From the NCBI RefSeq assembly GCF_002386345.1, contig NZ_CP023507.1:1736001-1800000 (forward strand): 64,000 nucleotides of DNA. Reading direction: 5' to 3'. The position numbers and the translations under genes are program-made. The notes under the pieces are model-generated. The model had not been told where the DNA came from and did not search any database. It was given only the letters and a program-made list of their open reading frames with translations. Below are positions 1 to 64,000 of the stretch, in pieces. This stretch comes from Streptococcus oralis (GTDB lineage Bacteria > Bacillota > Bacilli > Lactobacillales > Streptococcaceae). How positions within the stretch are numbered: the first letter of the stretch is position 1; each line of letters begins with the position of its first letter.

Positions 1-232
1 GGAAAATAGAGGTAATCTTATCCAAAATCCAGAAGATAACCTTATTTTCCAAGACACCGCCTGGCGCTGTCAAAACGAGGAAAAGACCTGCTACCAACCC
101 CAAGAACCCTCCGATGATGAAAGAAAGAACTGTCATATAAAGAGTTAGGTAAATGGCTGTTCCCCAGCCTGCCTGACCAGACCAGCCCATCTTGTAGACA
201 TTTGGTAGATAAGTTTGAATCAACTCTGTCAT
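1..232 (-). CDS. metP: Methionine ABC transporter permease, 3' end outside window
   Basis: Inner-membrane permease subunit of the methionine importer; it works with MetN (ATPase) and MetQ (binding lipoprotein). Only the first 77 codons are present; the rest lies left of the window. The visible N-terminus begins MTELIQTYLP and leads into a hydrophobic segment rich in Thr, Leu and Gly, as in MetI/MetP proteins. The start codon at 230-232 follows the metN stop by one base, so the two are translationally coupled. Identity rests on this short piece plus the neighbouring metN and metQ genes. Confidence 0.88.
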   Translation of the reverse strand, partial: MTELIQTYLPNVYKMGWSGQAGWGTAIYLTLYMTVLSFIIGGFLGLVAGLFLVLTAPGGVLENKVIFWILDKITSIF

Positions 233-233
233 T

Positions 234-1295
234 TTACTGTCCTCCCTTCAATACTTTTAACTGCACACCAGCCTGACGGATGGCATCTTGAGCACCTGCT
301 AGTGCTGCTTTTTCACCTGACAAGACCACCACCAATTCTCCAACGGGAGTACCATCAAGAATTTCGATATTTCCATAGAGGATATTGGCCGTTACTTGGT
401 AATGTTTGTACAATTCATTCAAAAGTGGTTCGTCTGTCGAAGCCCCTGCATACTTGAGTTGCACTAAGATACTGTTCTCAGATAAATGTTCTACGATTTC
501 TTGCTTCTCAATCTTAACCATGGCTTCGTCAATACCTGTGGCTGTTGAGATAAAGTCCTGTGTCAAAGGTTGTTTAGGGTCTGAGAAGATTTCAAGGACA
601 CTGCCCTCTTCAATCAAACGCCCATCCTGCATAACCGCCACACGGTTGGCAATGTCTTTGACAATCTGCATTTCATGCGTAATCAAGACAACCGTCAAGC
701 CTAATTTTTGGTTCAAATCTTGCAACAAGGCCAAAATTTGCTTGGTTGTTTTAGGGTCAAGGGCAGACGTTGACTCATCTGAAATCAAGATTTTTGGATC
801 ATTGGCCAAGGCACGCGCAATAGCCACACGCTGTTTTTGCCCTCCAGATAGTTGTGAAGGGTAGTTTTCAGCACGATCCGCCAAGCCAACCAAGTCCAAC
901 AACTTAGCTACTTTTGCCTTCTTTTCTTCCTTGCTGAATCCAGAGTGTTTGAGGGCAAAGGCTACATTTTCCTCTGCTGTCTTTTGACTCATGAGGTTAA
1001 AATGCTGGAAAATCATCCCGATATCTTGACGTTTGCGACGCAACTGCTCTGCCGTCAAGGTCACCTTACCATCAAAAATCACATCGTCGTCAATGGTAAT
1101 TTTCCCTGCGGATGGTTTTTGCAAGAGGTTAATCACCCGTACAAGGGTTGATTTCCCTGCTCCAGAATATCCAACAATTCCGTAGATATCCCCTTCTTGG
1201 ATGTGAATGGTCACATCCTTGACCGCTGTGATGGTTCTCTTCTTTTGGTGAAAAGTCACATCGATCTGATCTAACTTGATAATATCTCTACTCAT
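234..1295 (-). CDS. metN: Methionine ABC transporter ATP-binding protein MetN
   Basis: Cytoplasmic ATPase that drives methionine import. Residues 42-49 form the Walker A motif (GYSGAGKS), 149-153 the LSGGQ signature, and 169-174 the Walker B (ILISDE). After the nucleotide-binding domain, about residue 265 to the end is the C-terminal NIL-type domain known in MetN proteins to bind methionine and inhibit transport. At 353 aa the length is normal. It lies between an M20 peptidase gene (8-bp overlap at its start) and metP (1-bp gap), so all are one transcript running leftward from metQ. Confidence 0.95.
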
Positions 1296-2661
1296 AGCTT
1301 CTAATCAGCTCCTCTACTAATTCAATATGGGTGTAGTAATCGGCGATTCGCACGTTTTCATCTCCACCATGGTCTCGGCTATTGGCATTTCCTAGACCGA
1401 AGGCCACCATGGGTACCTCTAAGGCATCAAAGACCGTATGCATAGGTCCTGTCCCCGCTGTTGTCGGCAAGACTGAAACGCCCTGTGGATAGAATTTCTT
1501 GGCCAACTCGATCACATTAAGAATGGCTGGCGCGCTCATATCGCTTCGATAGCTCATCTCTCCCAAGGTATAGTATAATTCTACCTTATCAAAGCCATTT
1601 TTGTCTAGCTGTTTCCGAATTTTTTCCAGAACATCATGCGGTTCTAAGCCAGGAACCAAACGAACTTCTAACTTGGCACTGGCTTCTGCTGGCAAAATCG
1701 TTTTCACCCCTTGACCTTGATAACCTGACTGAATCCCTTCGATATTAAGGGCTGGCTCGAAAAAGAAACGTTTTAGGAAGGCTACACGATCCTTTTGTAA
1801 GAGAGGCAATTCCAAGCCATAAATGCGACTGATTTCCTCTGGATTGCGTTGGGCATAGGTATCTACCAAGGCTAGTTCTCGTTCATTTGGCCCTTGAACA
1901 TCCTCGTACAAGCCTTCTACCAAGATACGTCCATCTGCTGCACGTAGACTACTTAGAGCCTGGATAAGATACCATGGAGCTGACTCCACGACACCACCAT
2001 AACTCGAGTGGATATCCACATCCGCACTTTTCACCTTAGCATCAAAGGTTACAATTCCCTTGTTTCCGCCAGAGATTTCCAGCTGTTCCAAGGCGTTCTT
2101 GGTTCCTTGTTCCCAGACTAGCAAGTCCGCCCCACGAAGTTTGTCTGCGTGTTTCTCTAAATACTTATCTAGATCCATGGAAGCAGACTCCTCTGCTCCT
2201 TCCATGATAAAGCTGATATTGACAGGCAGGTCATCGTGGTGCTGCATATACTTTCTCAAAGCACTCAAACGAGCTGTGATGTGGCCTTTGTCGTCGTCAA
2301 CCCCACGCCCATACATAAAGCCATTTCGCACAGAAAGGGTAAAAGGATTCTCTGTCCACACCTGGTCGCCATCTGCTGGCACGGTGTCATAGTGATTATA
2401 GAAGATCAAGGTCTTGGCATCCGGACGCGAACTCTTGAAATGCGCCATGACAAAGGGAGCCGTATAAGTCTCATCAATCTCCACTTCAGCCCCTACACGC
2501 TTGAAAATCTCACCCAGATAGTTTGCAACTTCCTTGAGTCCAACCTGCTGGGCAAAAACTGATTTCTTGGAAATTAAGGTGCGCAAGACTTCAAAATAAT
2601 GTTGGGCCACATGATCCTTCTCAAATTTTTCAATCTGCTCTTGTTCACTAGGAAAAACCAT
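1288..2661 (-). CDS. M20 family metallopeptidase (dipeptidase/deacylase-like)
   Basis: Two-zinc M20/M28-type peptidase of 457 aa. Visible metal-site motifs are NHYDTVP (residues 89-95), [10 protein letters not shown] (118-127), the catalytic Glu in EGAEES (154-159) and HGGDEN near residue 431. The upstream in-frame ATG at 2706 would add 15 residues with no homology flavour; the ATG at 2661 follows an AGAGAG-rich ribosome site and gives the usual length. Its place between metQ and metN suggests it frees methionine from peptides or acyl derivatives for the same pathway, but that substrate is inference. No signal peptide is visible, so it is cytoplasmic. Confidence 0.88.
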
Positions 2662-2737
2662 TTTCTCTCTCTTTCTACTACCTACTTGTGTCTTCAGAAC
2701 GACCACAAGTGCCTCTTTAAAATCAACTCTCTATACA

Positions 2738-2768
2738 AAAGCAAGAGGTGGAAACTCTCTCCCACCTC
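2738..2768 (-). terminator. Intercistronic hairpin after metQ
   Basis: GAGGTGG (2745-2751) pairs with CCACCTC (2762-2768). Read on the minus strand the stem is followed by a T-rich TTGCTTTTG. It lies just after the metQ stop and before the M20-metN-metP genes, so it probably lets the binding protein be made in excess by partial termination or by protecting the upstream mRNA. Confidence 0.6.
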
Positions 2769-2779
2769 CCTGTGTCTTA

Positions 2780-3634
2780 TTACCAAACTGGTTGGTCCAA
2801 ACCGTCTGATGTTTCTTCGATAACTTTTTTCACTTCATCAGTGTGGTAAGCTGCGATAATTTTCTTGATGGCATCAGCCTTAGGTGATGATTCCCAATCT
2901 TTTTTCGCAACAATGATGTTGTACCATTGTTTTGAGTTTTCATCAGCTTGTTCTTTAAAGAGTGCTTTCTTGTAGTCCAATTTTGCTTCTGTAACGAAGG
3001 TATTGTTTACAACGGCAGCATCAACTGATGACAATGAACGAGCTGTTTGGCTAGCGTCCAATTCAGTAATCTTCAAGTTCTTTGGATTTTCTGTAATGTT
3101 CGCAACTGTTGCAAGTGCAGTTCCAGAAACATCCAATTTGATCAAACCAGCTGATTGAAGCAAGTAAAGCGCACGGCTTTCGTTTGTTGCATCGTTTGGT
3201 ACGGCGATTTCACCGTTATCTGGGATTTCTTCCACTTTGGTGTACTTGTTTTCTTCCCCATTTTTACCTGAGTAAAGGCGGATTGGTGAGATGTAGGTAT
3301 CTGCAATCGCTACAAGGTCTTTCCCGTTTTCTTTGTTCCAGTTGTTCAAGAAGTTGTAGTGTTGGAAAGCATTCAAGTCTACTTCGCCATCAGCAGTTGC
3401 CTTGTTTGGTTGTGAATAGTCTGTGAACTCTGTGAATTCCAATTTAATTCCATCTTTTTCAACCAATTCTTGGACTTTATCCCAACGCGCTTCTTCAGAA
3501 CCGCTACGGTTAACTGTTGCAATTTTGACAACTGTTTCGTTGTCTGCTTTCTTTTCTGAATTTCCGCAAGCTGCAAGAGCCAAACCTGCGACTGTAGCAA
3601 GAGCTGCTACACCGAGCCATTTTTTAATTTTCAT
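2780..3634 (-). CDS. metQ: Methionine-binding lipoprotein MetQ
   Basis: Extracellular substrate-binding lipoprotein of the MetQNP importer (NlpA/MetQ family). The N-terminus is a lipoprotein signal peptide with LAAC lipobox and lipidated Cys23. The mature protein shows the family's EEARWDKVQ, NAFQHYNFL and VNNTFV-type segments that line the ligand cleft. The start at 3634 is preferred over an upstream ATG at 3676 because GGAGAAAG stands seven bases before it and the signal peptide then starts at residue 1. It is the first gene of the metQ-M20-metN-metP transcript and has its own promoter and a MET-box upstream. Confidence 0.95.
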   Translation of the reverse strand: MKIKKWLGVAALATVAGLALAACGNSEKKADNETVVKIATVNRSGSEEARWDKVQELVEKDGIKLEFTEFTDYSQPNKATADGEVDLNAFQHYNFLNNWNKENGKDLVAIADTYISPIRLYSGKNGEENKYTKVEEIPDNGEIAVPNDATNESRALYLLQSAGLIKLDVSGTALATVANITENPKNLKITELDASQTARSLSSVDAAVVNNTFVTEAKLDYKKALFKEQADENSKQWYNIIVAKKDWESSPKADAIKKIIAAYHTDEVKKVIEETSDGLDQPVW

Positions 3635-3666
3635 GATTCTTTCTCCTTTAAAAATGATACCGTAAT

Positions 3667-3695
3667 AGTATCTCATACTTTATTTGATTTAGCAA
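3667..3695 (-). promoter_or_regulatory. metQ promoter
   Basis: On the minus strand TTGCTA (3690-3695), a 17-bp spacer and GATACT (3667-3672) with an upstream TG (extended -10). It places transcription start near 3660, about 25 bases before the metQ start codon. Confidence 0.65.
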
Positions 3696-3716
3696 ATTGT
3701 TATTAGATAGGCAGAC

Positions 3717-3735
3717 ATATAGTTTGAAACTATAT
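3717..3735. promoter_or_regulatory. MET-box, probable MtaR operator
   Basis: A perfect 19-bp inverted repeat ATATAGTTT-g-AAACTATAT. It matches the TATAGTTTnAAACTATA motif described for the streptococcal LysR-type methionine regulator MtaR/MetR. It is centred about 30 bp upstream of the metQ -35 box, the usual place for a LysR-type activator, so methionine-dependent control of the metQ operon is likely. Confidence 0.8.
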
Positions 3736-3745
3736 ACCCAAACAT

Positions 3746-3781
3746 TGAGAAATCATCCGCCTTTCTCAGACTGGATGATTT
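3746..3781 (-). terminator. Two mutually exclusive hairpins after the cystine-binding-protein gene
   Basis: AAATCATCC (3750-3758) pairs with GGATGATTT (3773-3781). TGAGAAA (3746-3752) pairs with TTTCTCA (3762-3768). The two stems share bases and cannot form together. They follow the stop codon at 3789 on the minus strand. Neither is followed by a good T-run, so a terminator role is only moderately supported. Confidence 0.45.
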
Positions 3782-3788
3782 CATACGA

Positions 3789-4664
<876 letters not shown>

Positions 4665-4689
4665 TTAACAGAAAATATTTTTTTTCGCC

Positions 4690-4695
4690 ATTATA
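4690..4695 (-). promoter_or_regulatory. Probable -10 element of the amino-acid-binding protein gene
   Basis: TATAAT on the minus strand, about 60 bases before the start codon at 4631. No convincing -35 box is present at the right distance, so this is a partial match only. Confidence 0.4.
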
Positions 4696-4733
4696 TGATA
4701 TCTATCTCGGTGATAGGTTTTTTTTATGGCTGA

Positions 4734-5057
4734 CTAAAAGACCAGACGCAAGACTGCAATCAAGACTACTCCAAAAAGAACCGTACCCACTAGATTGCGG
4801 TAGCGAAAGGCTACCCAAGCTGTTGGAAAGACTGCTAAAAAGTCCAGCCATTTGATCTGAGGAAGGCTCCCAACCTTTCCGGTCACTACGCTTGAAAGGA
4901 TCAAGGCAAAGATAATGGAAACAGGCAAGAACTTCAAAAAACGCTCGACGATAGCTGGCAAACCCTTGTACTTGACCAAGATGAAAGGAATCATACGGGG
5001 AATCCAAGTCACTAGGCCTGAAAAGATAACGGCTAACAAAAGATATTTACTGACCAT
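4734..5057 (-). CDS. azlD: AzlD-type branched-chain amino-acid exporter small subunit
   Basis: A 107-aa membrane protein with four hydrophobic segments and the conserved TWIPRMIPFIL stretch of the AzlD family. AzlC and AzlD together form an exporter of branched-chain amino acids or their analogues. The start codon overlaps the end of the azlC gene by 11 bp, so the two are translationally coupled. It is the last gene of its transcript. Confidence 0.88.
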   Translation of the reverse strand: MVSKYLLLAVIFSGLVTWIPRMIPFILVKYKGLPAIVERFLKFLPVSIIFALILSSVVTGKVGSLPQIKWLDFLAVFPTAWVAFRYRNLVGTVLFGVVLIAVLRLVF

Positions 5058-5754
5058 CTAAGACCACCCCCATGGTACAACCTAGCAAGGTCGCAAACAG
5101 AACAGCTAGCGACTGAGACACCACTGTCAAGAACAAAAAGAAGGACACCGCAACAACGGCTAGGATCATCAGCAGATTCCGTACGGGAACCCGTCTTTGC
5201 ATAATCTGAAATTGCGAGGTAAAAATCCCGATAAACATCCCAACAAGGGCAAAGTCTAATCCAAAGACCTCAGGATTTGGAAGAAGCCCACCTAAAGCTG
5301 TACCCGCAACTGTCCCAATAAACCAGGCTATATAACTATTGAGATTGTTCCCATGCATCCACATAGGATGGACCTTGTCTGTATGGGCTAATTCTCCCAT
5401 CAAAACCCCGTAAGTCTCATCTGTCAAGAGACTAGACATACCAATATTTTGCCAGAGACTGGTATGACGGAAATAGGTCGACGCATGCAAGCTCAGCAAA
5501 AAGAGTCGTAAATTGATTAAAAAGACTGTCATGGCAATGGCTGCTACAGGTGCTTGGACCGCAATCAATGCCAACATGGCAAACTGGGCGCTCCCAGCAT
5601 AAACAAAGAGACTCATCAGGCCCATCTCAACAGGTGTCACATAGGGCGCACCAATAATCCCACAAGCCAGGCCAATGCTGACATAGCCAAGGGCAGTCGG
5701 CATGGCTGCCTGTACACCTTCCCAAAATCCTTTTTCTTTCATCCTTCTCCTCAT
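5047..5754 (-). CDS. azlC: AzlC family branched-chain amino-acid exporter large subunit
   Basis: A 235-aa multi-span membrane protein of the AzlC family; the opening EGVQAAMPTALGYVSIGLA and the SLLTDETYGVL block are typical. Two starts are possible: ATG at 5754 with GGAG five bases upstream, or ATG at 5742 behind AGGAG at four bases; the longer one is listed. It partners AzlD directly downstream. An extended -10 promoter lies about 50 bases upstream. Confidence 0.88.
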   Translation of the reverse strand: MRRRMKEKGFWEGVQAAMPTALGYVSIGLACGIIGAPYVTPVEMGLMSLFVYAGSAQFAMLALIAVQAPVAAIAMTVFLINLRLFLLSLHASTYFRHTSLWQNIGMSSLLTDETYGVLMGELAHTDKVHPMWMHGNNLNSYIAWFIGTVAGTALGGLLPNPEVFGLDFALVGMFIGIFTSQFQIMQRRVPVRNLLMILAVVAVSFFLFLTVVSQSLAVLFATLLGCTMGVVLDGQ

Positions 5755-5801
5755 ATTCTCTCCAATTGAGGCTGTTCATCATCACAGCCACAGCACGGAC
5801 T

Positions 5802-5807
5802 ATTATA
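5802..5807 (-). promoter_or_regulatory. azlCD promoter -10 element
   Basis: Minus-strand TGTTATAAT, an extended -10 element, about 50 bases before azlC. No clear -35 box. Confidence 0.5.
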
Positions 5808-5824
5808 ACATATTCAAAGAAGAG

Positions 5825-5846
5825 AAAAAAGTTTCGGATTCGAAAC
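5825..5846 (-). terminator. Rho-independent terminator of the lipoprotein gene
   Basis: GTTTCG-gatt-CGAAAC (5831-5846) followed on the minus strand by TTTTTTCTC. It ends the transcript of the lipoprotein gene that stops at 5879. Confidence 0.75.
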
Positions 5847-5878
5847 CTATTGCCAGAAAAAGTGCTGAAGAGGAAGCA

Positions 5879-6487
5879 TCATGGATACATGAGAAATTGA
5901 TCCACTCGGATAGTATACTTATCGGTTTCTGTTTCTGTAGCATATTTATTTTCTGTTGGATAGACATCAACCCAGAGTTCCCACTGTTGTCCTTTTAACT
6001 TGACCTTGTAGCGATAACCGTCATCATAGATGCCTACTGTCTCAGTTGTCATGGACTGGTAATCTGGGACTTCTTCAAGCTCTTTTTTTACAGTCTGGGA
6101 TAAGTTATCGAGCAATGCTTGCTGCTCAGCTTTTGAGGTAACGGGAAAATAAGCCGCTACTGTTTCCAAACGATGCGATTTTGAAAATGTAAAGGTCGCT
6201 CGGCCTGGATAGCCTTTCAAAGTAATCTGCTCATAGTGATAGAAAAGGCGACCTGTTTTATAGAAATACGGATCTTCTGCACGCCAAGTATCACGATAAG
6301 CCGTTTCCTTTTCTTCCTCCACCTCGCTTGCCTTTCCAAATACTTCTTCAACAGATTTAGGAAACATACCGAACGAAAGGGATTCAAACAAGACCAGTTG
6401 TGTCTTTTTGATATTCTGGCAAGCTGATAAAAGCATGAGTAAAGCTCCAAGAGCAAGCAGACTACTGATTATTTTTGTAAATCTCAT
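5879..6487 (-). CDS. Putative lipoprotein of unknown function
   Basis: A 202-aa secreted lipoprotein: signal peptide with LSAC lipobox and Cys23 when started at the ATG at 6487. An upstream in-frame ATG at 6538 would place non-signal residues in front and is rejected. The mature part is rich in aromatic and charged residues and ends in alternating strands (YRYKVKLKGQQWELWVDVYP). I do not recognise a named family with confidence. It has its own terminator downstream and one just upstream, so it is probably monocistronic. A surface-anchored role follows from the lipobox only. Confidence 0.75.
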   Translation of the reverse strand: MRFTKIISSLLALGALLMLLSACQNIKKTQLVLFESLSFGMFPKSVEEVFGKASEVEEEKETAYRDTWRAEDPYFYKTGRLFYHYEQITLKGYPGRATFTFSKSHRLETVAAYFPVTSKAEQQALLDNLSQTVKKELEEVPDYQSMTTETVGIYDDGYRYKVKLKGQQWELWVDVYPTENKYATETETDKYTIRVDQFLMYP

Positions 6488-6525
6488 ATTTCTACTATAC
6501 AAAAAAAGGTTAGGATTTGTCCAAG

Positions 6526-6552
6526 ATAAAAGAGTCAACCTTAGGCTAACTC
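6526..6552 (-). terminator. Terminator of the tsaB-rimI-tsaD operon
   Basis: GAGTCAACC (6532-6540) pairs, with two G-U pairs, with GGCTAACTC (6544-6552); the minus-strand tail is TTTTATC. It sits immediately after the tsaD stop codon. Confidence 0.7.
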
Positions 6553-6553
6553 T

Positions 6554-7564
6554 CTATTCCATGGTATCAAAAGCCAGGCTTGGTTTGGCGTTGAGGTCCA
6601 AGCCTGCAAAGTTTTCTTTATTCCACTCGCTGACGCTAGCATAGGCAATCATACCTGCATTGTCTCCACAAAGGCGTAGAGGTGGGATGATAACCTTGAC
6701 ATCTGTGATTTCGGCTGCTAGACGTTCTCTGAGCCCTTTATTAGCTGCCACGCCACCGGCCACGACTAGGGTTTTAACAGGATATTTTTCTAAGGCTTTC
6801 TTGGTTTTGGCCATGAGAATATCCATGACAGCTGCTTGGAAGGAAGCACACAAATCCTCTGTAGACAAGCTTTCTCCCTTTTGCTCGGCATTGTGGTGAA
6901 GATTGATAAAGGCAGACTTCAAACCTGAGAATGAAAACTCTAGATTGTCCTCCTTAATCATGGCACGAGGGAAATCATAAATATCTTGCCCCTGATGAGC
7001 TAGCTCATCAATTTCGCGACCTGCAGGATAGGTCAAGCCCATGACACGGCCGACCTTATCATAGGCCTCACCAACTGCATCGTCCCGCGTTTCCCCAACA
7101 ATCTTATAATCCCCAGCCTCAGAAACATAGACCAACTCCGTGTGCCCACCGCTGACCAAGAGAGCTAGCAAGGGAAACTCCAAAGGCTCCACACTCTGAG
7201 CGGCCATGAGGTGACCAGCCATGTGGTTAACGGGAATTAGTGGAAGTCCATGTGCCCAAGCAAAGGCCTTGGCAGCTGACAAACCAACTAACAGAGCTCC
7301 AACCAAGCCCGGTCCATAGGTAACCGCAACAGCTGTCACATCGTCTTCGGTAATCCCTGCTTCTGCCAGAGCCTCCTCGATACAGGCTGTAATGACCTCT
7401 ACATGGTGACGGCTGGCTACTTCAGGCACTACGCCCCCAAAACGTTTGTGACTCTCAATTTGACTCGCAATGACATTGGACAAGAGCTCATCGTCGTTTT
7501 TCAAGACGGCGACACTGGTCTCATCACAGGATGTCTCAAATGCTAAAATATATCTATCCTTCAT
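6554..7564 (-). CDS. tsaD: tRNA N6-threonylcarbamoyltransferase TsaD
   Basis: Catalytic subunit that transfers threonylcarbamoyl onto A37 of ANN-reading tRNAs (t6A), working with TsaB and TsaE on the TsaC product. The ASKHA fold is shown by the opening [13 protein letters not shown], the metal site HMAGH (residues 114-118) and SGGHTEL (138-144). Length 336 aa is normal. The gene overlaps rimI by 11 bp and is the last of a three-gene operon with tsaB, which supports the assignment. Confidence 0.96.
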
Positions 7565-7991
7565 CTATTTCTCTCTTCATGATGATGGCATCCTCGACTG
7601 GGTCATGGTAGTAGGCCTTTCGCTCAGCGATGACTGCCATCTTTTCTTTCTTGTAAAATGCTTGCGCTCGTTGATTTGACTTTCTGACTTCGAGGAAAAT
7701 TTCTTTGTCGGCAGGCAAAAAGTCAAACAAGGCTGTCGCGATTTTCTGCCCCTGATAGGCTTTTTTGACAGCGATTTGCAAGACTTCTGCCTCAAAGAGA
7801 TTCTCCTGAACAGCTAGAAAGCCAATCACTTCTGCCCCATCATAAGCCACAGCATACCATGTCTGGTCTTGAGACAGGTCTGCTTGGATTTGTTCCAGGG
7901 TCCAAGGACTGACTGGGTAAACAGCTGCCATGACAGCGTAGATGGCTTGAGCTAGGGCAGGTCGCTGTTGGATTCGTTTGATTTCTATCAT
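7554..7991 (-). CDS. rimI: Ribosomal-protein-alanine N-acetyltransferase RimI (GNAT)
   Basis: GNAT-fold acetyltransferase, 145 aa. The acetyl-CoA loop reads [15 protein letters not shown], and the [20 protein letters not shown] block matches RimI of other bacteria, which acetylates the N-terminus of ribosomal protein S18. Its place between tsaB and tsaD, overlapping both by a few bases, is the standard streptococcal arrangement. The S18 substrate is inferred from the family. Confidence 0.9.
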
Positions 7992-8671
7992 AGGCGTTTA
8001 ATGTAAGACTCACCAGACTCGGTATGGTTCTTGAGCCAGTTTTCCTCAGCTTCTACACGCTTGAGATAGTTTGGTACAAAATCGTGCAAGGAGTCTGCTT
8101 TCTTGTCCCATGCCCAAAGAGCTAGATTAGCTGCATTTGGCAAGGTTTCCTGGTAACTAGCTTGTGGTAGCTGTTCTTGGATCTGCTCCACAAAGGGGCC
8201 AACTTCTCCAACAAAGGTCACCTGTTCAGCATCCGTGACTTTTTCTAGCACTTCCGCAAAGGACAAGTGTGCTTCTGGCATGACAGGTTTGGCATTTTCA
8301 TAAAATCCTGCATAAACATTGTTGCGACGCGCATCCATCAGGGGAACAAGTAAGCCTTCTTGTTGGCGCGGTACCAGAGACAAAAGACTCGACATACCAA
8401 TTAACTCAATGTTCAGGGTATGAGCCAAGGTCTTGGCAGTTGCTACCGCAATTCGTAAGCCTGTGTAGCTACCTGGGCCTTCAGCCACCACGATTCGATC
8501 CAAATCCTTAGGTGTCCAATCCAGACTGGCCATCAAAAAATCGATGGCAGGCATGAGGGTAATACTGTGATTCTTCTTAATATTAATCGTCGTCTCGGCA
8601 AGAACCTGCTTGTCCTCTAAAATGGCTAGAGAAAGAGCCTTGCTGGACGTATCAAAAGCTAATACTTTCAT
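7988..8671 (-). CDS. tsaB: tRNA t6A biosynthesis protein TsaB
   Basis: Non-catalytic paralogue of TsaD (227 aa) that dimerises with it for t6A formation. Opens with LAFDTSSKALSLAI and carries VAEGPGSYTGLRIAVATAK, the family signature, but lacks the HMAGH metal site. First gene of tsaB-rimI-tsaD; its stop overlaps the rimI start by 4 bp. Confidence 0.94.
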   Translation of the reverse strand: MKVLAFDTSSKALSLAILEDKQVLAETTINIKKNHSITLMPAIDFLMASLDWTPKDLDRIVVAEGPGSYTGLRIAVATAKTLAHTLNIELIGMSSLLSLVPRQQEGLLVPLMDARRNNVYAGFYENAKPVMPEAHLSFAEVLEKVTDAEQVTFVGEVGPFVEQIQEQLPQASYQETLPNAANLALWAWDKKADSLHDFVPNYLKRVEAEENWLKNHTESGESYIKRL

Positions 8672-8701
8672 AACACATTCCTATCTTTTTGTCTGTTTAC
8701 T

Positions 8702-8707
8702 ATTATA
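8702..8707 (-). promoter_or_regulatory. tsaB operon promoter -10 element
   Basis: Minus-strand TATAAT about 31 bases upstream of the tsaB start codon. The -35 region (TTCCCA) is poor. Confidence 0.5.
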
Positions 8708-8872
8708 CTACAAAAGCCAGCGCATGGGAATTTTCTTTGTTTTGAAACAAAAGAGGCCTGCCACTTAGACAAGCAATTCTACACAAAAAATTTAAAAAAG
8801 TTATATCTTTTTTGAATAGAAAAGTGAACAAGGAAATTGAAAGGTTCTTTGTAAAAAATTTGGATCATGCAT

Positions 8873-9013
8873 TTATGTTTCAACTCGATTTTCGATTTGA
8901 GAAATCATCGTCATAACAATAAAGATAGCACCTAAAAATAGAAAAAGTCCATCCCATCTATCAAGACGAGGTGGATTTTCTGTATATTTAGATGAATAAT
9001 TGACTTTAGGCAT
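8873..9013 (-). CDS. Tiny single-span membrane protein, unknown function
   Basis: A 46-residue reading frame that starts with ATG inside the last codons of the gene upstream (8-bp overlap) and ends at TAA. Residues 1-20 are polar (MPKVNYSSKY...), 23-38 form one hydrophobic span (LFLFLGAIFIVMTMIS), and the tail is polar. The stop-start overlap with the 9006-9221 gene argues for coupled translation and so for a real gene. I do not recognise a family. Its setting, next to small RNA genes and opposite rnjA, is the place where S. pneumoniae carries the cib bacteriocin/immunity genes as I recall, so an immunity-like role is possible but unproven. Confidence 0.6.
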   Translation of the reverse strand: MPKVNYSSKYTENPPRLDRWDGLFLFLGAIFIVMTMISQIENRVET

Positions 9014-9221
9014 TTAAACCAAAGTAGAAAACGAACCAGACAACATAGGTGACCAGGAGAAGAAAAATTGAATAGAGCGTCACAAAAGCAAGCTTCCAAA
9101 GGAACTTTGTTTTGCGGTGTTCCAGATGCACAAACAGGGCATTCCCCCCATAGACACAAGCTACAAAGACTACAAACATCAAGAGGCGAACCCCTACTGC
9201 AAATTCAAACAAACTAAACAT
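9006..9221 (-). CDS. Small two-span membrane protein, unknown function
   Basis: A 71-aa protein with two hydrophobic stretches (about residues 10-28 and 44-67) joined by a short basic loop (HLEHRKTKFLWK). A strong AGGAGG ribosome site stands seven bases before the ATG, which supports translation. It overlaps the following 46-aa gene by 8 bp, making a two-gene unit of membrane microproteins. It has no double-glycine leader, so it is not itself a class II bacteriocin precursor. No named family recognised; small membrane proteins of this shape include bacteriocin immunity factors and toxin-like peptides. Confidence 0.65.
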   Translation of the reverse strand: MFSLFEFAVGVRLLMFVVFVACVYGGNALFVHLEHRKTKFLWKLAFVTLYSIFLLLVTYVVWFVFYFGLNA

Positions 9222-9261
9222 TCTTAATCCTCCTTCTGGTATTCCTTTTTTATTTAAACTG

Positions 9262-9291
9262 TTGACAATGTTGGTCTATCAATGTTAAAAT
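9262..9291 (+). promoter_or_regulatory. Promoter of small RNA unit 1
   Basis: TTGACA (9262-9267), 18-bp spacer, TAAAAT (9286-9291) with TG one base upstream (extended -10). Predicted start near 9298. Confidence 0.7.
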
Positions 9292-9297
9292 GTAATT

Positions 9298-9445
9298 CAA
9301 CATTGGTAGGAAAATCAGGTTGAGTCGTTGACTCTTCGGGTTGCAGTGCTATCCCTGAAACTTTGGTTTCTAAAGAACTGAAATTGCGATTGAACAATTC
9401 GCCCCCAGTGTTAGATGGCTCTTGACTTCGGTCAGGAGCTTTTTG
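9298..9445 (+). ncRNA. Putative small RNA 1
   Basis: About 148 nt between a good promoter and a terminator. AACATTGG near the 5' end can pair, with two G-U pairs, with CCAGTGTT at about 9405-9412, closing the molecule. The terminator is GCTCTTGAC-ttcg-GTCAGGAGC (9418-9439) plus five T. It has no ribosome site followed by a credible reading frame. Its inside does not share the block found in units 2 and 3. I do not recognise an Rfam family. Confidence 0.65.
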
Positions 9446-9457
9446 ATGCTTTTAAAG

Positions 9458-9486
9458 TTGATTCCCTCAGTAAGTTATAGTAAAAT
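9458..9486 (+). promoter_or_regulatory. Promoter of small RNA unit 2
   Basis: TTGATT (9458-9463), 17-bp spacer, TAAAAT (9481-9486). Predicted start near 9493. It begins only 13 bases after the terminator of unit 1. Confidence 0.7.
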
Positions 9487-9493
9487 ATAAATA

Positions 9494-9618
9494 TTGAGAG
9501 GATAACGTAGGGCGACTGGTAACAGAGCGTTCAAAGGTACCAACTTCTGGTACGGGTGTGGGACTGCCCTCAGCTTTGAGCTGTAAAGACCCCTGACTAC
9601 CATTGGTCCTCTCTTTTT
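9494..9618 (+). ncRNA. Putative small RNA 2
   Basis: About 125 nt. The 5' end GAGAGGA (9496-9502) pairs with TCCTCTC (9607-9613), followed by TTTTT, so the terminator stem is also the closing stem of the whole RNA. Inside are a GTACC/GGTAC hairpin (from about 9537) and CAGC-tttga-GCTG. It shares TGGTnACA then TTCAAAGGT, 13 bases apart and at the same offset, with unit 3. No coding potential seen. No known family recognised. Confidence 0.72.
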
Positions 9619-9701
9619 GCTTACTCTTAAATTAAGTGCTTGTCTTTACCTTTTAGTAAGCGCTCCACTCCATGCTATTTCTACATCGTTATACTTATAG
9701 A

Positions 9702-9731
9702 TTGACTTCTTAGCCTCATAGATGATAGAAT
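9702..9731 (+). promoter_or_regulatory. Promoter of small RNA unit 3
   Basis: TTGACT (9702-9707), 18-bp spacer, TAGAAT (9726-9731) with TG one base upstream. Predicted start near 9738. Confidence 0.7.
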
Positions 9732-9737
9732 TAAGTA

Positions 9738-9861
9738 AAGGCTGAGATCGAGTTTGATTTGGTGACAAGTCATTCAAAGGTTGCGATGCATTCGCTTCAG
9801 GTAGAGGTGCTGCCATCTGGACTGCTCCAGGAAAATCCCCGAGTTTTGTCTCAGCCTTTTT
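9738..9861 (+). ncRNA. Putative small RNA 3, relative of unit 2
   Basis: About 124 nt. 5' AGGCTGAGA (9739-9747) pairs with TCTCAGCCT (9849-9857) and runs into TTTTT, the same closed architecture as unit 2. TGGTGACA (9760-9767) and TTCAAAGGT (9773-9781) line up with unit 2. The first hairpin (GCGA/TCGC) and second hairpin (CTGGA/TCCAG) have different bases from those of unit 2 at the same places, which suggests conserved structure rather than conserved sequence. Confidence 0.72.
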
Positions 9862-9865
9862 ATTT

Positions 9866-9892
9866 GCTCTTGAGATTTCTCAAGAGCTTTTT
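9866..9892 (+). terminator. Second strong terminator after small RNA 3
   Basis: GCTCTTGAGA-tt-TCTCAAGAGC (9866-9887) followed by TTTTT. A back-up terminator that isolates the small RNA array from rpoY-rnjA. Confidence 0.8.
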
Positions 9893-10102
9893 CTTTTTTC
9901 AAAGATATCATTCTGCCCCAACCATCTACACCAACGATTAATGAAACTAGAACTGTATTCTTCCTCAAACCTACTATCTCCATAGATTCCCCCTTTAATT
10001 ATAACACCTAAGCGCTCTCCGACCAAATCCTACCTGTCTTTTTGCTCCTCCTTCCCCTCCCGACTTTCTCCATTTCCGTCTTTTACTAATTTTTCATTTT
10101 GT

Positions 10103-10110
10103 GGTATAAT
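10103..10110 (+). promoter_or_regulatory. rpoY-rnjA promoter
   Basis: Extended -10 element TGGTATAAT (TATAAT at 10105-10110) without a good -35. It implies a leader of about 105 nt before rpoY. The stretch 9893-10102 is pyrimidine-rich and holds nothing else I can support. Confidence 0.55.
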
Positions 10111-10220
10111 TGAAATAATTGTAACGAATCAAGGTCAATCTAGACACAAAATGGAATGAAATCAAGCAAATCTCTGCTAAAAGTTTGGAATAAGCTGACC
10201 TGTAAATAGAAAGGAACTAT

Positions 10221-10454
10221 ATGATTTACAAAGTTTTTTATCAAGAAACAAAAGAACGTAGCCCACGTCGTGAAACAACACGCTCACTTTACCTAGACAT
10301 CGATGCCAACTCAGAACTTGAGGGCCGTATCGCTGCTCGCCAACTTGTCGAAGAAAACCGCCCAGAGTACAACATCGAGTATATCGAACTCTTGTCTGAC
10401 AAATTGCTAGATTACGAAAAAGAAACTGGCGCTTTCGAGATTACGGAGTTCTAA
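10221..10454 (+). CDS. rpoY: RNA polymerase epsilon subunit RpoY (DUF1447)
   Basis: A 77-aa protein matching the small auxiliary epsilon subunit of firmicute RNA polymerase: [19 protein letters not shown] at the N-terminus and an acidic tail. It binds core polymerase; in other firmicutes it is dispensable. One base separates its stop from the rnjA start, the conserved rpoY-rnjA pairing. Confidence 0.93.
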
Positions 10455-10455
10455 T

Positions 10456-12135
10456 ATGGCCTACACTCTTAAACCTGAAGAAGTCGGCGTTTTTGCCATC
10501 GGTGGTCTGGGAGAAATCGGGAAAAACACATACGGAATTGAATACCAAGACGAGATTATCATCGTCGATGCTGGGATTAAATTCCCAGAAGATGACTTGC
10601 TGGGTATCGACTATGTCATTCCTGATTACTCTTACATCGTAGACAATATCGACCGCGTCAAGGCTGTCTTGATCACACACGGACACGAGGATCACATCGG
10701 TGGGATTCCTTTCCTGCTCAAGCAAGCAAATGTCCCTATCTACGCTGGACCGCTTGCCCTGGCTTTGATCCGTGGAAAACTCGAAGAACATGGTCTCTTA
10801 CGCAACGCCAAACTATACGAAATCAACCACAACACTGAGTTGACCTTTAAAAATCTCAAGGCGACTTTCTTTAGAACCACTCACTCTATTCCAGAGCCTT
10901 TGGGAATTGTCATTCATACCCCGCAAGGAAAAATCGTCTGTACGGGTGACTTTAAGTTTGACTTTACTCCAGTTGGGGAACCTGCAGACTTGCACCGTAT
11001 GGCAGCCCTTGGTGAAGAAGGCGTACTCTGCCTCCTCTCTGACTCGACGAATGCAGAAGTCCCAACCTTTACCAACTCTGAAAAAGTCGTTGGTCAGTCC
11101 ATCATGAAGATTATCCAAGGTATCGAAGGACGCATCATCTTTGCATCCTTTGCCTCAAATATCTTCCGTCTCCAGCAAGCAACAGATGCTGCTGTTAAGA
11201 CTGGACGAAAGATTGCGGTCTTTGGACGTTCGATGGAAAAGGCCATTGTCAACGGGATCGAGCTTGGCTACATCAAAGCTCCTAAGGGAACCTTTATCGA
11301 GCCAAATGAAATCAAAGACTACCCTGCAGGCGAGGTTCTGATCCTCTGTACAGGTAGTCAAGGCGAGCCAATGGCAGCCCTCTCTCGTATCGCTAACGGA
11401 ACCCACCGTCAAGTGCAACTCCAACCCGGCGATACCGTTATCTTCTCTTCAAGCCCAATCCCTGGAAATACTACTAGCGTCAACAAGTTGATTAACATCA
11501 TTTCTGAAGCTGGTGTCGAAGTCATCCACGGTAAGATTAACAATATCCACACCTCTGGACACGGTGGTCAGCAAGAGCAAAAACTCATGCTCCGTTTGAT
11601 CAAGCCCAAATACTTCATGCCTGTCCACGGTGAATACCGTATGCAGAAAGTCCATGCTGGACTAGCGGTGGATACGGGTGTCGAGAAGGACAATATCTTT
11701 ATCATGAGCAATGGTGATGTGCTTGCCCTTACTGCTAACTCAGCTCGTATCGCAGGTCACTTCAATGCCCAAGATATCTATGTCGATGGAAATCGTATCG
11801 GTGAAATCGGCGCTGCTGTCCTCAAAGACCGTAGAGATCTATCTGAAGATGGTGTCGTTCTAGCAGTCGCAACTGTTGACTTCAAGTCTAAAATGATCTT
11901 GTCTGGGCCTGATATCCTCAGCCGAGGCTTTGTCTACATGAGAGAATCTGGAGACTTGATTCGCCAAAGCCAGCGCATCCTCTTCAATGCAATTCGTATC
12001 GCGCTGAAGAACAAAGATGCTAGCGTGCAATCTGTCAATGGTGCCATTGTCAACGCCATTCGCCCCTTCCTCTATGAAAATACAGAACGTGAACCGATTA
12101 TCATCCCTATGATCCTCACACCAGATGAAGAATAA
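10456..12135 (+). CDS. rnjA: Ribonuclease J1
   Basis: Zinc-dependent endo- and 5'-exoribonuclease of 559 aa, central to mRNA decay and RNA maturation. The metallo-beta-lactamase motif is HGHEDHIGG (residues 75-83), followed by the DAGIKF-type metal ligands, a beta-CASP domain ([21 protein letters not shown]) and a C-terminal domain. The catalytic metal ligands are all visible. It is co-transcribed with rpoY and converges on mnmG. Confidence 0.95.
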
Positions 12136-12167
12136 TACTCTTTGATTTTCATTGAATACAAGTCAAA

Positions 12168-12196
12168 AAAAACAGCCCCGTCTTCGGAGCTGTTTT
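12168..12196. terminator. Bidirectional terminator between rnjA and mnmG
   Basis: AAAACAGC and GCTGTTTT flank a loop around CCCGTCTTCGGA, with A- and T-runs on the outside, so it can serve both convergent genes. Confidence 0.8.
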
Positions 12197-12199
12197 TCT

Positions 12200-14113
12200 C
12201 TATGCTTTTTTTTCTTGATTTTTAGAAATACTACGATTTTTACCTTCCAGATACACCATCAAAATAGAAATATCTGCTGGATTTACTCCCGAAATACGGC
12301 TAGCTTGGCCGATGGTTTCTGGATTGATGAGTTTGAACTTCTGACGGGCTTCTGTCGCAATCGAGTCAATATCATCCCAGTCGATATTGGCTGGAATGCG
12401 TTTTTCTTCCATGCGTTTCATCTTGGCAACCTGATCCATGGCTTTGGAAATGTAGCCTTCGTACTTGATTTCTGTTTCAATCAATTCGATAATCTTGTCA
12501 TCCAAGTCCTCTGCAGCAGGTCCGATAAAGGTCACCACATCTTGGTAAGACACTTCTGGGCGACGAAGGAATTCCTTTGCTGTCACCGCATCAGTCAATG
12601 GTTTGAAGCCCATCTCCTCAACCTTGGCATTGGTTTCCTTGACTGGCTTGAGTTTGATGCTGTCTAAACGCTTCATTTCATTGTCAAATTGATTTTTCTT
12701 GATTTCAAAACGAGCCCAGCGTTCATCATCAACAAGGCCAATCTTGCGCCCCATCTCTGTCAAACGCATATCGGCATTGTCATGACGGAGGATGAGACGG
12801 TATTCAGCACGACTGGTCAAGAGACGATAGGGTTCAATAGTTCCCTTGGTCACCAAGTCATCAATCATCACCCCGATATAACCGTCGCTTCGCTTCAAAA
12901 TCAACTCTGGCTTGCCTTGGATTTTTAGAGCCGCATTGATACCAGCGATAATCCCTTGGCCAGCAGCTTCTTCGTAACCTGACGTTCCATTTGTCTGACC
13001 AGCAGTAAAGAGTCCTGAGATTTTCTTGGTTTCCAAAGTCGCACGCAACTGGTGTGGCAAGACCATGTCGTACTCAATGGCATAACCTGTTCGCATCATC
13101 TCTGCATTTTCCAGACCTTTGATAGAATGAACCAAGTCACGCTGTACATCCTCTGGCAGACTGGTTGATAGACCTTGAACATAAACTTCCTCTGTATTGC
13201 GCCCTTCTGGCTCAAGGAAAAGTTGGTGGCGTTCCTTGTCCGCAAAGCGCACAATCTTGTCCTCAATTGACGGACAGTAACGAGGTCCCACTCCCTTGAC
13301 CACACCTGTAAACATAGGCGCACGATGGAGGTTATTTTGGATAATTTCATGACTGGTACCATTGGTATAGGTCAACCAGCATGGCACTTGATCCTTGACA
13401 TAGTCCTCATCACGTGAAGTATATGAGAAGTGATTTGGTGCTTCATCTCCTGGCTGAATCTCTGTCACATCGTAGTTGATAGAGGAAGCCTTGACACGTG
13501 GAGGGGTTCCTGTCTTGAAACGACCGATTTCGAGGCCCAATTCCTTGAGATTATCAGCTAGGTTAATAGAAGCAAGACTGTGATTAGGACCTGATGAGTA
13601 CTTGAGGTCTCCGATGATGATTTCCCCACGGAGGGCTGTTCCTGTGGTTACAATAACCGCTTTTGCTCCATACTCTTGATGGGTAGCTGTACGCACACCG
13701 ACAACCTTGCCATCTTCCACCAAAATTTCATCAATCATGGTTTGACGAAGGGTGAGATTTTCTTGATTTTCAACTGTCTTGCGCATCTCCTTAGAGTAAA
13801 GCTCCTTGTCAGCTTGCGCACGAAGGGCACGGACAGCTGGACCTTTCCCAGTATTGAGCATCTTCATCTGGATGTAAGTCTTGTCAATGGTTTTGGCCAT
13901 CTCGCCACCGAGGGCATCGACTTCACGCACGACAATCCCCTTGGCAGAACCACCGATTGAAGGGTTACAAGGCATGAAAGCCAGCATTTCAATGTTGATG
14001 GTCGCAAGCAAGACCTTACAGCCCATACGGCTGGCTGCTAGAGATGCTTCTACCCCCGCGTGCCCCGCACCAATTACAATAATATCGTATTCTTCCGTAA
14101 AATTATAAGTCAT
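12200..14113 (-). CDS. mnmG: tRNA uridine-5-carboxymethylaminomethyl enzyme MnmG
   Basis: FAD-dependent partner of MnmE in making (c)mnm5U at tRNA wobble position 34. The FAD site reads [19 protein letters not shown] at about residues 14-32; [13 protein letters not shown] and [21 protein letters not shown] are the other hallmark blocks. Length 637 aa is standard. It overlaps the Nudix gene upstream by 11 bp. Confidence 0.96.
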
Positions 14114-14534
14114 TTCTTAACCTTTCAAAAATTTCTCGCAAATAAGGAACTAACTTCTCCTCCTCTAGAGCTTGATCCATAGTAACCCATTTAAAGTGTG
14201 TATGCTCTTCAGGATCTAATCTGATAATTGGCTTCTCCCCAATCCACTCTGCTTTATAAACTAAGCGAGTAAAAACCGTATCCTTAGAGGTATCCAGTTG
14301 ACTATCTTCGTGAAGAAGTTTGAGCGAACTGCTATCTAGCCTAACTCCCGCTTCTTCAATGCATTCTCTAAGAGCACCATCTCGCGGAAGTTCACCCTTT
14401 TCAACCCCGCCACCAGGAATATCCCAGTAAGTTGGATAAACGTTGGGTTCTCCTCTTTTAATTTCCGAACGCTGAATGAGCAAATAATCACCACCACTAT
14501 GAACAAGTACATGGGCAATAAGCTTAACCATCAT
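14103..14534 (-). CDS. Nudix hydrolase
   Basis: A 143-aa Nudix protein. The Nudix box runs from [14 protein letters not shown] through REC-IEEAGV near residues 42-65 and keeps the metal-binding REXXEE core (RECIEE). It probably cleaves a nucleoside diphosphate derivative; the substrate is not deducible. Two adjacent ATG codons exist at the start (14534 and 14531). It is located between mnmG and a second Nudix gene, transcribed in the same direction. Confidence 0.88.
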
Positions 14535-14542
14535 TTTCTCTC

Positions 14543-14998
14543 CTATTCCTCAAGATGAATGTGTTTTAGTTGGCCGTTCCATTCTGGTAGGGCTGTTTTT
14601 AAAAAGGCTGGAACTAGCTGGATATTCTGGAGCTGATCCAAATCAATCCACTCACAAGGTTGCCTTTTCACATCTTCCTGCATGGTCAATGGAGCTTCTT
14701 CAAGCAAATTCACCAGGTAATGAAACTCGATGTTGTGATAGGAAACACCGTCCTGTTCAAAACGATTTTCAACCACGAAAGCTAGCTGCCCAGCTTGAGC
14801 TTTGACACCTAGTTCTTCCTTCACTTCACGGACTACCGCGTCTTCCGTGCTTTCATTGACTTGAATCGCACCGCCGATAGTGTAATATTTACCCTTGTCT
14901 TTAGTAACTAGGAGCTTGCCATTTTGGAGAATCAAGGCTGCCGCCCGAACACCAAAGACCGTGTCTCCCACTGTTGTCCGAAAGTCTTGTTGAGTCAT
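14543..14998 (-). CDS. Nudix hydrolase, second copy in tandem
   Basis: A 151-aa Nudix protein from the ATG at 14998; an upstream ATG at 15025 adds nine basic residues and is less likely. The Nudix box is GGAIQVNESTEDA then REVKEELGV at about residues 42-64. It differs clearly from its neighbour (long loop before the box; NIEFHYLV), so it is not a recent duplicate. In S. pneumoniae a MutT/Nudix gene lies in the same place between mnmA and mnmG. Substrate unknown. Confidence 0.88.
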   Translation of the reverse strand: MTQQDFRTTVGDTVFGVRAAALILQNGKLLVTKDKGKYYTIGGAIQVNESTEDAVVREVKEELGVKAQAGQLAFVVENRFEQDGVSYHNIEFHYLVNLLEEAPLTMQEDVKRQPCEWIDLDQLQNIQLVPAFLKTALPEWNGQLKHIHLEE

Positions 14999-15109
14999 TT
15001 TTGTCCTTTCCCTTAAACGACACAAAAACAGTCAAAACTCCAAAGAAGTGCAGGACAAAAAAGCCTGCAACATCCATGAGCTTTGACCATCATTTCTATT
15101 GCTTTTATT

Positions 15110-15137
15110 ATTGTAGCAAATTGAGAAAATTTGTCAA
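15110..15137 (-). promoter_or_regulatory. Promoter of the Nudix-mnmG operon
   Basis: Minus-strand TTGACA (15132-15137), 16-bp spacer, TACAAT (15110-15115). It starts right after the stop codon of the SseB-like gene and gives a leader of about 105 nt before the ATG at 14998. Confidence 0.75.
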
Positions 15138-15147
15138 TCTAAATGTA

Positions 15148-15579
15148 CTATAATTGGCGAATCGCTTCAAAAGCTCCTTTGTCAATCTCGACTGGGTCAG
15201 AGAAGGCATCCAGAACAATCCCTCTCACCGGAAACTCCCCTATCTCTTCCGCAACAGATAAACAGTCCGTAAGAGGTAATTGCAACCAGGAAAAACGGTC
15301 ATAATAGTCCCTGGGAATATCTTGTTCAGTTAAGAAACAAGGATAGAAGTAGTCGTCTCCCTTTCGCAGAATATCCGGTTTTAGTCGTACCCCTTCTTGT
15401 TCATCACTCTCATCCAGAAGATTCGGATTGAAGGGGACCCAGACTTTAGCTTGTTTCAATTCCTTGAACAAGGCTTCAATTGACTCTGTCGTTTTCTCTC
15501 TCAAATACTCTTTCTTATAGTCAGAGAGGCTCATTGTTTGCTCTTTTTTAGCCGTTTTTTTCTTAAAAAACTGAAACAT
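15148..15579 (-). CDS. SseB-family N-terminal-domain protein
   Basis: A 143-aa cytoplasmic protein with a basic N-terminal tail (MFQFFKKKTAKKEQ) and a body that fits the SseB N-terminal domain (KVWVPFNPN... LRKGDDYFYPCFLTEQDIP ... VRGIVLDAFSDPVEI). Function in streptococci is not known; SseB-like proteins elsewhere act as secretion or chaperone factors, but this should not be carried over. It lies 22 bases after mnmA and is probably co-transcribed with it. Confidence 0.7.
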   Translation of the reverse strand: MFQFFKKKTAKKEQTMSLSDYKKEYLREKTTESIEALFKELKQAKVWVPFNPNLLDESDEQEGVRLKPDILRKGDDYFYPCFLTEQDIPRDYYDRFSWLQLPLTDCLSVAEEIGEFPVRGIVLDAFSDPVEIDKGAFEAIRQL

Positions 15580-15600
15580 TCTCTTTCCTCTTAGAAAATC

Positions 15601-16862
<1,262 letters not shown>

Positions 16863-16883
16863 CTTTCTTCCTTTGCAAACGAA

Positions 16884-18275
16884 TCAATTTTCCCCTTTAA
16901 GTTCTTTCTTCGCTTGTTCTATCTGGTATTTCACTTGCTCAAAGCCGGTTCCTCCTAAGGAATTCCGTCTCTGAACAGCGGTTTCTGGGCGCAAGTAGAT
17001 ATAAATATCCTCTTCAATCAAGGGATGGTAGACTTGCAACTCCTCCAAATCCCAATCTTGGATGTTTTTACCATGCTTGATAGAGTCTAGAACCAATTTC
17101 CCCACTATTTCATGCGCTTCTCTAAAGGGAAGACCTTTTTCTGCCAAATAGTCTGCCAGTTCGGTCGCATTCGAAAAATCATTCTCTGTGGATTGCTGCA
17201 TTTTGGCCTGATTAACCTGCATGCTCGATAGCATACCTGCCAGCACATCCAGAGAATTCAAAATCGTTTCTACTGTATCAAACATGCCTTCCTTGTCCTC
17301 TTGCAAATCCTTATTGTAGGCCAGAGGCAAAGATTTCATGACGGTCAATAGTCCAAGCAAGTGCCCGTAAACCCGTCCTGTCTTCCCTCGAATCAATTCG
17401 GCCATATCAGGATTTTTCTTCTGGGGCATGATAGACGAACCCGTTGAAAAGCTATCAGACAAGCTAATGTACTGATACTCAAAACTGCACCAATTGATGA
17501 TTTCTTCACAAAAACGGCTCATATGCATCATCAAAATGCTGGCATTTGACAGAAATTCTAAGATAAAATCACGGTCACTCACTGCGTCCAAGGAATTGGT
17601 ATAGGGTTGTTGGAAGCCCAGTAAATCACTCGATAATTGACGATTGATTGGAAAAGTTGTCCCCGCCAAGGCTGCCGCACCCAGGGGAGATAGGTCCGTA
17701 TGTTTCATGTTAAATGCAAAGCGTTCGCTGTCCCTTTGAAACATATTGTAATAAGCCATGAGATGGTGGGCAAAGCTAATCGGTTGGGCGTGCTGCAAAT
17801 GAGTATAGCCTGGCATGATGGTTTCCACATGTTTTTCAGCCAAATCCAGCAAAACACTGTTCAGATTCGCCAACTTATCCAAAACATGGCCAAGCTGCTC
17901 CTTTAGATATAAGTGCATATCCGTTGCGACTTGGTCATTCCGAGAACGAGCCGTGTGCAATTTCCCAGCCAGAGGACCGATTTTTTCTGTCAGCAACACT
18001 TCCATATTCATATGAATATCTTCATTTGCAATATCAAAATGAAGCTCCCCTGCCTCTAAATCTCGCAACAAAGCTTGCAGACCATCTTGGATCTGCTCTG
18101 CCTCTTCCAAGCTTAAAATGCCAGTCTGTCCTAGCATTTGAACATGAGCTAGGGAACCCATCAAATCAAATTTTGCCAGCTGATGATCAAAGGAAATACT
18201 CGCACCGAACTGCTCTACCCAATCTTCCACAGTGCCTTCAAATCGACCACCCCATAATTTTGTATTTTTCGGCAT
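16884..18275 (-). CDS. argH: Argininosuccinate lyase
   Basis: Splits argininosuccinate to arginine and fumarate, the last step of arginine synthesis. The family signature [12 protein letters not shown] is at residues 279-290, with the catalytic loop serine in it; TARSRNDQ (108-115) and [10 protein letters not shown] are the other active-site blocks. Full length (463 aa). Lies 27 bases after argG in the same transcript. With no argF, argJ or argD in view, the pair would serve to make arginine from citrulline. Confidence 0.96.
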
Positions 18276-18302
18276 ATCCCGTCGTCCCTTTCTATCGCAT
18301 CA

Positions 18303-19499
18303 CTACTCAACATTTTTCTGAACTTCTGAATAAACCTTATTCGGAAGCCCCCAAAGCTTGATAAATCCAACAGCCGCATCTTGGTCAAAAGTATCCGCAC
18401 TGGTATAAGTCGCCAAATTTTCATCGTAAAGAGAATTTGGAGATTTCCGAGCCACTACCTGAGCGTTCCCCTTATAAAGTTTAACTTTTGCAGTTCCATT
18501 GACAACTTTCTGTGTCTCCTTGATATAGGCAATCAAAGCCTGAGTTGCTGGGCTAAACCACAAGGCATTATAGATGAGATTGGACAACTCATTTTCGATA
18601 ATAGGTTTGAAATGAGCCACTTCTCTCACAAGAGTCAAGTCTTCAATCTCCTTATGAGCTGCCAATAAAGTCACAGCACCTGGGCACTCATAAATCTCTC
18701 TTGACTTAATACCGACTAGGCGATTTTCCACATGGTCAATACGACCAACACCGTGTTTGCCCGCAATTTCATTGAGCTTTTGAATCAAAGCCACCACTTT
18801 CATCTTTTCTCCATTGAGGGAGATGGGCACCCCGCAGCTAAACTCAATGTCAATAAATTCTGGACTGTCTGGTGCCTCTTCTGGCGAAGATGTGATTCCA
18901 AATGCTTCTTCTGGTGCTTGGTTCCAAGGGTTTTCCAAAACACCACATTCATTTGCACGTCCCCAAAGATTTTGATCGACAGAGTAAGGATTGTCAAGGT
19001 CAGCTGGAACTGGAACACCGTTTTCTTTGGCATATTGGATTTCTTCTTCACGAGACCATTTCCACTCACGAACAGGCGCAACTACTTTTAAATTGGGATC
19101 CAAAGCTGCAATAGAGACTTCAAACCGAACTTGGTCGTTTCCCTTACCTGTACAACCATGTGCAATTGTGGTTGCCCCCGTCTGATGAGCTATTTCAACG
19201 AGTTTTTTTGAAATAAGAGGGCGACTCAGAGCAGATACCAAGGGATACTTCTGTTCGTAGTAGGCATGTGCCTGAAGGGCCACTAATACATAGTCATTAG
19301 CAAATTCTTCCTTAACATCAATGACATAAGACTCTACAGCCCCAACCTTGAGAGCTTTATCGTGGATGAACTCCAAATCTTTTCCTTCCCCCACATCCAT
19401 ACAAACAGCGATCACATCATAGTCTTTTTTTAACCATGTAATAGCAACTGATGTATCCAATCCACCTGAATAGGCTAAAATGACCTTTTCCTTACTCAT
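18303..19499 (-). CDS. argG: Argininosuccinate synthase
   Basis: ATP-dependent joining of citrulline and aspartate. The N-type ATP pyrophosphatase loop AYSGGLDTS is at residues 9-17; [19 protein letters not shown] and [16 protein letters not shown] blocks follow. 398 aa, standard length. It starts 15 bases after the binding-protein gene stops, so the three genes form one operon. Confidence 0.96.
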
Positions 19500-19514
19500 T
19501 TCTCTTCCTTCTTT

Positions 19515-20321
19515 CTATTTTTCGATAGAGGCTTTAAAAGCATCGTCAATCAATTTGTCCAACTCCCCAGAATCCTTCAATTTCTGGATGGTTTTGTCAA
19601 CCGCTTCTTTCAATTCCTTACTGTCTTTTTTCATCGCAACAGCGTAGGAATCTTCCTTGTCATTGTCAAAATCAAACTCAGCGATGGCTAGGTCTGGATT
19701 ATTCTCTACAAATCCTTTCGCCACTGGTTCCTCAAAGATAACCGCATCTAGTTGCCCTGATTTCAAATCTGTTATCAAATTTCCATTTTTAGGAAGTGAA
19801 ACGAGAGAAGAATTCTGCAAGGTTTCTTTGGCCAAAGTTTCCTGGATAGAACCTTTCTGCGCTCCAACCTTTTTCTGAGCCAAATCCTTCACAGATTGGT
19901 AATTCGTTAATTCAGATTTTCTTACGATAACCTTATTTTTCGAAGTGTAGTAGGGAATCGAAAAATCGTAAACTTGACTTCTCTCCTCCGTTTTGGAAAC
20001 ACCTGATATGGCAAGATCGGCCTTGCCCGAATCAAGACTAGCCAGTACATTGTCAAAACTCATTGGAGAGAATTCCACTTCTACACCTAGTTCCTTTGCG
20101 ATGGCTTTGGCTAGTTCAACATCTGAACCTACAATCTGATTTTTCCCATCAACCAATTTCTGGTATTCGAATGGAGCAAACTCTGGATTTAGGGCCACCA
20201 CCAATTTTCCTTTAGCCTTAATGGCTTCAACACCTTGGTATTGAGTGTTACTACAAGCAAATAATAAGGGAAACATAAGCAAACCAAACATCGTCATCAA
20301 CACCTTCTTCACTTTATTCAT
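19515..20321 (-). CDS. Amino-acid ABC transporter substrate-binding lipoprotein, probably arginine/ornithine/citrulline class
   Basis: Family 3 solute-binding lipoprotein, 268 aa, with lipobox LFAC (Cys23). The amino-acid cleft blocks are ALNPEFAPFEY, GSDVELAKAIAKELG and ISGVSKTEERSQVYDFS. First gene of an operon with argG and argH, so a basic-amino-acid or citrulline ligand is likely, by context only. No permease or ATPase gene is next to it. The promoter carries an ArgR-like operator. Confidence 0.85.
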   Translation of the reverse strand: MNKVKKVLMTMFGLLMFPLLFACSNTQYQGVEAIKAKGKLVVALNPEFAPFEYQKLVDGKNQIVGSDVELAKAIAKELGVEVEFSPMSFDNVLASLDSGKADLAISGVSKTEERSQVYDFSIPYYTSKNKVIVRKSELTNYQSVKDLAQKKVGAQKGSIQETLAKETLQNSSLVSLPKNGNLITDLKSGQLDAVIFEEPVAKGFVENNPDLAIAEFDFDNDKEDSYAVAMKKDSKELKEAVDKTIQKLKDSGELDKLIDDAFKASIEK

Positions 20322-20356
20322 AGAAGAGCCTCCTTTTATTTTTATACTTTATTATT

Positions 20357-20391
20357 GTATAAATAATACTCTTCTCGTTCTCGTTTGTCAA
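20357..20391 (-). promoter_or_regulatory. Promoter of the arginine operon with ArgR-like operator
   Basis: Minus-strand TTGACA (20386-20391), 17-bp spacer, TATTAT (20363-20368). The inverted repeat GTAT-aaata-ATAC (20357-20369) covers the -10 box. AT-rich half-sites of this type are bound by ArgR/AhrC repressors in lactic acid bacteria, so arginine repression of binding protein-argG-argH is likely. Confidence 0.65.
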
Positions 20392-20427
20392 GAAAAAACT
20401 GTATTTTATTTCATTTAAATCAAGAAA

Positions 20428-20466
20428 AAGCTTATTATATGATGTATTTTTACATATAATAAGCTT
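20428..20466. repeat. Perfect 14-bp inverted repeat
   Basis: AAGCTTATTATATG (20428-20441) and CATATAATAAGCTT (20453-20466) are exact inverted copies around an 11-base loop. Read on the minus strand the stem ends in AAGCTTTTTCTT, so it could act as a second terminator after the LysM gene; it lies 37 bases upstream of the arginine operon -35 box. Confidence 0.8.
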
Positions 20467-20567
20467 ATTTATACTATTTTAGTTTTAAAACAATTTGAAG
20501 AATTTTGTCGAAATTATACAAATAGAGCATTGCTGAGAAGATCCTTACACTTTTTGTTATAGACAAA

Positions 20568-20594
20568 CAAAAAAAGAGCCCTAAAGGACTCTTT
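20568..20594 (-). terminator. Terminator of the LysM gene
   Basis: AAAGAGTCC-tttagg-GCTCTTT on the minus strand, running into seven T. Confidence 0.8.
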
Positions 20595-20599
20595 TATTC

Positions 20600-21232
20600 T
20601 TAATACCAACCGTTGTTAAGCCAGAAGTTCTTGGCAGCTGTCCATGAACCGTAACGTTCTGCAACGTAGGCATCTGCTACACGTTCTTGATTTTCAGCTG
20701 AGTAGTCACCGTTCAAGTATGAATCTGTCAATTGGTAACGTCCGATGTAACGTCCGTTTGTAGCAGTGTAGCTACCACCTGATTCTTTTTGAGCGATCCA
20801 TTCTTTGGCTTCTGCTTCAGAACCACTTACAGTAGAAGTTGCTGCAGTGTTGCTTTCTGCTGCTGGGGCTGCAGGAGTTGCAGGTGCAGCTGGGGCTTCA
20901 TAAGTTGTTGCTGCTGCTGGAGCTTCTTCAACTGTTTCTGTAGCTACTGGAGCTGTTTCTTCCGTTGTTGCTGCTGGAGCTACAGTAGAAGCTGTTCCTT
21001 CGATAACCAAAACTTGGTCAACAAAGATAAGGTGAATATCTTTGATGTTGTTTTTTGCTGCCAATTTTTCAACAGTTGTATTGTACTTCTCAGCGATTTC
21101 TGAAAGAGTATCACCTGATTTAACTGTGTAAGTTACAGATTCTTGCGCAGATGCAAGTGATGGAGCAAAGAAAGCAAGCAAAGCTGCTACTCCTGCGATA
21201 GTTGTTTTAATTTTTTTAGTTGTTAATGACAT
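20600..21232 (-). CDS. Secreted LysM-domain cell-wall protein with lysozyme/transglycosylase-like C-terminus
   Basis: 210 aa from the ATG at 21232. Residues 1-30 are a signal peptide ending in ALA/ASA-type cleavage; residues 34-79 are one LysM peptidoglycan-binding domain (YTVKSGDTLSEIAEKYNTT). A linker rich in Ala, Pro, Thr and Glu follows (about 80-150), then a short C-terminal domain with KEWIAQKESGGSYTATNGRYIGRYQL, whose KESGG...GRYQ pattern resembles lytic transglycosylase-like cores. A pneumococcal protein of the same build (spr0096/SP_0107) belongs to the WalRK cell-wall regulon. Enzyme activity is not proven by sequence. Confidence 0.85.
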   Translation of the reverse strand: MSLTTKKIKTTIAGVAALLAFFAPSLASAQESVTYTVKSGDTLSEIAEKYNTTVEKLAAKNNIKDIHLIFVDQVLVIEGTASTVAPAATTEETAPVATETVEEAPAAATTYEAPAAPATPAAPAAESNTAATSTVSGSEAEAKEWIAQKESGGSYTATNGRYIGRYQLTDSYLNGDYSAENQERVADAYVAERYGSWTAAKNFWLNNGWY

Positions 21233-21283
21233 ATCTAAAAATTCTCCTTCCATTGGATATATCTATGATACCTTTTAAATGTT

Positions 21284-21299
21284 ACCGTTGTTTAACGGT
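21284..21299. promoter_or_regulatory. Inverted repeat ACCGTT-gttt-AACGGT upstream of the LysM gene
   Basis: A perfect 6+4+6 inverted repeat, with a further CCGTTTTATG about 40 bases on that resembles its flank CGGTTTTATG. Possible operator for a two-component regulator. I could not find a clean TGTnAn-N5-TGTnAn WalR motif here. Confidence 0.45.
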
Positions 21300-21434
21300 T
21301 TTATGTAGAAATATTACAAAAATGTTTTATATTTACCGTTTTATGGAGGTTTTTGTCACAAAAGACCTTATTTTATACTATCTTTAATCATTTTAAGCTT
21401 TTGATAAGGGAAATAAGCGCAGAGGTCCATTCTT

Positions 21435-21443
21435 TGATATAAT
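21435..21443 (+). promoter_or_regulatory. sdaAB promoter
   Basis: Extended -10 TGATATAAT (TATAAT 21438-21443), 31 bases before the sdaAB start codon; AAGGGGA serves as ribosome site. Confidence 0.6.
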
Positions 21444-21473
21444 AGATATAAGAATCTTTGTAAGGGGAAACAG

Positions 21474-22145
21474 ATGCACTCACTTCGTTTTCAATCTGTC
21501 TTTGATATTATCGGACCAGTCATGATTGGCCCATCAAGTAGCCATACTGCTGGTGCTGTTCGTATCGGGAAAATCGTCTCTTCCATCTTTGACGATACGC
21601 CGACAGAGGTAGAATTCCAATTATTTAACTCATTTGCCAAAACCTACCGTGGTCATGGAACTGACCTTGCTCTCGTCGCTGGTATTTTAGGTATGGATAC
21701 GGATGATCCCAACATTCCAAATAGCCTAGAGATTGCCCATAAACGTGGTATTAAGATTGTCTGGACCATTCAGAAAGATAGCAACGCTCCTCATCCTAAT
21801 ACCACTAAAATTACTGTGAAAAATGAACACAAGTCCATCAGTGTGACAGGAATTTCCATCGGTGGGGGAAATATCCAAGTTACGGAACTTAACGGCTTTG
21901 CTGTTTCTCTCAACATGAACACACCGACCATCATCATCGTGCATCAGGATGTTCCGGGTATGATTGCCCATGTCACTGAAGCCCTCTCTCGTTTCGATAT
22001 CAACATCGCGCAGATGAATGTGACTCGAGAAAAAGCTGGAGAAAAAGCCATCATGATTATCGAAGTCGATAGTCGAAGTTGCGAAGAGGCGATTAAAGAA
22101 ATCCGAAAAATCCCTCATCTCCACAATGTCAATTTCTTTAAGTAG
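21474..22145 (+). CDS. sdaAB: L-serine dehydratase, iron-sulfur-dependent, beta subunit
   Basis: 223 aa. Opens with SVFDIIGPVMIGPSSSHTAGAVRIG, the beta-subunit hallmark, and ends with an ACT domain (about residues 150-220: PTIIIVHQDVPGMIAHVTEAL), which binds serine in this family. Works with SdaAA encoded nine bases downstream to deaminate serine to pyruvate. Confidence 0.95.
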   Translation: MHSLRFQSVFDIIGPVMIGPSSSHTAGAVRIGKIVSSIFDDTPTEVEFQLFNSFAKTYRGHGTDLALVAGILGMDTDDPNIPNSLEIAHKRGIKIVWTIQKDSNAPHPNTTKITVKNEHKSISVTGISIGGGNIQVTELNGFAVSLNMNTPTIIIVHQDVPGMIAHVTEALSRFDINIAQMNVTREKAGEKAIMIIEVDSRSCEEAIKEIRKIPHLHNVNFFK

Positions 22146-22153
22146 GAGGAAAC

Positions 22154-23026
22154 ATGTTTTATTCTATCAAAGAATTGGTCGAGCAAGCGGATCTAGACTT
22201 CCAAGGAAATGTCGCAGAACTCATGATTGCGACAGAATATCAACTAACCGGTCGGGAACGCCCAGAAGTTCTCCTCCTCATGGAACGCAATCTAGAAGTC
22301 ATGAAAGCCTCTGTCGAGCTCGGTCTCAGTGAAAACAAATCCCGTAGTGGCCTAACGGGCGGAGACGCGGCCAAACTAGACCGCCATCTCAAAAGTGGCA
22401 AAGCCTTGTCGGACTTTACCATCCTATCAGCAGCCCGTAATGCCATCGCGGTCAATGAACACAATGCGAAGATGGGCTTGGTCTGCGCTACTCCAACCGC
22501 AGGAAGTGCCGGCTGTCTGCCAGCCGTTCTCACTGCTGCTATCCAAAAACTTGACCTCAGCCACGAAGAACAGCTAGATTTCCTCTTTGCTGCTGGTGCC
22601 TTTGGACTAGTCATCGCAAACAATGCCTCTATCTCAGGCGCTGAAGGTGGCTGTCAGGCCGAAGTTGGCTCTGCCTCTGCCATGAGTGCCGCAGCCTTGA
22701 CCTTGGCTGCAGGTGGAAGCCCCTATCAGGCTAGCCAAGCCATCGCCTTTGTCATTAAAAATATGCTAGGCCTCATCTGCGACCCCGTCGCTGGTTTGGT
22801 TGAAGTTCCCTGTGTCAAACGAAATGCCATGGGAGCTAGCTTTGCCTTTATCGCAGCAGACATGGCCTTGGCAGGTATCGAGTCTAAGATCCCTGTTGAC
22901 GAAGTCATCGATGCCATGTACCAAGTCGGATCGAGCCTCCCAACTGCCTTTCGTGAAACAGCTGAGGGTGGACTTGCCGCTACACCTACTGGTCGTCGCC
23001 TACAAAAAGAAATCTTCGGAGAATAA
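22154..23026 (+). CDS. sdaAA: L-serine dehydratase, iron-sulfur-dependent, alpha subunit
   Basis: Catalytic 4Fe-4S subunit, 290 aa. Cluster cysteines are visible in CATPTAGSAGC, the ISGAEGGCQAEVG block and NMLGLICDPVAGLVEVPC. Ribosome site AGGAGG stands just before the ATG. Co-transcribed with sdaAB and probably with the HAD phosphatase 22 bases on. Confidence 0.95.
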   Translation: MFYSIKELVEQADLDFQGNVAELMIATEYQLTGRERPEVLLLMERNLEVMKASVELGLSENKSRSGLTGGDAAKLDRHLKSGKALSDFTILSAARNAIAVNEHNAKMGLVCATPTAGSAGCLPAVLTAAIQKLDLSHEEQLDFLFAAGAFGLVIANNASISGAEGGCQAEVGSASAMSAAALTLAAGGSPYQASQAIAFVIKNMLGLICDPVAGLVEVPCVKRNAMGASFAFIAADMALAGIESKIPVDEVIDAMYQVGSSLPTAFRETAEGGLAATPTGRRLQKEIFGE

Positions 23027-23047
23027 GTTTATCTGTTAGGAGAAATC

Positions 23048-23677
23048 ATGCCCTCTATCTCAGCTATCTTTTTTGATCTAGACGGAACCCTAGTTGACAG
23101 TTCCCTCGGTATCCACAATGCCTTTACCCATACCTTTAAAGAGCTAGGAGTTCCAAGCCCTGATGCCAAAACCATTCGTGGTTTTATGGGACCGCCCCTT
23201 GAAAGTAGTTTTGCAACATGTCTTCCCAAGGAGCAAATCTCGGAAGCCGTTCAAATCTATCGTTCTTACTACAAGAAAAAAGGAATCCACGAAGCGCAAC
23301 TCTTCCCCCAAATAACGGAATTACTCCAAGAACTTTCACAAAACTACCCTCTCTACATCACTACAACAAAGAATACTCCTACTGCTCATGATATGACTAA
23401 AAATCTGGGAATCCATCATTTCTTTGATGGCATTTACGGTTCTAGTCCTGAAACGCCACACAAGGCGGATGTCATCCGTTACTCCTTGCAAACGCATCAA
23501 CTCCCTGCAGACCAAGTCCTCATCATTGGGGATACCAAGTTTGATATGATTGGAGCCCAAGAAACTGGTATTAAAAAGTTTGCTGTTACTTGGGGATTTG
23601 GAGAAGAAGCTGATTTACTCAGCTATCAGCCTGACTGGATTGCCCATACCATTGACGATATCATTAAGCAACTATAA
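23048..23677 (+). CDS. HAD-family hydrolase, phosphoglycolate-phosphatase-like
   Basis: A 209-aa HAD superfamily phosphatase. Motif I DLDGTLVDS (residues 10-18) has the nucleophile Asp; motif II is in ITTTKN, Lys of motif III in HKADVI and the acidic motif IV in IIGDTKFDMIGA. The cap domain is of the helical C1 (Gph/beta-phosphoglucomutase) type. Substrate unknown. Last gene of the sda transcript, before a bidirectional terminator. Confidence 0.88.
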   Translation: MPSISAIFFDLDGTLVDSSLGIHNAFTHTFKELGVPSPDAKTIRGFMGPPLESSFATCLPKEQISEAVQIYRSYYKKKGIHEAQLFPQITELLQELSQNYPLYITTTKNTPTAHDMTKNLGIHHFFDGIYGSSPETPHKADVIRYSLQTHQLPADQVLIIGDTKFDMIGAQETGIKKFAVTWGFGEEADLLSYQPDWIAHTIDDIIKQL

Positions 23678-23705
23678 ATAATACAACGATTTGAAATTAC
23701 AGAGT

Positions 23706-23748
23706 AAAAAGGCCAAGGTCCTGTACAAACAGAATCTTGGCCTTTTAT
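23706..23748. terminator. Bidirectional terminator
   Basis: AAAGGCCAAG (23708-23717) and CTTGGCCTTT (23736-23745) with A- and T-runs outside; separates the convergent HAD and dehydratase genes. Confidence 0.85.
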
Positions 23749-23772
23749 TTATAATTAGTTGATTAGTCACCC

Positions 23773-25623
23773 TTACTCAGCATGGGTTGTCTCATTTGCA
23801 AAGGAAATGATGGCTTCTTTGAGCTCATCTCCGCTGAGTGAACGGAATTCTTCAATCTTTTGATCAATGGCTTCTAGAGGCATGACGTTAACCTTACCAA
23901 CGAAAATCTTGTCCATGACTTGGTTATCAACCAATTCGGTCGAAACCAAGAGTTCTTCATAGAGTTTTTCTCCTGGGCGGATACCGACCTCAACGATTGG
24001 AATTTCACTTTCAGTGTGTCCGCTTAGAAGAACCATTTTCTTAGCCAAGTCATAGATCTTGACTGGTTTGCCCATATCGAGGATAAAGACTTCTCCGTCC
24101 TTGGCATAAGCGCCAGCATGGATTACTAGACGGCTAGCCTCTGGAATGGTCATAAAGTAACGTGTCATACGGAAGTCTGTCACCGTTACAGGACCGCCTT
24201 CAGCAATCTGACGTTCAAAGACAGGAATCACGCTACCACGACTACCGAGAACATTCCCAAAACGAACTGCACAGTAGGTTGATTTGCTGCGTTGGTTAAA
24301 GCCAGTGACAATCAATTCTGCCACGCGCTTGGTTGCACCCATAACATTCGGTGGATTGACCGCCTTGTCAGTCGAAATCATAACCATCTTAGGTACTTTG
24401 GCTTCATCAACAGCCTTGGCAACATTGTAGGTACCGAGGATATTGTTCTTAAAGGCTTCTTTTGGATTGCGTTCCATCATCGGAACGTGTTTGTGGGCTG
24501 CAGCATGATAAACAATGGCTGGTTTGTACTGCTCAAACACCTGCAAGAGACGGTCATAGTCCTGAATATCTGCAATAACAGGAACATAATCAATTCCTTG
24601 GAATGTACGGATCAATTCATGATAAACGAGATAGATTGAGTTTTCACCATGTCCAAGCAAGACGATACGCTCGGGATTGAAACGGCTAACCTGACGACAA
24701 ATCTCCGAACCAATCGAACCACCTGCCCCTGTCACCAGGATGGTCTTGCCTGTAATCTCCGTACCTAGACGCGATTCGTCGAGACGAATTTCCTGACGGC
24801 CCAAAAGGTCTGTGATATCAATTTTTTGGAAACCACTACCTGGTTGATGGAGTCCTTGAACGACTGTCTCAACCTTAGGCATCTTGTAACATTTGACGCC
24901 TAGCTTATTACACATCTGCAAGATGCGTTCGTACTCTGAAGGGTCAAGCGAAGGGATCGCTACGATGACACGCTCGATTTGGTGACGTTTAGCCAATTCA
25001 GGTAGATTATCATAAGAGCCCAAAACTGGGATTCCACCTAGTTTTTGTCCCTTTTTCTTTTCATCATTATCCAAAATCCCCACTAGCTCAAGGTCGCTAG
25101 TTGGATGTTGATAGCTGTTCATAAAGAGGGCACCACCATCACCAGCACCAATCAAGAAGGTCCGACGATGCTCTCCATCTCCACTACCTTTTTTACGTTT
25201 GGAATAAATCAACTGCCAAGTGATACGAGGAAGCAAGATGAGGAAGGTGCTCAGCAAAATGAAGAGCACGATGAAACGGATAGAAAATAGTGGAAGAAAG
25301 GCATAGCAGATTCCATAAGAAAGAACACTGCTGAGCATCACTCCGAAAAAGATTTTCATGAAATCCGTAATCTTACTGTAGCGACTAATACTAGCATTCA
25401 GCCCCCAAAATGCAATCATGATTTGATAGAGGAGGAAGGCTAAAAGAGTGTAGATTACATAATCCACAGGCGCAGGATTTATAAGGCCATAAAACAAGAT
25501 ATAAGATACGATGATGGAAACCACCATACTCAGAATATCGAATATCCCCCAAAATACTTGTTTTTGCTGTTTATTTAAAATTTCAACCAGATCAATCACG
25601 TAATCTGTTAGTTTTTTATTCAT
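23773..25623 (-). CDS. Membrane-bound UDP-sugar 4,6-dehydratase (PglF/CapD/FlaA1 family)
   Basis: 616 aa. Residues 1-130 hold four membrane spans; a first Rossmann domain follows (TFLIGAGDGGALFM near 160), then the SDR domain with GAGGSIGSEICRQ (about 300) and the catalytic MISTDKAVNPPNVMGATKR block where Tyr is replaced by Met, as in PglF-type enzymes. Such enzymes turn UDP-GlcNAc into the 4-keto-6-deoxy sugar. The pneumococcal orthologue (SP_0103/spr0092) has been proposed to make the AATGal precursor of teichoic acid. It is likely co-transcribed with the glycosyltransferase upstream. Confidence 0.9.
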   Translation of the reverse strand: MNKKLTDYVIDLVEILNKQQKQVFWGIFDILSMVVSIIVSYILFYGLINPAPVDYVIYTLLAFLLYQIMIAFWGLNASISRYSKITDFMKIFFGVMLSSVLSYGICYAFLPLFSIRFIVLFILLSTFLILLPRITWQLIYSKRKKGSGDGEHRRTFLIGAGDGGALFMNSYQHPTSDLELVGILDNDEKKKGQKLGGIPVLGSYDNLPELAKRHQIERVIVAIPSLDPSEYERILQMCNKLGVKCYKMPKVETVVQGLHQPGSGFQKIDITDLLGRQEIRLDESRLGTEITGKTILVTGAGGSIGSEICRQVSRFNPERIVLLGHGENSIYLVYHELIRTFQGIDYVPVIADIQDYDRLLQVFEQYKPAIVYHAAAHKHVPMMERNPKEAFKNNILGTYNVAKAVDEAKVPKMVMISTDKAVNPPNVMGATKRVAELIVTGFNQRSKSTYCAVRFGNVLGSRGSVIPVFERQIAEGGPVTVTDFRMTRYFMTIPEASRLVIHAGAYAKDGEVFILDMGKPVKIYDLAKKMVLLSGHTESEIPIVEVGIRPGEKLYEELLVSTELVDNQVMDKIFVGKVNVMPLEAIDQKIEEFRSLSGDELKEAIISFANETTHAE

Positions 25624-25698
25624 AGGAATTTACTCCCCCTTAAAAGAGTCAGATGATACTGTTGTTATGATAACCTGAATCATTCAGTCTATCGGGGC

Positions 25699-26529
25699 TT
25701 ACTTTCTCTTTCTTAAAAGTTTGACGAAGATAAACTGACGTACAAAGCCTGGACAAAGTGCAACAATTGCCTGAATGGCTACACTTTTAGCATATTCCAT
25801 GTAAGAAATTTGCCCTCGCTCAAGCATCCGTTGGCGAGCTTGACGATAGAGTTTAAGGTAACGTAAGCCACCTCGACGCTCAAACATCCCTGCACCGACA
25901 CGAACCTTACACAAGATTTGATCTAGGTTCCCAGTCTTGGCACCTGCAGCAATCATATTGAGCCAAAGGAGGTCATCCTCCATGTAAAGGCCATCTTCAT
26001 AGTTGCCTGCCTTGAGGACCATGCCCTTTTTAAACATAACTGTCATATGGTTAAAGGCGCTTCTCATTCTCTGATAAGCCACAATGTCTGCATGCTGAGT
26101 TGGAACACGACGATAAGAAACAATCTCATCTGGATTGTCAATGAACTCTGCGATATGCCCGCCTAAGAGATCGAGATCTTCTTTCTCCATTAGCTGAAGC
26201 TGTTTCTCAAAACGATCCGGAACGGCTAAATCATCCGTATCCATGCGGGCAATAATGTCATACTGGCACTGTAAAACACCGTATCGAAGAGCCAAGCCTA
26301 AACCTTGATTTTCTTCTAAGGGGCACCGTTTAACTGGAATGTCTGACTGAGCTTCCACTTCATCTAGCACCTGATAGAGTTCGGGCGTGAGCGGCCCGTC
26401 CTCAACAAGAACAAGTTCACTCGGTTTCAAGGTCTGGTTTTGAACACTTTTAATAGCATCTTTTAAAAACGTCGGATTTTCCTTTACATAGACCGACATC
26501 AAGACGCTGATTTTTTGCTTTTCAGGCAC
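25699..26529 (-). CDS. Family 2 glycosyltransferase
   Basis: 276 aa with a GT-A fold: KISVLMSVYVKENP, LVLVEDGPLT and the metal-binding DTDD (in IIARMDTDDLAVPDR, about residues 95-109), plus MEDDLLW as the acceptor-side acidic motif. No membrane span apart from a hydrophobic C-terminal patch. Start is GTG at 26529, with GGAG seven bases upstream. Adjacent to the nucleotide-sugar dehydratase, so a teichoic-acid or surface-glycan role is likely (pneumococcal SP_0102/spr0091 is its counterpart in position). Confidence 0.88.
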   Translation of the reverse strand: MPEKQKISVLMSVYVKENPTFLKDAIKSVQNQTLKPSELVLVEDGPLTPELYQVLDEVEAQSDIPVKRCPLEENQGLGLALRYGVLQCQYDIIARMDTDDLAVPDRFEKQLQLMEKEDLDLLGGHIAEFIDNPDEIVSYRRVPTQHADIVAYQRMRSAFNHMTVMFKKGMVLKAGNYEDGLYMEDDLLWLNMIAAGAKTGNLDQILCKVRVGAGMFERRGGLRYLKLYRQARQRMLERGQISYMEYAKSVAIQAIVALCPGFVRQFIFVKLLRKRK

Positions 26530-26687
26530 AGTTTTTCTCCAATGTATAGATTTCCTTCCACTATTTTATCACAAAATTTCCTAGTTTCCTATTTTTATAT
26601 CAAATCAAGGAAAATTCTAGTAAAGAAATCTGTCCCTTTTCACTTTATTTTCACTTCCATTGATTGATCTGTCTTGGCTATCATTAC

Positions 26688-26716
26688 TTGACATTATAAG
26701 GAAAAAACCTTAAAAT
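26688..26716 (+). promoter_or_regulatory. MFS transporter promoter
   Basis: TTGACA (26688-26693), 17-bp spacer, TAAAAT (26711-26716); 35 bases before the start codon. Confidence 0.75.
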
Positions 26717-26750
26717 AAGCTGTTATTAAAATCATCCTATCGAGGTTTTT

Positions 26751-27917
26751 ATGAAAAAACAATCACTCTTTTTTGTTCTAGGAATTGTCTTAATCGGGAC
26801 TGTTTTACGATCTCCTTTTACTGCTCTTCCAACCATTTTAGGAGATATCGCTCAGGGGCTAGGAGTGGAGGTCAGCTCTCTTGGAATTTTAACCAGTCTG
26901 CCGCTCTTGATGTTTGCTCTTTTTTCGGCTTTTGCGAGTCGCTTGGCACAAAAAATCGGGTTGGAACATCTCTTTACTTACTGTCTCCTCCTCTTAACTG
27001 TTGGCTCTGTCATTCGGATTTTCAATCTTCCCCTTCTCTATCTAGGGACCCTAATTGTGGGAGCAAGCATTGCGATCTTCAATGTACTGCTCCCAAGTAT
27101 GATCCAGGCAAATCAGCCTCAAAAGATTAGTTTCCTAACAACTCTCTATGTCACTGCCATGGGAATTTCGACAGCCATCGCTTCTTATCTTTCGGTTCCT
27201 ATCACCCAAGCTAGTTCTTGGAAGGGACTCATCCTCGTTCTCAGCTTTCTCTGTCTGGTCACTCTGCTAGTCTGGTTGCCAAATCATCGCCACAACCACC
27301 ACCTAGAAAGCCAAAAAGAAAAGCAAGTCAAAGAGAATATTCTAAAAAGTAAAGATGTCTGGGCTATCATTATCTTTGGCGGGCTTCAGTCCTTGCTCTT
27401 TTATACAAGTATGACCTGGTTGCCAACTATGGCTGTTAGTGCTGGTATTTCTAATAGTGATGCGGCTCTTCTGGCTTCTATCTTCTCACTGATCAGCATT
27501 CCTTTTTCAATGACTGTTCCAAGTCTGACGACTCGTCTATCAGATGGTCACCGTCGAATCATGCTGGCAATTATCTCTATCGCTGGTATGATAGGAATTG
27601 CCATGCTCTTGTATCCAACCAATAATTTCCTCTACTGGTTAGTCGTCCATCTCTTGATTGGAACGGCCTGCAGTGCCCTCTTCCCCTACCTCATGGTTTG
27701 CTTCTCACTTAAGACCAGCTCGCCTGAAAAGACTGCGCAACTCTCAGGCCTGGCGCAAACAGGGGGTTACATCTTAGCGGCCTTTGGTCCTACCTTGTTT
27801 GGTTACAGCTTTGACCTTTTCCAATCTTGGGTTCCAGCTGTCCTTGCCCTTCTAGCCGTTGATATCATCATGACCATCTCACTCTTTATGGTCGATCGGG
27901 CTGATAAAATCCTCTAA
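26751..27917 (+). CDS. MFS transporter, CynX/NimT family
   Basis: A 388-aa protein with 12 predicted membrane spans in two halves joined by a basic, His-rich central loop (RHNHHLESQKEKQ, about residues 182-195). LGIVLIGTVLRSPFTALPTIL at the start and the SGLAQTGGYILAAFGPTLFG block match the cyanate/2-nitroimidazole permease branch of the major facilitator superfamily. Substrate unknown; drug-like compounds or anions are typical. Single-gene transcript with own promoter and terminator. Confidence 0.85.
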   Translation: MKKQSLFFVLGIVLIGTVLRSPFTALPTILGDIAQGLGVEVSSLGILTSLPLLMFALFSAFASRLAQKIGLEHLFTYCLLLLTVGSVIRIFNLPLLYLGTLIVGASIAIFNVLLPSMIQANQPQKISFLTTLYVTAMGISTAIASYLSVPITQASSWKGLILVLSFLCLVTLLVWLPNHRHNHHLESQKEKQVKENILKSKDVWAIIIFGGLQSLLFYTSMTWLPTMAVSAGISNSDAALLASIFSLISIPFSMTVPSLTTRLSDGHRRIMLAIISIAGMIGIAMLLYPTNNFLYWLVVHLLIGTACSALFPYLMVCFSLKTSSPEKTAQLSGLAQTGGYILAAFGPTLFGYSFDLFQSWVPAVLALLAVDIIMTISLFMVDRADKIL

Positions 27918-27944
27918 ACTTCTAGTTTTTACTAGAAGTTTTTT
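27917..27944 (+). terminator. MFS gene terminator
   Basis: AACTTCTAGT-tttt-ACTAGAAGTT followed by T-run; begins in the stop codon. Confidence 0.85.
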
Positions 27945-27960
27945 ATATATAAAATTTTTA
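27944..27960. promoter_or_regulatory. PadR operator copy 1
   Basis: TATATATAAAATTTTTA, identical over 17 bp to the copy at 28014-28030. It lies just upstream of the -35 box of the padR promoter. Confidence 0.65.
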
Positions 27961-27970
27961 CACATATTTC

Positions 27971-27999
27971 TTGACAGGGCTTTCAACTTGAGATACAAT
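27971..27999 (+). promoter_or_regulatory. padR operon promoter
   Basis: TTGACA (27971-27976), 17-bp spacer, TACAAT (27994-27999): near-perfect consensus. Predicted start about 28006. Confidence 0.85.
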
Positions 28000-28013
28000 A
28001 TATTTGAAAAGAG

Positions 28014-28035
28014 TATATATAAAATTTTTATATAA
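28014..28035. promoter_or_regulatory. PadR operator copy 2
   Basis: The same 17-bp AT palindrome repeated exactly 70 bp after copy 1, here extended to TTTTTATATAATAT. It covers the first transcribed bases, just before the AAAGGAGG ribosome site of padR. Confidence 0.65.
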
Positions 28036-28052
28036 TATAAAGGAGGTTTCCC

Positions 28053-28379
28053 ATGTACTTCCCAACATCCTCTGCCTTGATCGAATTTCTCATCTTGGCT
28101 GTACTGGAGCAGGGGGATTCTTATGGTTATGAGATTAGCCAAACCATTAAACTCATCGCCAATATCAAAGAATCTACGCTCTATCCCATTCTCAAAAAAT
28201 TGGAAGCCAGTGGCTTTCTGACCACCTACTCTAGAGAGTTTCAGGGGCGTATGCGCAAATACTACTCCTTGACCAATCGGGGCGTAGAGCAGCTCGTTAC
28301 TCTAAAGGAAGAGTGGACGCTCTATACCGACACCGTCAACGGCATTATAGAAGGGAGTATCCGCCATGACAAGAACTGA
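28053..28379 (+). CDS. PadR-family transcriptional regulator
   Basis: A 108-aa PadR/PadR-s1 repressor: winged helix with LEFLILAVLEQGDSYGYEI-type helix (FLILAVLEQGDSYGYEIS), the ESTLYPILKKLEASGFL recognition segment (about residues 40-57) and a C-terminal dimer helix. Such proteins repress their own operon and are released by membrane-active or phenolic compounds. Two identical operators bracket its promoter. It overlaps the next gene by 14 bp, so the whole cassette of four genes is self-regulated. Confidence 0.9.
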   Translation: MYFPTSSALIEFLILAVLEQGDSYGYEISQTIKLIANIKESTLYPILKKLEASGFLTTYSREFQGRMRKYYSLTNRGVEQLVTLKEEWTLYTDTVNGIIEGSIRHDKN

Positions 28380-28959
28380 CTATCTGACTCAGTTAGAAAC
28401 CTATCTCAATAAACTGCCTGAAGCTGACCGCATCGAAGCCATGGACTACTTTAAGGAACTATTTGACGATGCAGGTTCAGAGGGCGAAGAGGAACTCATC
28501 GCCAGTCTAGGAACACCAAAAGAAGCAGCTCATGATATCCTCTCTGATCTTCTCGATAAAAAAGTCAATGAGGCACCTGCTCAAAAGAATGATCGCCAAC
28601 TGCTACACATTGCCCTCCTGGCCCTGCTAGTAGCTCCTATCGGAATTCCGGTCGGGATCGGCATCCTCATGGCCATCATCGGTATTTTTATCGCGGCTGT
28701 CTCCGTCATTCTAGCCTTTTTCACTGTTTCGGTGACGGGTATCCTACTGGGCGGACTCTTTATCATAGAGAGCTTTAGCGTCCTAGTCGAAGCCAAATCT
28801 GCCTTTATCTTGATTTTTGGGGCCGGTTTGCTTTCTATCGGTGCTTCTTCTCTTGTTCTACTGGGTATCTCCTATGTAGCTCGTTTCTTTGGCCTCCTAA
28901 TCGTCCGCTTGGCACAATGGATTCTTAAAAAAGGAAAGAGAGGTGATAGACATGCGTAA
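28366..28959 (+). CDS. DUF1700/HAAS-domain membrane protein
   Basis: 197 aa. The first 65 residues are the helical HAAS-type domain (YLTQLETYLNKLPEADRIEAM ... ELIASLGTPKEAAHDI split over the region), followed by hydrophobic spans from about residue 75 to 185. These proteins are usually found between a PadR regulator and a DUF4097 protein and are thought to take part in cell-envelope stress sensing; no biochemical role is settled. Confidence 0.85.
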   Translation: MTRTDYLTQLETYLNKLPEADRIEAMDYFKELFDDAGSEGEEELIASLGTPKEAAHDILSDLLDKKVNEAPAQKNDRQLLHIALLALLVAPIGIPVGIGILMAIIGIFIAAVSVILAFFTVSVTGILLGGLFIIESFSVLVEAKSAFILIFGAGLLSIGASSLVLLGISYVARFFGLLIVRLAQWILKKGKRGDRHA

Positions 28960-29881
28960 ATTGACAAAAGGATTTCTCATCTTTGGTGTGGTTTCTACAA
29001 TCCTTGGTTTTATCATGATCATTGTAGGTGCGCAGTCCAATGGTATTCAAAGTTTGCTTGCCATGTCAAAAGACCCCGTCTATGACAATCGTATCGAAGA
29101 AGTAACCTTTGGAAGCGAAGTGGAAAAACTTGATTTGACCCTTGAAGAACACAGCCTAACCATCACAGAGTCTGTAGATGACAAGATCCACATCACCTAT
29201 CATCCGTCCGTGTCTGGCCGTCACGATCTGACTACTGGCATGAGTGACAAAACACTGAGCGTCACTGACAAACAAGCCTCCCAACATCGTTTTCTCGGTT
29301 CAGGAATCGAAGCCCTACTTCGTATTGCTAGCAGTTATTCTAGTCGTTTTGACGAAGTCATACTCTCCCTCCCTAAAGGAAGAAGACTACAAGCTATCAC
29401 CGTCTCAGCCAATCGTGGTCAAACCAATATTCGCCAAGCCAATCTCGAAAATGCGACAATCAAAACAAAAGGCTACCTCTTAAGACTAACAGAAAGTTCT
29501 ATCAAGAACAGCACACTAACGACACCTCATATCATCAATATCTTTGATACTGAATTGACAGATAGCCAGGTCAAGACCGAAGAGGAACACATCTATGCTG
29601 AGAATATCAAGGTCCACGGCAAGGTTGAGCTAGAGGCCCATTCCACTCTAAACCTCATTCTCTCCCAGAAAGAGACTGACCGTATCAATCTAGATCTTTC
29701 TTCTCAGCATGGTGGTATCTATCATAAACCCAAAGAAGAACATCGTGGACAAAAAGAGAATGAACTTGCCAACCCATACAAGACAGACAAAGCAGATGTC
29801 AAGGACCTGCTCATTGCAAAAGCCAACCAGGATATCTACCTACCTAAAGAAGAGCACTCTTCTCCATCTAGAAATCATTGA
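28952..29881 (+). CDS. DUF4097-family membrane-anchored beta-helix protein
   Basis: 309 aa from the ATG at 28952 (GAGAGG nine bases upstream); a GTG nine bases earlier is a weaker choice. One N-terminal membrane span (about residues 5-25) is followed by repeated short strands (LTITESVDDKIHITYH, ANRGQTNIRQANLENATIKT), the pattern of the DUF4097 putative adhesin-like family. The stop of the DUF1700 gene overlaps its start by 8 bp. C-terminus is polar and rich in Lys/Glu. Confidence 0.82.
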   Translation: MRKLTKGFLIFGVVSTILGFIMIIVGAQSNGIQSLLAMSKDPVYDNRIEEVTFGSEVEKLDLTLEEHSLTITESVDDKIHITYHPSVSGRHDLTTGMSDKTLSVTDKQASQHRFLGSGIEALLRIASSYSSRFDEVILSLPKGRRLQAITVSANRGQTNIRQANLENATIKTKGYLLRLTESSIKNSTLTTPHIINIFDTELTDSQVKTEEEHIYAENIKVHGKVELEAHSTLNLILSQKETDRINLDLSSQHGGIYHKPKEEHRGQKENELANPYKTDKADVKDLLIAKANQDIYLPKEEHSSPSRNH

Positions 29882-29943
29882 CAAAAACGCTTTCATCTGC
29901 TAGTCTAAAGATAGAAAACGACCATAAAAAAGGAGGTTCCACC

Positions 29944-30906
29944 ATGACACAAGAATGGTTTGAAAGTACCGATCTTGAGAAGAAATCACCTCAGACGAAG
30001 TCGGAAAACCAGCCCAACGAGCCAGAGACTTCGGAAATTGTAGAGACCGAACCACAAGCAAGCCCAGAAACTCCTATCTCACCTAAAGAGTTGGAAAGGC
30101 ATGAGGAGGAAACTCCCGAAATAATCGGGGAAGCCCAAACCGAGGAAGAGGGAGAAGGGAAAGCTGAAGAGGAACACAAGCAAGAAAACCCTACAAAAGA
30201 GAAAAGTATCCTTAGCAAGGCTTTAGAAAGTCCCTATATCCCAGACATTGACCCCCGCAAAACTGCTCGATTCAAAGAAGAAATCGCACTATTTTGGTCT
30301 TGGCTGCTGGATGCTATCCAAGAACCAACTACCAGCAAGACTAGGGACCAAAAGCATCGTTATAGTGTCTTTGCCCTGCTCACCTTGCTGTCTTCGATTA
30401 ATCTTTTCTTTAGTATCTATCATATCAAGCACCTCTACTATGGCTATATGATTTCTATTGCTAATAGTTCTCCTAACCAGCTCCCACCTTTGGATCTCTT
30501 TGCTGGCCTTTCTATCTTGGTCGCTAGCGCTCTATTTTACTTTTCCATCATTTTGGGAGGCTTTACTGTCCGACGTGTGCTGGATCAGGAGAGTGACTTC
30601 ACATTCCAAGAAGCTTGCGATCGTTACAGCCGGCTCTTTGCTATACCACTTGTCCTAACAGCTCTAGCAAGTTTCTTTGCACTTTTTGGTGGCTTACGAT
30701 TTGCTGGCATCCTCACTCTTCTAAGCATGACCATCTTTGCCCTTGGAAATCTCTTTGTGATTAGCAAGCCAAGTAAGACCAGTAGCCTTGACCCATTTTA
30801 TCGTTTCTTACTAGCTGTCTTACTTGATGCTGCTATTCTCTTACCCTTCTTCATTGCAGAGTTGGCGCTAACAGTGGACTACCTTCGCATCCTGACCTTC
30901 TTTTAA
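29944..30906 (+). CDS. Membrane protein with long acidic cytoplasmic tail, unknown function
   Basis: 320 aa from the ATG at 29944, seven bases after AGGAGG; an upstream in-frame ATG at 29878 lacks a ribosome site. Residues 1-100 are Glu/Pro/Thr-rich and probably disordered; about 160-320 hold four or five membrane spans. It resembles streptococcal proteins listed under a DUF with zinc-ribbon-less membrane domains (DUF6574-like), but I am not sure of that. Last gene of the PadR cassette, 62 bases after the DUF4097 gene. Confidence 0.7.
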   Translation: MTQEWFESTDLEKKSPQTKSENQPNEPETSEIVETEPQASPETPISPKELERHEEETPEIIGEAQTEEEGEGKAEEEHKQENPTKEKSILSKALESPYIPDIDPRKTARFKEEIALFWSWLLDAIQEPTTSKTRDQKHRYSVFALLTLLSSINLFFSIYHIKHLYYGYMISIANSSPNQLPPLDLFAGLSILVASALFYFSIILGGFTVRRVLDQESDFTFQEACDRYSRLFAIPLVLTALASFFALFGGLRFAGILTLLSMTIFALGNLFVISKPSKTSSLDPFYRFLLAVLLDAAILLPFFIAELALTVDYLRILTFF

Positions 30907-30908
30907 CC

Positions 30909-30944
30909 AAAATCCCTGCCATTTGTTAATGACAGGGATTTTTA
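30909..30944 (+). terminator. Terminator of the PadR cassette
   Basis: AATCCCTGcCAT and ATGaCAGGGATT form an 11-pair stem with one mismatch, followed by TTTTT. It can also serve the convergent gene. Confidence 0.85.
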
Positions 30945-30968
30945 TTCTTACTCTTTTTTGGACAAGGT

Positions 30969-31829
30969 CTACTCGATGCTTGCCAATCCTTCAAAATCTT
31001 TTCCCAAAATGGCTTGTACTTCCAATTGATTGGCATCTAGTTGGTGGTAAAATTCTGTTGGTAGTGACTCTAGGAATCTTGCATAGTCCAAGCGAGCGAT
31101 GGTTTCATAGTCTTCTGCTTTGGACCCATCACCAGAAATCTTCACTAGGTCAATCTCCCAAACAAGCTCCTTGCCTGCTAGCTGCTCGGTATAGGGTGCT
31201 GGTACAAAGGGCTCCTTAGGTAAAATCGTCTTGACTCCCTGGGCTAGGTGGTAGATACCGTGCACCTTGCCTTGAGCATCCGGGTAAAATTTCACACTGG
31301 CAAGGTAGGCATCAGAGCCTTGAACCTTCTTGACTAGCTCTTCAAAACGTGCCAATCCGTCCTCAGCCAAAAAGCTCTCGAGGTAGTCCTTGTTGAGATA
31401 AATAGGAGACAAGAGTCCTTGGCAATATACTAAACGAACCGCCTTATCCGCTAGATAATGCTGGATCGTTTGTCGGAAATAAGCTTCAAAGTCAAAGTCT
31501 TCTAGCCCTTCTACCACTTGCCCCAACTTGCTCGATAGGGCTTGGAGGAGAGCTTCTACAATCTCCCAGTCCGCTCTGGTAAGAAAGTCTGGAATCACCA
31601 CTTGATAGCCTTTTCGACTATCCGCATAGTTCACTTTGAAAAGAAATTGCGACTGGCCTACAATCCCACACTCCATGTACTCGAGACGATTGAGGGGCTG
31701 ACGGAGATAGACTGCATCATAACTGTGCGACTCCAAGCCCTCCACCAAGGCCAAGATGGACTTGGCAGTCAAGACCTCCTGTTGTCCTAGAATGCTTTCT
31801 TTATTTGGGATAAAAAATGTTTTCGCCAT
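30969..31829 (-). CDS. Uncharacterised protein, DUF4299-like
   Basis: 286 aa from the ATG at 31829 (GGAGG before it); the upstream ATG at 31859 lies beyond a CcpA site and is rejected. No signal peptide or membrane span. The sequence alternates strands and helices (MAKTFFIPNKESIL, KGYQVVIPDFLTRADWEIVEAL, KVHGIYHLAQGVKTIL). I think it belongs to the streptococcal DUF4299 family, but only from memory. A perfect cre site in its leader says that it is under carbon catabolite control. Confidence 0.7.
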   Translation of the reverse strand: MAKTFFIPNKESILGQQEVLTAKSILALVEGLESHSYDAVYLRQPLNRLEYMECGIVGQSQFLFKVNYADSRKGYQVVIPDFLTRADWEIVEALLQALSSKLGQVVEGLEDFDFEAYFRQTIQHYLADKAVRLVYCQGLLSPIYLNKDYLESFLAEDGLARFEELVKKVQGSDAYLASVKFYPDAQGKVHGIYHLAQGVKTILPKEPFVPAPYTEQLAGKELVWEIDLVKISGDGSKAEDYETIARLDYARFLESLPTEFYHQLDANQLEVQAILGKDFEGLASIE

Positions 31830-31842
31830 AACTGGCCTCCTT

Positions 31843-31856
31843 TGAAATCGTTTACA
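31843..31856. promoter_or_regulatory. cre site (CcpA operator) in the leader of the DUF4299-like gene
   Basis: TGAAATCGTTTACA fits TGWNANCGNTNNCA at every position. It lies just downstream of a minus-strand TATACT (31860-31865), so CcpA would block initiation. Confidence 0.75.
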
Positions 31857-31920
31857 CATAGTATACCCTATTTTCCTGAAAGATACAGAAACAAATTTTA
31901 GATTTTTAGATAAAAAGCAT

Positions 31921-31946
31921 AGAAAAACAGCCCTAAAGGCTGTTTG
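31921..31946 (-). terminator. trhO terminator
   Basis: AAACAGCC-tttag-GGCTGTTT on the minus strand, followed by TTTCTATG. Begins just after the trhO stop. Confidence 0.75.
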
Positions 31947-31949
31947 ATG

Positions 31950-32936
31950 TTATACAGTAGCGACTTGATCCAAGCTTTCACCGATAGCTGCTAGGCGCTC
32001 CACCACTTCTGCTTGTGTCAATTCATTTTCTGAAACGTAGCGGTTGCGTGGGTGAACACGACACTCGTGTGAGCATCCACGAAGGTATTTGTCTTCATTT
32101 TCTTCTGATGTTAGGATACGACGGTTACAGAAGGGATTTCCACAGTTGACATAACGTTCACATGGTGTTCCATCAAACCAGTCTTTCCCTACGATGGTTG
32201 GGTTAACATGGTTGACATCGACTGCGATACGCTCGTCAAAGACGTACATTTTCCCATCCCAAAGCTCACCTTGAACTTCTGGGTCTTTACCGTAAGTTGC
32301 GATTCCTCCGTGCAATTGGCCAACATCTTTGTAGCCTTCACGAACCATCCAACCTGAGAATTTCTCACAACGAACGCCACCTGTACAGTAAACCACGACA
32401 CGCTTGTCCATGAATTTTTCCTTGTTGTCACGAACCCATTGTGGTAACTCACGGAAGTTGCGGATGTCTGGGCGGATAGCTCCACGGAAATGTCCTAGGT
32501 CGTACTCATAATCGTTACGTGTGTCAAGGACAACGGTATCTTCGTCAAGAAGGGCTTCTTTGAACTCTTTTGGAGACAAGTAAGCACCTGTTGTTTCAAG
32601 TGGGTTGATGTCGTTGTCAAAGTCGTTGTCTTCCAAACCAAGGTGGACAATTTCTTTCTTGTAGCGAACAAACATCTTCTTGAAGGCTTGTTCATTTTCT
32701 TCGTCAATCTTGAACCAGAGGTCTTCCATGCCTGGGAGACTGTGAACGTAGTCCATGTATTTTTGAGTTGTTTCGTAGTCACCTGAAACAGTTCCGTTAA
32801 TTCCCTCGTCAGCGACTAGGATACGGCCTTTAAGGCCGATTGATTTACAGAAAGCCAAGTGGTCTGCAGCAAATTGCTCTGCATTTTCAATTGGAGTATA
32901 AAGGTAGTAAAGTAAGACACGAATATCTTTTGCCAT
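31950..32936 (-). CDS. trhO: tRNA uridine(34) hydroxylase TrhO (rhodanese domain)
   Basis: 328 aa from the ATG at 32936. N-terminal ferredoxin-like/acylphosphatase-like part ([10 protein letters not shown]), then a rhodanese domain with the active loop [13 protein letters not shown] (Cys184, plus Cys190), and a C-terminal Cys-rich segment (CNPFCNRR-like, CSHECR). The family (YceA/UPF0176) hydroxylates U34 of tRNA with oxygen as donor to give ho5U. Monocistronic, with a clear promoter. Confidence 0.93.
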
Positions 32937-32992
32937 AAGATTTGTTCTCTTTTCTATTCTTAAATTTTCAGAATTTTTCATTCAACTATACT

Positions 32993-33021
32993 AGTATACC
33001 CACTTGGGAAAACGAATGCAA
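32993..33021 (-). promoter_or_regulatory. trhO promoter
   Basis: Minus-strand TTGCAT (33016-33021), 17-bp spacer, TATACT (32993-32998). Confidence 0.75.
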
Positions 33022-33067
33022 TTTATTTGACCGGAAATTGTAGAAAGAGTCCTACCCCTGCACTTCA

Positions 33068-33370
33068 TCAGTAACCATACCGAATAACAGATAATTCTCT
33101 CAATTTTTTGATTTGCTTAGCTTGACTTTCTGACAAATCCAGCTTATTGTCAATCAACACACGTGAGATGTCAACGTTCATTTGGCTCAGAATAAATGGA
33201 GTAGAGGTTCCATCGTCCTTTAATCGTTTTTTATAAATCACTAACTGATTTTTCAGGGGAGCAAGTTGAGGCGCAGCCTTTATATCTTCCAATAGATGAT
33301 CAATGATGGTCATGGCTTCACAACGCCTTTCGCTTCCTCCAGCAAACCATTTTAATGGTGTCATTCTCAT
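33068..33370 (-). CDS. Enterocin A-type bacteriocin immunity protein (probable)
   Basis: 100 aa (98 if the second ATG at 33364, nine bases after AGGAGG, is used). It is all-helical and charged: MTIIDHLLEDIKAAPQLAPLK, KDDGTSTPFILSQMNVDISR, ALIDNKLDLSESQAKQIKKL-type segments match the four-helix bundle of EntA_Immun proteins that protect cells from class II bacteriocins. No bacteriocin precursor with a double-glycine leader is near. It is transcribed right after a CPBP-protease gene, as in pneumococcal blp immunity pairs. Confidence 0.6.
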   Translation of the reverse strand: MRMTPLKWFAGGSERRCEAMTIIDHLLEDIKAAPQLAPLKNQLVIYKKRLKDDGTSTPFILSQMNVDISRVLIDNKLDLSESQAKQIKKLRELSVIRYGY

Positions 33371-33432
33371 TTTCCTCCTGAAATTCGCTTATAAATTGAA
33401 AAACTATAATTCCTAACTCTCCAGCCAGTATT

Positions 33433-34122
33433 TTACCCAAACACCCTATGTAAAAAAGTCAGCAAAAATGGCAAGGTCGCTACAATATTATTGATCACAT
33501 GCACTGCATAGGAAGGATAGATGCTCTTGGTATAGCGGGTCAAACCAGCAAAGATGATTCCAGATGTTGTAAAAACGAAAATATCTAACAGACTAGGCAG
33601 ACTTGAAAAATGAGGAAGAGCAAACAAAATGGAAGGAAGAAGCAAATCAAGACCAAATCGCGAATCTTTAAAAAAGGCGTGTTGCAGTAATCCTCTATAG
33701 ATTAACTCTTCCATCAGTGGAATCAGAAAGAACAGGGCTATATAGATACCTAGCTCTGCAAAGTTAGTCCCACTATAACCAATCAATACAGCCCAACCTT
33801 CAGCAGTTGACTGAACATGTTTAGCTGTCTGAACGTTAAAAGAGATCTGGAGCACTACCACTAATACTGTCAAAATCGAATACCAAAGCCATTTTTTTCT
33901 TGGAATGCGAAAGAGATAACCATGGCCTGTCTTAACCAGAATCCAAATCATGACTCCGATAAATAGCAAACTCAAGATATTTTGAATCCAGAAGAAATTG
34001 CCTATCTGGGAAGAAAATTGCCAATAGTTTTGGACAATAAGCGTCAGCTGAGAAAGACCAAATACGAAAAATAGGTAAGAGAAGACAGCACTCATTTTGA
34101 AAAGAAAGCGATATTTTTTCAT
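33433..34122 (-). CDS. CPBP-family intramembrane metalloprotease
   Basis: 229 aa, six or seven membrane spans. The motifs of the family are EELIYRGLLQ (EExxxR, around residue 138), an F-rich helix HAFFKDSRFG and the HFSS (HxxxN-like) segments near 175, then HVINN at the end. CPBP/Abi proteins include the self-immunity proteases of bacteriocin loci as well as CAAX proteases. Coupling with the immunity-type gene 62 bases downstream supports a bacteriocin-defence role, by inference. Confidence 0.85.
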   Translation of the reverse strand: MKKYRFLFKMSAVFSYLFFVFGLSQLTLIVQNYWQFSSQIGNFFWIQNILSLLFIGVMIWILVKTGHGYLFRIPRKKWLWYSILTVLVVVLQISFNVQTAKHVQSTAEGWAVLIGYSGTNFAELGIYIALFFLIPLMEELIYRGLLQHAFFKDSRFGLDLLLPSILFALPHFSSLPSLLDIFVFTTSGIIFAGLTRYTKSIYPSYAVHVINNIVATLPFLLTFLHRVFG

Positions 34123-34142
34123 AATAAATCCTCTATAGATGT

Positions 34143-34155
34143 ATGTGTATCACAT
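34143..34155. promoter_or_regulatory. Inverted repeat ATGTG-ata-CACAT upstream of the CPBP gene
   Basis: Perfect 13-bp inverted repeat about 20-33 bases before the start codon, in the place of a repressor operator. No regulator is identified. Confidence 0.4.
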
Positions 34156-34191
34156 CGCATAAACCCTCAGAACCACTCTTTTCATGTTTAC

Positions 34192-34250
34192 ATCCTAAAA
34201 ATCACTACCTCCCCTAGAGAACTAGGGAAGGCAGCGATCACATTTTTAGG
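34192..34250 (-). terminator. Terminator of the ngt operon
   Basis: A long stem (CTAG-GGGAGGTAGTGAT against ATCGCTGCCTTCCCTAG with three G-U pairs) and TTTTTAG on the minus strand, after the ngtS stop at 34283. Confidence 0.75.
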
Positions 34251-34282
34251 AATTAGGAATGAATACACGAAATCAATCGATC

Positions 34283-35767
34283 TTATGATTTTTTGTTTTT
34301 CAAGAATTCGTCATATTGTTTTTGCATTTCGTTCAATACTTTTTCGTAGGCACCTTCAGATTTCAATTTTTCCATCAATTCTGGAATAGCTTTATCTGGG
34401 TCTACAGTACCAGTGTTGATAGCTGTATCGAATTGTTGCATTGTGTTAGAAATGGCTGAGATTTCAGATTTCACATTGTCAGTGTTAAAGATGAATCCAA
34501 GTGCTGGAGATTCTTTAGCTTCTGCCAATTGTTTCTTAGAATCTTCGATTTGTTGGTCTGTAACGTTTTCGTTGATGTAAAGAATCCAGTTGTTACCAGT
34601 GTTCCATCCACCCATGTGAGTATTTCCTTTGTAGCCATCAAGGACGCGTACACGGTTTTCTTTACCTTCAATTTTTTCCCAGTTCTTGCCTTCTGGACCG
34701 TAAACAAGACCGTTCAAGAGTTCTGGGTTCGTGTTCAAGAGGTTCAACACTTCCATTGATTTTTCTTTGTTCTTAGAGTTGTTTGAGATAACAAAGTTGG
34801 CAACTTGTGTTGTTTGATTTTTCTTGATAAAGTTAGTGATTGGTTTGATTTGGATGTCTTTGTTAGCAACACGTGAAAGCAAGCTGTTACCATAGTCAGC
34901 TGGTCCTACTGTTTCTTCACGAACAAACCAAGTATCTTGTTGAAGGTCAAATGAAGTGTCGCTGGTTGCTACGTCTTTTGGAATGTATCCTTCTTCATAG
35001 AATTTGTGAAGAGTCTTCAAGTGTTCTTTGAAACGAGGCACTTCGTAACGGTTTACGATCTTAGTAGTGTCTCCTTCAAGGTCGATAACAAATGGAAGTC
35101 CGTTTGGTACTGGGTAGTCAAAGTTATCAGATGGGATAAAGTTCTTCGTAACCGCAAATGGTACTACATCTGGAGCTTTTTCTTTGATTTGTTTCAAGAC
35201 TGGCTCAAGTGTTTCGTATGAAGTGACACCTGAAATATCGATACCGTATTTAGCAAGAAGAGTTCCGTTGAAGGCAAAGTTTTGAGATGATGCAACGTTA
35301 GCTGCAACTGGTACTGCATAGATCTTACCGTTTACAGTGTTCCCTTTGATGTAAGCTGGGTCAAGTGCTTTGTAAAGCTCTGCTCCTTCTTTTTTATACA
35401 ATTCTGTTAAGTCAGCATAAGCACCTTTTTGAGCATTTACGACATAGTTAGATGCAAATGCGATATCATAGTTTTCACCAGATGATGTGATAACAGACAT
35501 TTTCTTATCATAGTCACCCCATCCAAGGTATTGGATATCCAATTTAGCACCGACTTTTTCTTCGATGATTTTGTTTGCATTTTCTAGCAATTCATCCAAG
35601 TTGTCTGGTTTGTCACCGATTTGGTACATTTTGATTACAGGTTTTTCACCTGAAGTAGTATCTGCAGCTTTTTTGTTGTTACCTGTAAGGTTTCCACAAG
35701 CAGCAAGGCCAGCAGCCAAAGCGACTACGCTAGCAGATGCAAAAGCATATTTTTTCCAGTTTTTCAT
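34283..35767 (-). CDS. ngtS: N-glycan-binding lipoprotein of the Ngt importer (family 1 solute-binding protein)
   Basis: 494 aa. Lipoprotein signal peptide with LAAC lipobox (Cys24). The large two-lobe family 1 binding protein fold is shown by ANKIIEEKVGAKLDIQYLGW and repeated Trp/Tyr patches (NWILYINEN, MGGWNTGNNW) suited to glycan stacking. S. pneumoniae SP_0092 (NgtS), which binds biantennary N-glycans, has the same position relative to two permeases. Here it is followed by the glycosidases that would digest the cargo. No ATPase gene is present, so a shared ATPase such as MsmK is expected. Confidence 0.88.
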   Translation of the reverse strand: MKNWKKYAFASASVVALAAGLAACGNLTGNNKKAADTTSGEKPVIKMYQIGDKPDNLDELLENANKIIEEKVGAKLDIQYLGWGDYDKKMSVITSSGENYDIAFASNYVVNAQKGAYADLTELYKKEGAELYKALDPAYIKGNTVNGKIYAVPVAANVASSQNFAFNGTLLAKYGIDISGVTSYETLEPVLKQIKEKAPDVVPFAVTKNFIPSDNFDYPVPNGLPFVIDLEGDTTKIVNRYEVPRFKEHLKTLHKFYEEGYIPKDVATSDTSFDLQQDTWFVREETVGPADYGNSLLSRVANKDIQIKPITNFIKKNQTTQVANFVISNNSKNKEKSMEVLNLLNTNPELLNGLVYGPEGKNWEKIEGKENRVRVLDGYKGNTHMGGWNTGNNWILYINENVTDQQIEDSKKQLAEAKESPALGFIFNTDNVKSEISAISNTMQQFDTAINTGTVDPDKAIPELMEKLKSEGAYEKVLNEMQKQYDEFLKNKKS

Positions 35768-35819
35768 GATAAAAACTCCTTTTTTTATTTTTAAACTTAT
35801 AAACGATTTAATGATTTGT

Positions 35820-35867
35820 AACTTCAGTCACTAAGATGAAGTTGGGAAGGGAGAAACGGTGTTTCTC
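35820..35867 (-). other. Two intercistronic hairpins between ngtP2 and ngtS
   Basis: GAGAAA-cggtg-TTTCTC (35851-35867) and AACTTCA/TGAAGTT (35820-35843). No T-run follows, so these look like mRNA-stabilising or processing structures that raise binding-protein output over the permeases. Confidence 0.5.
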
Positions 35868-35875
35868 AACAAGTG

Positions 35876-36799
35876 CTATTCTTTCACACCACCGATCGTC
35901 AACCCTTTAACAAAGTAGCGTTGGAAGAATGGATACAGAATCGCGATTGGAAGGGTTGCAACAACAACCATGGCCATACGACCTGTTTCTTTCGGTAGAG
36001 CGACTCCCAGTTGGCCAGATAGGCCGACTGCTTTTGCGATGTAGTCCATATTTTGCTGGATTTGCATGAGCAAATATTGCAATGGATACAAGTTGTCACT
36101 CTTGATGTAAAGAAGGGCGTTGAACCAGTCGTTCCAGAAACCAAGAGCTGTCAAAAGCGTGATGGTTGCGATACCTGGAAGTGATAATGGCAAACAAATC
36201 TGGAAGAAGATCCGAGCTTCACTGGCACCATCGATACGAGCAGATTCGAGAATGGCTTCTGGAATGGTCTTCTTGAAGAAGGAACGCATCAAGATGATGT
36301 TGAATGGTGAGAGGAGCATTGGAACAATCAAGGCCCAAACGGTATCACCCAGTTGAAGCAGGCGAGTAACCACGATATAGCCTGGTACCAAACCAGCATT
36401 GAACAACATACTAAGAAGAGCGAAGATTGTGAAGAATCTGCGGTACTTAAAGGTTGTACGTGAGATAGCGTAGGCATAAGTGGTTGTGATGAAGACGTTG
36501 GTCACTGTTCCGACTACAGTTACAAAAACTGAGATAAAGAGCGCTTGGAGGATCTTATCTTTAAACTGAGCTAGGAACTGGAATCCATCTACACCAAATT
36601 TCGAAGGGAAAAAGCTATATCCATACTGGAGGATGCTCTTTTCATCTGTCACCGAAATGATGATAACGAAGATAAAGGGCAAGATACAAGAAAGAGCGAT
36701 CAAACCAGAGATGATACTAAAGAAGATATCTGCTTTCTTACTGAAGGAGTGAATGCCGACATTATCGATTTTTTCTTTTTTAATTTTCTTTTCTGCCAT
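35876..36799 (-). CDS. ngtP2: N-glycan ABC importer permease 2
   Basis: 307 aa from the ATG at 36799 behind AGGAGG. Six membrane spans, carbohydrate-uptake CUT1 MalG-type: the EAA loop reads ESARIDGASEARIFFQICLP (about residues 196-215), and the C-terminus QRYFVKGLTIGGVKE is the classic MalG ending. Pairs with ngtP1, whose stop lies 14 bases upstream. Confidence 0.9.
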   Translation of the reverse strand: MAEKKIKKEKIDNVGIHSFSKKADIFFSIISGLIALSCILPFIFVIIISVTDEKSILQYGYSFFPSKFGVDGFQFLAQFKDKILQALFISVFVTVVGTVTNVFITTTYAYAISRTTFKYRRFFTIFALLSMLFNAGLVPGYIVVTRLLQLGDTVWALIVPMLLSPFNIILMRSFFKKTIPEAILESARIDGASEARIFFQICLPLSLPGIATITLLTALGFWNDWFNALLYIKSDNLYPLQYLLMQIQQNMDYIAKAVGLSGQLGVALPKETGRMAMVVVATLPIAILYPFFQRYFVKGLTIGGVKE

Positions 36800-36812
36800 A
36801 TTCTCCTCCTTT

Positions 36813-37742
36813 CTAGAACAAAGCTGAGTTTGGATCGACTCGTCTTGCAAGCAAGTTTGATAGGATAACCAGAATCAAACCGACTACGGATTGGTAAAGA
36901 CCGGCTGCTGAAGCCATACCGATATCTGCTGTCTGAGTCAAACCATTAAAGACATACACGTCCAAAACGTTGGTTACATTGTAAAGCTGACCAGCATTGT
37001 GTGGAATTTGATAGAAGAGACCAAAGTCTGCACGGAAGATATTTCCGACTGCAAGGATGGTCAAGACTGTTACAAGCGGAGTCAACTGAGGAATGGTTAC
37101 GTTGCGAATACGTTGCCACTTGCTCGCCCCGTCCACTGTTGCTGCTTCGTAGTAGGTTGGGTCAATTCCCATGATTGTCGCATAGTACATGACACTGCTA
37201 TATCCAAAGCCTTTCCAAATACCTAGGAAAAGGAGAAGGTATGGCCAAATGCCTAAGTCAGCGTAGAAGTTGACTTCCTTCATGCCAATGGATGTTAGGA
37301 AATGGTTGAAGACCCCTTTGTCAATGTTTAGGAAGGCATCTGTAAAGAAACTGATGATAACCCATGACAGGAAGTAAGGGAACAACATAGACGTTTGGAA
37401 AATCTTAACCATTCTTTTAGAGCGAAGCTCGCTGAGGATGATGGCAATCCCTACTGATACAATCAAACCGATAAAGATAAAGCCGAGATTGTAAAGAACG
37501 GTATTACGAGTGATGATAAAGGCATCTTTTGAACTGAACAAGAATCTGAAATTATCTAACCCGACCCATTTACTATTCACAATACTATCTATGAAACCAT
37601 TACTGGTCATATGGTAGTCTTTAAAGGCGACCACATTCCCAAATACTGGAATGTAAAAGAATAGAATCAACCAGAGTGCCCCTGGTAAAACCATCAAGAG
37701 AAAGATCCAGTTATCTCTCAAGGTCTTTGAAAACTTTTTCAT
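36813..37742 (-). CDS. ngtP1: N-glycan ABC importer permease 1
   Basis: 309 aa, MalF/LplB-type CUT1 permease with six spans. EAA loop YEAATVDGASKWQRIRNVTIP (split: YEAATVDGASKW then QRIRNVTIPQL, about residues 198-218). First gene of ngtP1-ngtP2-ngtS. A cre site in its leader places the operon under CcpA. Confidence 0.9.
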   Translation of the reverse strand: MKKFSKTLRDNWIFLLMVLPGALWLILFFYIPVFGNVVAFKDYHMTSNGFIDSIVNSKWVGLDNFRFLFSSKDAFIITRNTVLYNLGFIFIGLIVSVGIAIILSELRSKRMVKIFQTSMLFPYFLSWVIISFFTDAFLNIDKGVFNHFLTSIGMKEVNFYADLGIWPYLLLFLGIWKGFGYSSVMYYATIMGIDPTYYEAATVDGASKWQRIRNVTIPQLTPLVTVLTILAVGNIFRADFGLFYQIPHNAGQLYNVTNVLDVYVFNGLTQTADIGMASAAGLYQSVVGLILVILSNLLARRVDPNSALF

Positions 37743-37793
37743 AATTTCCTCCCTTTTTATTCCTAAAAACTGATTTCATCGAATTTTTAGGTT

Positions 37794-37807
37794 TGATAAC
37801 GATTACA
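37794..37807. promoter_or_regulatory. cre site (CcpA operator) upstream of the ngt operon
   Basis: TGATAACGATTACA fits TGWNANCGNTNNCA fully. A minus-strand TATACT just upstream (about 37814-37819) with TTTAAC 18 bases further is the likely promoter, so the cre is at the transcription start. Confidence 0.78.
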
Positions 37808-37861
37808 TTATTAGTATACTCCTATTTGAAGGCTAGGTTAAACTACTAATTATAGAAAAAA

Positions 37862-37885
37862 CTCCACAAATTATTTTTTGTGGAG
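37862..37885. terminator. Terminator of the GH125-GH38-ROK-GH20 operon
   Basis: CTCCACAAA (37862-37870) and TTTGTGGAG (37877-37885). Both strands continue into T-rich tails (TTTTTTC on minus, AAGTTTTTTA on plus). Confidence 0.85.
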
Positions 37886-37942
37886 AAGTTTTTTATAAGA
37901 AATAGGTTTCACGAGAAACATTCTGACTCGGAAAAAAGACCT

Positions 37943-39823
37943 TTAAGTCGTATAAATCGTCGAAGCTGTCGCAATAGTGTGCCACTGGTTGGCTGTTGTG
38001 GCTGTAAATCCCTTGTCTGCGTAGAAGTCAGTAAATGGTAAGATTTCCACTTCTAACTCGTCGATGCGGTCAAGCTGACCAGCTAGATAAGCCTCGATGC
38101 GACTTTCTGCTCGCTTGATGCGTTGCAAGAGTCCTCCCATACGGATATCAACTGTGTCCAAGCCAAAGACCTTGTTTTCCTTCAACCATTGATGGCTAAA
38201 GAGGGCATGGAAATGTTCAATCTCGCTTCTGAGTTTTGGTAATTCTTGTCTGGCGATTTGCTGTAAGCTGACTTTGTCACCGGCTTTATAAGCTTCACGA
38301 ATGCGTCGTCCCACATCCACTTTACTGCTTAAAATCTGGTTCAACTGGGCCTGAGTTTCAAAGAGGTAAGAGTAGTTTCCAGCTTTTTCTTTGATAACAG
38401 CAAGCGTTTCAGCGGCCTGAGCAAAGTGCGGTTTGTCCTGTTCAGGTGTCACGTGCCGGTCAAGAATCGGACAGAGAACATCCTGATAAAAGACATAGCG
38501 GTTGGGATTGATCCCGCTGAGATTGCCTGGCAAGTCTGGTAAGAGGTTAGCTAGGTCAATCTGCATAAAGTCCTCAACCGATAGACCTGTATTGGTCTTG
38601 AAGTGAGCAGACAAACGGTCGAGGTTATTGCGGTAGCTGAGTTCTGCCCAGATTTGCAAGCTGGGTAGGATAGAAAACTGGGCAGTTTCCCCACCATTGT
38701 CCCCCCAACCAGTTACGATGACCTCTTTGATCTGATTAGCACGACAGGCTTTATTGGCCTCGATAGCCACTAGACGGCTGAAATGGTTGTGTGGGGTAAA
38801 ACCAATCCACTTCCAAGCACCACCTGCAAAGGCTATATCTTGGCTAATCTTGTGGTGATTGCGGAAATTACGATTGTACTTTTCTTCGCTATCTTGGTAA
38901 TAATCCCAGTAAACCAAGGTTACACGATCTTTGAGACGGTCTAGGTAAACACGAGTTTCCTCAGGAATTTCCACATCACGGTCGTACTGGCCATCTGCTG
39001 ACATGAGTTTGAAGAACATGTCACTCCACATTTGGCAGTGGAAACCATACTTATCGGCAATATCCAGCACGCGCTCCAAGTGTTGGCACATGAGGAGACT
39101 ACGGTCCACAACACCGTTCAAAATGAGGTAGCGCCCCAAACCAACCAAGTGGGCTTCGTCCATCCCAATATTGACCTTGCGTGTCTGCAGTTTAGACAGA
39201 GTGGCAAACATGCCATCAATCAGGTCATACACCTTTTCTTCACCGATAAGGAGAATGTCCTCTACATCACGGAGTTCTTGCACTTCTTTGACACCCCATT
39301 TGACGAAGGCTGACAAGTGGGCCAAGGTCTGGATGCAAGGCACAAAGGTCATGTCAAACTGCTGGGCGTAGGCTTCTATTTCCTGCAACTCCTCAGCCGA
39401 GTAGGCACCACGGAAATAACCAAAGTAAGGTTGCCCCTCAATCTGATAAGTATCTTCCATGTAGAGCTCAAAGGTTGAATAACCCATGAGAGCCAAGACC
39501 TCAATCATCTGTTTGGCAGAAGCCACATTCAGCACCGCATTTCGAGAACAGTCTGCCATGTAGGCCAAATCTTCATAAGCAGCTTGTTCTTCAAGGTCTA
39601 CCTTATCACCTTCTGCTAGAGCTGTTGCCAACAAGGACAAGGCGCGGTAGAGTTGGTGAGGTTTTCGATAGGTTAGTTGATAGTGTCCACCTTCACCCTT
39701 GATAGAGATAGAGGCTTGGTCAGACTGAGCGACAGCTACCTCTACATCTGGCAGAGAAATGTGATTTTTTAATGCTTCAATAGCTTGCGTTTGCTTGGGA
39801 CTAAGTCCTGTAAATCTTACCAC
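37943..39823 (-). CDS. GH20 beta-N-acetylhexosaminidase, intracellular
   Basis: 626 aa, no signal peptide. The GH20 catalytic Asp-Glu pair is in [13 protein letters not shown] (Asp222, Glu223); MWSDMF and VYWDYYQ are further active-site blocks. It removes terminal GlcNAc or GalNAc from imported glycans; S. pneumoniae GH20C at SP_2141 has the same neighbours. It overlaps the ROK gene by 7 bp and is the last gene of the mannosidase operon. Confidence 0.9.
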
Positions 39824-40686
39824 TGATTTTCCTCCTGTAGCCAGTTGACAAGGGCACCGTAGAGATTGGCTTCTGCATGATAGGTGCAGGCTTGGATAAC
39901 TGGTGCGACCGTGTATTCTTCGTAGGTCTCGACAAAGTTACCGACAGCCTTCTTGACACCTTGGATAAAATCAGGGTTTTGGCTGATGGAGCCACCTAGG
40001 CTAATGACATCTGGGTCGATCAGATACTGGATATTGAGCAAGCCTTGCGCCAGATTACGGTTCATGCGCTCAATCGCTTCTTGACAAAGAGCATTGCCAG
40101 CTGCGGCCTCTTGGTAAATCTTGCGTCCGTCCCAGTCAGTCTGACCAGACTTTTCAATCACGTATCGCACCATATTTCCAGTTGACGCTAGTTGCGACCA
40201 GTTGTTGAGTTTTTCAGCAGGGGCAAGGGTTGTCATGTAGCCAAACTCTCCCCCCAAGCCGTGGCGACCTCGGTGAAGCTTGCCATTGATAATCATGGCA
40301 CCACCGATTCCAGTCCCAATCACGACACAGGCTGCATTTTCAATCTCTGGATGAGCCAGCAGTTCACTAAGTCCAACACAGTTGGCATCATTTTCTAGAT
40401 GGACAGGGAGTTGATGATGAGCAAGAGCTTCATACCAAGAAAAGCCATGGATGTAAGGTACGGCACTGATTCCCTCAATCACACCTGTTTCTTGATTGAC
40501 CGCGCCTGGAACGCTCATGGCAATGCCCTTATAATCTTTCTCCGACAGACGTTGGTCTAGCCAAGTCAGTAAATCCTCCAAGTTTTCTGGCGTCGGAGTA
40601 CTTGTCTTATCTAGTATTTTTCCATCAGGAGTCAGACTGGCAAACTTAATCCCAGTCCCTCCGATATCAATGGTTGCAATGGTCAT
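39817..40686 (-). CDS. ROK-family sugar kinase
   Basis: 289 aa from the ATG at 40686. Phosphate-binding [10 protein letters not shown] (residues 7-16), sugar-binding [13 protein letters not shown] and ROK signature [21 protein letters not shown]. The usual ROK zinc motif CxCGxxGCxE after GEFGYM is absent, which marks this branch. By context it phosphorylates GlcNAc or mannose released from N-glycans; the substrate is inferred. Confidence 0.87.
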
Positions 40687-40696
40687 TGTTCTTCCC

Positions 40697-40740
40697 ATAA
40701 AAAGGGGCGAATCAGTAGTCAATCCTTACTCTTTCGCCCC
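40697..40740 (-). terminator. Intra-operon terminator/attenuator before the ROK gene
   Basis: GGGGCGAA (40704-40711) pairs with TTCGCCCC (40733-40740); on the minus strand the stem runs directly into TTTTTATGGGAAG, where GGGAAG is the ribosome site of the ROK gene. It should reduce ROK and GH20 expression compared with the mannosidases. Confidence 0.65.
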
Positions 40741-40784
40741 TCCTTTCTATCTCTTATTATTAGTTATCAAACACTTTAAAACTG

Positions 40785-43430
40785 TTAAATGTCTTCTTTT
40801 TTGATCAATTCTGTGCGAATCTCTTGTGGCGCTAATAGTCCTGAATGAACGGGATATGGTCGTTCAAGCAAGTCCAAAATGGTTTGTTGGTGTTCAGATA
40901 TGCGCACATTTTCTTGGCTCATATTGTAGTAACGAAGTACATATCCTTCTTCATTTTCAGCTACCTTAAAGGCTGTCGGGCAGACTTGTGGCAAGCTGAG
41001 TGCCGCATGACTCAAGAGGCTACCAGTCGCAGCAACACTTCCTTCTTGTTTAGCAACCTGAAGACTAGTGAATGGTGTTTGGAAGGCTTTGGCACGACGG
41101 AAAGCTGAGAAACGTTCCCCTGCTTGGTGGCATTCAAGTGTAAACTCAACTTCAAACTCACGCAAGCACTGAGCTTCTGGTGTTGGGAAGTAACCCCAGT
41201 CACCTAACTCACCTGATGCACGCAAAATGGTCACTGCAATGGTGTCGTCTCCAAGGATTTCATACTCGTGCAATCCTTTATTAGCCACTGTCACCCCTTT
41301 TTCATCATCATACAGACTGACAAAGGCTTGTTGGTGTTGAGGATTTTCAGGATTTTCCCAAGAAGCAGCTGGTTTATTTGGTCGTGTCACCACCTCATAG
41401 ATGCTTTCAGAGTCATTGCTTGGACGTGTGTTATGAGTCTTGACCAAGAGACGGATACGGTGGTCCTTGGCTGTGTTAGTAAAGCGAGTCTTGAAACGAA
41501 TTTGTGGATTGTCAACAAAGACGGTCATCTCTGTTTCAAGAAGAACGCTTGTCAATTCTTCTGAGCGCCCAGCTTCACGCGTCATAAACTCGATGATGCC
41601 TCTTTGTTCCGCATCCAGTTTTTCGTCTGCACTTACTGGAATTGTCAATTCATGCTTGAGCAAAATCTTGGCAAAACGTGCTGTATTTTCCAAGACCTCA
41701 TAGCCTTTGAGTTCTGCGTAGATAGGCTCTGTTCCTTTTGGTTGGAAGTAGATGTACTCATTTCCAATGTCACCACGGTCTTCAAAGCGAATAACATCTT
41801 CATAAGCTTCATGAGTTGTCTTGTCGTAGACCGTGATGTTTTCATCCACACTGACCGTTACAAATGGCGTATCAATCACTCCATTTTGGTAAATACCGTC
41901 ACGGTGTTCTTGTTCTCCTTCAAGCAATTGGAAGGTTGTCCAAGAGAGAGGTGCTAGATGAACAGGGACTGTCACGCGCACTTGTCGAGCAATACGAGCC
42001 TGACGGAACTTGTCTTTTGGTAAATCATACTCAAAATTAGCTCCCAAATCTTCGATTTTCGCTTCTACAGCATGTCCTTCCAAGTCTTCAACACGGTAGC
42101 TTGGCAAGGTCAAGGCTGCCATCTTCTTATAGCCTTCTGTTGGGTGCAATTCTTTGAAATCACAAGTCGCCACATCAATCACTGTGCTGACCGTATCAAC
42201 CTTATCATGCAAGCCTGTATTGATAACCGTAAAGAGATGGCCGCTTTGGGCTTCATGGGTTGCGATTTTACCCTTCCACTCGTTGAGAAGGTTAGTTTTC
42301 ACAAAGTTTCCGACTTGGTTGACCTTGGCAAAACGTGTCTCCATCTCACGGTGAACCTCGTCCACGCTACAGCCACAGATACTGTCATGTGGCGCATTTT
42401 GTAGAAGAACTTTCCAAGCATAGGTCAACTGGTCCTTATGGTTGTGCCCACCAGTGATGACAGTTAATGGCTCCACCACTTGTTCTAGCAGGTTACTATT
42501 TTCTTGGAAGGCTTGTTTAAGGTAAATCCGTGATGAGGAAGTGTTGGCAAGCGTGTACCAACCATCTGTTTCTTGACTCGTCAACTCACCTGTAACCGTA
42601 GATAACTGCTCCGGTAGGGCACTTTCTACTGCATGGACATAGTCATCAAAGGAACTATGCACAAAGGTTACATCTGGGAAGAGTTCATTTGCCACACGAA
42701 TGGCTTCGCTCAGATTTCGCTGTACAGGCTGGTGGTCACAGCCGTTCATCATCAACCATTGGTTGGTCGAAGCATAGTCACGTACGTCTGACAATTTTTG
42801 TCTCCAGAAAGTCAGGGCCTCATCCTTATCAACTGGGATTTCATTCCCATTACTATACCAGTTGGCAAAGAGGATACCGAGGACACGACTTCCGTCCGCA
42901 CCCTGCCAGTACATTTCTGAAAATTGGGAAGTAAACTGCTCATCTTCGAGGACTTGGTTGTCAAATCCAATCGGCTTCACACCACGCCCAAAAGCTGCCA
43001 CGTGAATACCTGATTTTTGAAGGATTTGGGGAGCTTGCCCCATATTTCCAAAGGTATCTGGGAAGTAACCAATCTGGGTTGATTTGCCCCATTTTGCACA
43101 TTCTGCTTGACCAATCAAGGTATTGCGAACATTGGCTTCACTTGAAATCAAGTAATCATCCTGCAAGATGTAAAAGGGACCAATTTTGAGTTTGCCTTCG
43201 TCGATGTAACGTTGGACTTTGTCGCGATTTTCAGGGCGAATTTCCAAATAGTCATCAAGGACAATGGTTTGGCCATCCAAGTGGAAACTCTTGAACTCAG
43301 GGTCATTTTCAAAAAGGTCAAAAAGATTATCAAATAATTCCACCAACTGCATACGGTGGCTTTCAAAAGGTAAGTACCACTCACGGTCCCAGTGACTATG
43401 TGAGATAATATGTACAACAACATTTTCCAT
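40785..43430 (-). CDS. GH38 alpha-mannosidase
   Basis: 881 aa from the ATG at 43430. Zinc-site HSHWDREWYLPFE at residues 10-22 and the nucleophile region YFPDTFGNMGQAPQIL are typical of GH38 class II mannosidases; NDSESIYEVVTRP and the long beta-sandwich half follow. The pneumococcal homologue (SP_2143) prefers alpha-1,3-mannose of N-glycans. Cytoplasmic, second in its operon after GH125. Confidence 0.93.
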   Translation of the reverse strand: MENVVVHIISHSHWDREWYLPFESHRMQLVELFDNLFDLFENDPEFKSFHLDGQTIVLDDYLEIRPENRDKVQRYIDEGKLKIGPFYILQDDYLISSEANVRNTLIGQAECAKWGKSTQIGYFPDTFGNMGQAPQILQKSGIHVAAFGRGVKPIGFDNQVLEDEQFTSQFSEMYWQGADGSRVLGILFANWYSNGNEIPVDKDEALTFWRQKLSDVRDYASTNQWLMMNGCDHQPVQRNLSEAIRVANELFPDVTFVHSSFDDYVHAVESALPEQLSTVTGELTSQETDGWYTLANTSSSRIYLKQAFQENSNLLEQVVEPLTVITGGHNHKDQLTYAWKVLLQNAPHDSICGCSVDEVHREMETRFAKVNQVGNFVKTNLLNEWKGKIATHEAQSGHLFTVINTGLHDKVDTVSTVIDVATCDFKELHPTEGYKKMAALTLPSYRVEDLEGHAVEAKIEDLGANFEYDLPKDKFRQARIARQVRVTVPVHLAPLSWTTFQLLEGEQEHRDGIYQNGVIDTPFVTVSVDENITVYDKTTHEAYEDVIRFEDRGDIGNEYIYFQPKGTEPIYAELKGYEVLENTARFAKILLKHELTIPVSADEKLDAEQRGIIEFMTREAGRSEELTSVLLETEMTVFVDNPQIRFKTRFTNTAKDHRIRLLVKTHNTRPSNDSESIYEVVTRPNKPAASWENPENPQHQQAFVSLYDDEKGVTVANKGLHEYEILGDDTIAVTILRASGELGDWGYFPTPEAQCLREFEVEFTLECHQAGERFSAFRRAKAFQTPFTSLQVAKQEGSVAATGSLLSHAALSLPQVCPTAFKVAENEEGYVLRYYNMSQENVRISEHQQTILDLLERPYPVHSGLLAPQEIRTELIKKEDI

Positions 43431-43486
43431 GAAGTAAAACCTCATTCTAAATTTAAATTTTTATTTCTATCTAACTAAAGAACTGA

Positions 43487-44767
43487 CTAGCGAATATCCA
43501 GGTAATCCAAGACTAATTCACAGAACATCATGTTGGCCCAAGAGAACCATTCACGAGAGTAGAGCGTTGGGTCATCCACGTGGAAGCTTTCGTGCATGAC
43601 ACCTGTACCACCATCGCAGGCAACCAGCTGATCGAGTAAGAATTTCTTCTCTGCCTTATCTCTTGTTGTCAAGCCTTGGATAGAAAGGGCAATGGGCCAG
43701 ATATAGCGATAGAAGGTATGAGAACTTCCGAGACCGCTAGCGTATTCTCCTTGGTAGAAGTATGGATTTTCAGGGCTCAGAATGGTGCGACGAGTGGCTT
43801 GATACACTTCATCGTTGACATCGCAATAGCCCAGATAAGGCGCCGCCAACAAACTTGGTACGTTTGGATCATCCATGATGCTGGCATTTCCTAAACCATC
43901 CACTTCAAAGGCATAAATCTTTTCGCCCTTGCTGTTAGTTGTGTAAGCGTAATTTTCGATGCCTTCTTGGATTTCAGACTGGAGACGCTCAGCGTCTGCC
44001 ATGATGTTTTGGCTATCAGCTAGATCCAGTTCTTCAAAGATTTCTTGGACATAACCCAAGACCACTACTGCAAACATATTTGACGGAATCAAATAGCTAT
44101 ACTGACAGCAGTCATCACTCGGGCGAAAGGCTGACCAGGTCATACCTGTCACTGCAAAGGCAGGTCCAAAGCCATCATTTACCAAGGTGTCTTCCCTGCG
44201 GTCCGTATCACGGACAAAACGATAAGGTGAATTGTTGTGGTCTTGTTCCACTGTCCAAAGATGAAGAATTTCCTTGGTCGCTGCGACAAAAGTCTCATCA
44301 AACTGACTGGTCTCTCCAGTCTCTTTCCAGAGGAGATAAGCCAACTGCAAAGGATAGCAAAGAGAGTCCACTTCGTACTTGCGTTCCCAAATCCAACCAT
44401 TAAGGTCGGTATGGTCAGTCTCGTGGTGGCCCTTCCAGTTTTCCTCAATGTTAAAGGAGTTGGCATAAGGATCCTTGAGCACCAAGGTCATCTGACGCTT
44501 AACCAAACCTGCAATAGTCTGACGCAGGAGGGCATCTCTTTTAGCCACATGCAAGTAGGGTCTGAGTTGGGCTGTCGAATCCCGAAGCCACATGGCAGGA
44601 ATATCCCCAGTCAAAACAAAAGTTGAGCCATCTTCTAAAATCTCGACCGTATTGTCCAAGGTGTCTGTATAGCAACGCTCGAAGACATCCACCCACTCGG
44701 GATGGTCCTTAGCCCGCTCCGCTACTTCGTTCAGCCATTCTCTAACAATTTCTTTAGAATATACCAT
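43487..44767 (-). CDS. GH125 exo-alpha-1,6-mannosidase
   Basis: 426 aa. The (alpha/alpha)6 barrel signature GDIPAMWLRDSTAQLRPYL (residues 52-70) holds the catalytic acid Asp; FGPAFAVTGMTWSAFRPSDD and SWANMMFCELVLDYL fit the family. Homologue SP_2144 trims alpha-1,6-mannose from the N-glycan core. First gene of GH125-GH38-ROK-GH20, divergent from GH92. Confidence 0.93.
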   Translation of the reverse strand: MVYSKEIVREWLNEVAERAKDHPEWVDVFERCYTDTLDNTVEILEDGSTFVLTGDIPAMWLRDSTAQLRPYLHVAKRDALLRQTIAGLVKRQMTLVLKDPYANSFNIEENWKGHHETDHTDLNGWIWERKYEVDSLCYPLQLAYLLWKETGETSQFDETFVAATKEILHLWTVEQDHNNSPYRFVRDTDRREDTLVNDGFGPAFAVTGMTWSAFRPSDDCCQYSYLIPSNMFAVVVLGYVQEIFEELDLADSQNIMADAERLQSEIQEGIENYAYTTNSKGEKIYAFEVDGLGNASIMDDPNVPSLLAAPYLGYCDVNDEVYQATRRTILSPENPYFYQGEYASGLGSSHTFYRYIWPIALSIQGLTTRDKAEKKFLLDQLVACDGGTGVMHESFHVDDPTLYSREWFSWANMMFCELVLDYLDIR

Positions 44768-44934
44768 AAACTTTTACCTCATTCAAACAAGATTCATTTT
44801 CAGTATATAGCTTTTAGCCCAGAAAATATATACACAAATGATAGTCATTTTTCTACAAAATTGTTATATTTGAAACTCCTTTTCTAAAGACCATTTTTTC
44901 TGATATAATGTAGAAAACAGCTAAAGGAAATACC
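44768..44934. promoter_or_regulatory. Divergent promoter region between GH125 and GH92
   Basis: Holds plus-strand TGATATAAT (TATAAT 44905-44910, extended -10) for GH92, a minus-strand TATACT near 44798-44803 for GH125, and a central inverted repeat AAATGA-tag-TCATTT (44836-44850) that could bind a shared regulator. No full cre match found. Confidence 0.55.
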
Positions 44935-47022
44935 ATGAAACCACTACTTGAAACCATCGATACCCGCTTTGGGACTGCTAGCAAGCATGCCTTTTCTCGG
45001 GGAAATACCCTGCCTTACACGGGCGTTCCTTTTGGGATGAATTATTTTGTGCCTCAGACCAGCGATCAGGAGGGAGCTTGGTTTTTCGAACCACATCTGC
45101 CCATCTTTCAAGGGATTCGATTAACCCACCAGCCCAGTCCTTGGATTGGCGACTACTCTTGGCTGCTTCTGACACCTATCACCGGCCAGCTTGGGGGAGA
45201 TAGCCTCTTTCACCGTCAATCCTCCTATGATAGGGATAAAGCTTCCTTCCAACCTCATTATCTGAAGATTTTCTCCCTGCGCTTTCAGATTGAAACCCAG
45301 CTTACACCGACTTGCTATGGCGCTTCTATTCGTTTGGAGCAAAAGCAAGACAAAGCCCTCTCCCTCTATCTTCACGCAGCAGATGAACTGACAGGAGAAC
45401 AAATAGATAAGCGGACTCTTGCCCTGCGTCAAGAGGGAAAAACAGAGACCAACAAAAATCCGCTGATACTGTTTACTGCTTTACAAATGAATACGGATAT
45501 TCTTGCTATCACACAAGAAGAGGGAGACTGGCGAATTGACTTAGCAAGCAGTCAAGCCGAGATTCAACTAGCAACTTCTTTCATATCGCCTTCTCAAGCG
45601 CTGCTTAATCTACCTCAAAAGGACTTTGATAGCTGTAAAGCAAATGCCCAAGCAGACTGGGAAAATCTCCTCCACCGTTTTGATATCGTGGAGACAGGGG
45701 AAGCCGACCGAACCTTTTTTGATCACTGCCTCTACAGACTCTTCCTTTTCCCACAGACATTTTATGAGGTGAACGAGTCAGGGCAGGCCATCCACATGGA
45801 TTTGTCTACTGGTACTGTCAAGCCCGGTGTCCTCTTTAGCAACAATGGTTTCTGGGATACCTTCCGCACCACCTTCCCCCTCTTTGCCCTTATCATACCG
45901 GAACACTATCACCGCTTTCTAGAAGGTTTCCTCAATAGCTACCGCGATACTGGTTTCCTGCCAAAATGGCTGGCTCCAGATGAGCGTGGCATGATGCCTG
46001 GCACTCTTTTAGACGGCATTATCGCAGATAGCGCCTGCAAGGACATAACCCCCGACTTGGAAGAAGAATTCCTCCAAGCCATGCTGGAGACAGCCACCGA
46101 GTCTGATCCTCTTGGCATCAACGGTCGCCACGGTTTGGCCCAATACCAAGAACTGGGCTATCTATCCTCAGACAATCACGAAAGCGTCAGTCACACCCTA
46201 GACTATGCCTATAGCGATTTTTGTATCGCTAGCTGCGCCCAAAAGCTTGGTCAGAATGACATCGCTGAGACTTATAAGGTCGCATCGCAGAATTTCCGTC
46301 ATCTCTTTGACTCTGAGACAGGCTATATGCGTGCGCGAGACAGTCAAGGCAACTTCCGACCTGACTTCTCTCCTTACAGTTGGGGACGAGACTACGCCGA
46401 ATGTTCTGCCATTCAAGCGACTTTGGGCGTTCTACACGACATCCCTGGCTTAATCCAACTGATGGGTGGAAAAGAAGCCTTCAGCAATTATCTTTTGAAA
46501 GCCTGTCAGGACGCTCCTCTCTTTGAGACGACTGGCTATGGTTACGAGATTCACGAGATGAGCGAGATGGCTACCGCTCCTTTTGGGCAAATCGCCATTT
46601 CCAACCAGCCTAGCTTCCACATTCCATATCTCTTTCGCTATAGCAACTATCCAGACTACACTGCTCTACTCATCAAGTCGATACGTCAGAAAGCCTTTCA
46701 CCCCAGCTGGCAAGCCTATCCTGGCGATGAGGACAATGGCAGTCTCTCTGCTTGGTATATCTGGTCAGCTCTCGGATTCTATCCGACCTGTCCAGGAAAA
46801 CCCAGTTACGACCTCGGAATCCCTCTCTTTGATCACCTCCGTATCTACCTGGCTAAGGAAAATAAATGGCTGGATATCCATGCCGAGCAAAACCACAGCC
46901 ATTTCAACTTTGTCAAAGAATGCCGATTGGACAAGAACATAGTATCTAGCCTTCAACACCAAGACCTCTTGAAAGCTGAGCAACTGACCTTTACACTTAG
47001 CTGGTTGCCAAATCACTCATAA
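44935..47022 (+). CDS. GH92 alpha-mannosidase
   Basis: 695 aa, no signal peptide. N-terminal beta-sandwich, then the (alpha/alpha)6 domain with GFWDTFRTTFPLF and the calcium-site block PGDEDNGSLSAWYIWSALGFYP (split PGDEDNGSLSAW, YIWSALGFYP, about residues 600-621). GH92 enzymes are calcium-dependent exo-mannosidases; the pneumococcal SP_2145 enzyme acts on alpha-1,2 links. It is the only plus-strand gene of the glycan locus. Confidence 0.92.
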   Translation: MKPLLETIDTRFGTASKHAFSRGNTLPYTGVPFGMNYFVPQTSDQEGAWFFEPHLPIFQGIRLTHQPSPWIGDYSWLLLTPITGQLGGDSLFHRQSSYDRDKASFQPHYLKIFSLRFQIETQLTPTCYGASIRLEQKQDKALSLYLHAADELTGEQIDKRTLALRQEGKTETNKNPLILFTALQMNTDILAITQEEGDWRIDLASSQAEIQLATSFISPSQALLNLPQKDFDSCKANAQADWENLLHRFDIVETGEADRTFFDHCLYRLFLFPQTFYEVNESGQAIHMDLSTGTVKPGVLFSNNGFWDTFRTTFPLFALIIPEHYHRFLEGFLNSYRDTGFLPKWLAPDERGMMPGTLLDGIIADSACKDITPDLEEEFLQAMLETATESDPLGINGRHGLAQYQELGYLSSDNHESVSHTLDYAYSDFCIASCAQKLGQNDIAETYKVASQNFRHLFDSETGYMRARDSQGNFRPDFSPYSWGRDYAECSAIQATLGVLHDIPGLIQLMGGKEAFSNYLLKACQDAPLFETTGYGYEIHEMSEMATAPFGQIAISNQPSFHIPYLFRYSNYPDYTALLIKSIRQKAFHPSWQAYPGDEDNGSLSAWYIWSALGFYPTCPGKPSYDLGIPLFDHLRIYLAKENKWLDIHAEQNHSHFNFVKECRLDKNIVSSLQHQDLLKAEQLTFTLSWLPNHS

Positions 47023-47028
47023 CCAAAA

Positions 47029-47054
47029 GAACCTTTGCATCGCGCAAAGGTTCT
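47029..47054. terminator. Bidirectional terminator between GH92 and GH29
   Basis: AGAACCTTTGC-atcgc-GCAAAGGTTCT, an 11-pair perfect stem with T-rich tail TCTTTT on the plus strand. Confidence 0.88.
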
Positions 47055-47058
47055 TCTT

Positions 47059-48741
47059 TTATGAAACTTGGACCTGAAGCTGGTCAACAAGCTGACCATC
47101 TACCGTCAAATTCAGATAAAAATCTAAGCTTTTATCTCCTACAAAATACAAGGTTGGTATCGTCAGCCTTTTTTCAATCTCGCCAACTTGAAACGCAAGG
47201 ACTTGAATCTCGTCCCGATAAGCGACACCATGCACACCCGTCCCTGGTTGAATCGAAATCTTAGCTTCTAAAGGACTGCTAGATTCTATGCGCTTCACTG
47301 TAAAGTGGACATTTTCTCCCTTGGTCACAGCGAGAATTTTTTCTGAAAACTCTAGTTGCTGAACAGTTTCTTTTTTCGACAAGGTAGGTGTTTTATAGAG
47401 TGAAATCTTGGTCAACAAAGGCAAAGCCTGTGCCTCTGTAATGGTCACGCGTATCTTCTGCGCCTCAACGACTGATCCTCGTAAGAGACGTTTGTAGCCA
47501 ACAGTATAACCAGAGCCAAACTCCTGCCAGGCACCATCCAACTCTACCTGAACATGGAAAGCAGCGATGCGTTGCCCCAACTTCAAATCTTCTCTTAACT
47601 CAATCACATCAAATGTTTTAGGTGATCCTAAATCGAGCTCTAATTGGATTGGCAACTCTGAATCACTTGCCCATGAACTAGTTTCCAGTCCATCTGTCAG
47701 ATGATGACAGGCAAAGTCTGGTGATAGAGCAAGTCCAGATACCTTGGCTCCCAGAGCTAAATCTTCCCTATAGAGTGTGTCACGGTAGGCAGCAAATTCA
47801 TACAGTCGCCGGATATCCTTTTCGTCAAAGAGTCCATCTTGGTTTGGCGGAATATTGAGTAAGAGAGGTGTACCCCGACCCACCGAGTGAAAGTAGATTT
47901 CGACCAATTCCTCGAGAGACTTGGGGTCCTGATCCTCATGGTAAAACCAGCCCGGCCGAAGAGAAACATCTGCCTCACCGATTGAAAATAGCGTCCCAAA
48001 GGGGTCTCCGTGCTGTAGATAATCTAATTCCGCCTCTGTTCCTAACTGGTCTGGTTTGACCTTTTGCCACAAGGGATCCCCTGCATAGCCTCGTTCATTT
48101 CCAATCCAGCGGATACTGGTCCCTTCAGTTGAGAAAATCAAACAATCGCCTTGCAAGTCACGAATGGTTTCAAACCAAGTCTCAAACTCATAGTTGACCT
48201 TCTGGGCCCCTTCGCCTCGAGCACCATCCATCCACACCTCAGTGAACTTCCCAGCATTGCCATAAGCAGGATTTGACAAGATTTCCTTCAATTGAGCCAG
48301 ATAGTAGGCATTGTAATCCGCTTCTCGGTCCACGTGATAGAGGGGACTGTGAGCATCCCAAGGAGACAAATACACTCCCATATCCATGTCAAACTCAGTT
48401 GCAGCCTGGGAAACTTCAAGGAGCAAGTCCCCCGCTCCTTTCCTCCAAGGGCTAGCCTTGACCGAATAATCTGTATGGGCTGACGGATAGAGCACAAAAC
48501 CATCGTGGTGCTTGACCACCAAAATCAGCTTTTTAAAACCCGTTTCTTTGAGCACTCGAATCCATTCACGCGCATCCAACTTGGTCGGGTTAAAACGCTT
48601 GGGATCCTCTTGCCCACTTCCCCATTCTTGGTCATAAAAGGTATTGGGACCAAAATGGATAAAGGCAGCTAGTTCATCCTCTAAATAATCCAGCTGGGCC
48701 TGGCTTGGTAATGGTCCATGTGGTTTTATGTTCGTCATCAT
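47059..48741 (-). CDS. GH29 alpha-L-fucosidase
   Basis: 560 aa from the ATG at 48741 (second ATG at 48738). GH29 barrel: FIHFGPNTFYDQEW, VVKHHDGF, nucleophile Asp172 in EVWMDGARGEG, then a carbohydrate-binding C-terminal part (FDVIELREDLKLG). No signal peptide: acts on imported fucosylated glycans (pneumococcal counterpart SP_2146). The in-frame ATG at 48798 would put DnaA boxes into the coding part and is rejected. Confidence 0.92.
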   Translation of the reverse strand: MMTNIKPHGPLPSQAQLDYLEDELAAFIHFGPNTFYDQEWGSGQEDPKRFNPTKLDAREWIRVLKETGFKKLILVVKHHDGFVLYPSAHTDYSVKASPWRKGAGDLLLEVSQAATEFDMDMGVYLSPWDAHSPLYHVDREADYNAYYLAQLKEILSNPAYGNAGKFTEVWMDGARGEGAQKVNYEFETWFETIRDLQGDCLIFSTEGTSIRWIGNERGYAGDPLWQKVKPDQLGTEAELDYLQHGDPFGTLFSIGEADVSLRPGWFYHEDQDPKSLEELVEIYFHSVGRGTPLLLNIPPNQDGLFDEKDIRRLYEFAAYRDTLYREDLALGAKVSGLALSPDFACHHLTDGLETSSWASDSELPIQLELDLGSPKTFDVIELREDLKLGQRIAAFHVQVELDGAWQEFGSGYTVGYKRLLRGSVVEAQKIRVTITEAQALPLLTKISLYKTPTLSKKETVQQLEFSEKILAVTKGENVHFTVKRIESSSPLEAKISIQPGTGVHGVAYRDEIQVLAFQVGEIEKRLTIPTLYFVGDKSLDFYLNLTVDGQLVDQLQVQVS

Positions 48742-48757
48742 CTCGTATCTCTTTCTC

Positions 48758-48790
48758 TTGTTCACAAAGTTATCCACAACTTGTGGATAA
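48758..48790. promoter_or_regulatory. Array of three DnaA boxes
   Basis: TTGTTCACA (48758-48766), TTATCCACA (48770-48778) and its inverted copy TGTGGATAA (48782-48790), each separated by three bases, so centres are 12 bp apart. The last two match the TTATNCACA DnaA consensus fully. They lie just upstream of the fucosidase start. Confidence 0.75.
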
Positions 48791-49215
48791 GAAAACATTC
48801 CTAAAAACTAGTTTTTTCAGTCTCTAGCTCACCTGTCACCTTAAACATACCTTTGTCAAATAGTTCTGTACTAGGGTTTCTACTAGCTTTCTAGAAAGTC
48901 ACTAATATACGGAACTATTTTCAGGATACTTCAACACCCTGAGTTGTATGTCATTTCCTCCAAGACTTATCCACAGACTGTGAATAAACTAGTGTTCCAG
49001 ACCGCTCTCTCTTTGACTATAACAAAAAGCGATAGCAACGTCAATATGACTAAGATCCCTTCCTAAATCCCCTGAAAAGATTCTATAATTTGTACAATCG
49101 TAGCTTTTGCATTCGCCAGCTAGTGAGAAGCAGCCAGTAGAAAATGACTGCCTTATCACATTGTGAACAGCACAACTGTGGTACTATAATACCTAACAAC
49201 CTAATCGTTTCTAGC
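48791..49215. other. Intergenic region between GH29 and adcA
   Basis: About 425 bases without a gene I can support. Besides the second DnaA pair (48967-48987) I see a plus-strand TTGTGA/TATAAT (49161-49190) that would only run into the adcA terminator. Nothing else is recognisable. In S. pneumoniae, from memory, many genes (including fucose and arginine deiminase genes) sit between these two neighbours. Confidence 0.5.
48967..48987. promoter_or_regulatory. Second pair of inverted DnaA boxes
   Basis: TTATCCACA (48967-48975), three bases, TGTGAATAA (48979-48987; its complement TTATTCACA also fits the consensus). The same 12-bp spacing as the first array, 190 bp away. Confidence 0.75.
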
Positions 49216-49240
49216 AAAAAATCCCGCAGATTTGCGGGAT
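49216..49240 (-). terminator. adc operon terminator
   Basis: ATCCCGCA-aatc-TGCGGGAT on the minus strand followed by TTTTT. Confidence 0.88.
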
Positions 49241-49251
49241 TCTCTCTTGCA

Positions 49252-50757
49252 TCAATGCGCCAACATTTCTTGAGCGATTTCTTGGCCAGATAGGTTATCT
49301 GGGTAGTAGGTTGGCCAGTTATCCATCTCTTCAAAGAGGGCTTCTTGGCTAGTACCTCCAAAGAAGATATGGAAATGTCCTGCCTTAACTGGGGCGATAT
49401 TGTGGTCACTAAACTGAACATACTTGAATTGTCCAGCGTCCGCATCTGTCGCTTCAAAGAGGAAGCGCACACCACGGTTGCCTTTCTTATATGTCAAGAT
49501 TTTCTTGCCGACATACTTGTAGGTGAATTTCTTGCTTTGGCCACCTTGAACAAATTCCATAGTGTTGTCCGTGATGTTGATCTTAGTCACATCTGTCTGA
49601 TAGCCTTTTCTATAGTAAGCCTTGTACTCATCCTTGGTCATCTTACCAGTCAACTTAGCCTTGTAGTCAAAGACTTGATCAAAGGTCCCATCTTCAAGGA
49701 AAGGATAAACTGACTGCCAGTTGCCAACATAGTCACTCAAGGTACGATCTTTGACATCTGCATCCTCAAAGTAACCGTTGTGAACTGTCTTAGTGTTTTC
49801 TTCCTTCTCTGGCTCGATTTCTGGTCCTTCTTGGTCCGTTGTTTGTTTCAAAGCCTTGAGGTTTTTCTCCATCACAGAGATATAGTCCTCACCATCCTTG
49901 GTTGCTTCTTCTGTTAGACTTTCTAGCGGATTGAGCACGTCTAGTTTGACACCTGTTTCTTTTGAAAGTGTATTGGCGAGGGCTTGTGAGGCATTTTCTT
50001 CAAAGTAGATATAAGAAATCTTGTTTTTCTTAATATACTCTGTTAATTCTGCCAAACGTGCTGCTGATGGCTCTGCATCTGGTGATAGACCTGAGATGGA
50101 TACTTGCTTGAGACCATAGTCCAAGGCAAGGTAGTTAAAGGCAGCGTGCTGGGTCACAAAGCTCTTTTGTTTAGCTTGAGACAAGCCATCTGTGTAGGCC
50201 TTGTCCAAGACTTGCAATTTTTCGATATAGGCAGCAGCGTTCTTTTCAAAAGTCTCTTTTTTATCAGGATAATCTGCTGACAAGCTGTCACGGATATGCT
50301 CTACCAGTTTGATGGCGCGTGCTGGTGAAAGCCAAACATGAGGATCGTAGTCGTGATGGTGACCCTCGCCGCCATGATCATGCCCTTCCTCTTCTTCCTC
50401 ACCTCCTGGTAGGAGCAGCATATCACCTGTCGCCTTGATAGTTTTCACCTTTTTCTTATCCAAGGATTCTAGCAATTTTGGAACCCAAGTTTCCATGTTT
50501 TCATTTTCATAGACAAAGGTATCTGCATCTTGGATTTTGGCAACTGCCTTGGCAGACGGTTCATACTCATGGGGTTCTGTACCAGCACCGATGAGGAGTT
50601 CTACATTAGCAGTATCTCCTGCGACTTGTTTGGTAAATTCGTAGACAGGGTAAAAGGTTGTCACGATATTTAGCTTCCCATCTGCCTGTTTTTGATTGGA
50701 ACAAGCCACTAAAAACAGGGCACATAGACTAGCTAGTAGTAAGCTCAGTTTTTTCAT
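49252..50757 (-). CDS. adcA: Zinc-binding lipoprotein AdcA with ZinT domain
   Basis: 501 aa. Signal peptide with lipobox LVAC (Cys19). Residues about 25-310 are a ZnuA-type cluster 9 binding protein with zinc ligands (EPHEYE, His63; DPHVW, His140) and a His/Glu-rich loop (GHDHGGEGHHH, about 125-135). Residues about 320-501 are a ZinT domain ending with GHFHIFFGG. The fused ZnuA-ZinT build is typical of streptococcal AdcA, the main zinc scavenger. Confidence 0.96.
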   Translation of the reverse strand: MKKLSLLLASLCALFLVACSNQKQADGKLNIVTTFYPVYEFTKQVAGDTANVELLIGAGTEPHEYEPSAKAVAKIQDADTFVYENENMETWVPKLLESLDKKKVKTIKATGDMLLLPGGEEEEEGHDHGGEGHHHDYDPHVWLSPARAIKLVEHIRDSLSADYPDKKETFEKNAAAYIEKLQVLDKAYTDGLSQAKQKSFVTQHAAFNYLALDYGLKQVSISGLSPDAEPSAARLAELTEYIKKNKISYIYFEENASQALANTLSKETGVKLDVLNPLESLTEEATKDGEDYISVMEKNLKALKQTTDQEGPEIEPEKEENTKTVHNGYFEDADVKDRTLSDYVGNWQSVYPFLEDGTFDQVFDYKAKLTGKMTKDEYKAYYRKGYQTDVTKINITDNTMEFVQGGQSKKFTYKYVGKKILTYKKGNRGVRFLFEATDADAGQFKYVQFSDHNIAPVKAGHFHIFFGGTSQEALFEEMDNWPTYYPDNLSGQEIAQEMLAH

Positions 50758-50766
50758 TTCATTCTC

Positions 50767-51573
50767 CTATTTGATAAAACGTTTCAGTAGACTGACTAAC
50801 AAAAAGACAGCTACAAAGATAATGGTGATACTAGCACTGGCAGGGGTTTCTGCATAGTAGGAAATATAGAGACCTGCCACCATTCCCAAAAAGCCAATAG
50901 CGCTGGCTAGTAACATAACGGATTTAAAGTTTTTCCCCAGACGAAGGGCAATGCTAGCCGGCAAGACCATAATGGTCGACACCAAAAGGGCTCCTGCAGC
51001 TGGAATCATAAGGGCAATGGCCACCCCTGTCACCATGTTAAAGAGGATAGACATGGTACGAACTGGCAAGCCATCTACAAAAGCCGTGTCCTCATCAAAG
51101 GTCAGGATATACATTGGTCGCAAGAATAAGAAAGTCAAGAGTAAAACGACCGCCGCAATGGCAAAGAGGAATAGCACCTGCTCCTGGCTAATGGTTACAA
51201 TCGAACCAAAGAGATATTGGTCCAAACTCATGGAACTCGAACTTTTCCCCTTACTCATGACAATCAGAGACACTGCAAGTCCTGTTGACATGAGGATGGC
51301 TGTCCCGATTTCCATAAAGTTCTTATAGACTGTCCGGAGATACTCTAGAAAGACCGCTGCGATCAAGACAATAGCAATGGTTGAAATAGTTGGAGAAATT
51401 CCCAAAACCAGACCAAAGGCTACCCCTGACAGAGAAACGTGACTGAGGGTATCACTCATGAGACTCTGACGACGTAAGATAAGGAAGGTCCCAAGAACTG
51501 GAGAAAAGAGACTCATGGCAATGACCGCCAAGAAGGCACGCTGCATGAAGTCATAAGATAACAAACTAAGCAT
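50767..51573 (-). CDS. adcB: Zinc ABC transporter permease AdcB
   Basis: 268 aa from the ATG at 51573; an upstream in-frame start at 51684 runs deep into adcC and is rejected. ABC-3 family permease with eight or so hydrophobic spans: [29 protein letters not shown] block ([18 protein letters not shown]). Overlaps the end of adcC by 8 bp. Confidence 0.94.
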
Positions 51574-52270
51574 GGTCCACCTCCTGGTCGCTTTCGTGAA
51601 CGTTAAAACAACGCCATGGCGAATCTTGGTTACGAACCAGATGGATATTGCGATCCGCATAGTCCTTGACTTCCTCAGGGTCATGGGTAATCATCAAAAC
51701 AGCCTTGCCATGATGATGAGCACTATGGTGCATGAGTTCGTAAAATTCATTTTTGCTTCCTGCATCCATCCCTGTCGTCGGCTCATCCAAGACGAAGATA
51801 TCTGGGTCAGAAGCAAACATCCGAGCAATCACTGCTCGTTGCTTTTGCCCTCCCGAGAGGGACCCAATTCGTTTGTCACGGTGTTCCCACATACCAACCG
51901 AGTCTAGACTAGCCTTGATATGCTCCTCATCATGGGCATTCAAACGACGGAACCAGCCCTTTCGCGGATAACGACCCGACTTGACAAATTCATAAACCGT
52001 ACTTGGAAAACCAGCATTAAAACTGGCAATCTGCTGGGGAAGATAAGCGATCCTAAGCTTTTTCCCATGAGTGTTTGTCTTTGAGATGGTTACCTTACCA
52101 AATCTTGGTTGCAAGATGCCTAGACTTGCCTTAATCAGCGTCGTCTTGGCAGCTCCATTTTCACCAGTCAGGGTGACAAACTCCCCACTATCAACACTGT
52201 AGTTGATATGTTCGAGGACAGGTTCCTTGTCATAATAGAAAGACAAGTCCTCTACTGTAATATACCGCAT
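51566..52270 (-). CDS. adcC: Zinc ABC transporter ATP-binding protein AdcC
   Basis: 234 aa ATPase. Walker A GENGAAKT (residues 36-43) has Ala where the last Gly normally stands; similar variants occur in other zinc/manganese ABC ATPases. LSGGQ at 138-142, Walker B FVLDEP at 159-164, His switch in MITHDPEEV. Overlaps adcR by one base. Confidence 0.95.
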
Positions 52271-52710
52271 TATTTGATTTCTCCTACTAAAGCAGTTAAA
52301 AACCGCTGGATAACTTCTTGTTCATTTGGAGTAAACTGACTTGCCACTTGTTCATAGGCTAAGAGCGTGTGTTCATGATGATGGTGGTGTTCCTCTGCCA
52401 CTGGTCGAGCCAGCTCTGTCAGTTGATAAAAGATCACACGCGCATCTTTGGGATCTCTGGATGTCTCTAACATACCCTCTTTGACCAAAGATTTGATAGC
52501 CTTGGTCACTGCCGCCTGACTGACATTAAGGCGACGGGCCAACTCCGAGTTGGTTAGGGATTCTTCTGACAAGAGCATGAGGATGTGTTCCTGAGTATTG
52601 GTCAAGGCAACGTCACTCGTGCAATGCCCGATTAGAATTTCATGCTGGTTCTCAGATCTCAAGATCACCTCGTTTAAAAAGTTATCGATTTCCTGCGCAA
52701 GCTGTCTCAT
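52270..52710 (-). CDS. adcR: Zinc-responsive MarR-type repressor AdcR
   Basis: 146 aa winged-helix MarR protein. The recognition region is [23 protein letters not shown]; zinc ligands in this family (Glu and Cys near 24-30, His near 42 and the HHHHHEH cluster near 108-114) are visible. With zinc bound it represses adcRCBA. First gene of the operon. Confidence 0.95.
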
Positions 52711-52767
52711 GTGTTACTCCTTCCCTAGCTATCTTTTTCGTAAAAAAACATAGATAGCCACCGATTC

Positions 52768-52806
52768 TTTACTGGTTAATTATATCATAAACCAAAAAAG
52801 AGTCAA
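52768..52806 (-). promoter_or_regulatory. adcRCBA promoter with AdcR operator
   Basis: Minus-strand TTGACT (52801-52806), 16-bp spacer, TATAAT (52779-52784). TTTACTGGTTAA (52768-52779) fits the AdcR box TTAACNNGTTAA with one mismatch and covers the transcription start. Confidence 0.82.
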
Positions 52807-52859
52807 GGGAAAAAGGCGTAAAAACGTTTCCCTAGACTCTTCTAGATATGAAATTTAAC

Positions 52860-54911
52860 CTATTTTTGCTTTGGTTTTCGGCTCGATAAGATACCTGCCA
52901 GACCAGCTACCATTCCCATCAAGAGCAAGAAGATGGATTGTTCACTTCCTGTATTTGGGAGAGCTTTTTCTGAGACAACCGCCTTCTTGCTAAATTGACC
53001 TGCCACCTCATAAGTAAGTGGTACATTTGTAGTCGCATCGTTAGCAGCCGCATTCGTTTGAGGCGTTTCTACTGGTAGACTAAAAGTTGTAGAATCCACA
53101 GAAATCGTCCGTGAGTTCGGATTGATCTTTTCATACTGGGTCAAATCAGCGGTTTTAAGATACTCTTCAAAGGCTGCATCCATAGAAGGACCTTCTTCTC
53201 GCGCACCACCTAACATAGTGTAACCATCACCACCTGCAGCTAGGAAATCATTGGTTGCAAGATAGTAAGTTTTTGCAAGGTCTAGAAGATCATAACGACC
53301 AGTCGTGCGGTTTTTGACCTGGATGGCCAAGACACGTTTACCTGATGGTAGGTTGGTATCATAGTAGACCTTCACACCTGAAACTTGCAAGAAACCACCA
53401 CTTGGTTCTAACAATGGTTGTCCGTTCTCATCCAAGACCTTCTTGCCATCTTTATCGACCTGCAAGATAGATCCGAGTGACTTTTCAAACATATCCAAGA
53501 CTTGTTGCCCAGTCACTTGGATTTGTGAGATGGTATTTCCAAACGGAAGAACGGCAATGACATTTCCTTTAGTAATTGGTTTGCCTTTTGCAATGGTTTC
53601 ACGCAAGCCACCACCATTTGTCACAGCGATGTCTGTCGGATGGCTAAATCCTGTTTGACCATACTGATAGAGCGAGTCCGCTACGACGTTTCCGAGGTTA
53701 GTTTCACGAACCCGAACATTTTCACGATCTCCGTTGAGTTCTACAGGGCTGTTTGAAACGACTTCAACAGCATTTTCAGCATCGTATTTTTGTTTAATGT
53801 CTTTGACTAGTTTTTCAACTGTTGGATTGGCTGGTAATTTTTTAGCATCAGCAGCCGGAATCTGAGTTGGATTGCCCAAAAGCTGACGTGATTTGTAGGT
53901 GATTTTCCCTACATTATGAAGGTAACTCCCTGTTTGGTTATAGGTAACATTGTCTCCATAGGTCGTTGATTCTACTGTATGAGAGTGACCGTCGATTACT
54001 GTTACGCGTTTCCCTTTCAAACGAGGATTTTTAGACAAGGCTTCTGCCAAAGTTGAACCACGCCATTCGACTGGGGTTGTGGTATCTACACCCAAGTGAG
54101 CGAGCACAACATAGTGTTTGTAGTCCTTACCTTCTGCACGAGCCTTGGCTTGAACTTCTTCGATGACCTTATTGACTTCAGAGATTGGATCTGTAAAAGT
54201 TACCCCTTTGACATTTTTAGGGTGAGTTTTGGTTGCTGTTTCAGGTGTTGTCACGCCGATTACAACAAATTCATCACCTTCCACAGTCTTATCTTTATCA
54301 ACGATTGTAGAAGCTTCAAAAAGACGAGCTCCATTGACATAGGTATTTGAGCTAAGTAATGGGAATTTCAAGATTTCCTTGTATTTTTTAACTTCATCAA
54401 GACCAAAGTCAAACTCATGGTTTCCTACTGCCATGGCATCATACTGCATCTGATTAAGAATTTCAGCACGCGCTTCACCCTTAGTAGAGTTGGAAATCGG
54501 TAAACCTTGAAAAGCGTCTCCCGCATCAACTACCAGAGTATTTTGATTTGACTTCGCACGCTCCTGTTCAATGACAGTCGCTAACTTGGCATCTCCAATT
54601 ACTCCCTTTTCCTCTACAATACGACCATGGACATCATTGGTGTGTAAGATAACGGTGTCCTTTTCTTCGCTTTTGGTAGATTCAGCAGGAGCTGACGGAG
54701 TTTCTGCAGGTACAACCGCTTCTGAAGTTGCCGAAGTTTCCGGTACCGCAGGGCTCTCAACAGGAGCTGGAGTCGCCGACGTAGCTGGAGTCGCTACAAC
54801 AGCTGAACTTTCTGCAGGAGTTGTTGCTTCTTCAGCATAGACTTGTCCAGCTAAGAAGGCTGGAGCTAACAGGGCTGTCGATAAGACAGGTAACAAAGAA
54901 CGTTTGTTCAT
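52860..54911 (-). CDS. Cell-wall-anchored 5'-nucleotidase
   Basis: 683 aa. Signal peptide to about residue 26 (AGQVYAEE), Ala/Pro/Thr/Ser-rich spacer to about 85, metallophosphatase domain (ILHTNDVHGRIVEE, DAGDAFQG, GNHEFDFG, IDGHSHT), C-terminal 5'-nucleotidase domain (NGGGLRETIAKGK, AAGGDGYTML) and sortase signal LPNTG (651-655), membrane span and basic tail. Such enzymes make extracellular adenosine from AMP and help streptococci evade phagocytes. Placed between adcR and dlt; TATAAT at 54946-54951 is its likely -10. Confidence 0.93.
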   Translation of the reverse strand: MNKRSLLPVLSTALLAPAFLAGQVYAEEATTPAESSAVVATPATSATPAPVESPAVPETSATSEAVVPAETPSAPAESTKSEEKDTVILHTNDVHGRIVEEKGVIGDAKLATVIEQERAKSNQNTLVVDAGDAFQGLPISNSTKGEARAEILNQMQYDAMAVGNHEFDFGLDEVKKYKEILKFPLLSSNTYVNGARLFEASTIVDKDKTVEGDEFVVIGVTTPETATKTHPKNVKGVTFTDPISEVNKVIEEVQAKARAEGKDYKHYVVLAHLGVDTTTPVEWRGSTLAEALSKNPRLKGKRVTVIDGHSHTVESTTYGDNVTYNQTGSYLHNVGKITYKSRQLLGNPTQIPAADAKKLPANPTVEKLVKDIKQKYDAENAVEVVSNSPVELNGDRENVRVRETNLGNVVADSLYQYGQTGFSHPTDIAVTNGGGLRETIAKGKPITKGNVIAVLPFGNTISQIQVTGQQVLDMFEKSLGSILQVDKDGKKVLDENGQPLLEPSGGFLQVSGVKVYYDTNLPSGKRVLAIQVKNRTTGRYDLLDLAKTYYLATNDFLAAGGDGYTMLGGAREEGPSMDAAFEEYLKTADLTQYEKINPNSRTISVDSTTFSLPVETPQTNAAANDATTNVPLTYEVAGQFSKKAVVSEKALPNTGSEQSIFLLLMGMVAGLAGILSSRKPKQK

Positions 54912-55014
54912 TTTAAAATCCCTTTCTTTTCTTTTTCTCTTTTATATTATACGCTATTTCTAAAAATTTTGAAACTTTTGACCTATTTTCATCTTAAATA
55001 TTCGCCATTTAAAC

Positions 55015-55042
55015 AAAAAAGCTTGGGTTTAAATCCCAAACC
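55015..55042 (-). terminator. dlt operon terminator
   Basis: GTTTGGG-atttaaa-CCCAAGC on the minus strand followed by TTTTTT. Confidence 0.85.
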
Positions 55043-55053
55043 TTTAGACCATT

Positions 55054-56557
<1,504 letters not shown>

Positions 56558-56567
56558 TTATATCCTT

Positions 56568-57812
56568 TTATTTTTTAAACCATAAATCATTCAAAAATCC
56601 AGAAAAGATTAAGAATGAAACCATCACGACATGGAAGGTGACAACCATGCCAAGCAACTGAATCCAGCGATTCTCAGGTAAGGAACCCTTTCCAGCTTTT
56701 TTCCGTTCTTTATTGAGCGCTTTTTTCTTACGAACCCAAGCATCATTGATGACCAGCCCAATCCCATGAAAAAGTCCATAGGCGATGTAGTACCAGGTCA
56801 CACCATGCCAAAATCCCATAATCAGCATATTGAGAATATAGGCTACACTTGAAGTGACATTGCGATTTTTAAAGACCTTCTTTCTGGTCAACACCATGAC
56901 CATCCGCATAAAGACAAAGTCACGGAACCAGAAAGACAGACTCATGTGCCAGCGATTCCAAAACTCTTTTAAATCCCTTGACAAAAAGGGCTTGTTAAAG
57001 TTGATAGGACTATGAATACCCATCAAGTTTGAAATGGCTAAGGCAAACATAGAGTAGCCCGCAAAGTCAAAAAAGAGCTCCAGACCAAAGGTGTACATGA
57101 CCGCTAAAGCGTAGAGGTTAAAGAAACCACCTGTCTGCAAGGCCAAATTTTTCAGCGGAGGCAATAATGTCTCTCCTAAAATGTGAGCCAAGATAAACTT
57201 GTAGAGGAAGCCAAGCATGATATATTTGACAGCCTCTTCTAGCATGTCCATCAACTCATCCCGTTCAGGAATGGTCTCGTAATTTTCATTGAAGCGTTTG
57301 AAACGATCAATAGGACCACTTGAGAAAGTCGGCATAAAGAGAAGAAAACGTAAGAATTGCCAAATCGTTAATTCCTTGATGACACCGTCTCTCAACTCAA
57401 CGATAACCCCAACTGCACGAAAGGTCAAGTAAGAAATCCCTAAAAATCCAAACAAAGATTGAGGTCCATGAATAGCAGGAGATACTTTCACAAAGACGAT
57501 TGGCAATAGGGATAGAAAGCTAACCAGGTAAAATATCCATTTACTATCCCGTTGTTTCCTGTACCTTTTGTAGAAAGATACAAGAAGTACTTGCCAGATA
57601 ACATAAAGGATCAAAGCGCTTATTTGATTCGTCTTTCCACCGACCAACATGGTGAGGATAAAGAAGAGACTAACAAACACCTCGTACAAGGCAAAACGTT
57701 TCTTGAAAAAAAGACCAATAAAGATAGGTAAAGTCGCAGCAATTACGTATAAAAAGTACTGAAGATCACCATAAGGTTCCAAATGAGGTAGCTGTTTATA
57801 AAGCTCCATCAT
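56568..57812 (-). CDS. dltB: D-alanyl transfer O-acyltransferase DltB
   Basis: 414 aa MBOAT membrane protein with about ten spans; catalytic His in [18 protein letters not shown], and [10 protein letters not shown] plus [19 protein letters not shown] typical of the family. Overlaps dltA by 4 bp. Confidence 0.95.
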
Positions 57813-59359
57813 TGGCTGTTTACCTCATTGATCAAGCCCTTGATGTCAATTTTACCATTAGGCGTTAGTGGTAAACTATCTCGATAAAGAAACTTAGACG
57901 GCATCATATAGGACATCATGATATCTGCTAGGTCTTCCTTGATAGCCTTGGTAATATCGATATCACGCTCAAACTGCTGACGGACACCGTCTTTTAGGAT
58001 GACATAGGCCAGTAGATTTTGTACCTTGTGGTCCTTGTTATAACGTGGGACAGCAACAGCCGACTCGATAAAGCGAGACTTGTTGAGGTTTTGAGAGACA
58101 TCTTCCAGCTCAATGCGATAACCATTAAACTTAATCTGGAAATCCATGCGTCCACCATAGAGAAGCAATCCCTCATCTGTCATGGTTCCTACATCCCCTG
58201 TGTGGTAGGCTGGAAGACCTTCGAACTCAAAGAAAGCTTCTGCCGTTTTTTCAGGATTATTCATATAGCCTTTTGAAACAGCTGGCCCTGAAACAATGAT
58301 TTCTCCTTGCTCACCATTTGGAACTTTCTTACCTTCCTCATCAATGATAAAGGTCGGAGAATCGGCCTTGGTATAGCCGATTGGCAGGCGTTTGAGAGTC
58401 GTCAACATCTCATCAGTGACGGCAACTGCTGACAAAGCTACTGTCGCTTCTGTTGGACCATAGGCATTGATAATACGAGCATCTGGGAATCGCTCGCGCA
58501 GTTTTTGAGCAGTTTTGACCGTCAATTCTTCACCATCAAAGTAGAAATGCGTGATGCCAGGCATTTTCTCGCTGTTAAAGTCTTCTGACAACATGGCCAT
58601 ATCTGCAAAAGAAGGCGTTGAGGTCCAGATAGCGATTGGCAATGCAAAGATGATCGCAAAGAGTTGCTTAAAGTCCTGAGTAATGGCTGAAGGAAGAGCG
58701 AAAAGCGTGCCACCCAGTGCCAAGGTTGGCGCCCAATACATGACAGATAGGTCAAAAGAATAAGGGGGCTGAGCCAGCATTTGCGGACGACTTGGCGTCG
58801 CAAATTCCTTATCTGTAATCATCCAGTTGGTAAAGCTGAGGAGATTATCATGGGAGATCTGCACTCCCTTAGGCTTACCAGTCGTACCAGAAGTAAAGAT
58901 GATGTAGTAGTTGTCATCTCCCTTGACTGGATGGGTCATCTCGTAGCTGGAAGCTTGAGCAAAAGCTTCATGGACTTGCTTTAAATTCAGCATCGGTGTG
59001 CTAGTTTGCTCTAATGGAAAATCTGAGATAGTAATAATCAAGCTTGGCTTTGCAACTTCTACGATAGCAGAAACTCTTTCCAAGGCCGAATGGCTATCAA
59101 TTGGGATATAGGCATGACCTGACTTAGTTAGCGCTACAAAGGTAGCCAACATCTCATATTCCTGACCACCAAAAACGACGACTGGAGATTTCTCAGGCAA
59201 GCCTAGTTGGTCGATAGCTGCAGCTAAACTATCTGAATCAGCCTTCAGATCACCATAAGTATGCTCTTGACCTAAAACATTGTAGACAGGATATGTTGGT
59301 TGCGTTTGAGCAAAGTGCTCAATCGTTTCAATCATATCTTTTATCGGTTTATTAGACAC
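57809..59359 (-). CDS. dltA: D-alanine--D-alanyl carrier protein ligase DltA
   Basis: 516 aa adenylate-forming enzyme. P-loop [15 protein letters not shown] (about 152-166), [11 protein letters not shown] and YHTGDVG blocks, and the C-terminal catalytic Lys in [10 protein letters not shown]. Starts with GTG at 59359, behind AGGAGAAGAGG; no nearer ATG exists. Confidence 0.95.
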
Positions 59360-59379
59360 TGTTCCTCTTCTCCTTTAAA

Positions 59380-59511
59380 CTAGAACTCATTATAAATAAA
59401 GGTGCCTTGGCTCTGACCAAGGTAACTAAAAAAATAAAGCAAACCAAGTAAGATTACAAAATATAGAGCCGTCCGGCCTAAGAATACATGTAAATTTCGT
59501 TGTTTTTTCAT
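59380..59511 (-). CDS. dltX: DltX, small membrane peptide of the dlt operon
   Basis: 43 residues, ATG at 59511 to TAG at 59380. Basic N-terminus (MKKQRNLHVF), one membrane span (TALYFVILLGLLYFFSYLG) and the conserved C-terminal FIYNEF motif known for DltX, which passes D-alanine to teichoic acid acceptors. First gene of dltXABCD, 20 bases before dltA. Confidence 0.9.
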   Translation of the reverse strand: MKKQRNLHVFLGRTALYFVILLGLLYFFSYLGQSQGTFIYNEF

Positions 59512-59579
59512 AAGCTATCCATTAATATATTATTTCTATTAGCTATCAGTATGTATTGTTAGCATCTTATCTTCCTAAC

Positions 59580-59609
59580 ATTTTACCACTTTATCAACCT
59601 TTTTTTCAA
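59580..59609 (-). promoter_or_regulatory. dlt operon promoter
   Basis: Minus-strand TTGAAA (59604-59609), 18-bp spacer, TAAAAT (59580-59585) with TG upstream. Upstream of it TTTTAG-N5-TTTAAG (59635-59651, plus strand) resembles a CiaR box but the first half is imperfect. Confidence 0.65.
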
Positions 59610-59683
59610 CTGTTTACCATAACTTAAAAATTGGTTTTAGCTTATTTTAAGATAAGTTAAAATATTAATGTTTTGCCCATCAA

Positions 59684-59713
59684 AAAAGAGCCTGAGATTT
59701 TCATCTCAAACTC
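59684..59713 (-). terminator. glp operon terminator
   Basis: GAGTTTGAGAT-gaaa-ATCTCAGGCTC on the minus strand followed by TTTTTT. Confidence 0.85.
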
Positions 59714-59735
59714 TGTTGCCAATCACTCTTTTATC

Positions 59736-60440
59736 TTAGAAAAGTGAAAATACGAGAACTGCTAGGGCCGCACCAACAATAGGTCCTACAACAGGAATCC
59801 AAGCATAAGACCAGTCCCCGTCTCCCTTGTTTGGAATTGGCAAGATGCTGTGCATGATACGAGGTCCAAGGTCACGAGCTGGGTTCAAGGCATAACCCGT
59901 TGTCCCACCTAGTGAAAGACCGATACCGACAATCAAGGTCCCCACTGCAAAGGTCCCTAAACCAGCTTGAAGGTCATAGAGTCCCAAGGCAAAGATTGTC
60001 AAGAGCAAAACAAAAGTTCCAAGGATTTCGCTGATCAAGTTCGATACTGTGTTCTTGATTGCTGGTCCAGTACTGAAGGTTGCTAGGATATTGTCTGCAT
60101 TTTCTTCTGCCTCATAATGCGGTTTGAATTGCAACCAAACCAAAATCTGAGCCACCATCGCTCCTGCGAATTGGGCTAGGATATAAGGGAAAACAGAAGC
60201 CCAAGAGAGCGTTCCTTTTAAGGCCATAGCAAACGTCACAGCTGGATTTAGGTGGGCTGGACTAAGCGTGCCAGATACAAAGGCTGCAACGGCTACAGCA
60301 ATTCCCCATCCCATAGTAATCACAATCCATCCTGAATTGTTGCTCTTGGTTTTGGGAAGAACCACACCTGCTACAACTCCATTTCCTAGGAGGATGAGGA
60401 TTAAGGTCCCCAAAAATTCTCCAAATAATTCTTTCATCAT
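59736..60440 (-). CDS. glpF: Glycerol uptake facilitator GlpF
   Basis: 234 aa aquaglyceroporin from the ATG at 60440 (GGAG eight bases upstream); a longer frame to 60494 lacks a ribosome site. Six spans and both NPA boxes are visible (HLNPAVTFAM and ALNPARDLGPR); the Asp after Arg in the second box is the glycerol-type residue. Last gene of glpK-glpO-glpF. Confidence 0.94.
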   Translation of the reverse strand: MMKELFGEFLGTLILILLGNGVVAGVVLPKTKSNNSGWIVITMGWGIAVAVAAFVSGTLSPAHLNPAVTFAMALKGTLSWASVFPYILAQFAGAMVAQILVWLQFKPHYEAEENADNILATFSTGPAIKNTVSNLISEILGTFVLLLTIFALGLYDLQAGLGTFAVGTLIVGIGLSLGGTTGYALNPARDLGPRIMHSILPIPNKGDGDWSYAWIPVVGPIVGAALAVLVFSLF

Positions 60441-60507
60441 ATCTTTGTCTCCATTTAAAAGAAGGGGTGGGCGACAAGGAATGCTGCCCTCCACCTCTTT
60501 TCCTTTT

Positions 60508-62334
60508 TTAATTTTTTAGTTCTGTCAAATCGTTTTGAGCAAGAGCTGCTTCAACATCCGCACGGTAGGCTGCTTTTTCTTCTTCGGTCCAATCATAGAA
60601 TCGTCCCATTTCATCCAGAACTGGCTCAACGATGCTATCCAAACTATCACGCATAAAGAGCATGTGGTTGGTACGACGAAGGAGGAAGTCAACTGGGCTC
60701 AGAGCCAACTCATTGCGCATTGCATAGTGAAGGGACAAGGTATCTGCCAAGCTGAGTCCTGGCGCTTGTTCCAAGCTGTGAGCAAGGGCAAAGACTTTCG
60801 GTGCATTTGAACCGTAAAGATTTGCGAGATACTGGGCTTCCTTGCTATCCAAACCACGTGACACTCCAAGTTGAGCAAAGGCTTCGATTTCTGAGCCCAC
60901 ATTTGCTGGGTTCAATTCTCCACCTGAAACAGGATAAGTCTTAGAGTTGATCAGTTTAAAGCTACGGTCAAATTCGGCTTTGAGGATGTCAACCACGCGC
61001 TCCATAGCTCCTTCAGCCATCTTACGGTAGTCTGTGATTTTACCACCAGCAAGGGTTAAAAGACCATTATCATCACGATCCAAGCTCGAACCACGAGAAA
61101 CTGCAGATGGATCCAAATGTTTCTCAGATGTGCTGCTTTCAAGCTTGCTGACAGCAGATTCAACATCTTCACGCGTTTTTTCTTTCGATAGATATGCCTC
61201 GACAGTCGCAATCAAGCTATTGAAGCTTTCATCGCTAATGGTTCCGTTATTTCCACCATTGTAGTCAGAAGCGCTATTGCCTGCGATCAATGGACGAAGA
61301 CCAGCCCAGCTGCTTTCAATATCAGCAACGGTAATGTTTGCTTCTGGGAAGCGGTTGTTGACAATACCTAGTAGATAATCTACATCTTCCTGCGTCACTT
61401 TTGGATGTTCCAAATCGCCTGTGTAGTCTGTATCGGTTGTACCAAAGTAGGTCTTGTTTTCACGTGGGAGAACGAAGACCATACGACCATCTCCCAAACC
61501 TGTGTCAAAGTAAACTGGCTGTGAAACCTTGATCTTGCTTGAGTCCACTACCAAGTGAACTCCCTTAGTTGGACGCATTTGTGAGAATTGCGTTCCCTTA
61601 TTAGACAAATTGCGTACCTTGTCGCTCCAAGGTCCAGTTGTGTTAATAACTAGGCGAGCCTTGATTTCAAAGACTTGGTCTGTCAACAAATCACGAGCTA
61701 CAACACCTGTAATCTTGCCGCTTTCGTCAAAGAGGAAGCCTTCTGCCTTAACATGGTTGGCAATGAGGGCACCGTCTTGGTTGGCACGTTTGATGTTTTC
61801 AATCACGAGACGCGCATCGTTATTACGGAAGTCAAGATAAACCCCACCTCCTACCAAGCCTTCTTTCTTCAAGTTTGGCTGGCGTTCCAAGACTTCTTCC
61901 TTGCTCAAGACCTTGTTAGCAGCTGGCGTATTGTTAACACCTGCCAAAAGGTCGTACAAGTCCATGGCTACTTTGAGACGGAAGAGACTAAAGGTCGCTC
62001 CATCCTCATCAAAAACAGGCAAGAGCATTGGATCTGGTTTTGGAATGTGTGGAGCGATTTGTTGAACCACCGCGCGCTCAGAAACTGTATCTGATACCAC
62101 TTCCACGTCAAATTGTTTGAGGTAACGCAGACCTCCGTGGACCAATTTTGTTGAACGGCTAGATGTTCCTTCTGCGAAGTCCTGCATTTCAATCAAACCA
62201 GTGTCAAGACCACTGGCTGCCGCCTGCAAGGCTACACCAGCTCCTGTAATCCCCCCACCAATAATCAAGAGATCCAAGGTACGTTCCTGCATTTTTTTAA
62301 TTGACAATTCACGTGTTTTCTTTGAAAATTCCAT
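60508..62334 (-). CDS. glpO: Alpha-glycerophosphate oxidase GlpO
   Basis: 608 aa flavoprotein. FAD site LLIIGGGITGAGVALQ (residues 22-37). The insert of about 50 residues after residue 360 (LSKEKTREDVESAVSKLESS) is the feature that separates streptococcal oxidases from GlpD dehydrogenases. Oxidises glycerol-3-phosphate with oxygen, releasing hydrogen peroxide. Confidence 0.95.
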   Translation of the reverse strand: MEFSKKTRELSIKKMQERTLDLLIIGGGITGAGVALQAAASGLDTGLIEMQDFAEGTSSRSTKLVHGGLRYLKQFDVEVVSDTVSERAVVQQIAPHIPKPDPMLLPVFDEDGATFSLFRLKVAMDLYDLLAGVNNTPAANKVLSKEEVLERQPNLKKEGLVGGGVYLDFRNNDARLVIENIKRANQDGALIANHVKAEGFLFDESGKITGVVARDLLTDQVFEIKARLVINTTGPWSDKVRNLSNKGTQFSQMRPTKGVHLVVDSSKIKVSQPVYFDTGLGDGRMVFVLPRENKTYFGTTDTDYTGDLEHPKVTQEDVDYLLGIVNNRFPEANITVADIESSWAGLRPLIAGNSASDYNGGNNGTISDESFNSLIATVEAYLSKEKTREDVESAVSKLESSTSEKHLDPSAVSRGSSLDRDDNGLLTLAGGKITDYRKMAEGAMERVVDILKAEFDRSFKLINSKTYPVSGGELNPANVGSEIEAFAQLGVSRGLDSKEAQYLANLYGSNAPKVFALAHSLEQAPGLSLADTLSLHYAMRNELALSPVDFLLRRTNHMLFMRDSLDSIVEPVLDEMGRFYDWTEEEKAAYRADVEAALAQNDLTELKN

Positions 62335-62397
62335 ATTTACACACTTTCTAACTGAGTCGTTTCATTCTTAAGCTGATCATTGCATCAAGAAACAGTA

Positions 62398-63999
<1,602 letters not shown>

Positions 64000-64000
64000 A

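Follow-up and report, generated by a model that had tools for sequence, protein, structure and literature searches.

The three tandem RNA genes at 9262–9892 of the Streptococcus oralis window (the whole 64,000-nucleotide stretch of DNA analysed here) are, on sequence comparison, three types (U1, U2 and U3) of one RNA family and not local sRNAs. Other copies of the family often lie antisense inside a gene for a predicted RNase, so the window RNAs may be collected antidotes. We consider that the RNAs are, on balance, probably antitoxins of the predicted PBECR4 RNase, and that the window array would be a set of orphan antitoxins. The window alone does not reveal the link to the PBECR4 domain.

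The array showed three consecutive units on the plus strand, each with a promoter, a folded RNA and a terminator, as the initial annotation had described. The U1 promoter (9262–9291; −35 TTGACA, spacer 18, extended −10 TAAAAT) is conserved in related copies. It is followed by the U1 RNA body (9298–9416, putative start), closed by the stem CAACATTGG/CCCAGTGTT, and by a terminator hairpin with a T-run (9417–9447, hairpin 9417–9440), which was identical across the eight aligned rows of the array locus. The U2 promoter (9458–9486) has TTGATT, a spacer of 17 and TAAAAT. The U2 RNA (9493–9619, putative start) has a closing stem, a GNRA-loop hairpin and a GGGT..ACCC core, and it ends in its own closing stem and a T-run. 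The U3 promoter (9702–9731) has TTGACT, a spacer of 18 and an extended −10 TAGAAT, and the U3 RNA (9738–9863, putative start) comprises the closing stem AAGGCTGAGAT/GTCTCAGCC, four inner helices and a T-run. A second terminator hairpin with a T-run lies behind U3 (9866–9897, hairpin 9866–9887) and has a counterpart in many conjugative-element copies.

The pattern scan gave 10 promoter-like sites, where shuffled sequences gave 5.8 ± 2.5, and 6 terminators, where they gave 3.1 ± 1.9. The single-sequence folding z values were modest (−2.3 for U1, −1.0 for U2 and −2.8 for U3), with U2 the weakest. Since the scans were barely above the shuffles and the single folds were modest, comparison was needed to decide. 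The promoter was conserved in the conjugative-element copies of U1 (−35 0.87, −10 0.98, spacer 0.69) and U3 (0.89, 0.98 and 0.66). The same columns in the U2 copies gave 0.72, 0.94 and 0.75; these lower promoter values arise from a TTGACN one base further upstream (spacing 18) in 6 of 8 copies. At the level of sequence, conservation settles the reality of the units.

The array had been described as holding no credible reading frame, which needs correction. Three relic frames on the minus strand match the linker of the conjugative-element polyvalent ORF by tblastn. The relic under U1 (9445–9203) contains stop codons and matched the L115 ORF at 68% (E 3e-32). The relics under U2 (9622–9476) and U3 (9873–9688) had 86% identity to the L119 ORF and 74% identity to the L117 ORF, respectively. 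In the window array, the RNAs were kept while the surrounding ORF was lost.

The nearest gene to the array is a 77-aa gene at 10221–10454, which we take to be rpoY, followed by rnjA. The tsaB-rpoY intergenic gap (window 8672–10220) ranged from 280 to 3167 bp among the best 80 of 259 named loci, and this variable length suggests that it may be an insertion hotspot. Two further short frames, at 8873–9013 and 9006–9221 on the minus strand of the window, contain hydrophobic stretches. The sole Rfam match of the window at the gathering score is Spd-sr37 (RF02419, 87.9 bits) at 15035–15101 on the minus strand; the gene downstream of it looks NUDIX-like by eye.

The units belong to no named family, in agreement with the initial annotation: Rfam gave no match at the gathering score over 9262–9892. 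A search of 8700–10300 with Rfam 15 had no match below E 1.5, and the abiF RNA (RF03085) was absent too. No Rfam match at E ≤ 1 covered the units on the plasmids L173–L176 and L180. A known RNA family was rejected on these null results over the window and plasmid units.

The readings of the RNAs as strain-specific or as pneumococcal were not supported. By blastn, the family was found in 112 of 284 Streptococcus genomes, mostly as single units and in many places, and much of it is on mobile elements. Good matches in the S. oralis genome itself were confined to the window array. Units were carried by 4 of the 80 best rpoY loci (of 259 found), namely two of S. oralis, one of S. oralis subsp. tigurinus and one of Streptococcus sp. 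M334, and both records titled S. pneumoniae lacked them. We take rnjA of strain D39 to lie at 132.3–149.6 kb. A word search in the text of pneumococcal RNA papers did not find the locus tags that we presume for the rnjA region. The accessible part of the D39 sRNA table (Slager 2018) has no entry within that interval. A phage origin of the RNA was rejected after 0 matches in 50,697 phage records.

Covariance models were built for U3 (R1), U1 (R2) and U2 (R3). With stricter filters, the U3 model found 61 of 279 genus genomes, some of the weaker matches being U2-type, and the U2 model found 12 of 395 genomes of the order, in 2 of 80 genera. R1 matched the window U2 with 32 bits (E 4e-6). R2 matched the window U3 with 39.4 bits, partly through the common terminator hairpin, and by eye U1 also shares a GG-n-CUG-CC core. 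The scores of the window U1 with R2 (172 bits) and the window U3 with R1 (141.5 bits) are high by construction, as are those of every model on its own rows: the window units and, for R3, also pMV158, U2 of pSRD478, L175 and L176. The matches on pSRD478 by R1 (134.9 bits to U3, 27.2 bits to U2) and R2 (93.7 bits to U1) are independent. This rolling-circle plasmid carries U1-U2-U3 in tandem, in the window order, without PBECR4.

Nineteen plasmid records had a match, including pMV158. The carriers include small rolling-circle plasmids, conjugative-type plasmids and large S. salivarius plasmids. R1 reached only E 0.046 on pMV158, whose link to the family rests on blastn (E 3e-11), with a core of about 90 nt common with the window U2 at 79%. 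Positions 196–380 of pMV158 (L173) combine the U2-type core with an extended −10 site and a terminator hairpin, and may be an unannotated small RNA. We take this segment to lie between ssoA and dso, with ssoA (CS-6 and RSB motifs) presumably just upstream of the element. The candidate RNA is absent from the PLSDB gene table, which holds no RNA genes. On pRGF00031 (L180), a U2-type unit (minus strand) and a U1-type unit (plus strand) are divergent at 1653–2288 and adjoin an Rfam SpF66 sRNA (86 bits).

The pMV158 match raised the idea of a single-strand origin. ssoA, ssoU and ssoT are also folded elements on rolling-circle plasmids and ICEs, and the family could in principle be a lagging-strand origin or another hairpin of a single-stranded element. 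The RNA is indeed found on rolling-circle plasmids, in the same orientation as rep where this is annotated, and within each type of element its orientation to the mobility genes is mostly constant, although the U1 copy of L150, at least, departs from this. However, none of the five control plasmids pUB110, pC194, pT181, pTA1060 and pE194, used as carriers of known sso types, matched R1, R2 or R3 at E ≤ 0.1. The family also has a conserved double-strand promoter and terminator, and a single-strand origin leaves the joint exchange with PBECR4 (below) unexplained. It was dropped on the failed control matches and the PBECR4 linkage, and we regard any role as a single-strand DNA element as improbable.

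The pairing of the 5′ and 3′ ends noticed earlier in each RNA is a real closing stem, which covaries, as do the inner helices. The structure alignments held 22 copies of U3, 22 of U2 and 17 of U1, with near-duplicates left out; L157 was dropped from alignment A1, and L141 and L156 from A2. The consensus structures had 31 (U3), 34 (U2) and 40 (U1) pairs, of which 18, 15 and 15 were changed on both sides. The proportion of pairing cells was 95.7% for U3, 96.0% for U2 and 97.6% for U1, above all 500 shuffles and all slid versions, the structures being derived from the same alignments. The further pair types of U1 were equalled by 18 of 500 shuffles.

Sixty regions of up to 18 kb each, chosen by us from blastn matches in the genus genomes, were fetched to analyse the surroundings of the copies. 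Nested copies were carried by ICEs and by conjugative plasmids in Streptococcus and related bacteria. Many copies occupy the interval between relaxase/MobC genes and topoisomerase III/TraG genes, which were named by eye and from plasmid annotation. The nested RNA is encoded antisense, in the linker immediately ahead of the PBECR4 domain, and the polyvalent protein that contains this domain can reach 2300 aa or more. The linker sequence is unrelated between RNA types, and the antisense of the −10 and −35 translates as HFTIN...KS. Four ORFs were scanned with Pfam. PBECR4 (PF18813) directly followed the linker in all four (E 1e-20 to 1e-25), and Toprim, ArdC or zincin-like domains were found elsewhere in these ORFs. 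The invariant His in HLxG of PBECR4 was present in all 34 aligned domains.

A protein-only search for PBECR4 was performed in 274 genomes, counting domains in an open frame of at least 500 aa among the matches listed and leaving out one half-domain of G209. Each of the 94 long-ORF PBECR4 domains counted among the matches listed, from 73 genomes, had the RNA next to its N-terminal end, encoded on the opposite strand. For 92 of them this was seen from the coordinates, with a median gap between hit edges of 89 nt (range 52–177) among the matches listed, and the remaining two, both in G135, have a U2-type RNA by blastn. Several of the 73 genomes hold two or three RNA/PBECR4 copies, and G047 and G113 were counted on R1 matches with E 6e-4 at the expected place. 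The RNA also lies beside PBECR4 in L255, from a different genus. The search showed a near-obligate pairing of the RNA with long-ORF PBECR4 among the matches listed.

Solo PBECR4 genes had a credible RNA at 0 of 37 loci tested. R2 was left out on L230, L233 and L234 in this control, and loci L258–L261 stood outside it. On the other solo loci R2 gave only short weak matches: L250 (E 0.28), L254 (E 0.99) and L273 (E 0.008, 64 nt). No RNA was found at L262, a 619-aa frame with one internal stop from outside the genus. The only PBECR4 of the window genome among the matches listed is a solo gene of 259 aa (L235, C1:658040–658501; L258 is the same gene), and no family RNA lies near it. The array is therefore without a present target in its genome. 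On the Bacillus rolling-circle plasmid pTA1060 (L283), a solo gene at 5763–6161 is annotated as a PBECR2 nuclease fold.

The RNA type tracks PBECR4 far more than the remaining protein. On the tree of the PBECR4 region, the RNA type changed 4 times (minimum 2, shuffled mean 15.3), and 0 of 200 shuffles were as low. When the tree was built from the first 330 residues of the same proteins, 11 changes were needed (1 of 200 shuffles as low), and the last 390 residues gave 12 (9 of 200), both still below most shuffles; L129 was kept in this tree analysis despite its wrong domain window. Across PBECR4, RNA identity and protein identity correlated at 0.65, 0.73 and 0.62 in consecutive windows of 60 aa. 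The value was 0.36 immediately N-terminal to the RNA, 0.28 in the window spanning the end of PBECR4 and 0.15–0.16 further on, and the backbone windows were still above permuted labels (at most 4 of 300 permutations as high). The correlation analysis was made without L129 and L131, and the domain profile without L129. Because the RNA adjoins PBECR4, linkage may account for some of the co-inheritance, although the correlation falls off asymmetrically.

A swap was seen among L124, L132 and L170: the first 300 residues were 97–98% identical, the RNAs 48–60%, the PBECR4 windows 23–62% and the sequence beyond 77–93%. A counter-example is the pair L115/L116, in which the RNAs are 94% alike and PBECR4 only 38–42%. 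The trees and the swap together show a pattern in which the RNA and PBECR4 have been exchanged jointly as one cassette.

Copies in all 35 ORFs of more than 700 aa spanning the RNA in the fetched regions were exactly antisense to the ORF. The RNA could then be an antisense regulator that base-pairs to the polyvalent-gene mRNA and reduces expression of that gene, with the free copies acting in trans. An antisense location is what a type I toxin–antitoxin system, in which the RNA pairs with the toxin mRNA, would have. Covarying structure and divergent free copies argue against mRNA pairing: the stems still pair through changes on both sides, and plasmid copies such as that of pMV158 share just the core of about 90 nt with the window U2. 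The RNA type also tracks the PBECR4 domain, which lies outside the overlap of the RNA. We consider antisense regulation unlikely.

Orphan copies bear on what the RNA does. Of the 69 copies in the fetched regions, 44 had PBECR4 sequence on the opposite strand at a distance of at most 400 nt, and 25 had none. Five of the 44 are in chromosomal arrays (L113 and L114), counted by a relic of about 50 aa; two sister arrays, of G116 and G119, contain a PBECR4 fragment of about 50 aa. The orphan sites are IME-like elements, chromosomal loci and rolling-circle plasmids. The orphans of L162, L164 and L168 (about 8950–9100), from three genomes, are U3-type and lie between a GntR-like regulator gene and ylxM-ffh, and those of L158–L160 are U2-type and lie beside an NRAMP-like gene and carB, all these genes being named by eye. 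A guide or cofactor, bound by PBECR4 to activate or direct cleavage instead of inhibiting it, would show the same pairing and co-inheritance as an antitoxin. Retention of the RNA without PBECR4, seen in 25 of 69 copies, makes sense for an antidote and would be surprising for a cofactor, and we give the cofactor role a low probability.

Pairs were kept at 94.8% in orphan or broken-ORF rows (31 rows, lowest 79%) versus 97.8% in intact-ORF rows (30 rows). This kept pairing in orphans argues for function. Eight rows of the array locus were compared; two are identical throughout, and 2 positions distinguish the window row from that of L004. The mean difference was 0.134 in the U3 body versus 0.013–0.055 in the promoter, terminators and flanks, and the U3 body has two very different alleles between near-identical promoters and terminators. 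U2 of L007 has a different second half, again between a near-identical promoter and terminator. This allele pattern is expected if RNA specificities are exchanged, and recombination among donors alone could also yield it. The U1 body differed by 0.047 versus 0.042 for its promoter, the U2 body by 0.069 versus 0.078, and the flanks by 0.043–0.055. Since the U1 and U2 bodies have diverged roughly as much as their promoters, the rates carry no signal of purifying selection.

The window array could be decaying relics. It might even be functionless debris of several ICE insertions, as its antisense frames are relics with stops, the sister arrays retain the PBECR4 fragment and the RNA bodies evolve no slower than the flanks. 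Against this, each of the three units retains its promoter, fold and terminator though the ORF is gone, and the U1-U2-U3 order recurs on a plasmid. We think that functionless debris is improbable.

PBECR domains are predicted BECR-fold RNases in large polyvalent proteins thought to be transferred with DNA, according to Iyer et al. (2017, PMC5512222). The protein partner here is such a domain; the passages on these domains name no RNA partner, and "small RNA" and "noncoding" occur 0 times in the main text. Under the antitoxin reading, PBECR4 would act as an RNase and would either be transferred or be produced in the course of conjugation. The folded RNA would bind its cognate PBECR4 and block the RNase, following a type III-like logic of RNA antitoxins. 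Chromosomes, small mobilizable plasmids and IMEs with the RNA and without PBECR4 may gain protection against the RNase of resident or incoming ICEs. U1, U2 and U3 held together would cover three PBECR4 specificities. The toxicity of PBECR4 is itself predicted, and solo PBECR4 genes do without the RNA.

The type III systems (ToxIN, CptIN, TenpIN and AbiQ) are alike in that a structured RNA is the proposed direct inhibitor of a ribonuclease. As reported for CptIN (PMC4627078), RNA and toxin co-vary here too, with L115/L116 as the counter-example. The type III antitoxin consists of short (34–50 nt) repeats transcribed with the toxin, with a terminator between. In contrast, we found a single multi-helix RNA of about 125 nt without short tandem repeats, driven by a promoter of its own and encoded within the toxin ORF on the other strand. 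The toxin domain is PBECR4 and not a ToxN/Kid-like fold, and the ToxN/AbiQ families were absent from the four ORFs scanned (Pfam, E ≤ 0.01). The system was not filed as type III because it lacks the short repeats in the toxin transcript and the ToxN-type toxin. AbiF/RCd22 of Clostridioides difficile is a similar case, with an antitoxin RNA against an RNase-fold protein on a mobile element; as far as the accessible part of PMC12373285 describes it, this RNA has its own promoter and terminator and acts in cis and in trans. The same part places that RNA (RF03085) upstream on the same strand, with a HEPN-fold toxin, unlike the arrangement here.

We found no description of the RNA family, of the way it nests within the toxin ORF or of the orphan arrays in the literature searched, most subscription journals being outside it. 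We suggest, with less confidence than in the antitoxin role itself, that they may represent a new kind of toxin–antitoxin system. In such a system, the RNA antitoxin would be nested antisense in the coding sequence of its own RNase toxin, and RNA and RNase would form one swapped specificity cassette. Chromosomes, IMEs and small plasmids including pMV158 would stockpile orphan RNAs of several types, some in tandem arrays with exchanged bodies, as a heritable and updatable immunity against conjugation-borne RNases. Conjugative elements may then deliver the toxin-bearing protein with their DNA.

The RNA is a candidate partner for the PBECR4 domain of conjugative-element polyvalent proteins, which makes the function of PBECR4 testable, and a candidate RNA in the long-studied plasmid pMV158. 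Intergenic "sRNA" arrays should be viewed with caution, as they may be immunity genes or relics and not regulators. The finding suggests that bacteria and hitch-hiking plasmids may collect RNA antidotes against conjugative elements.
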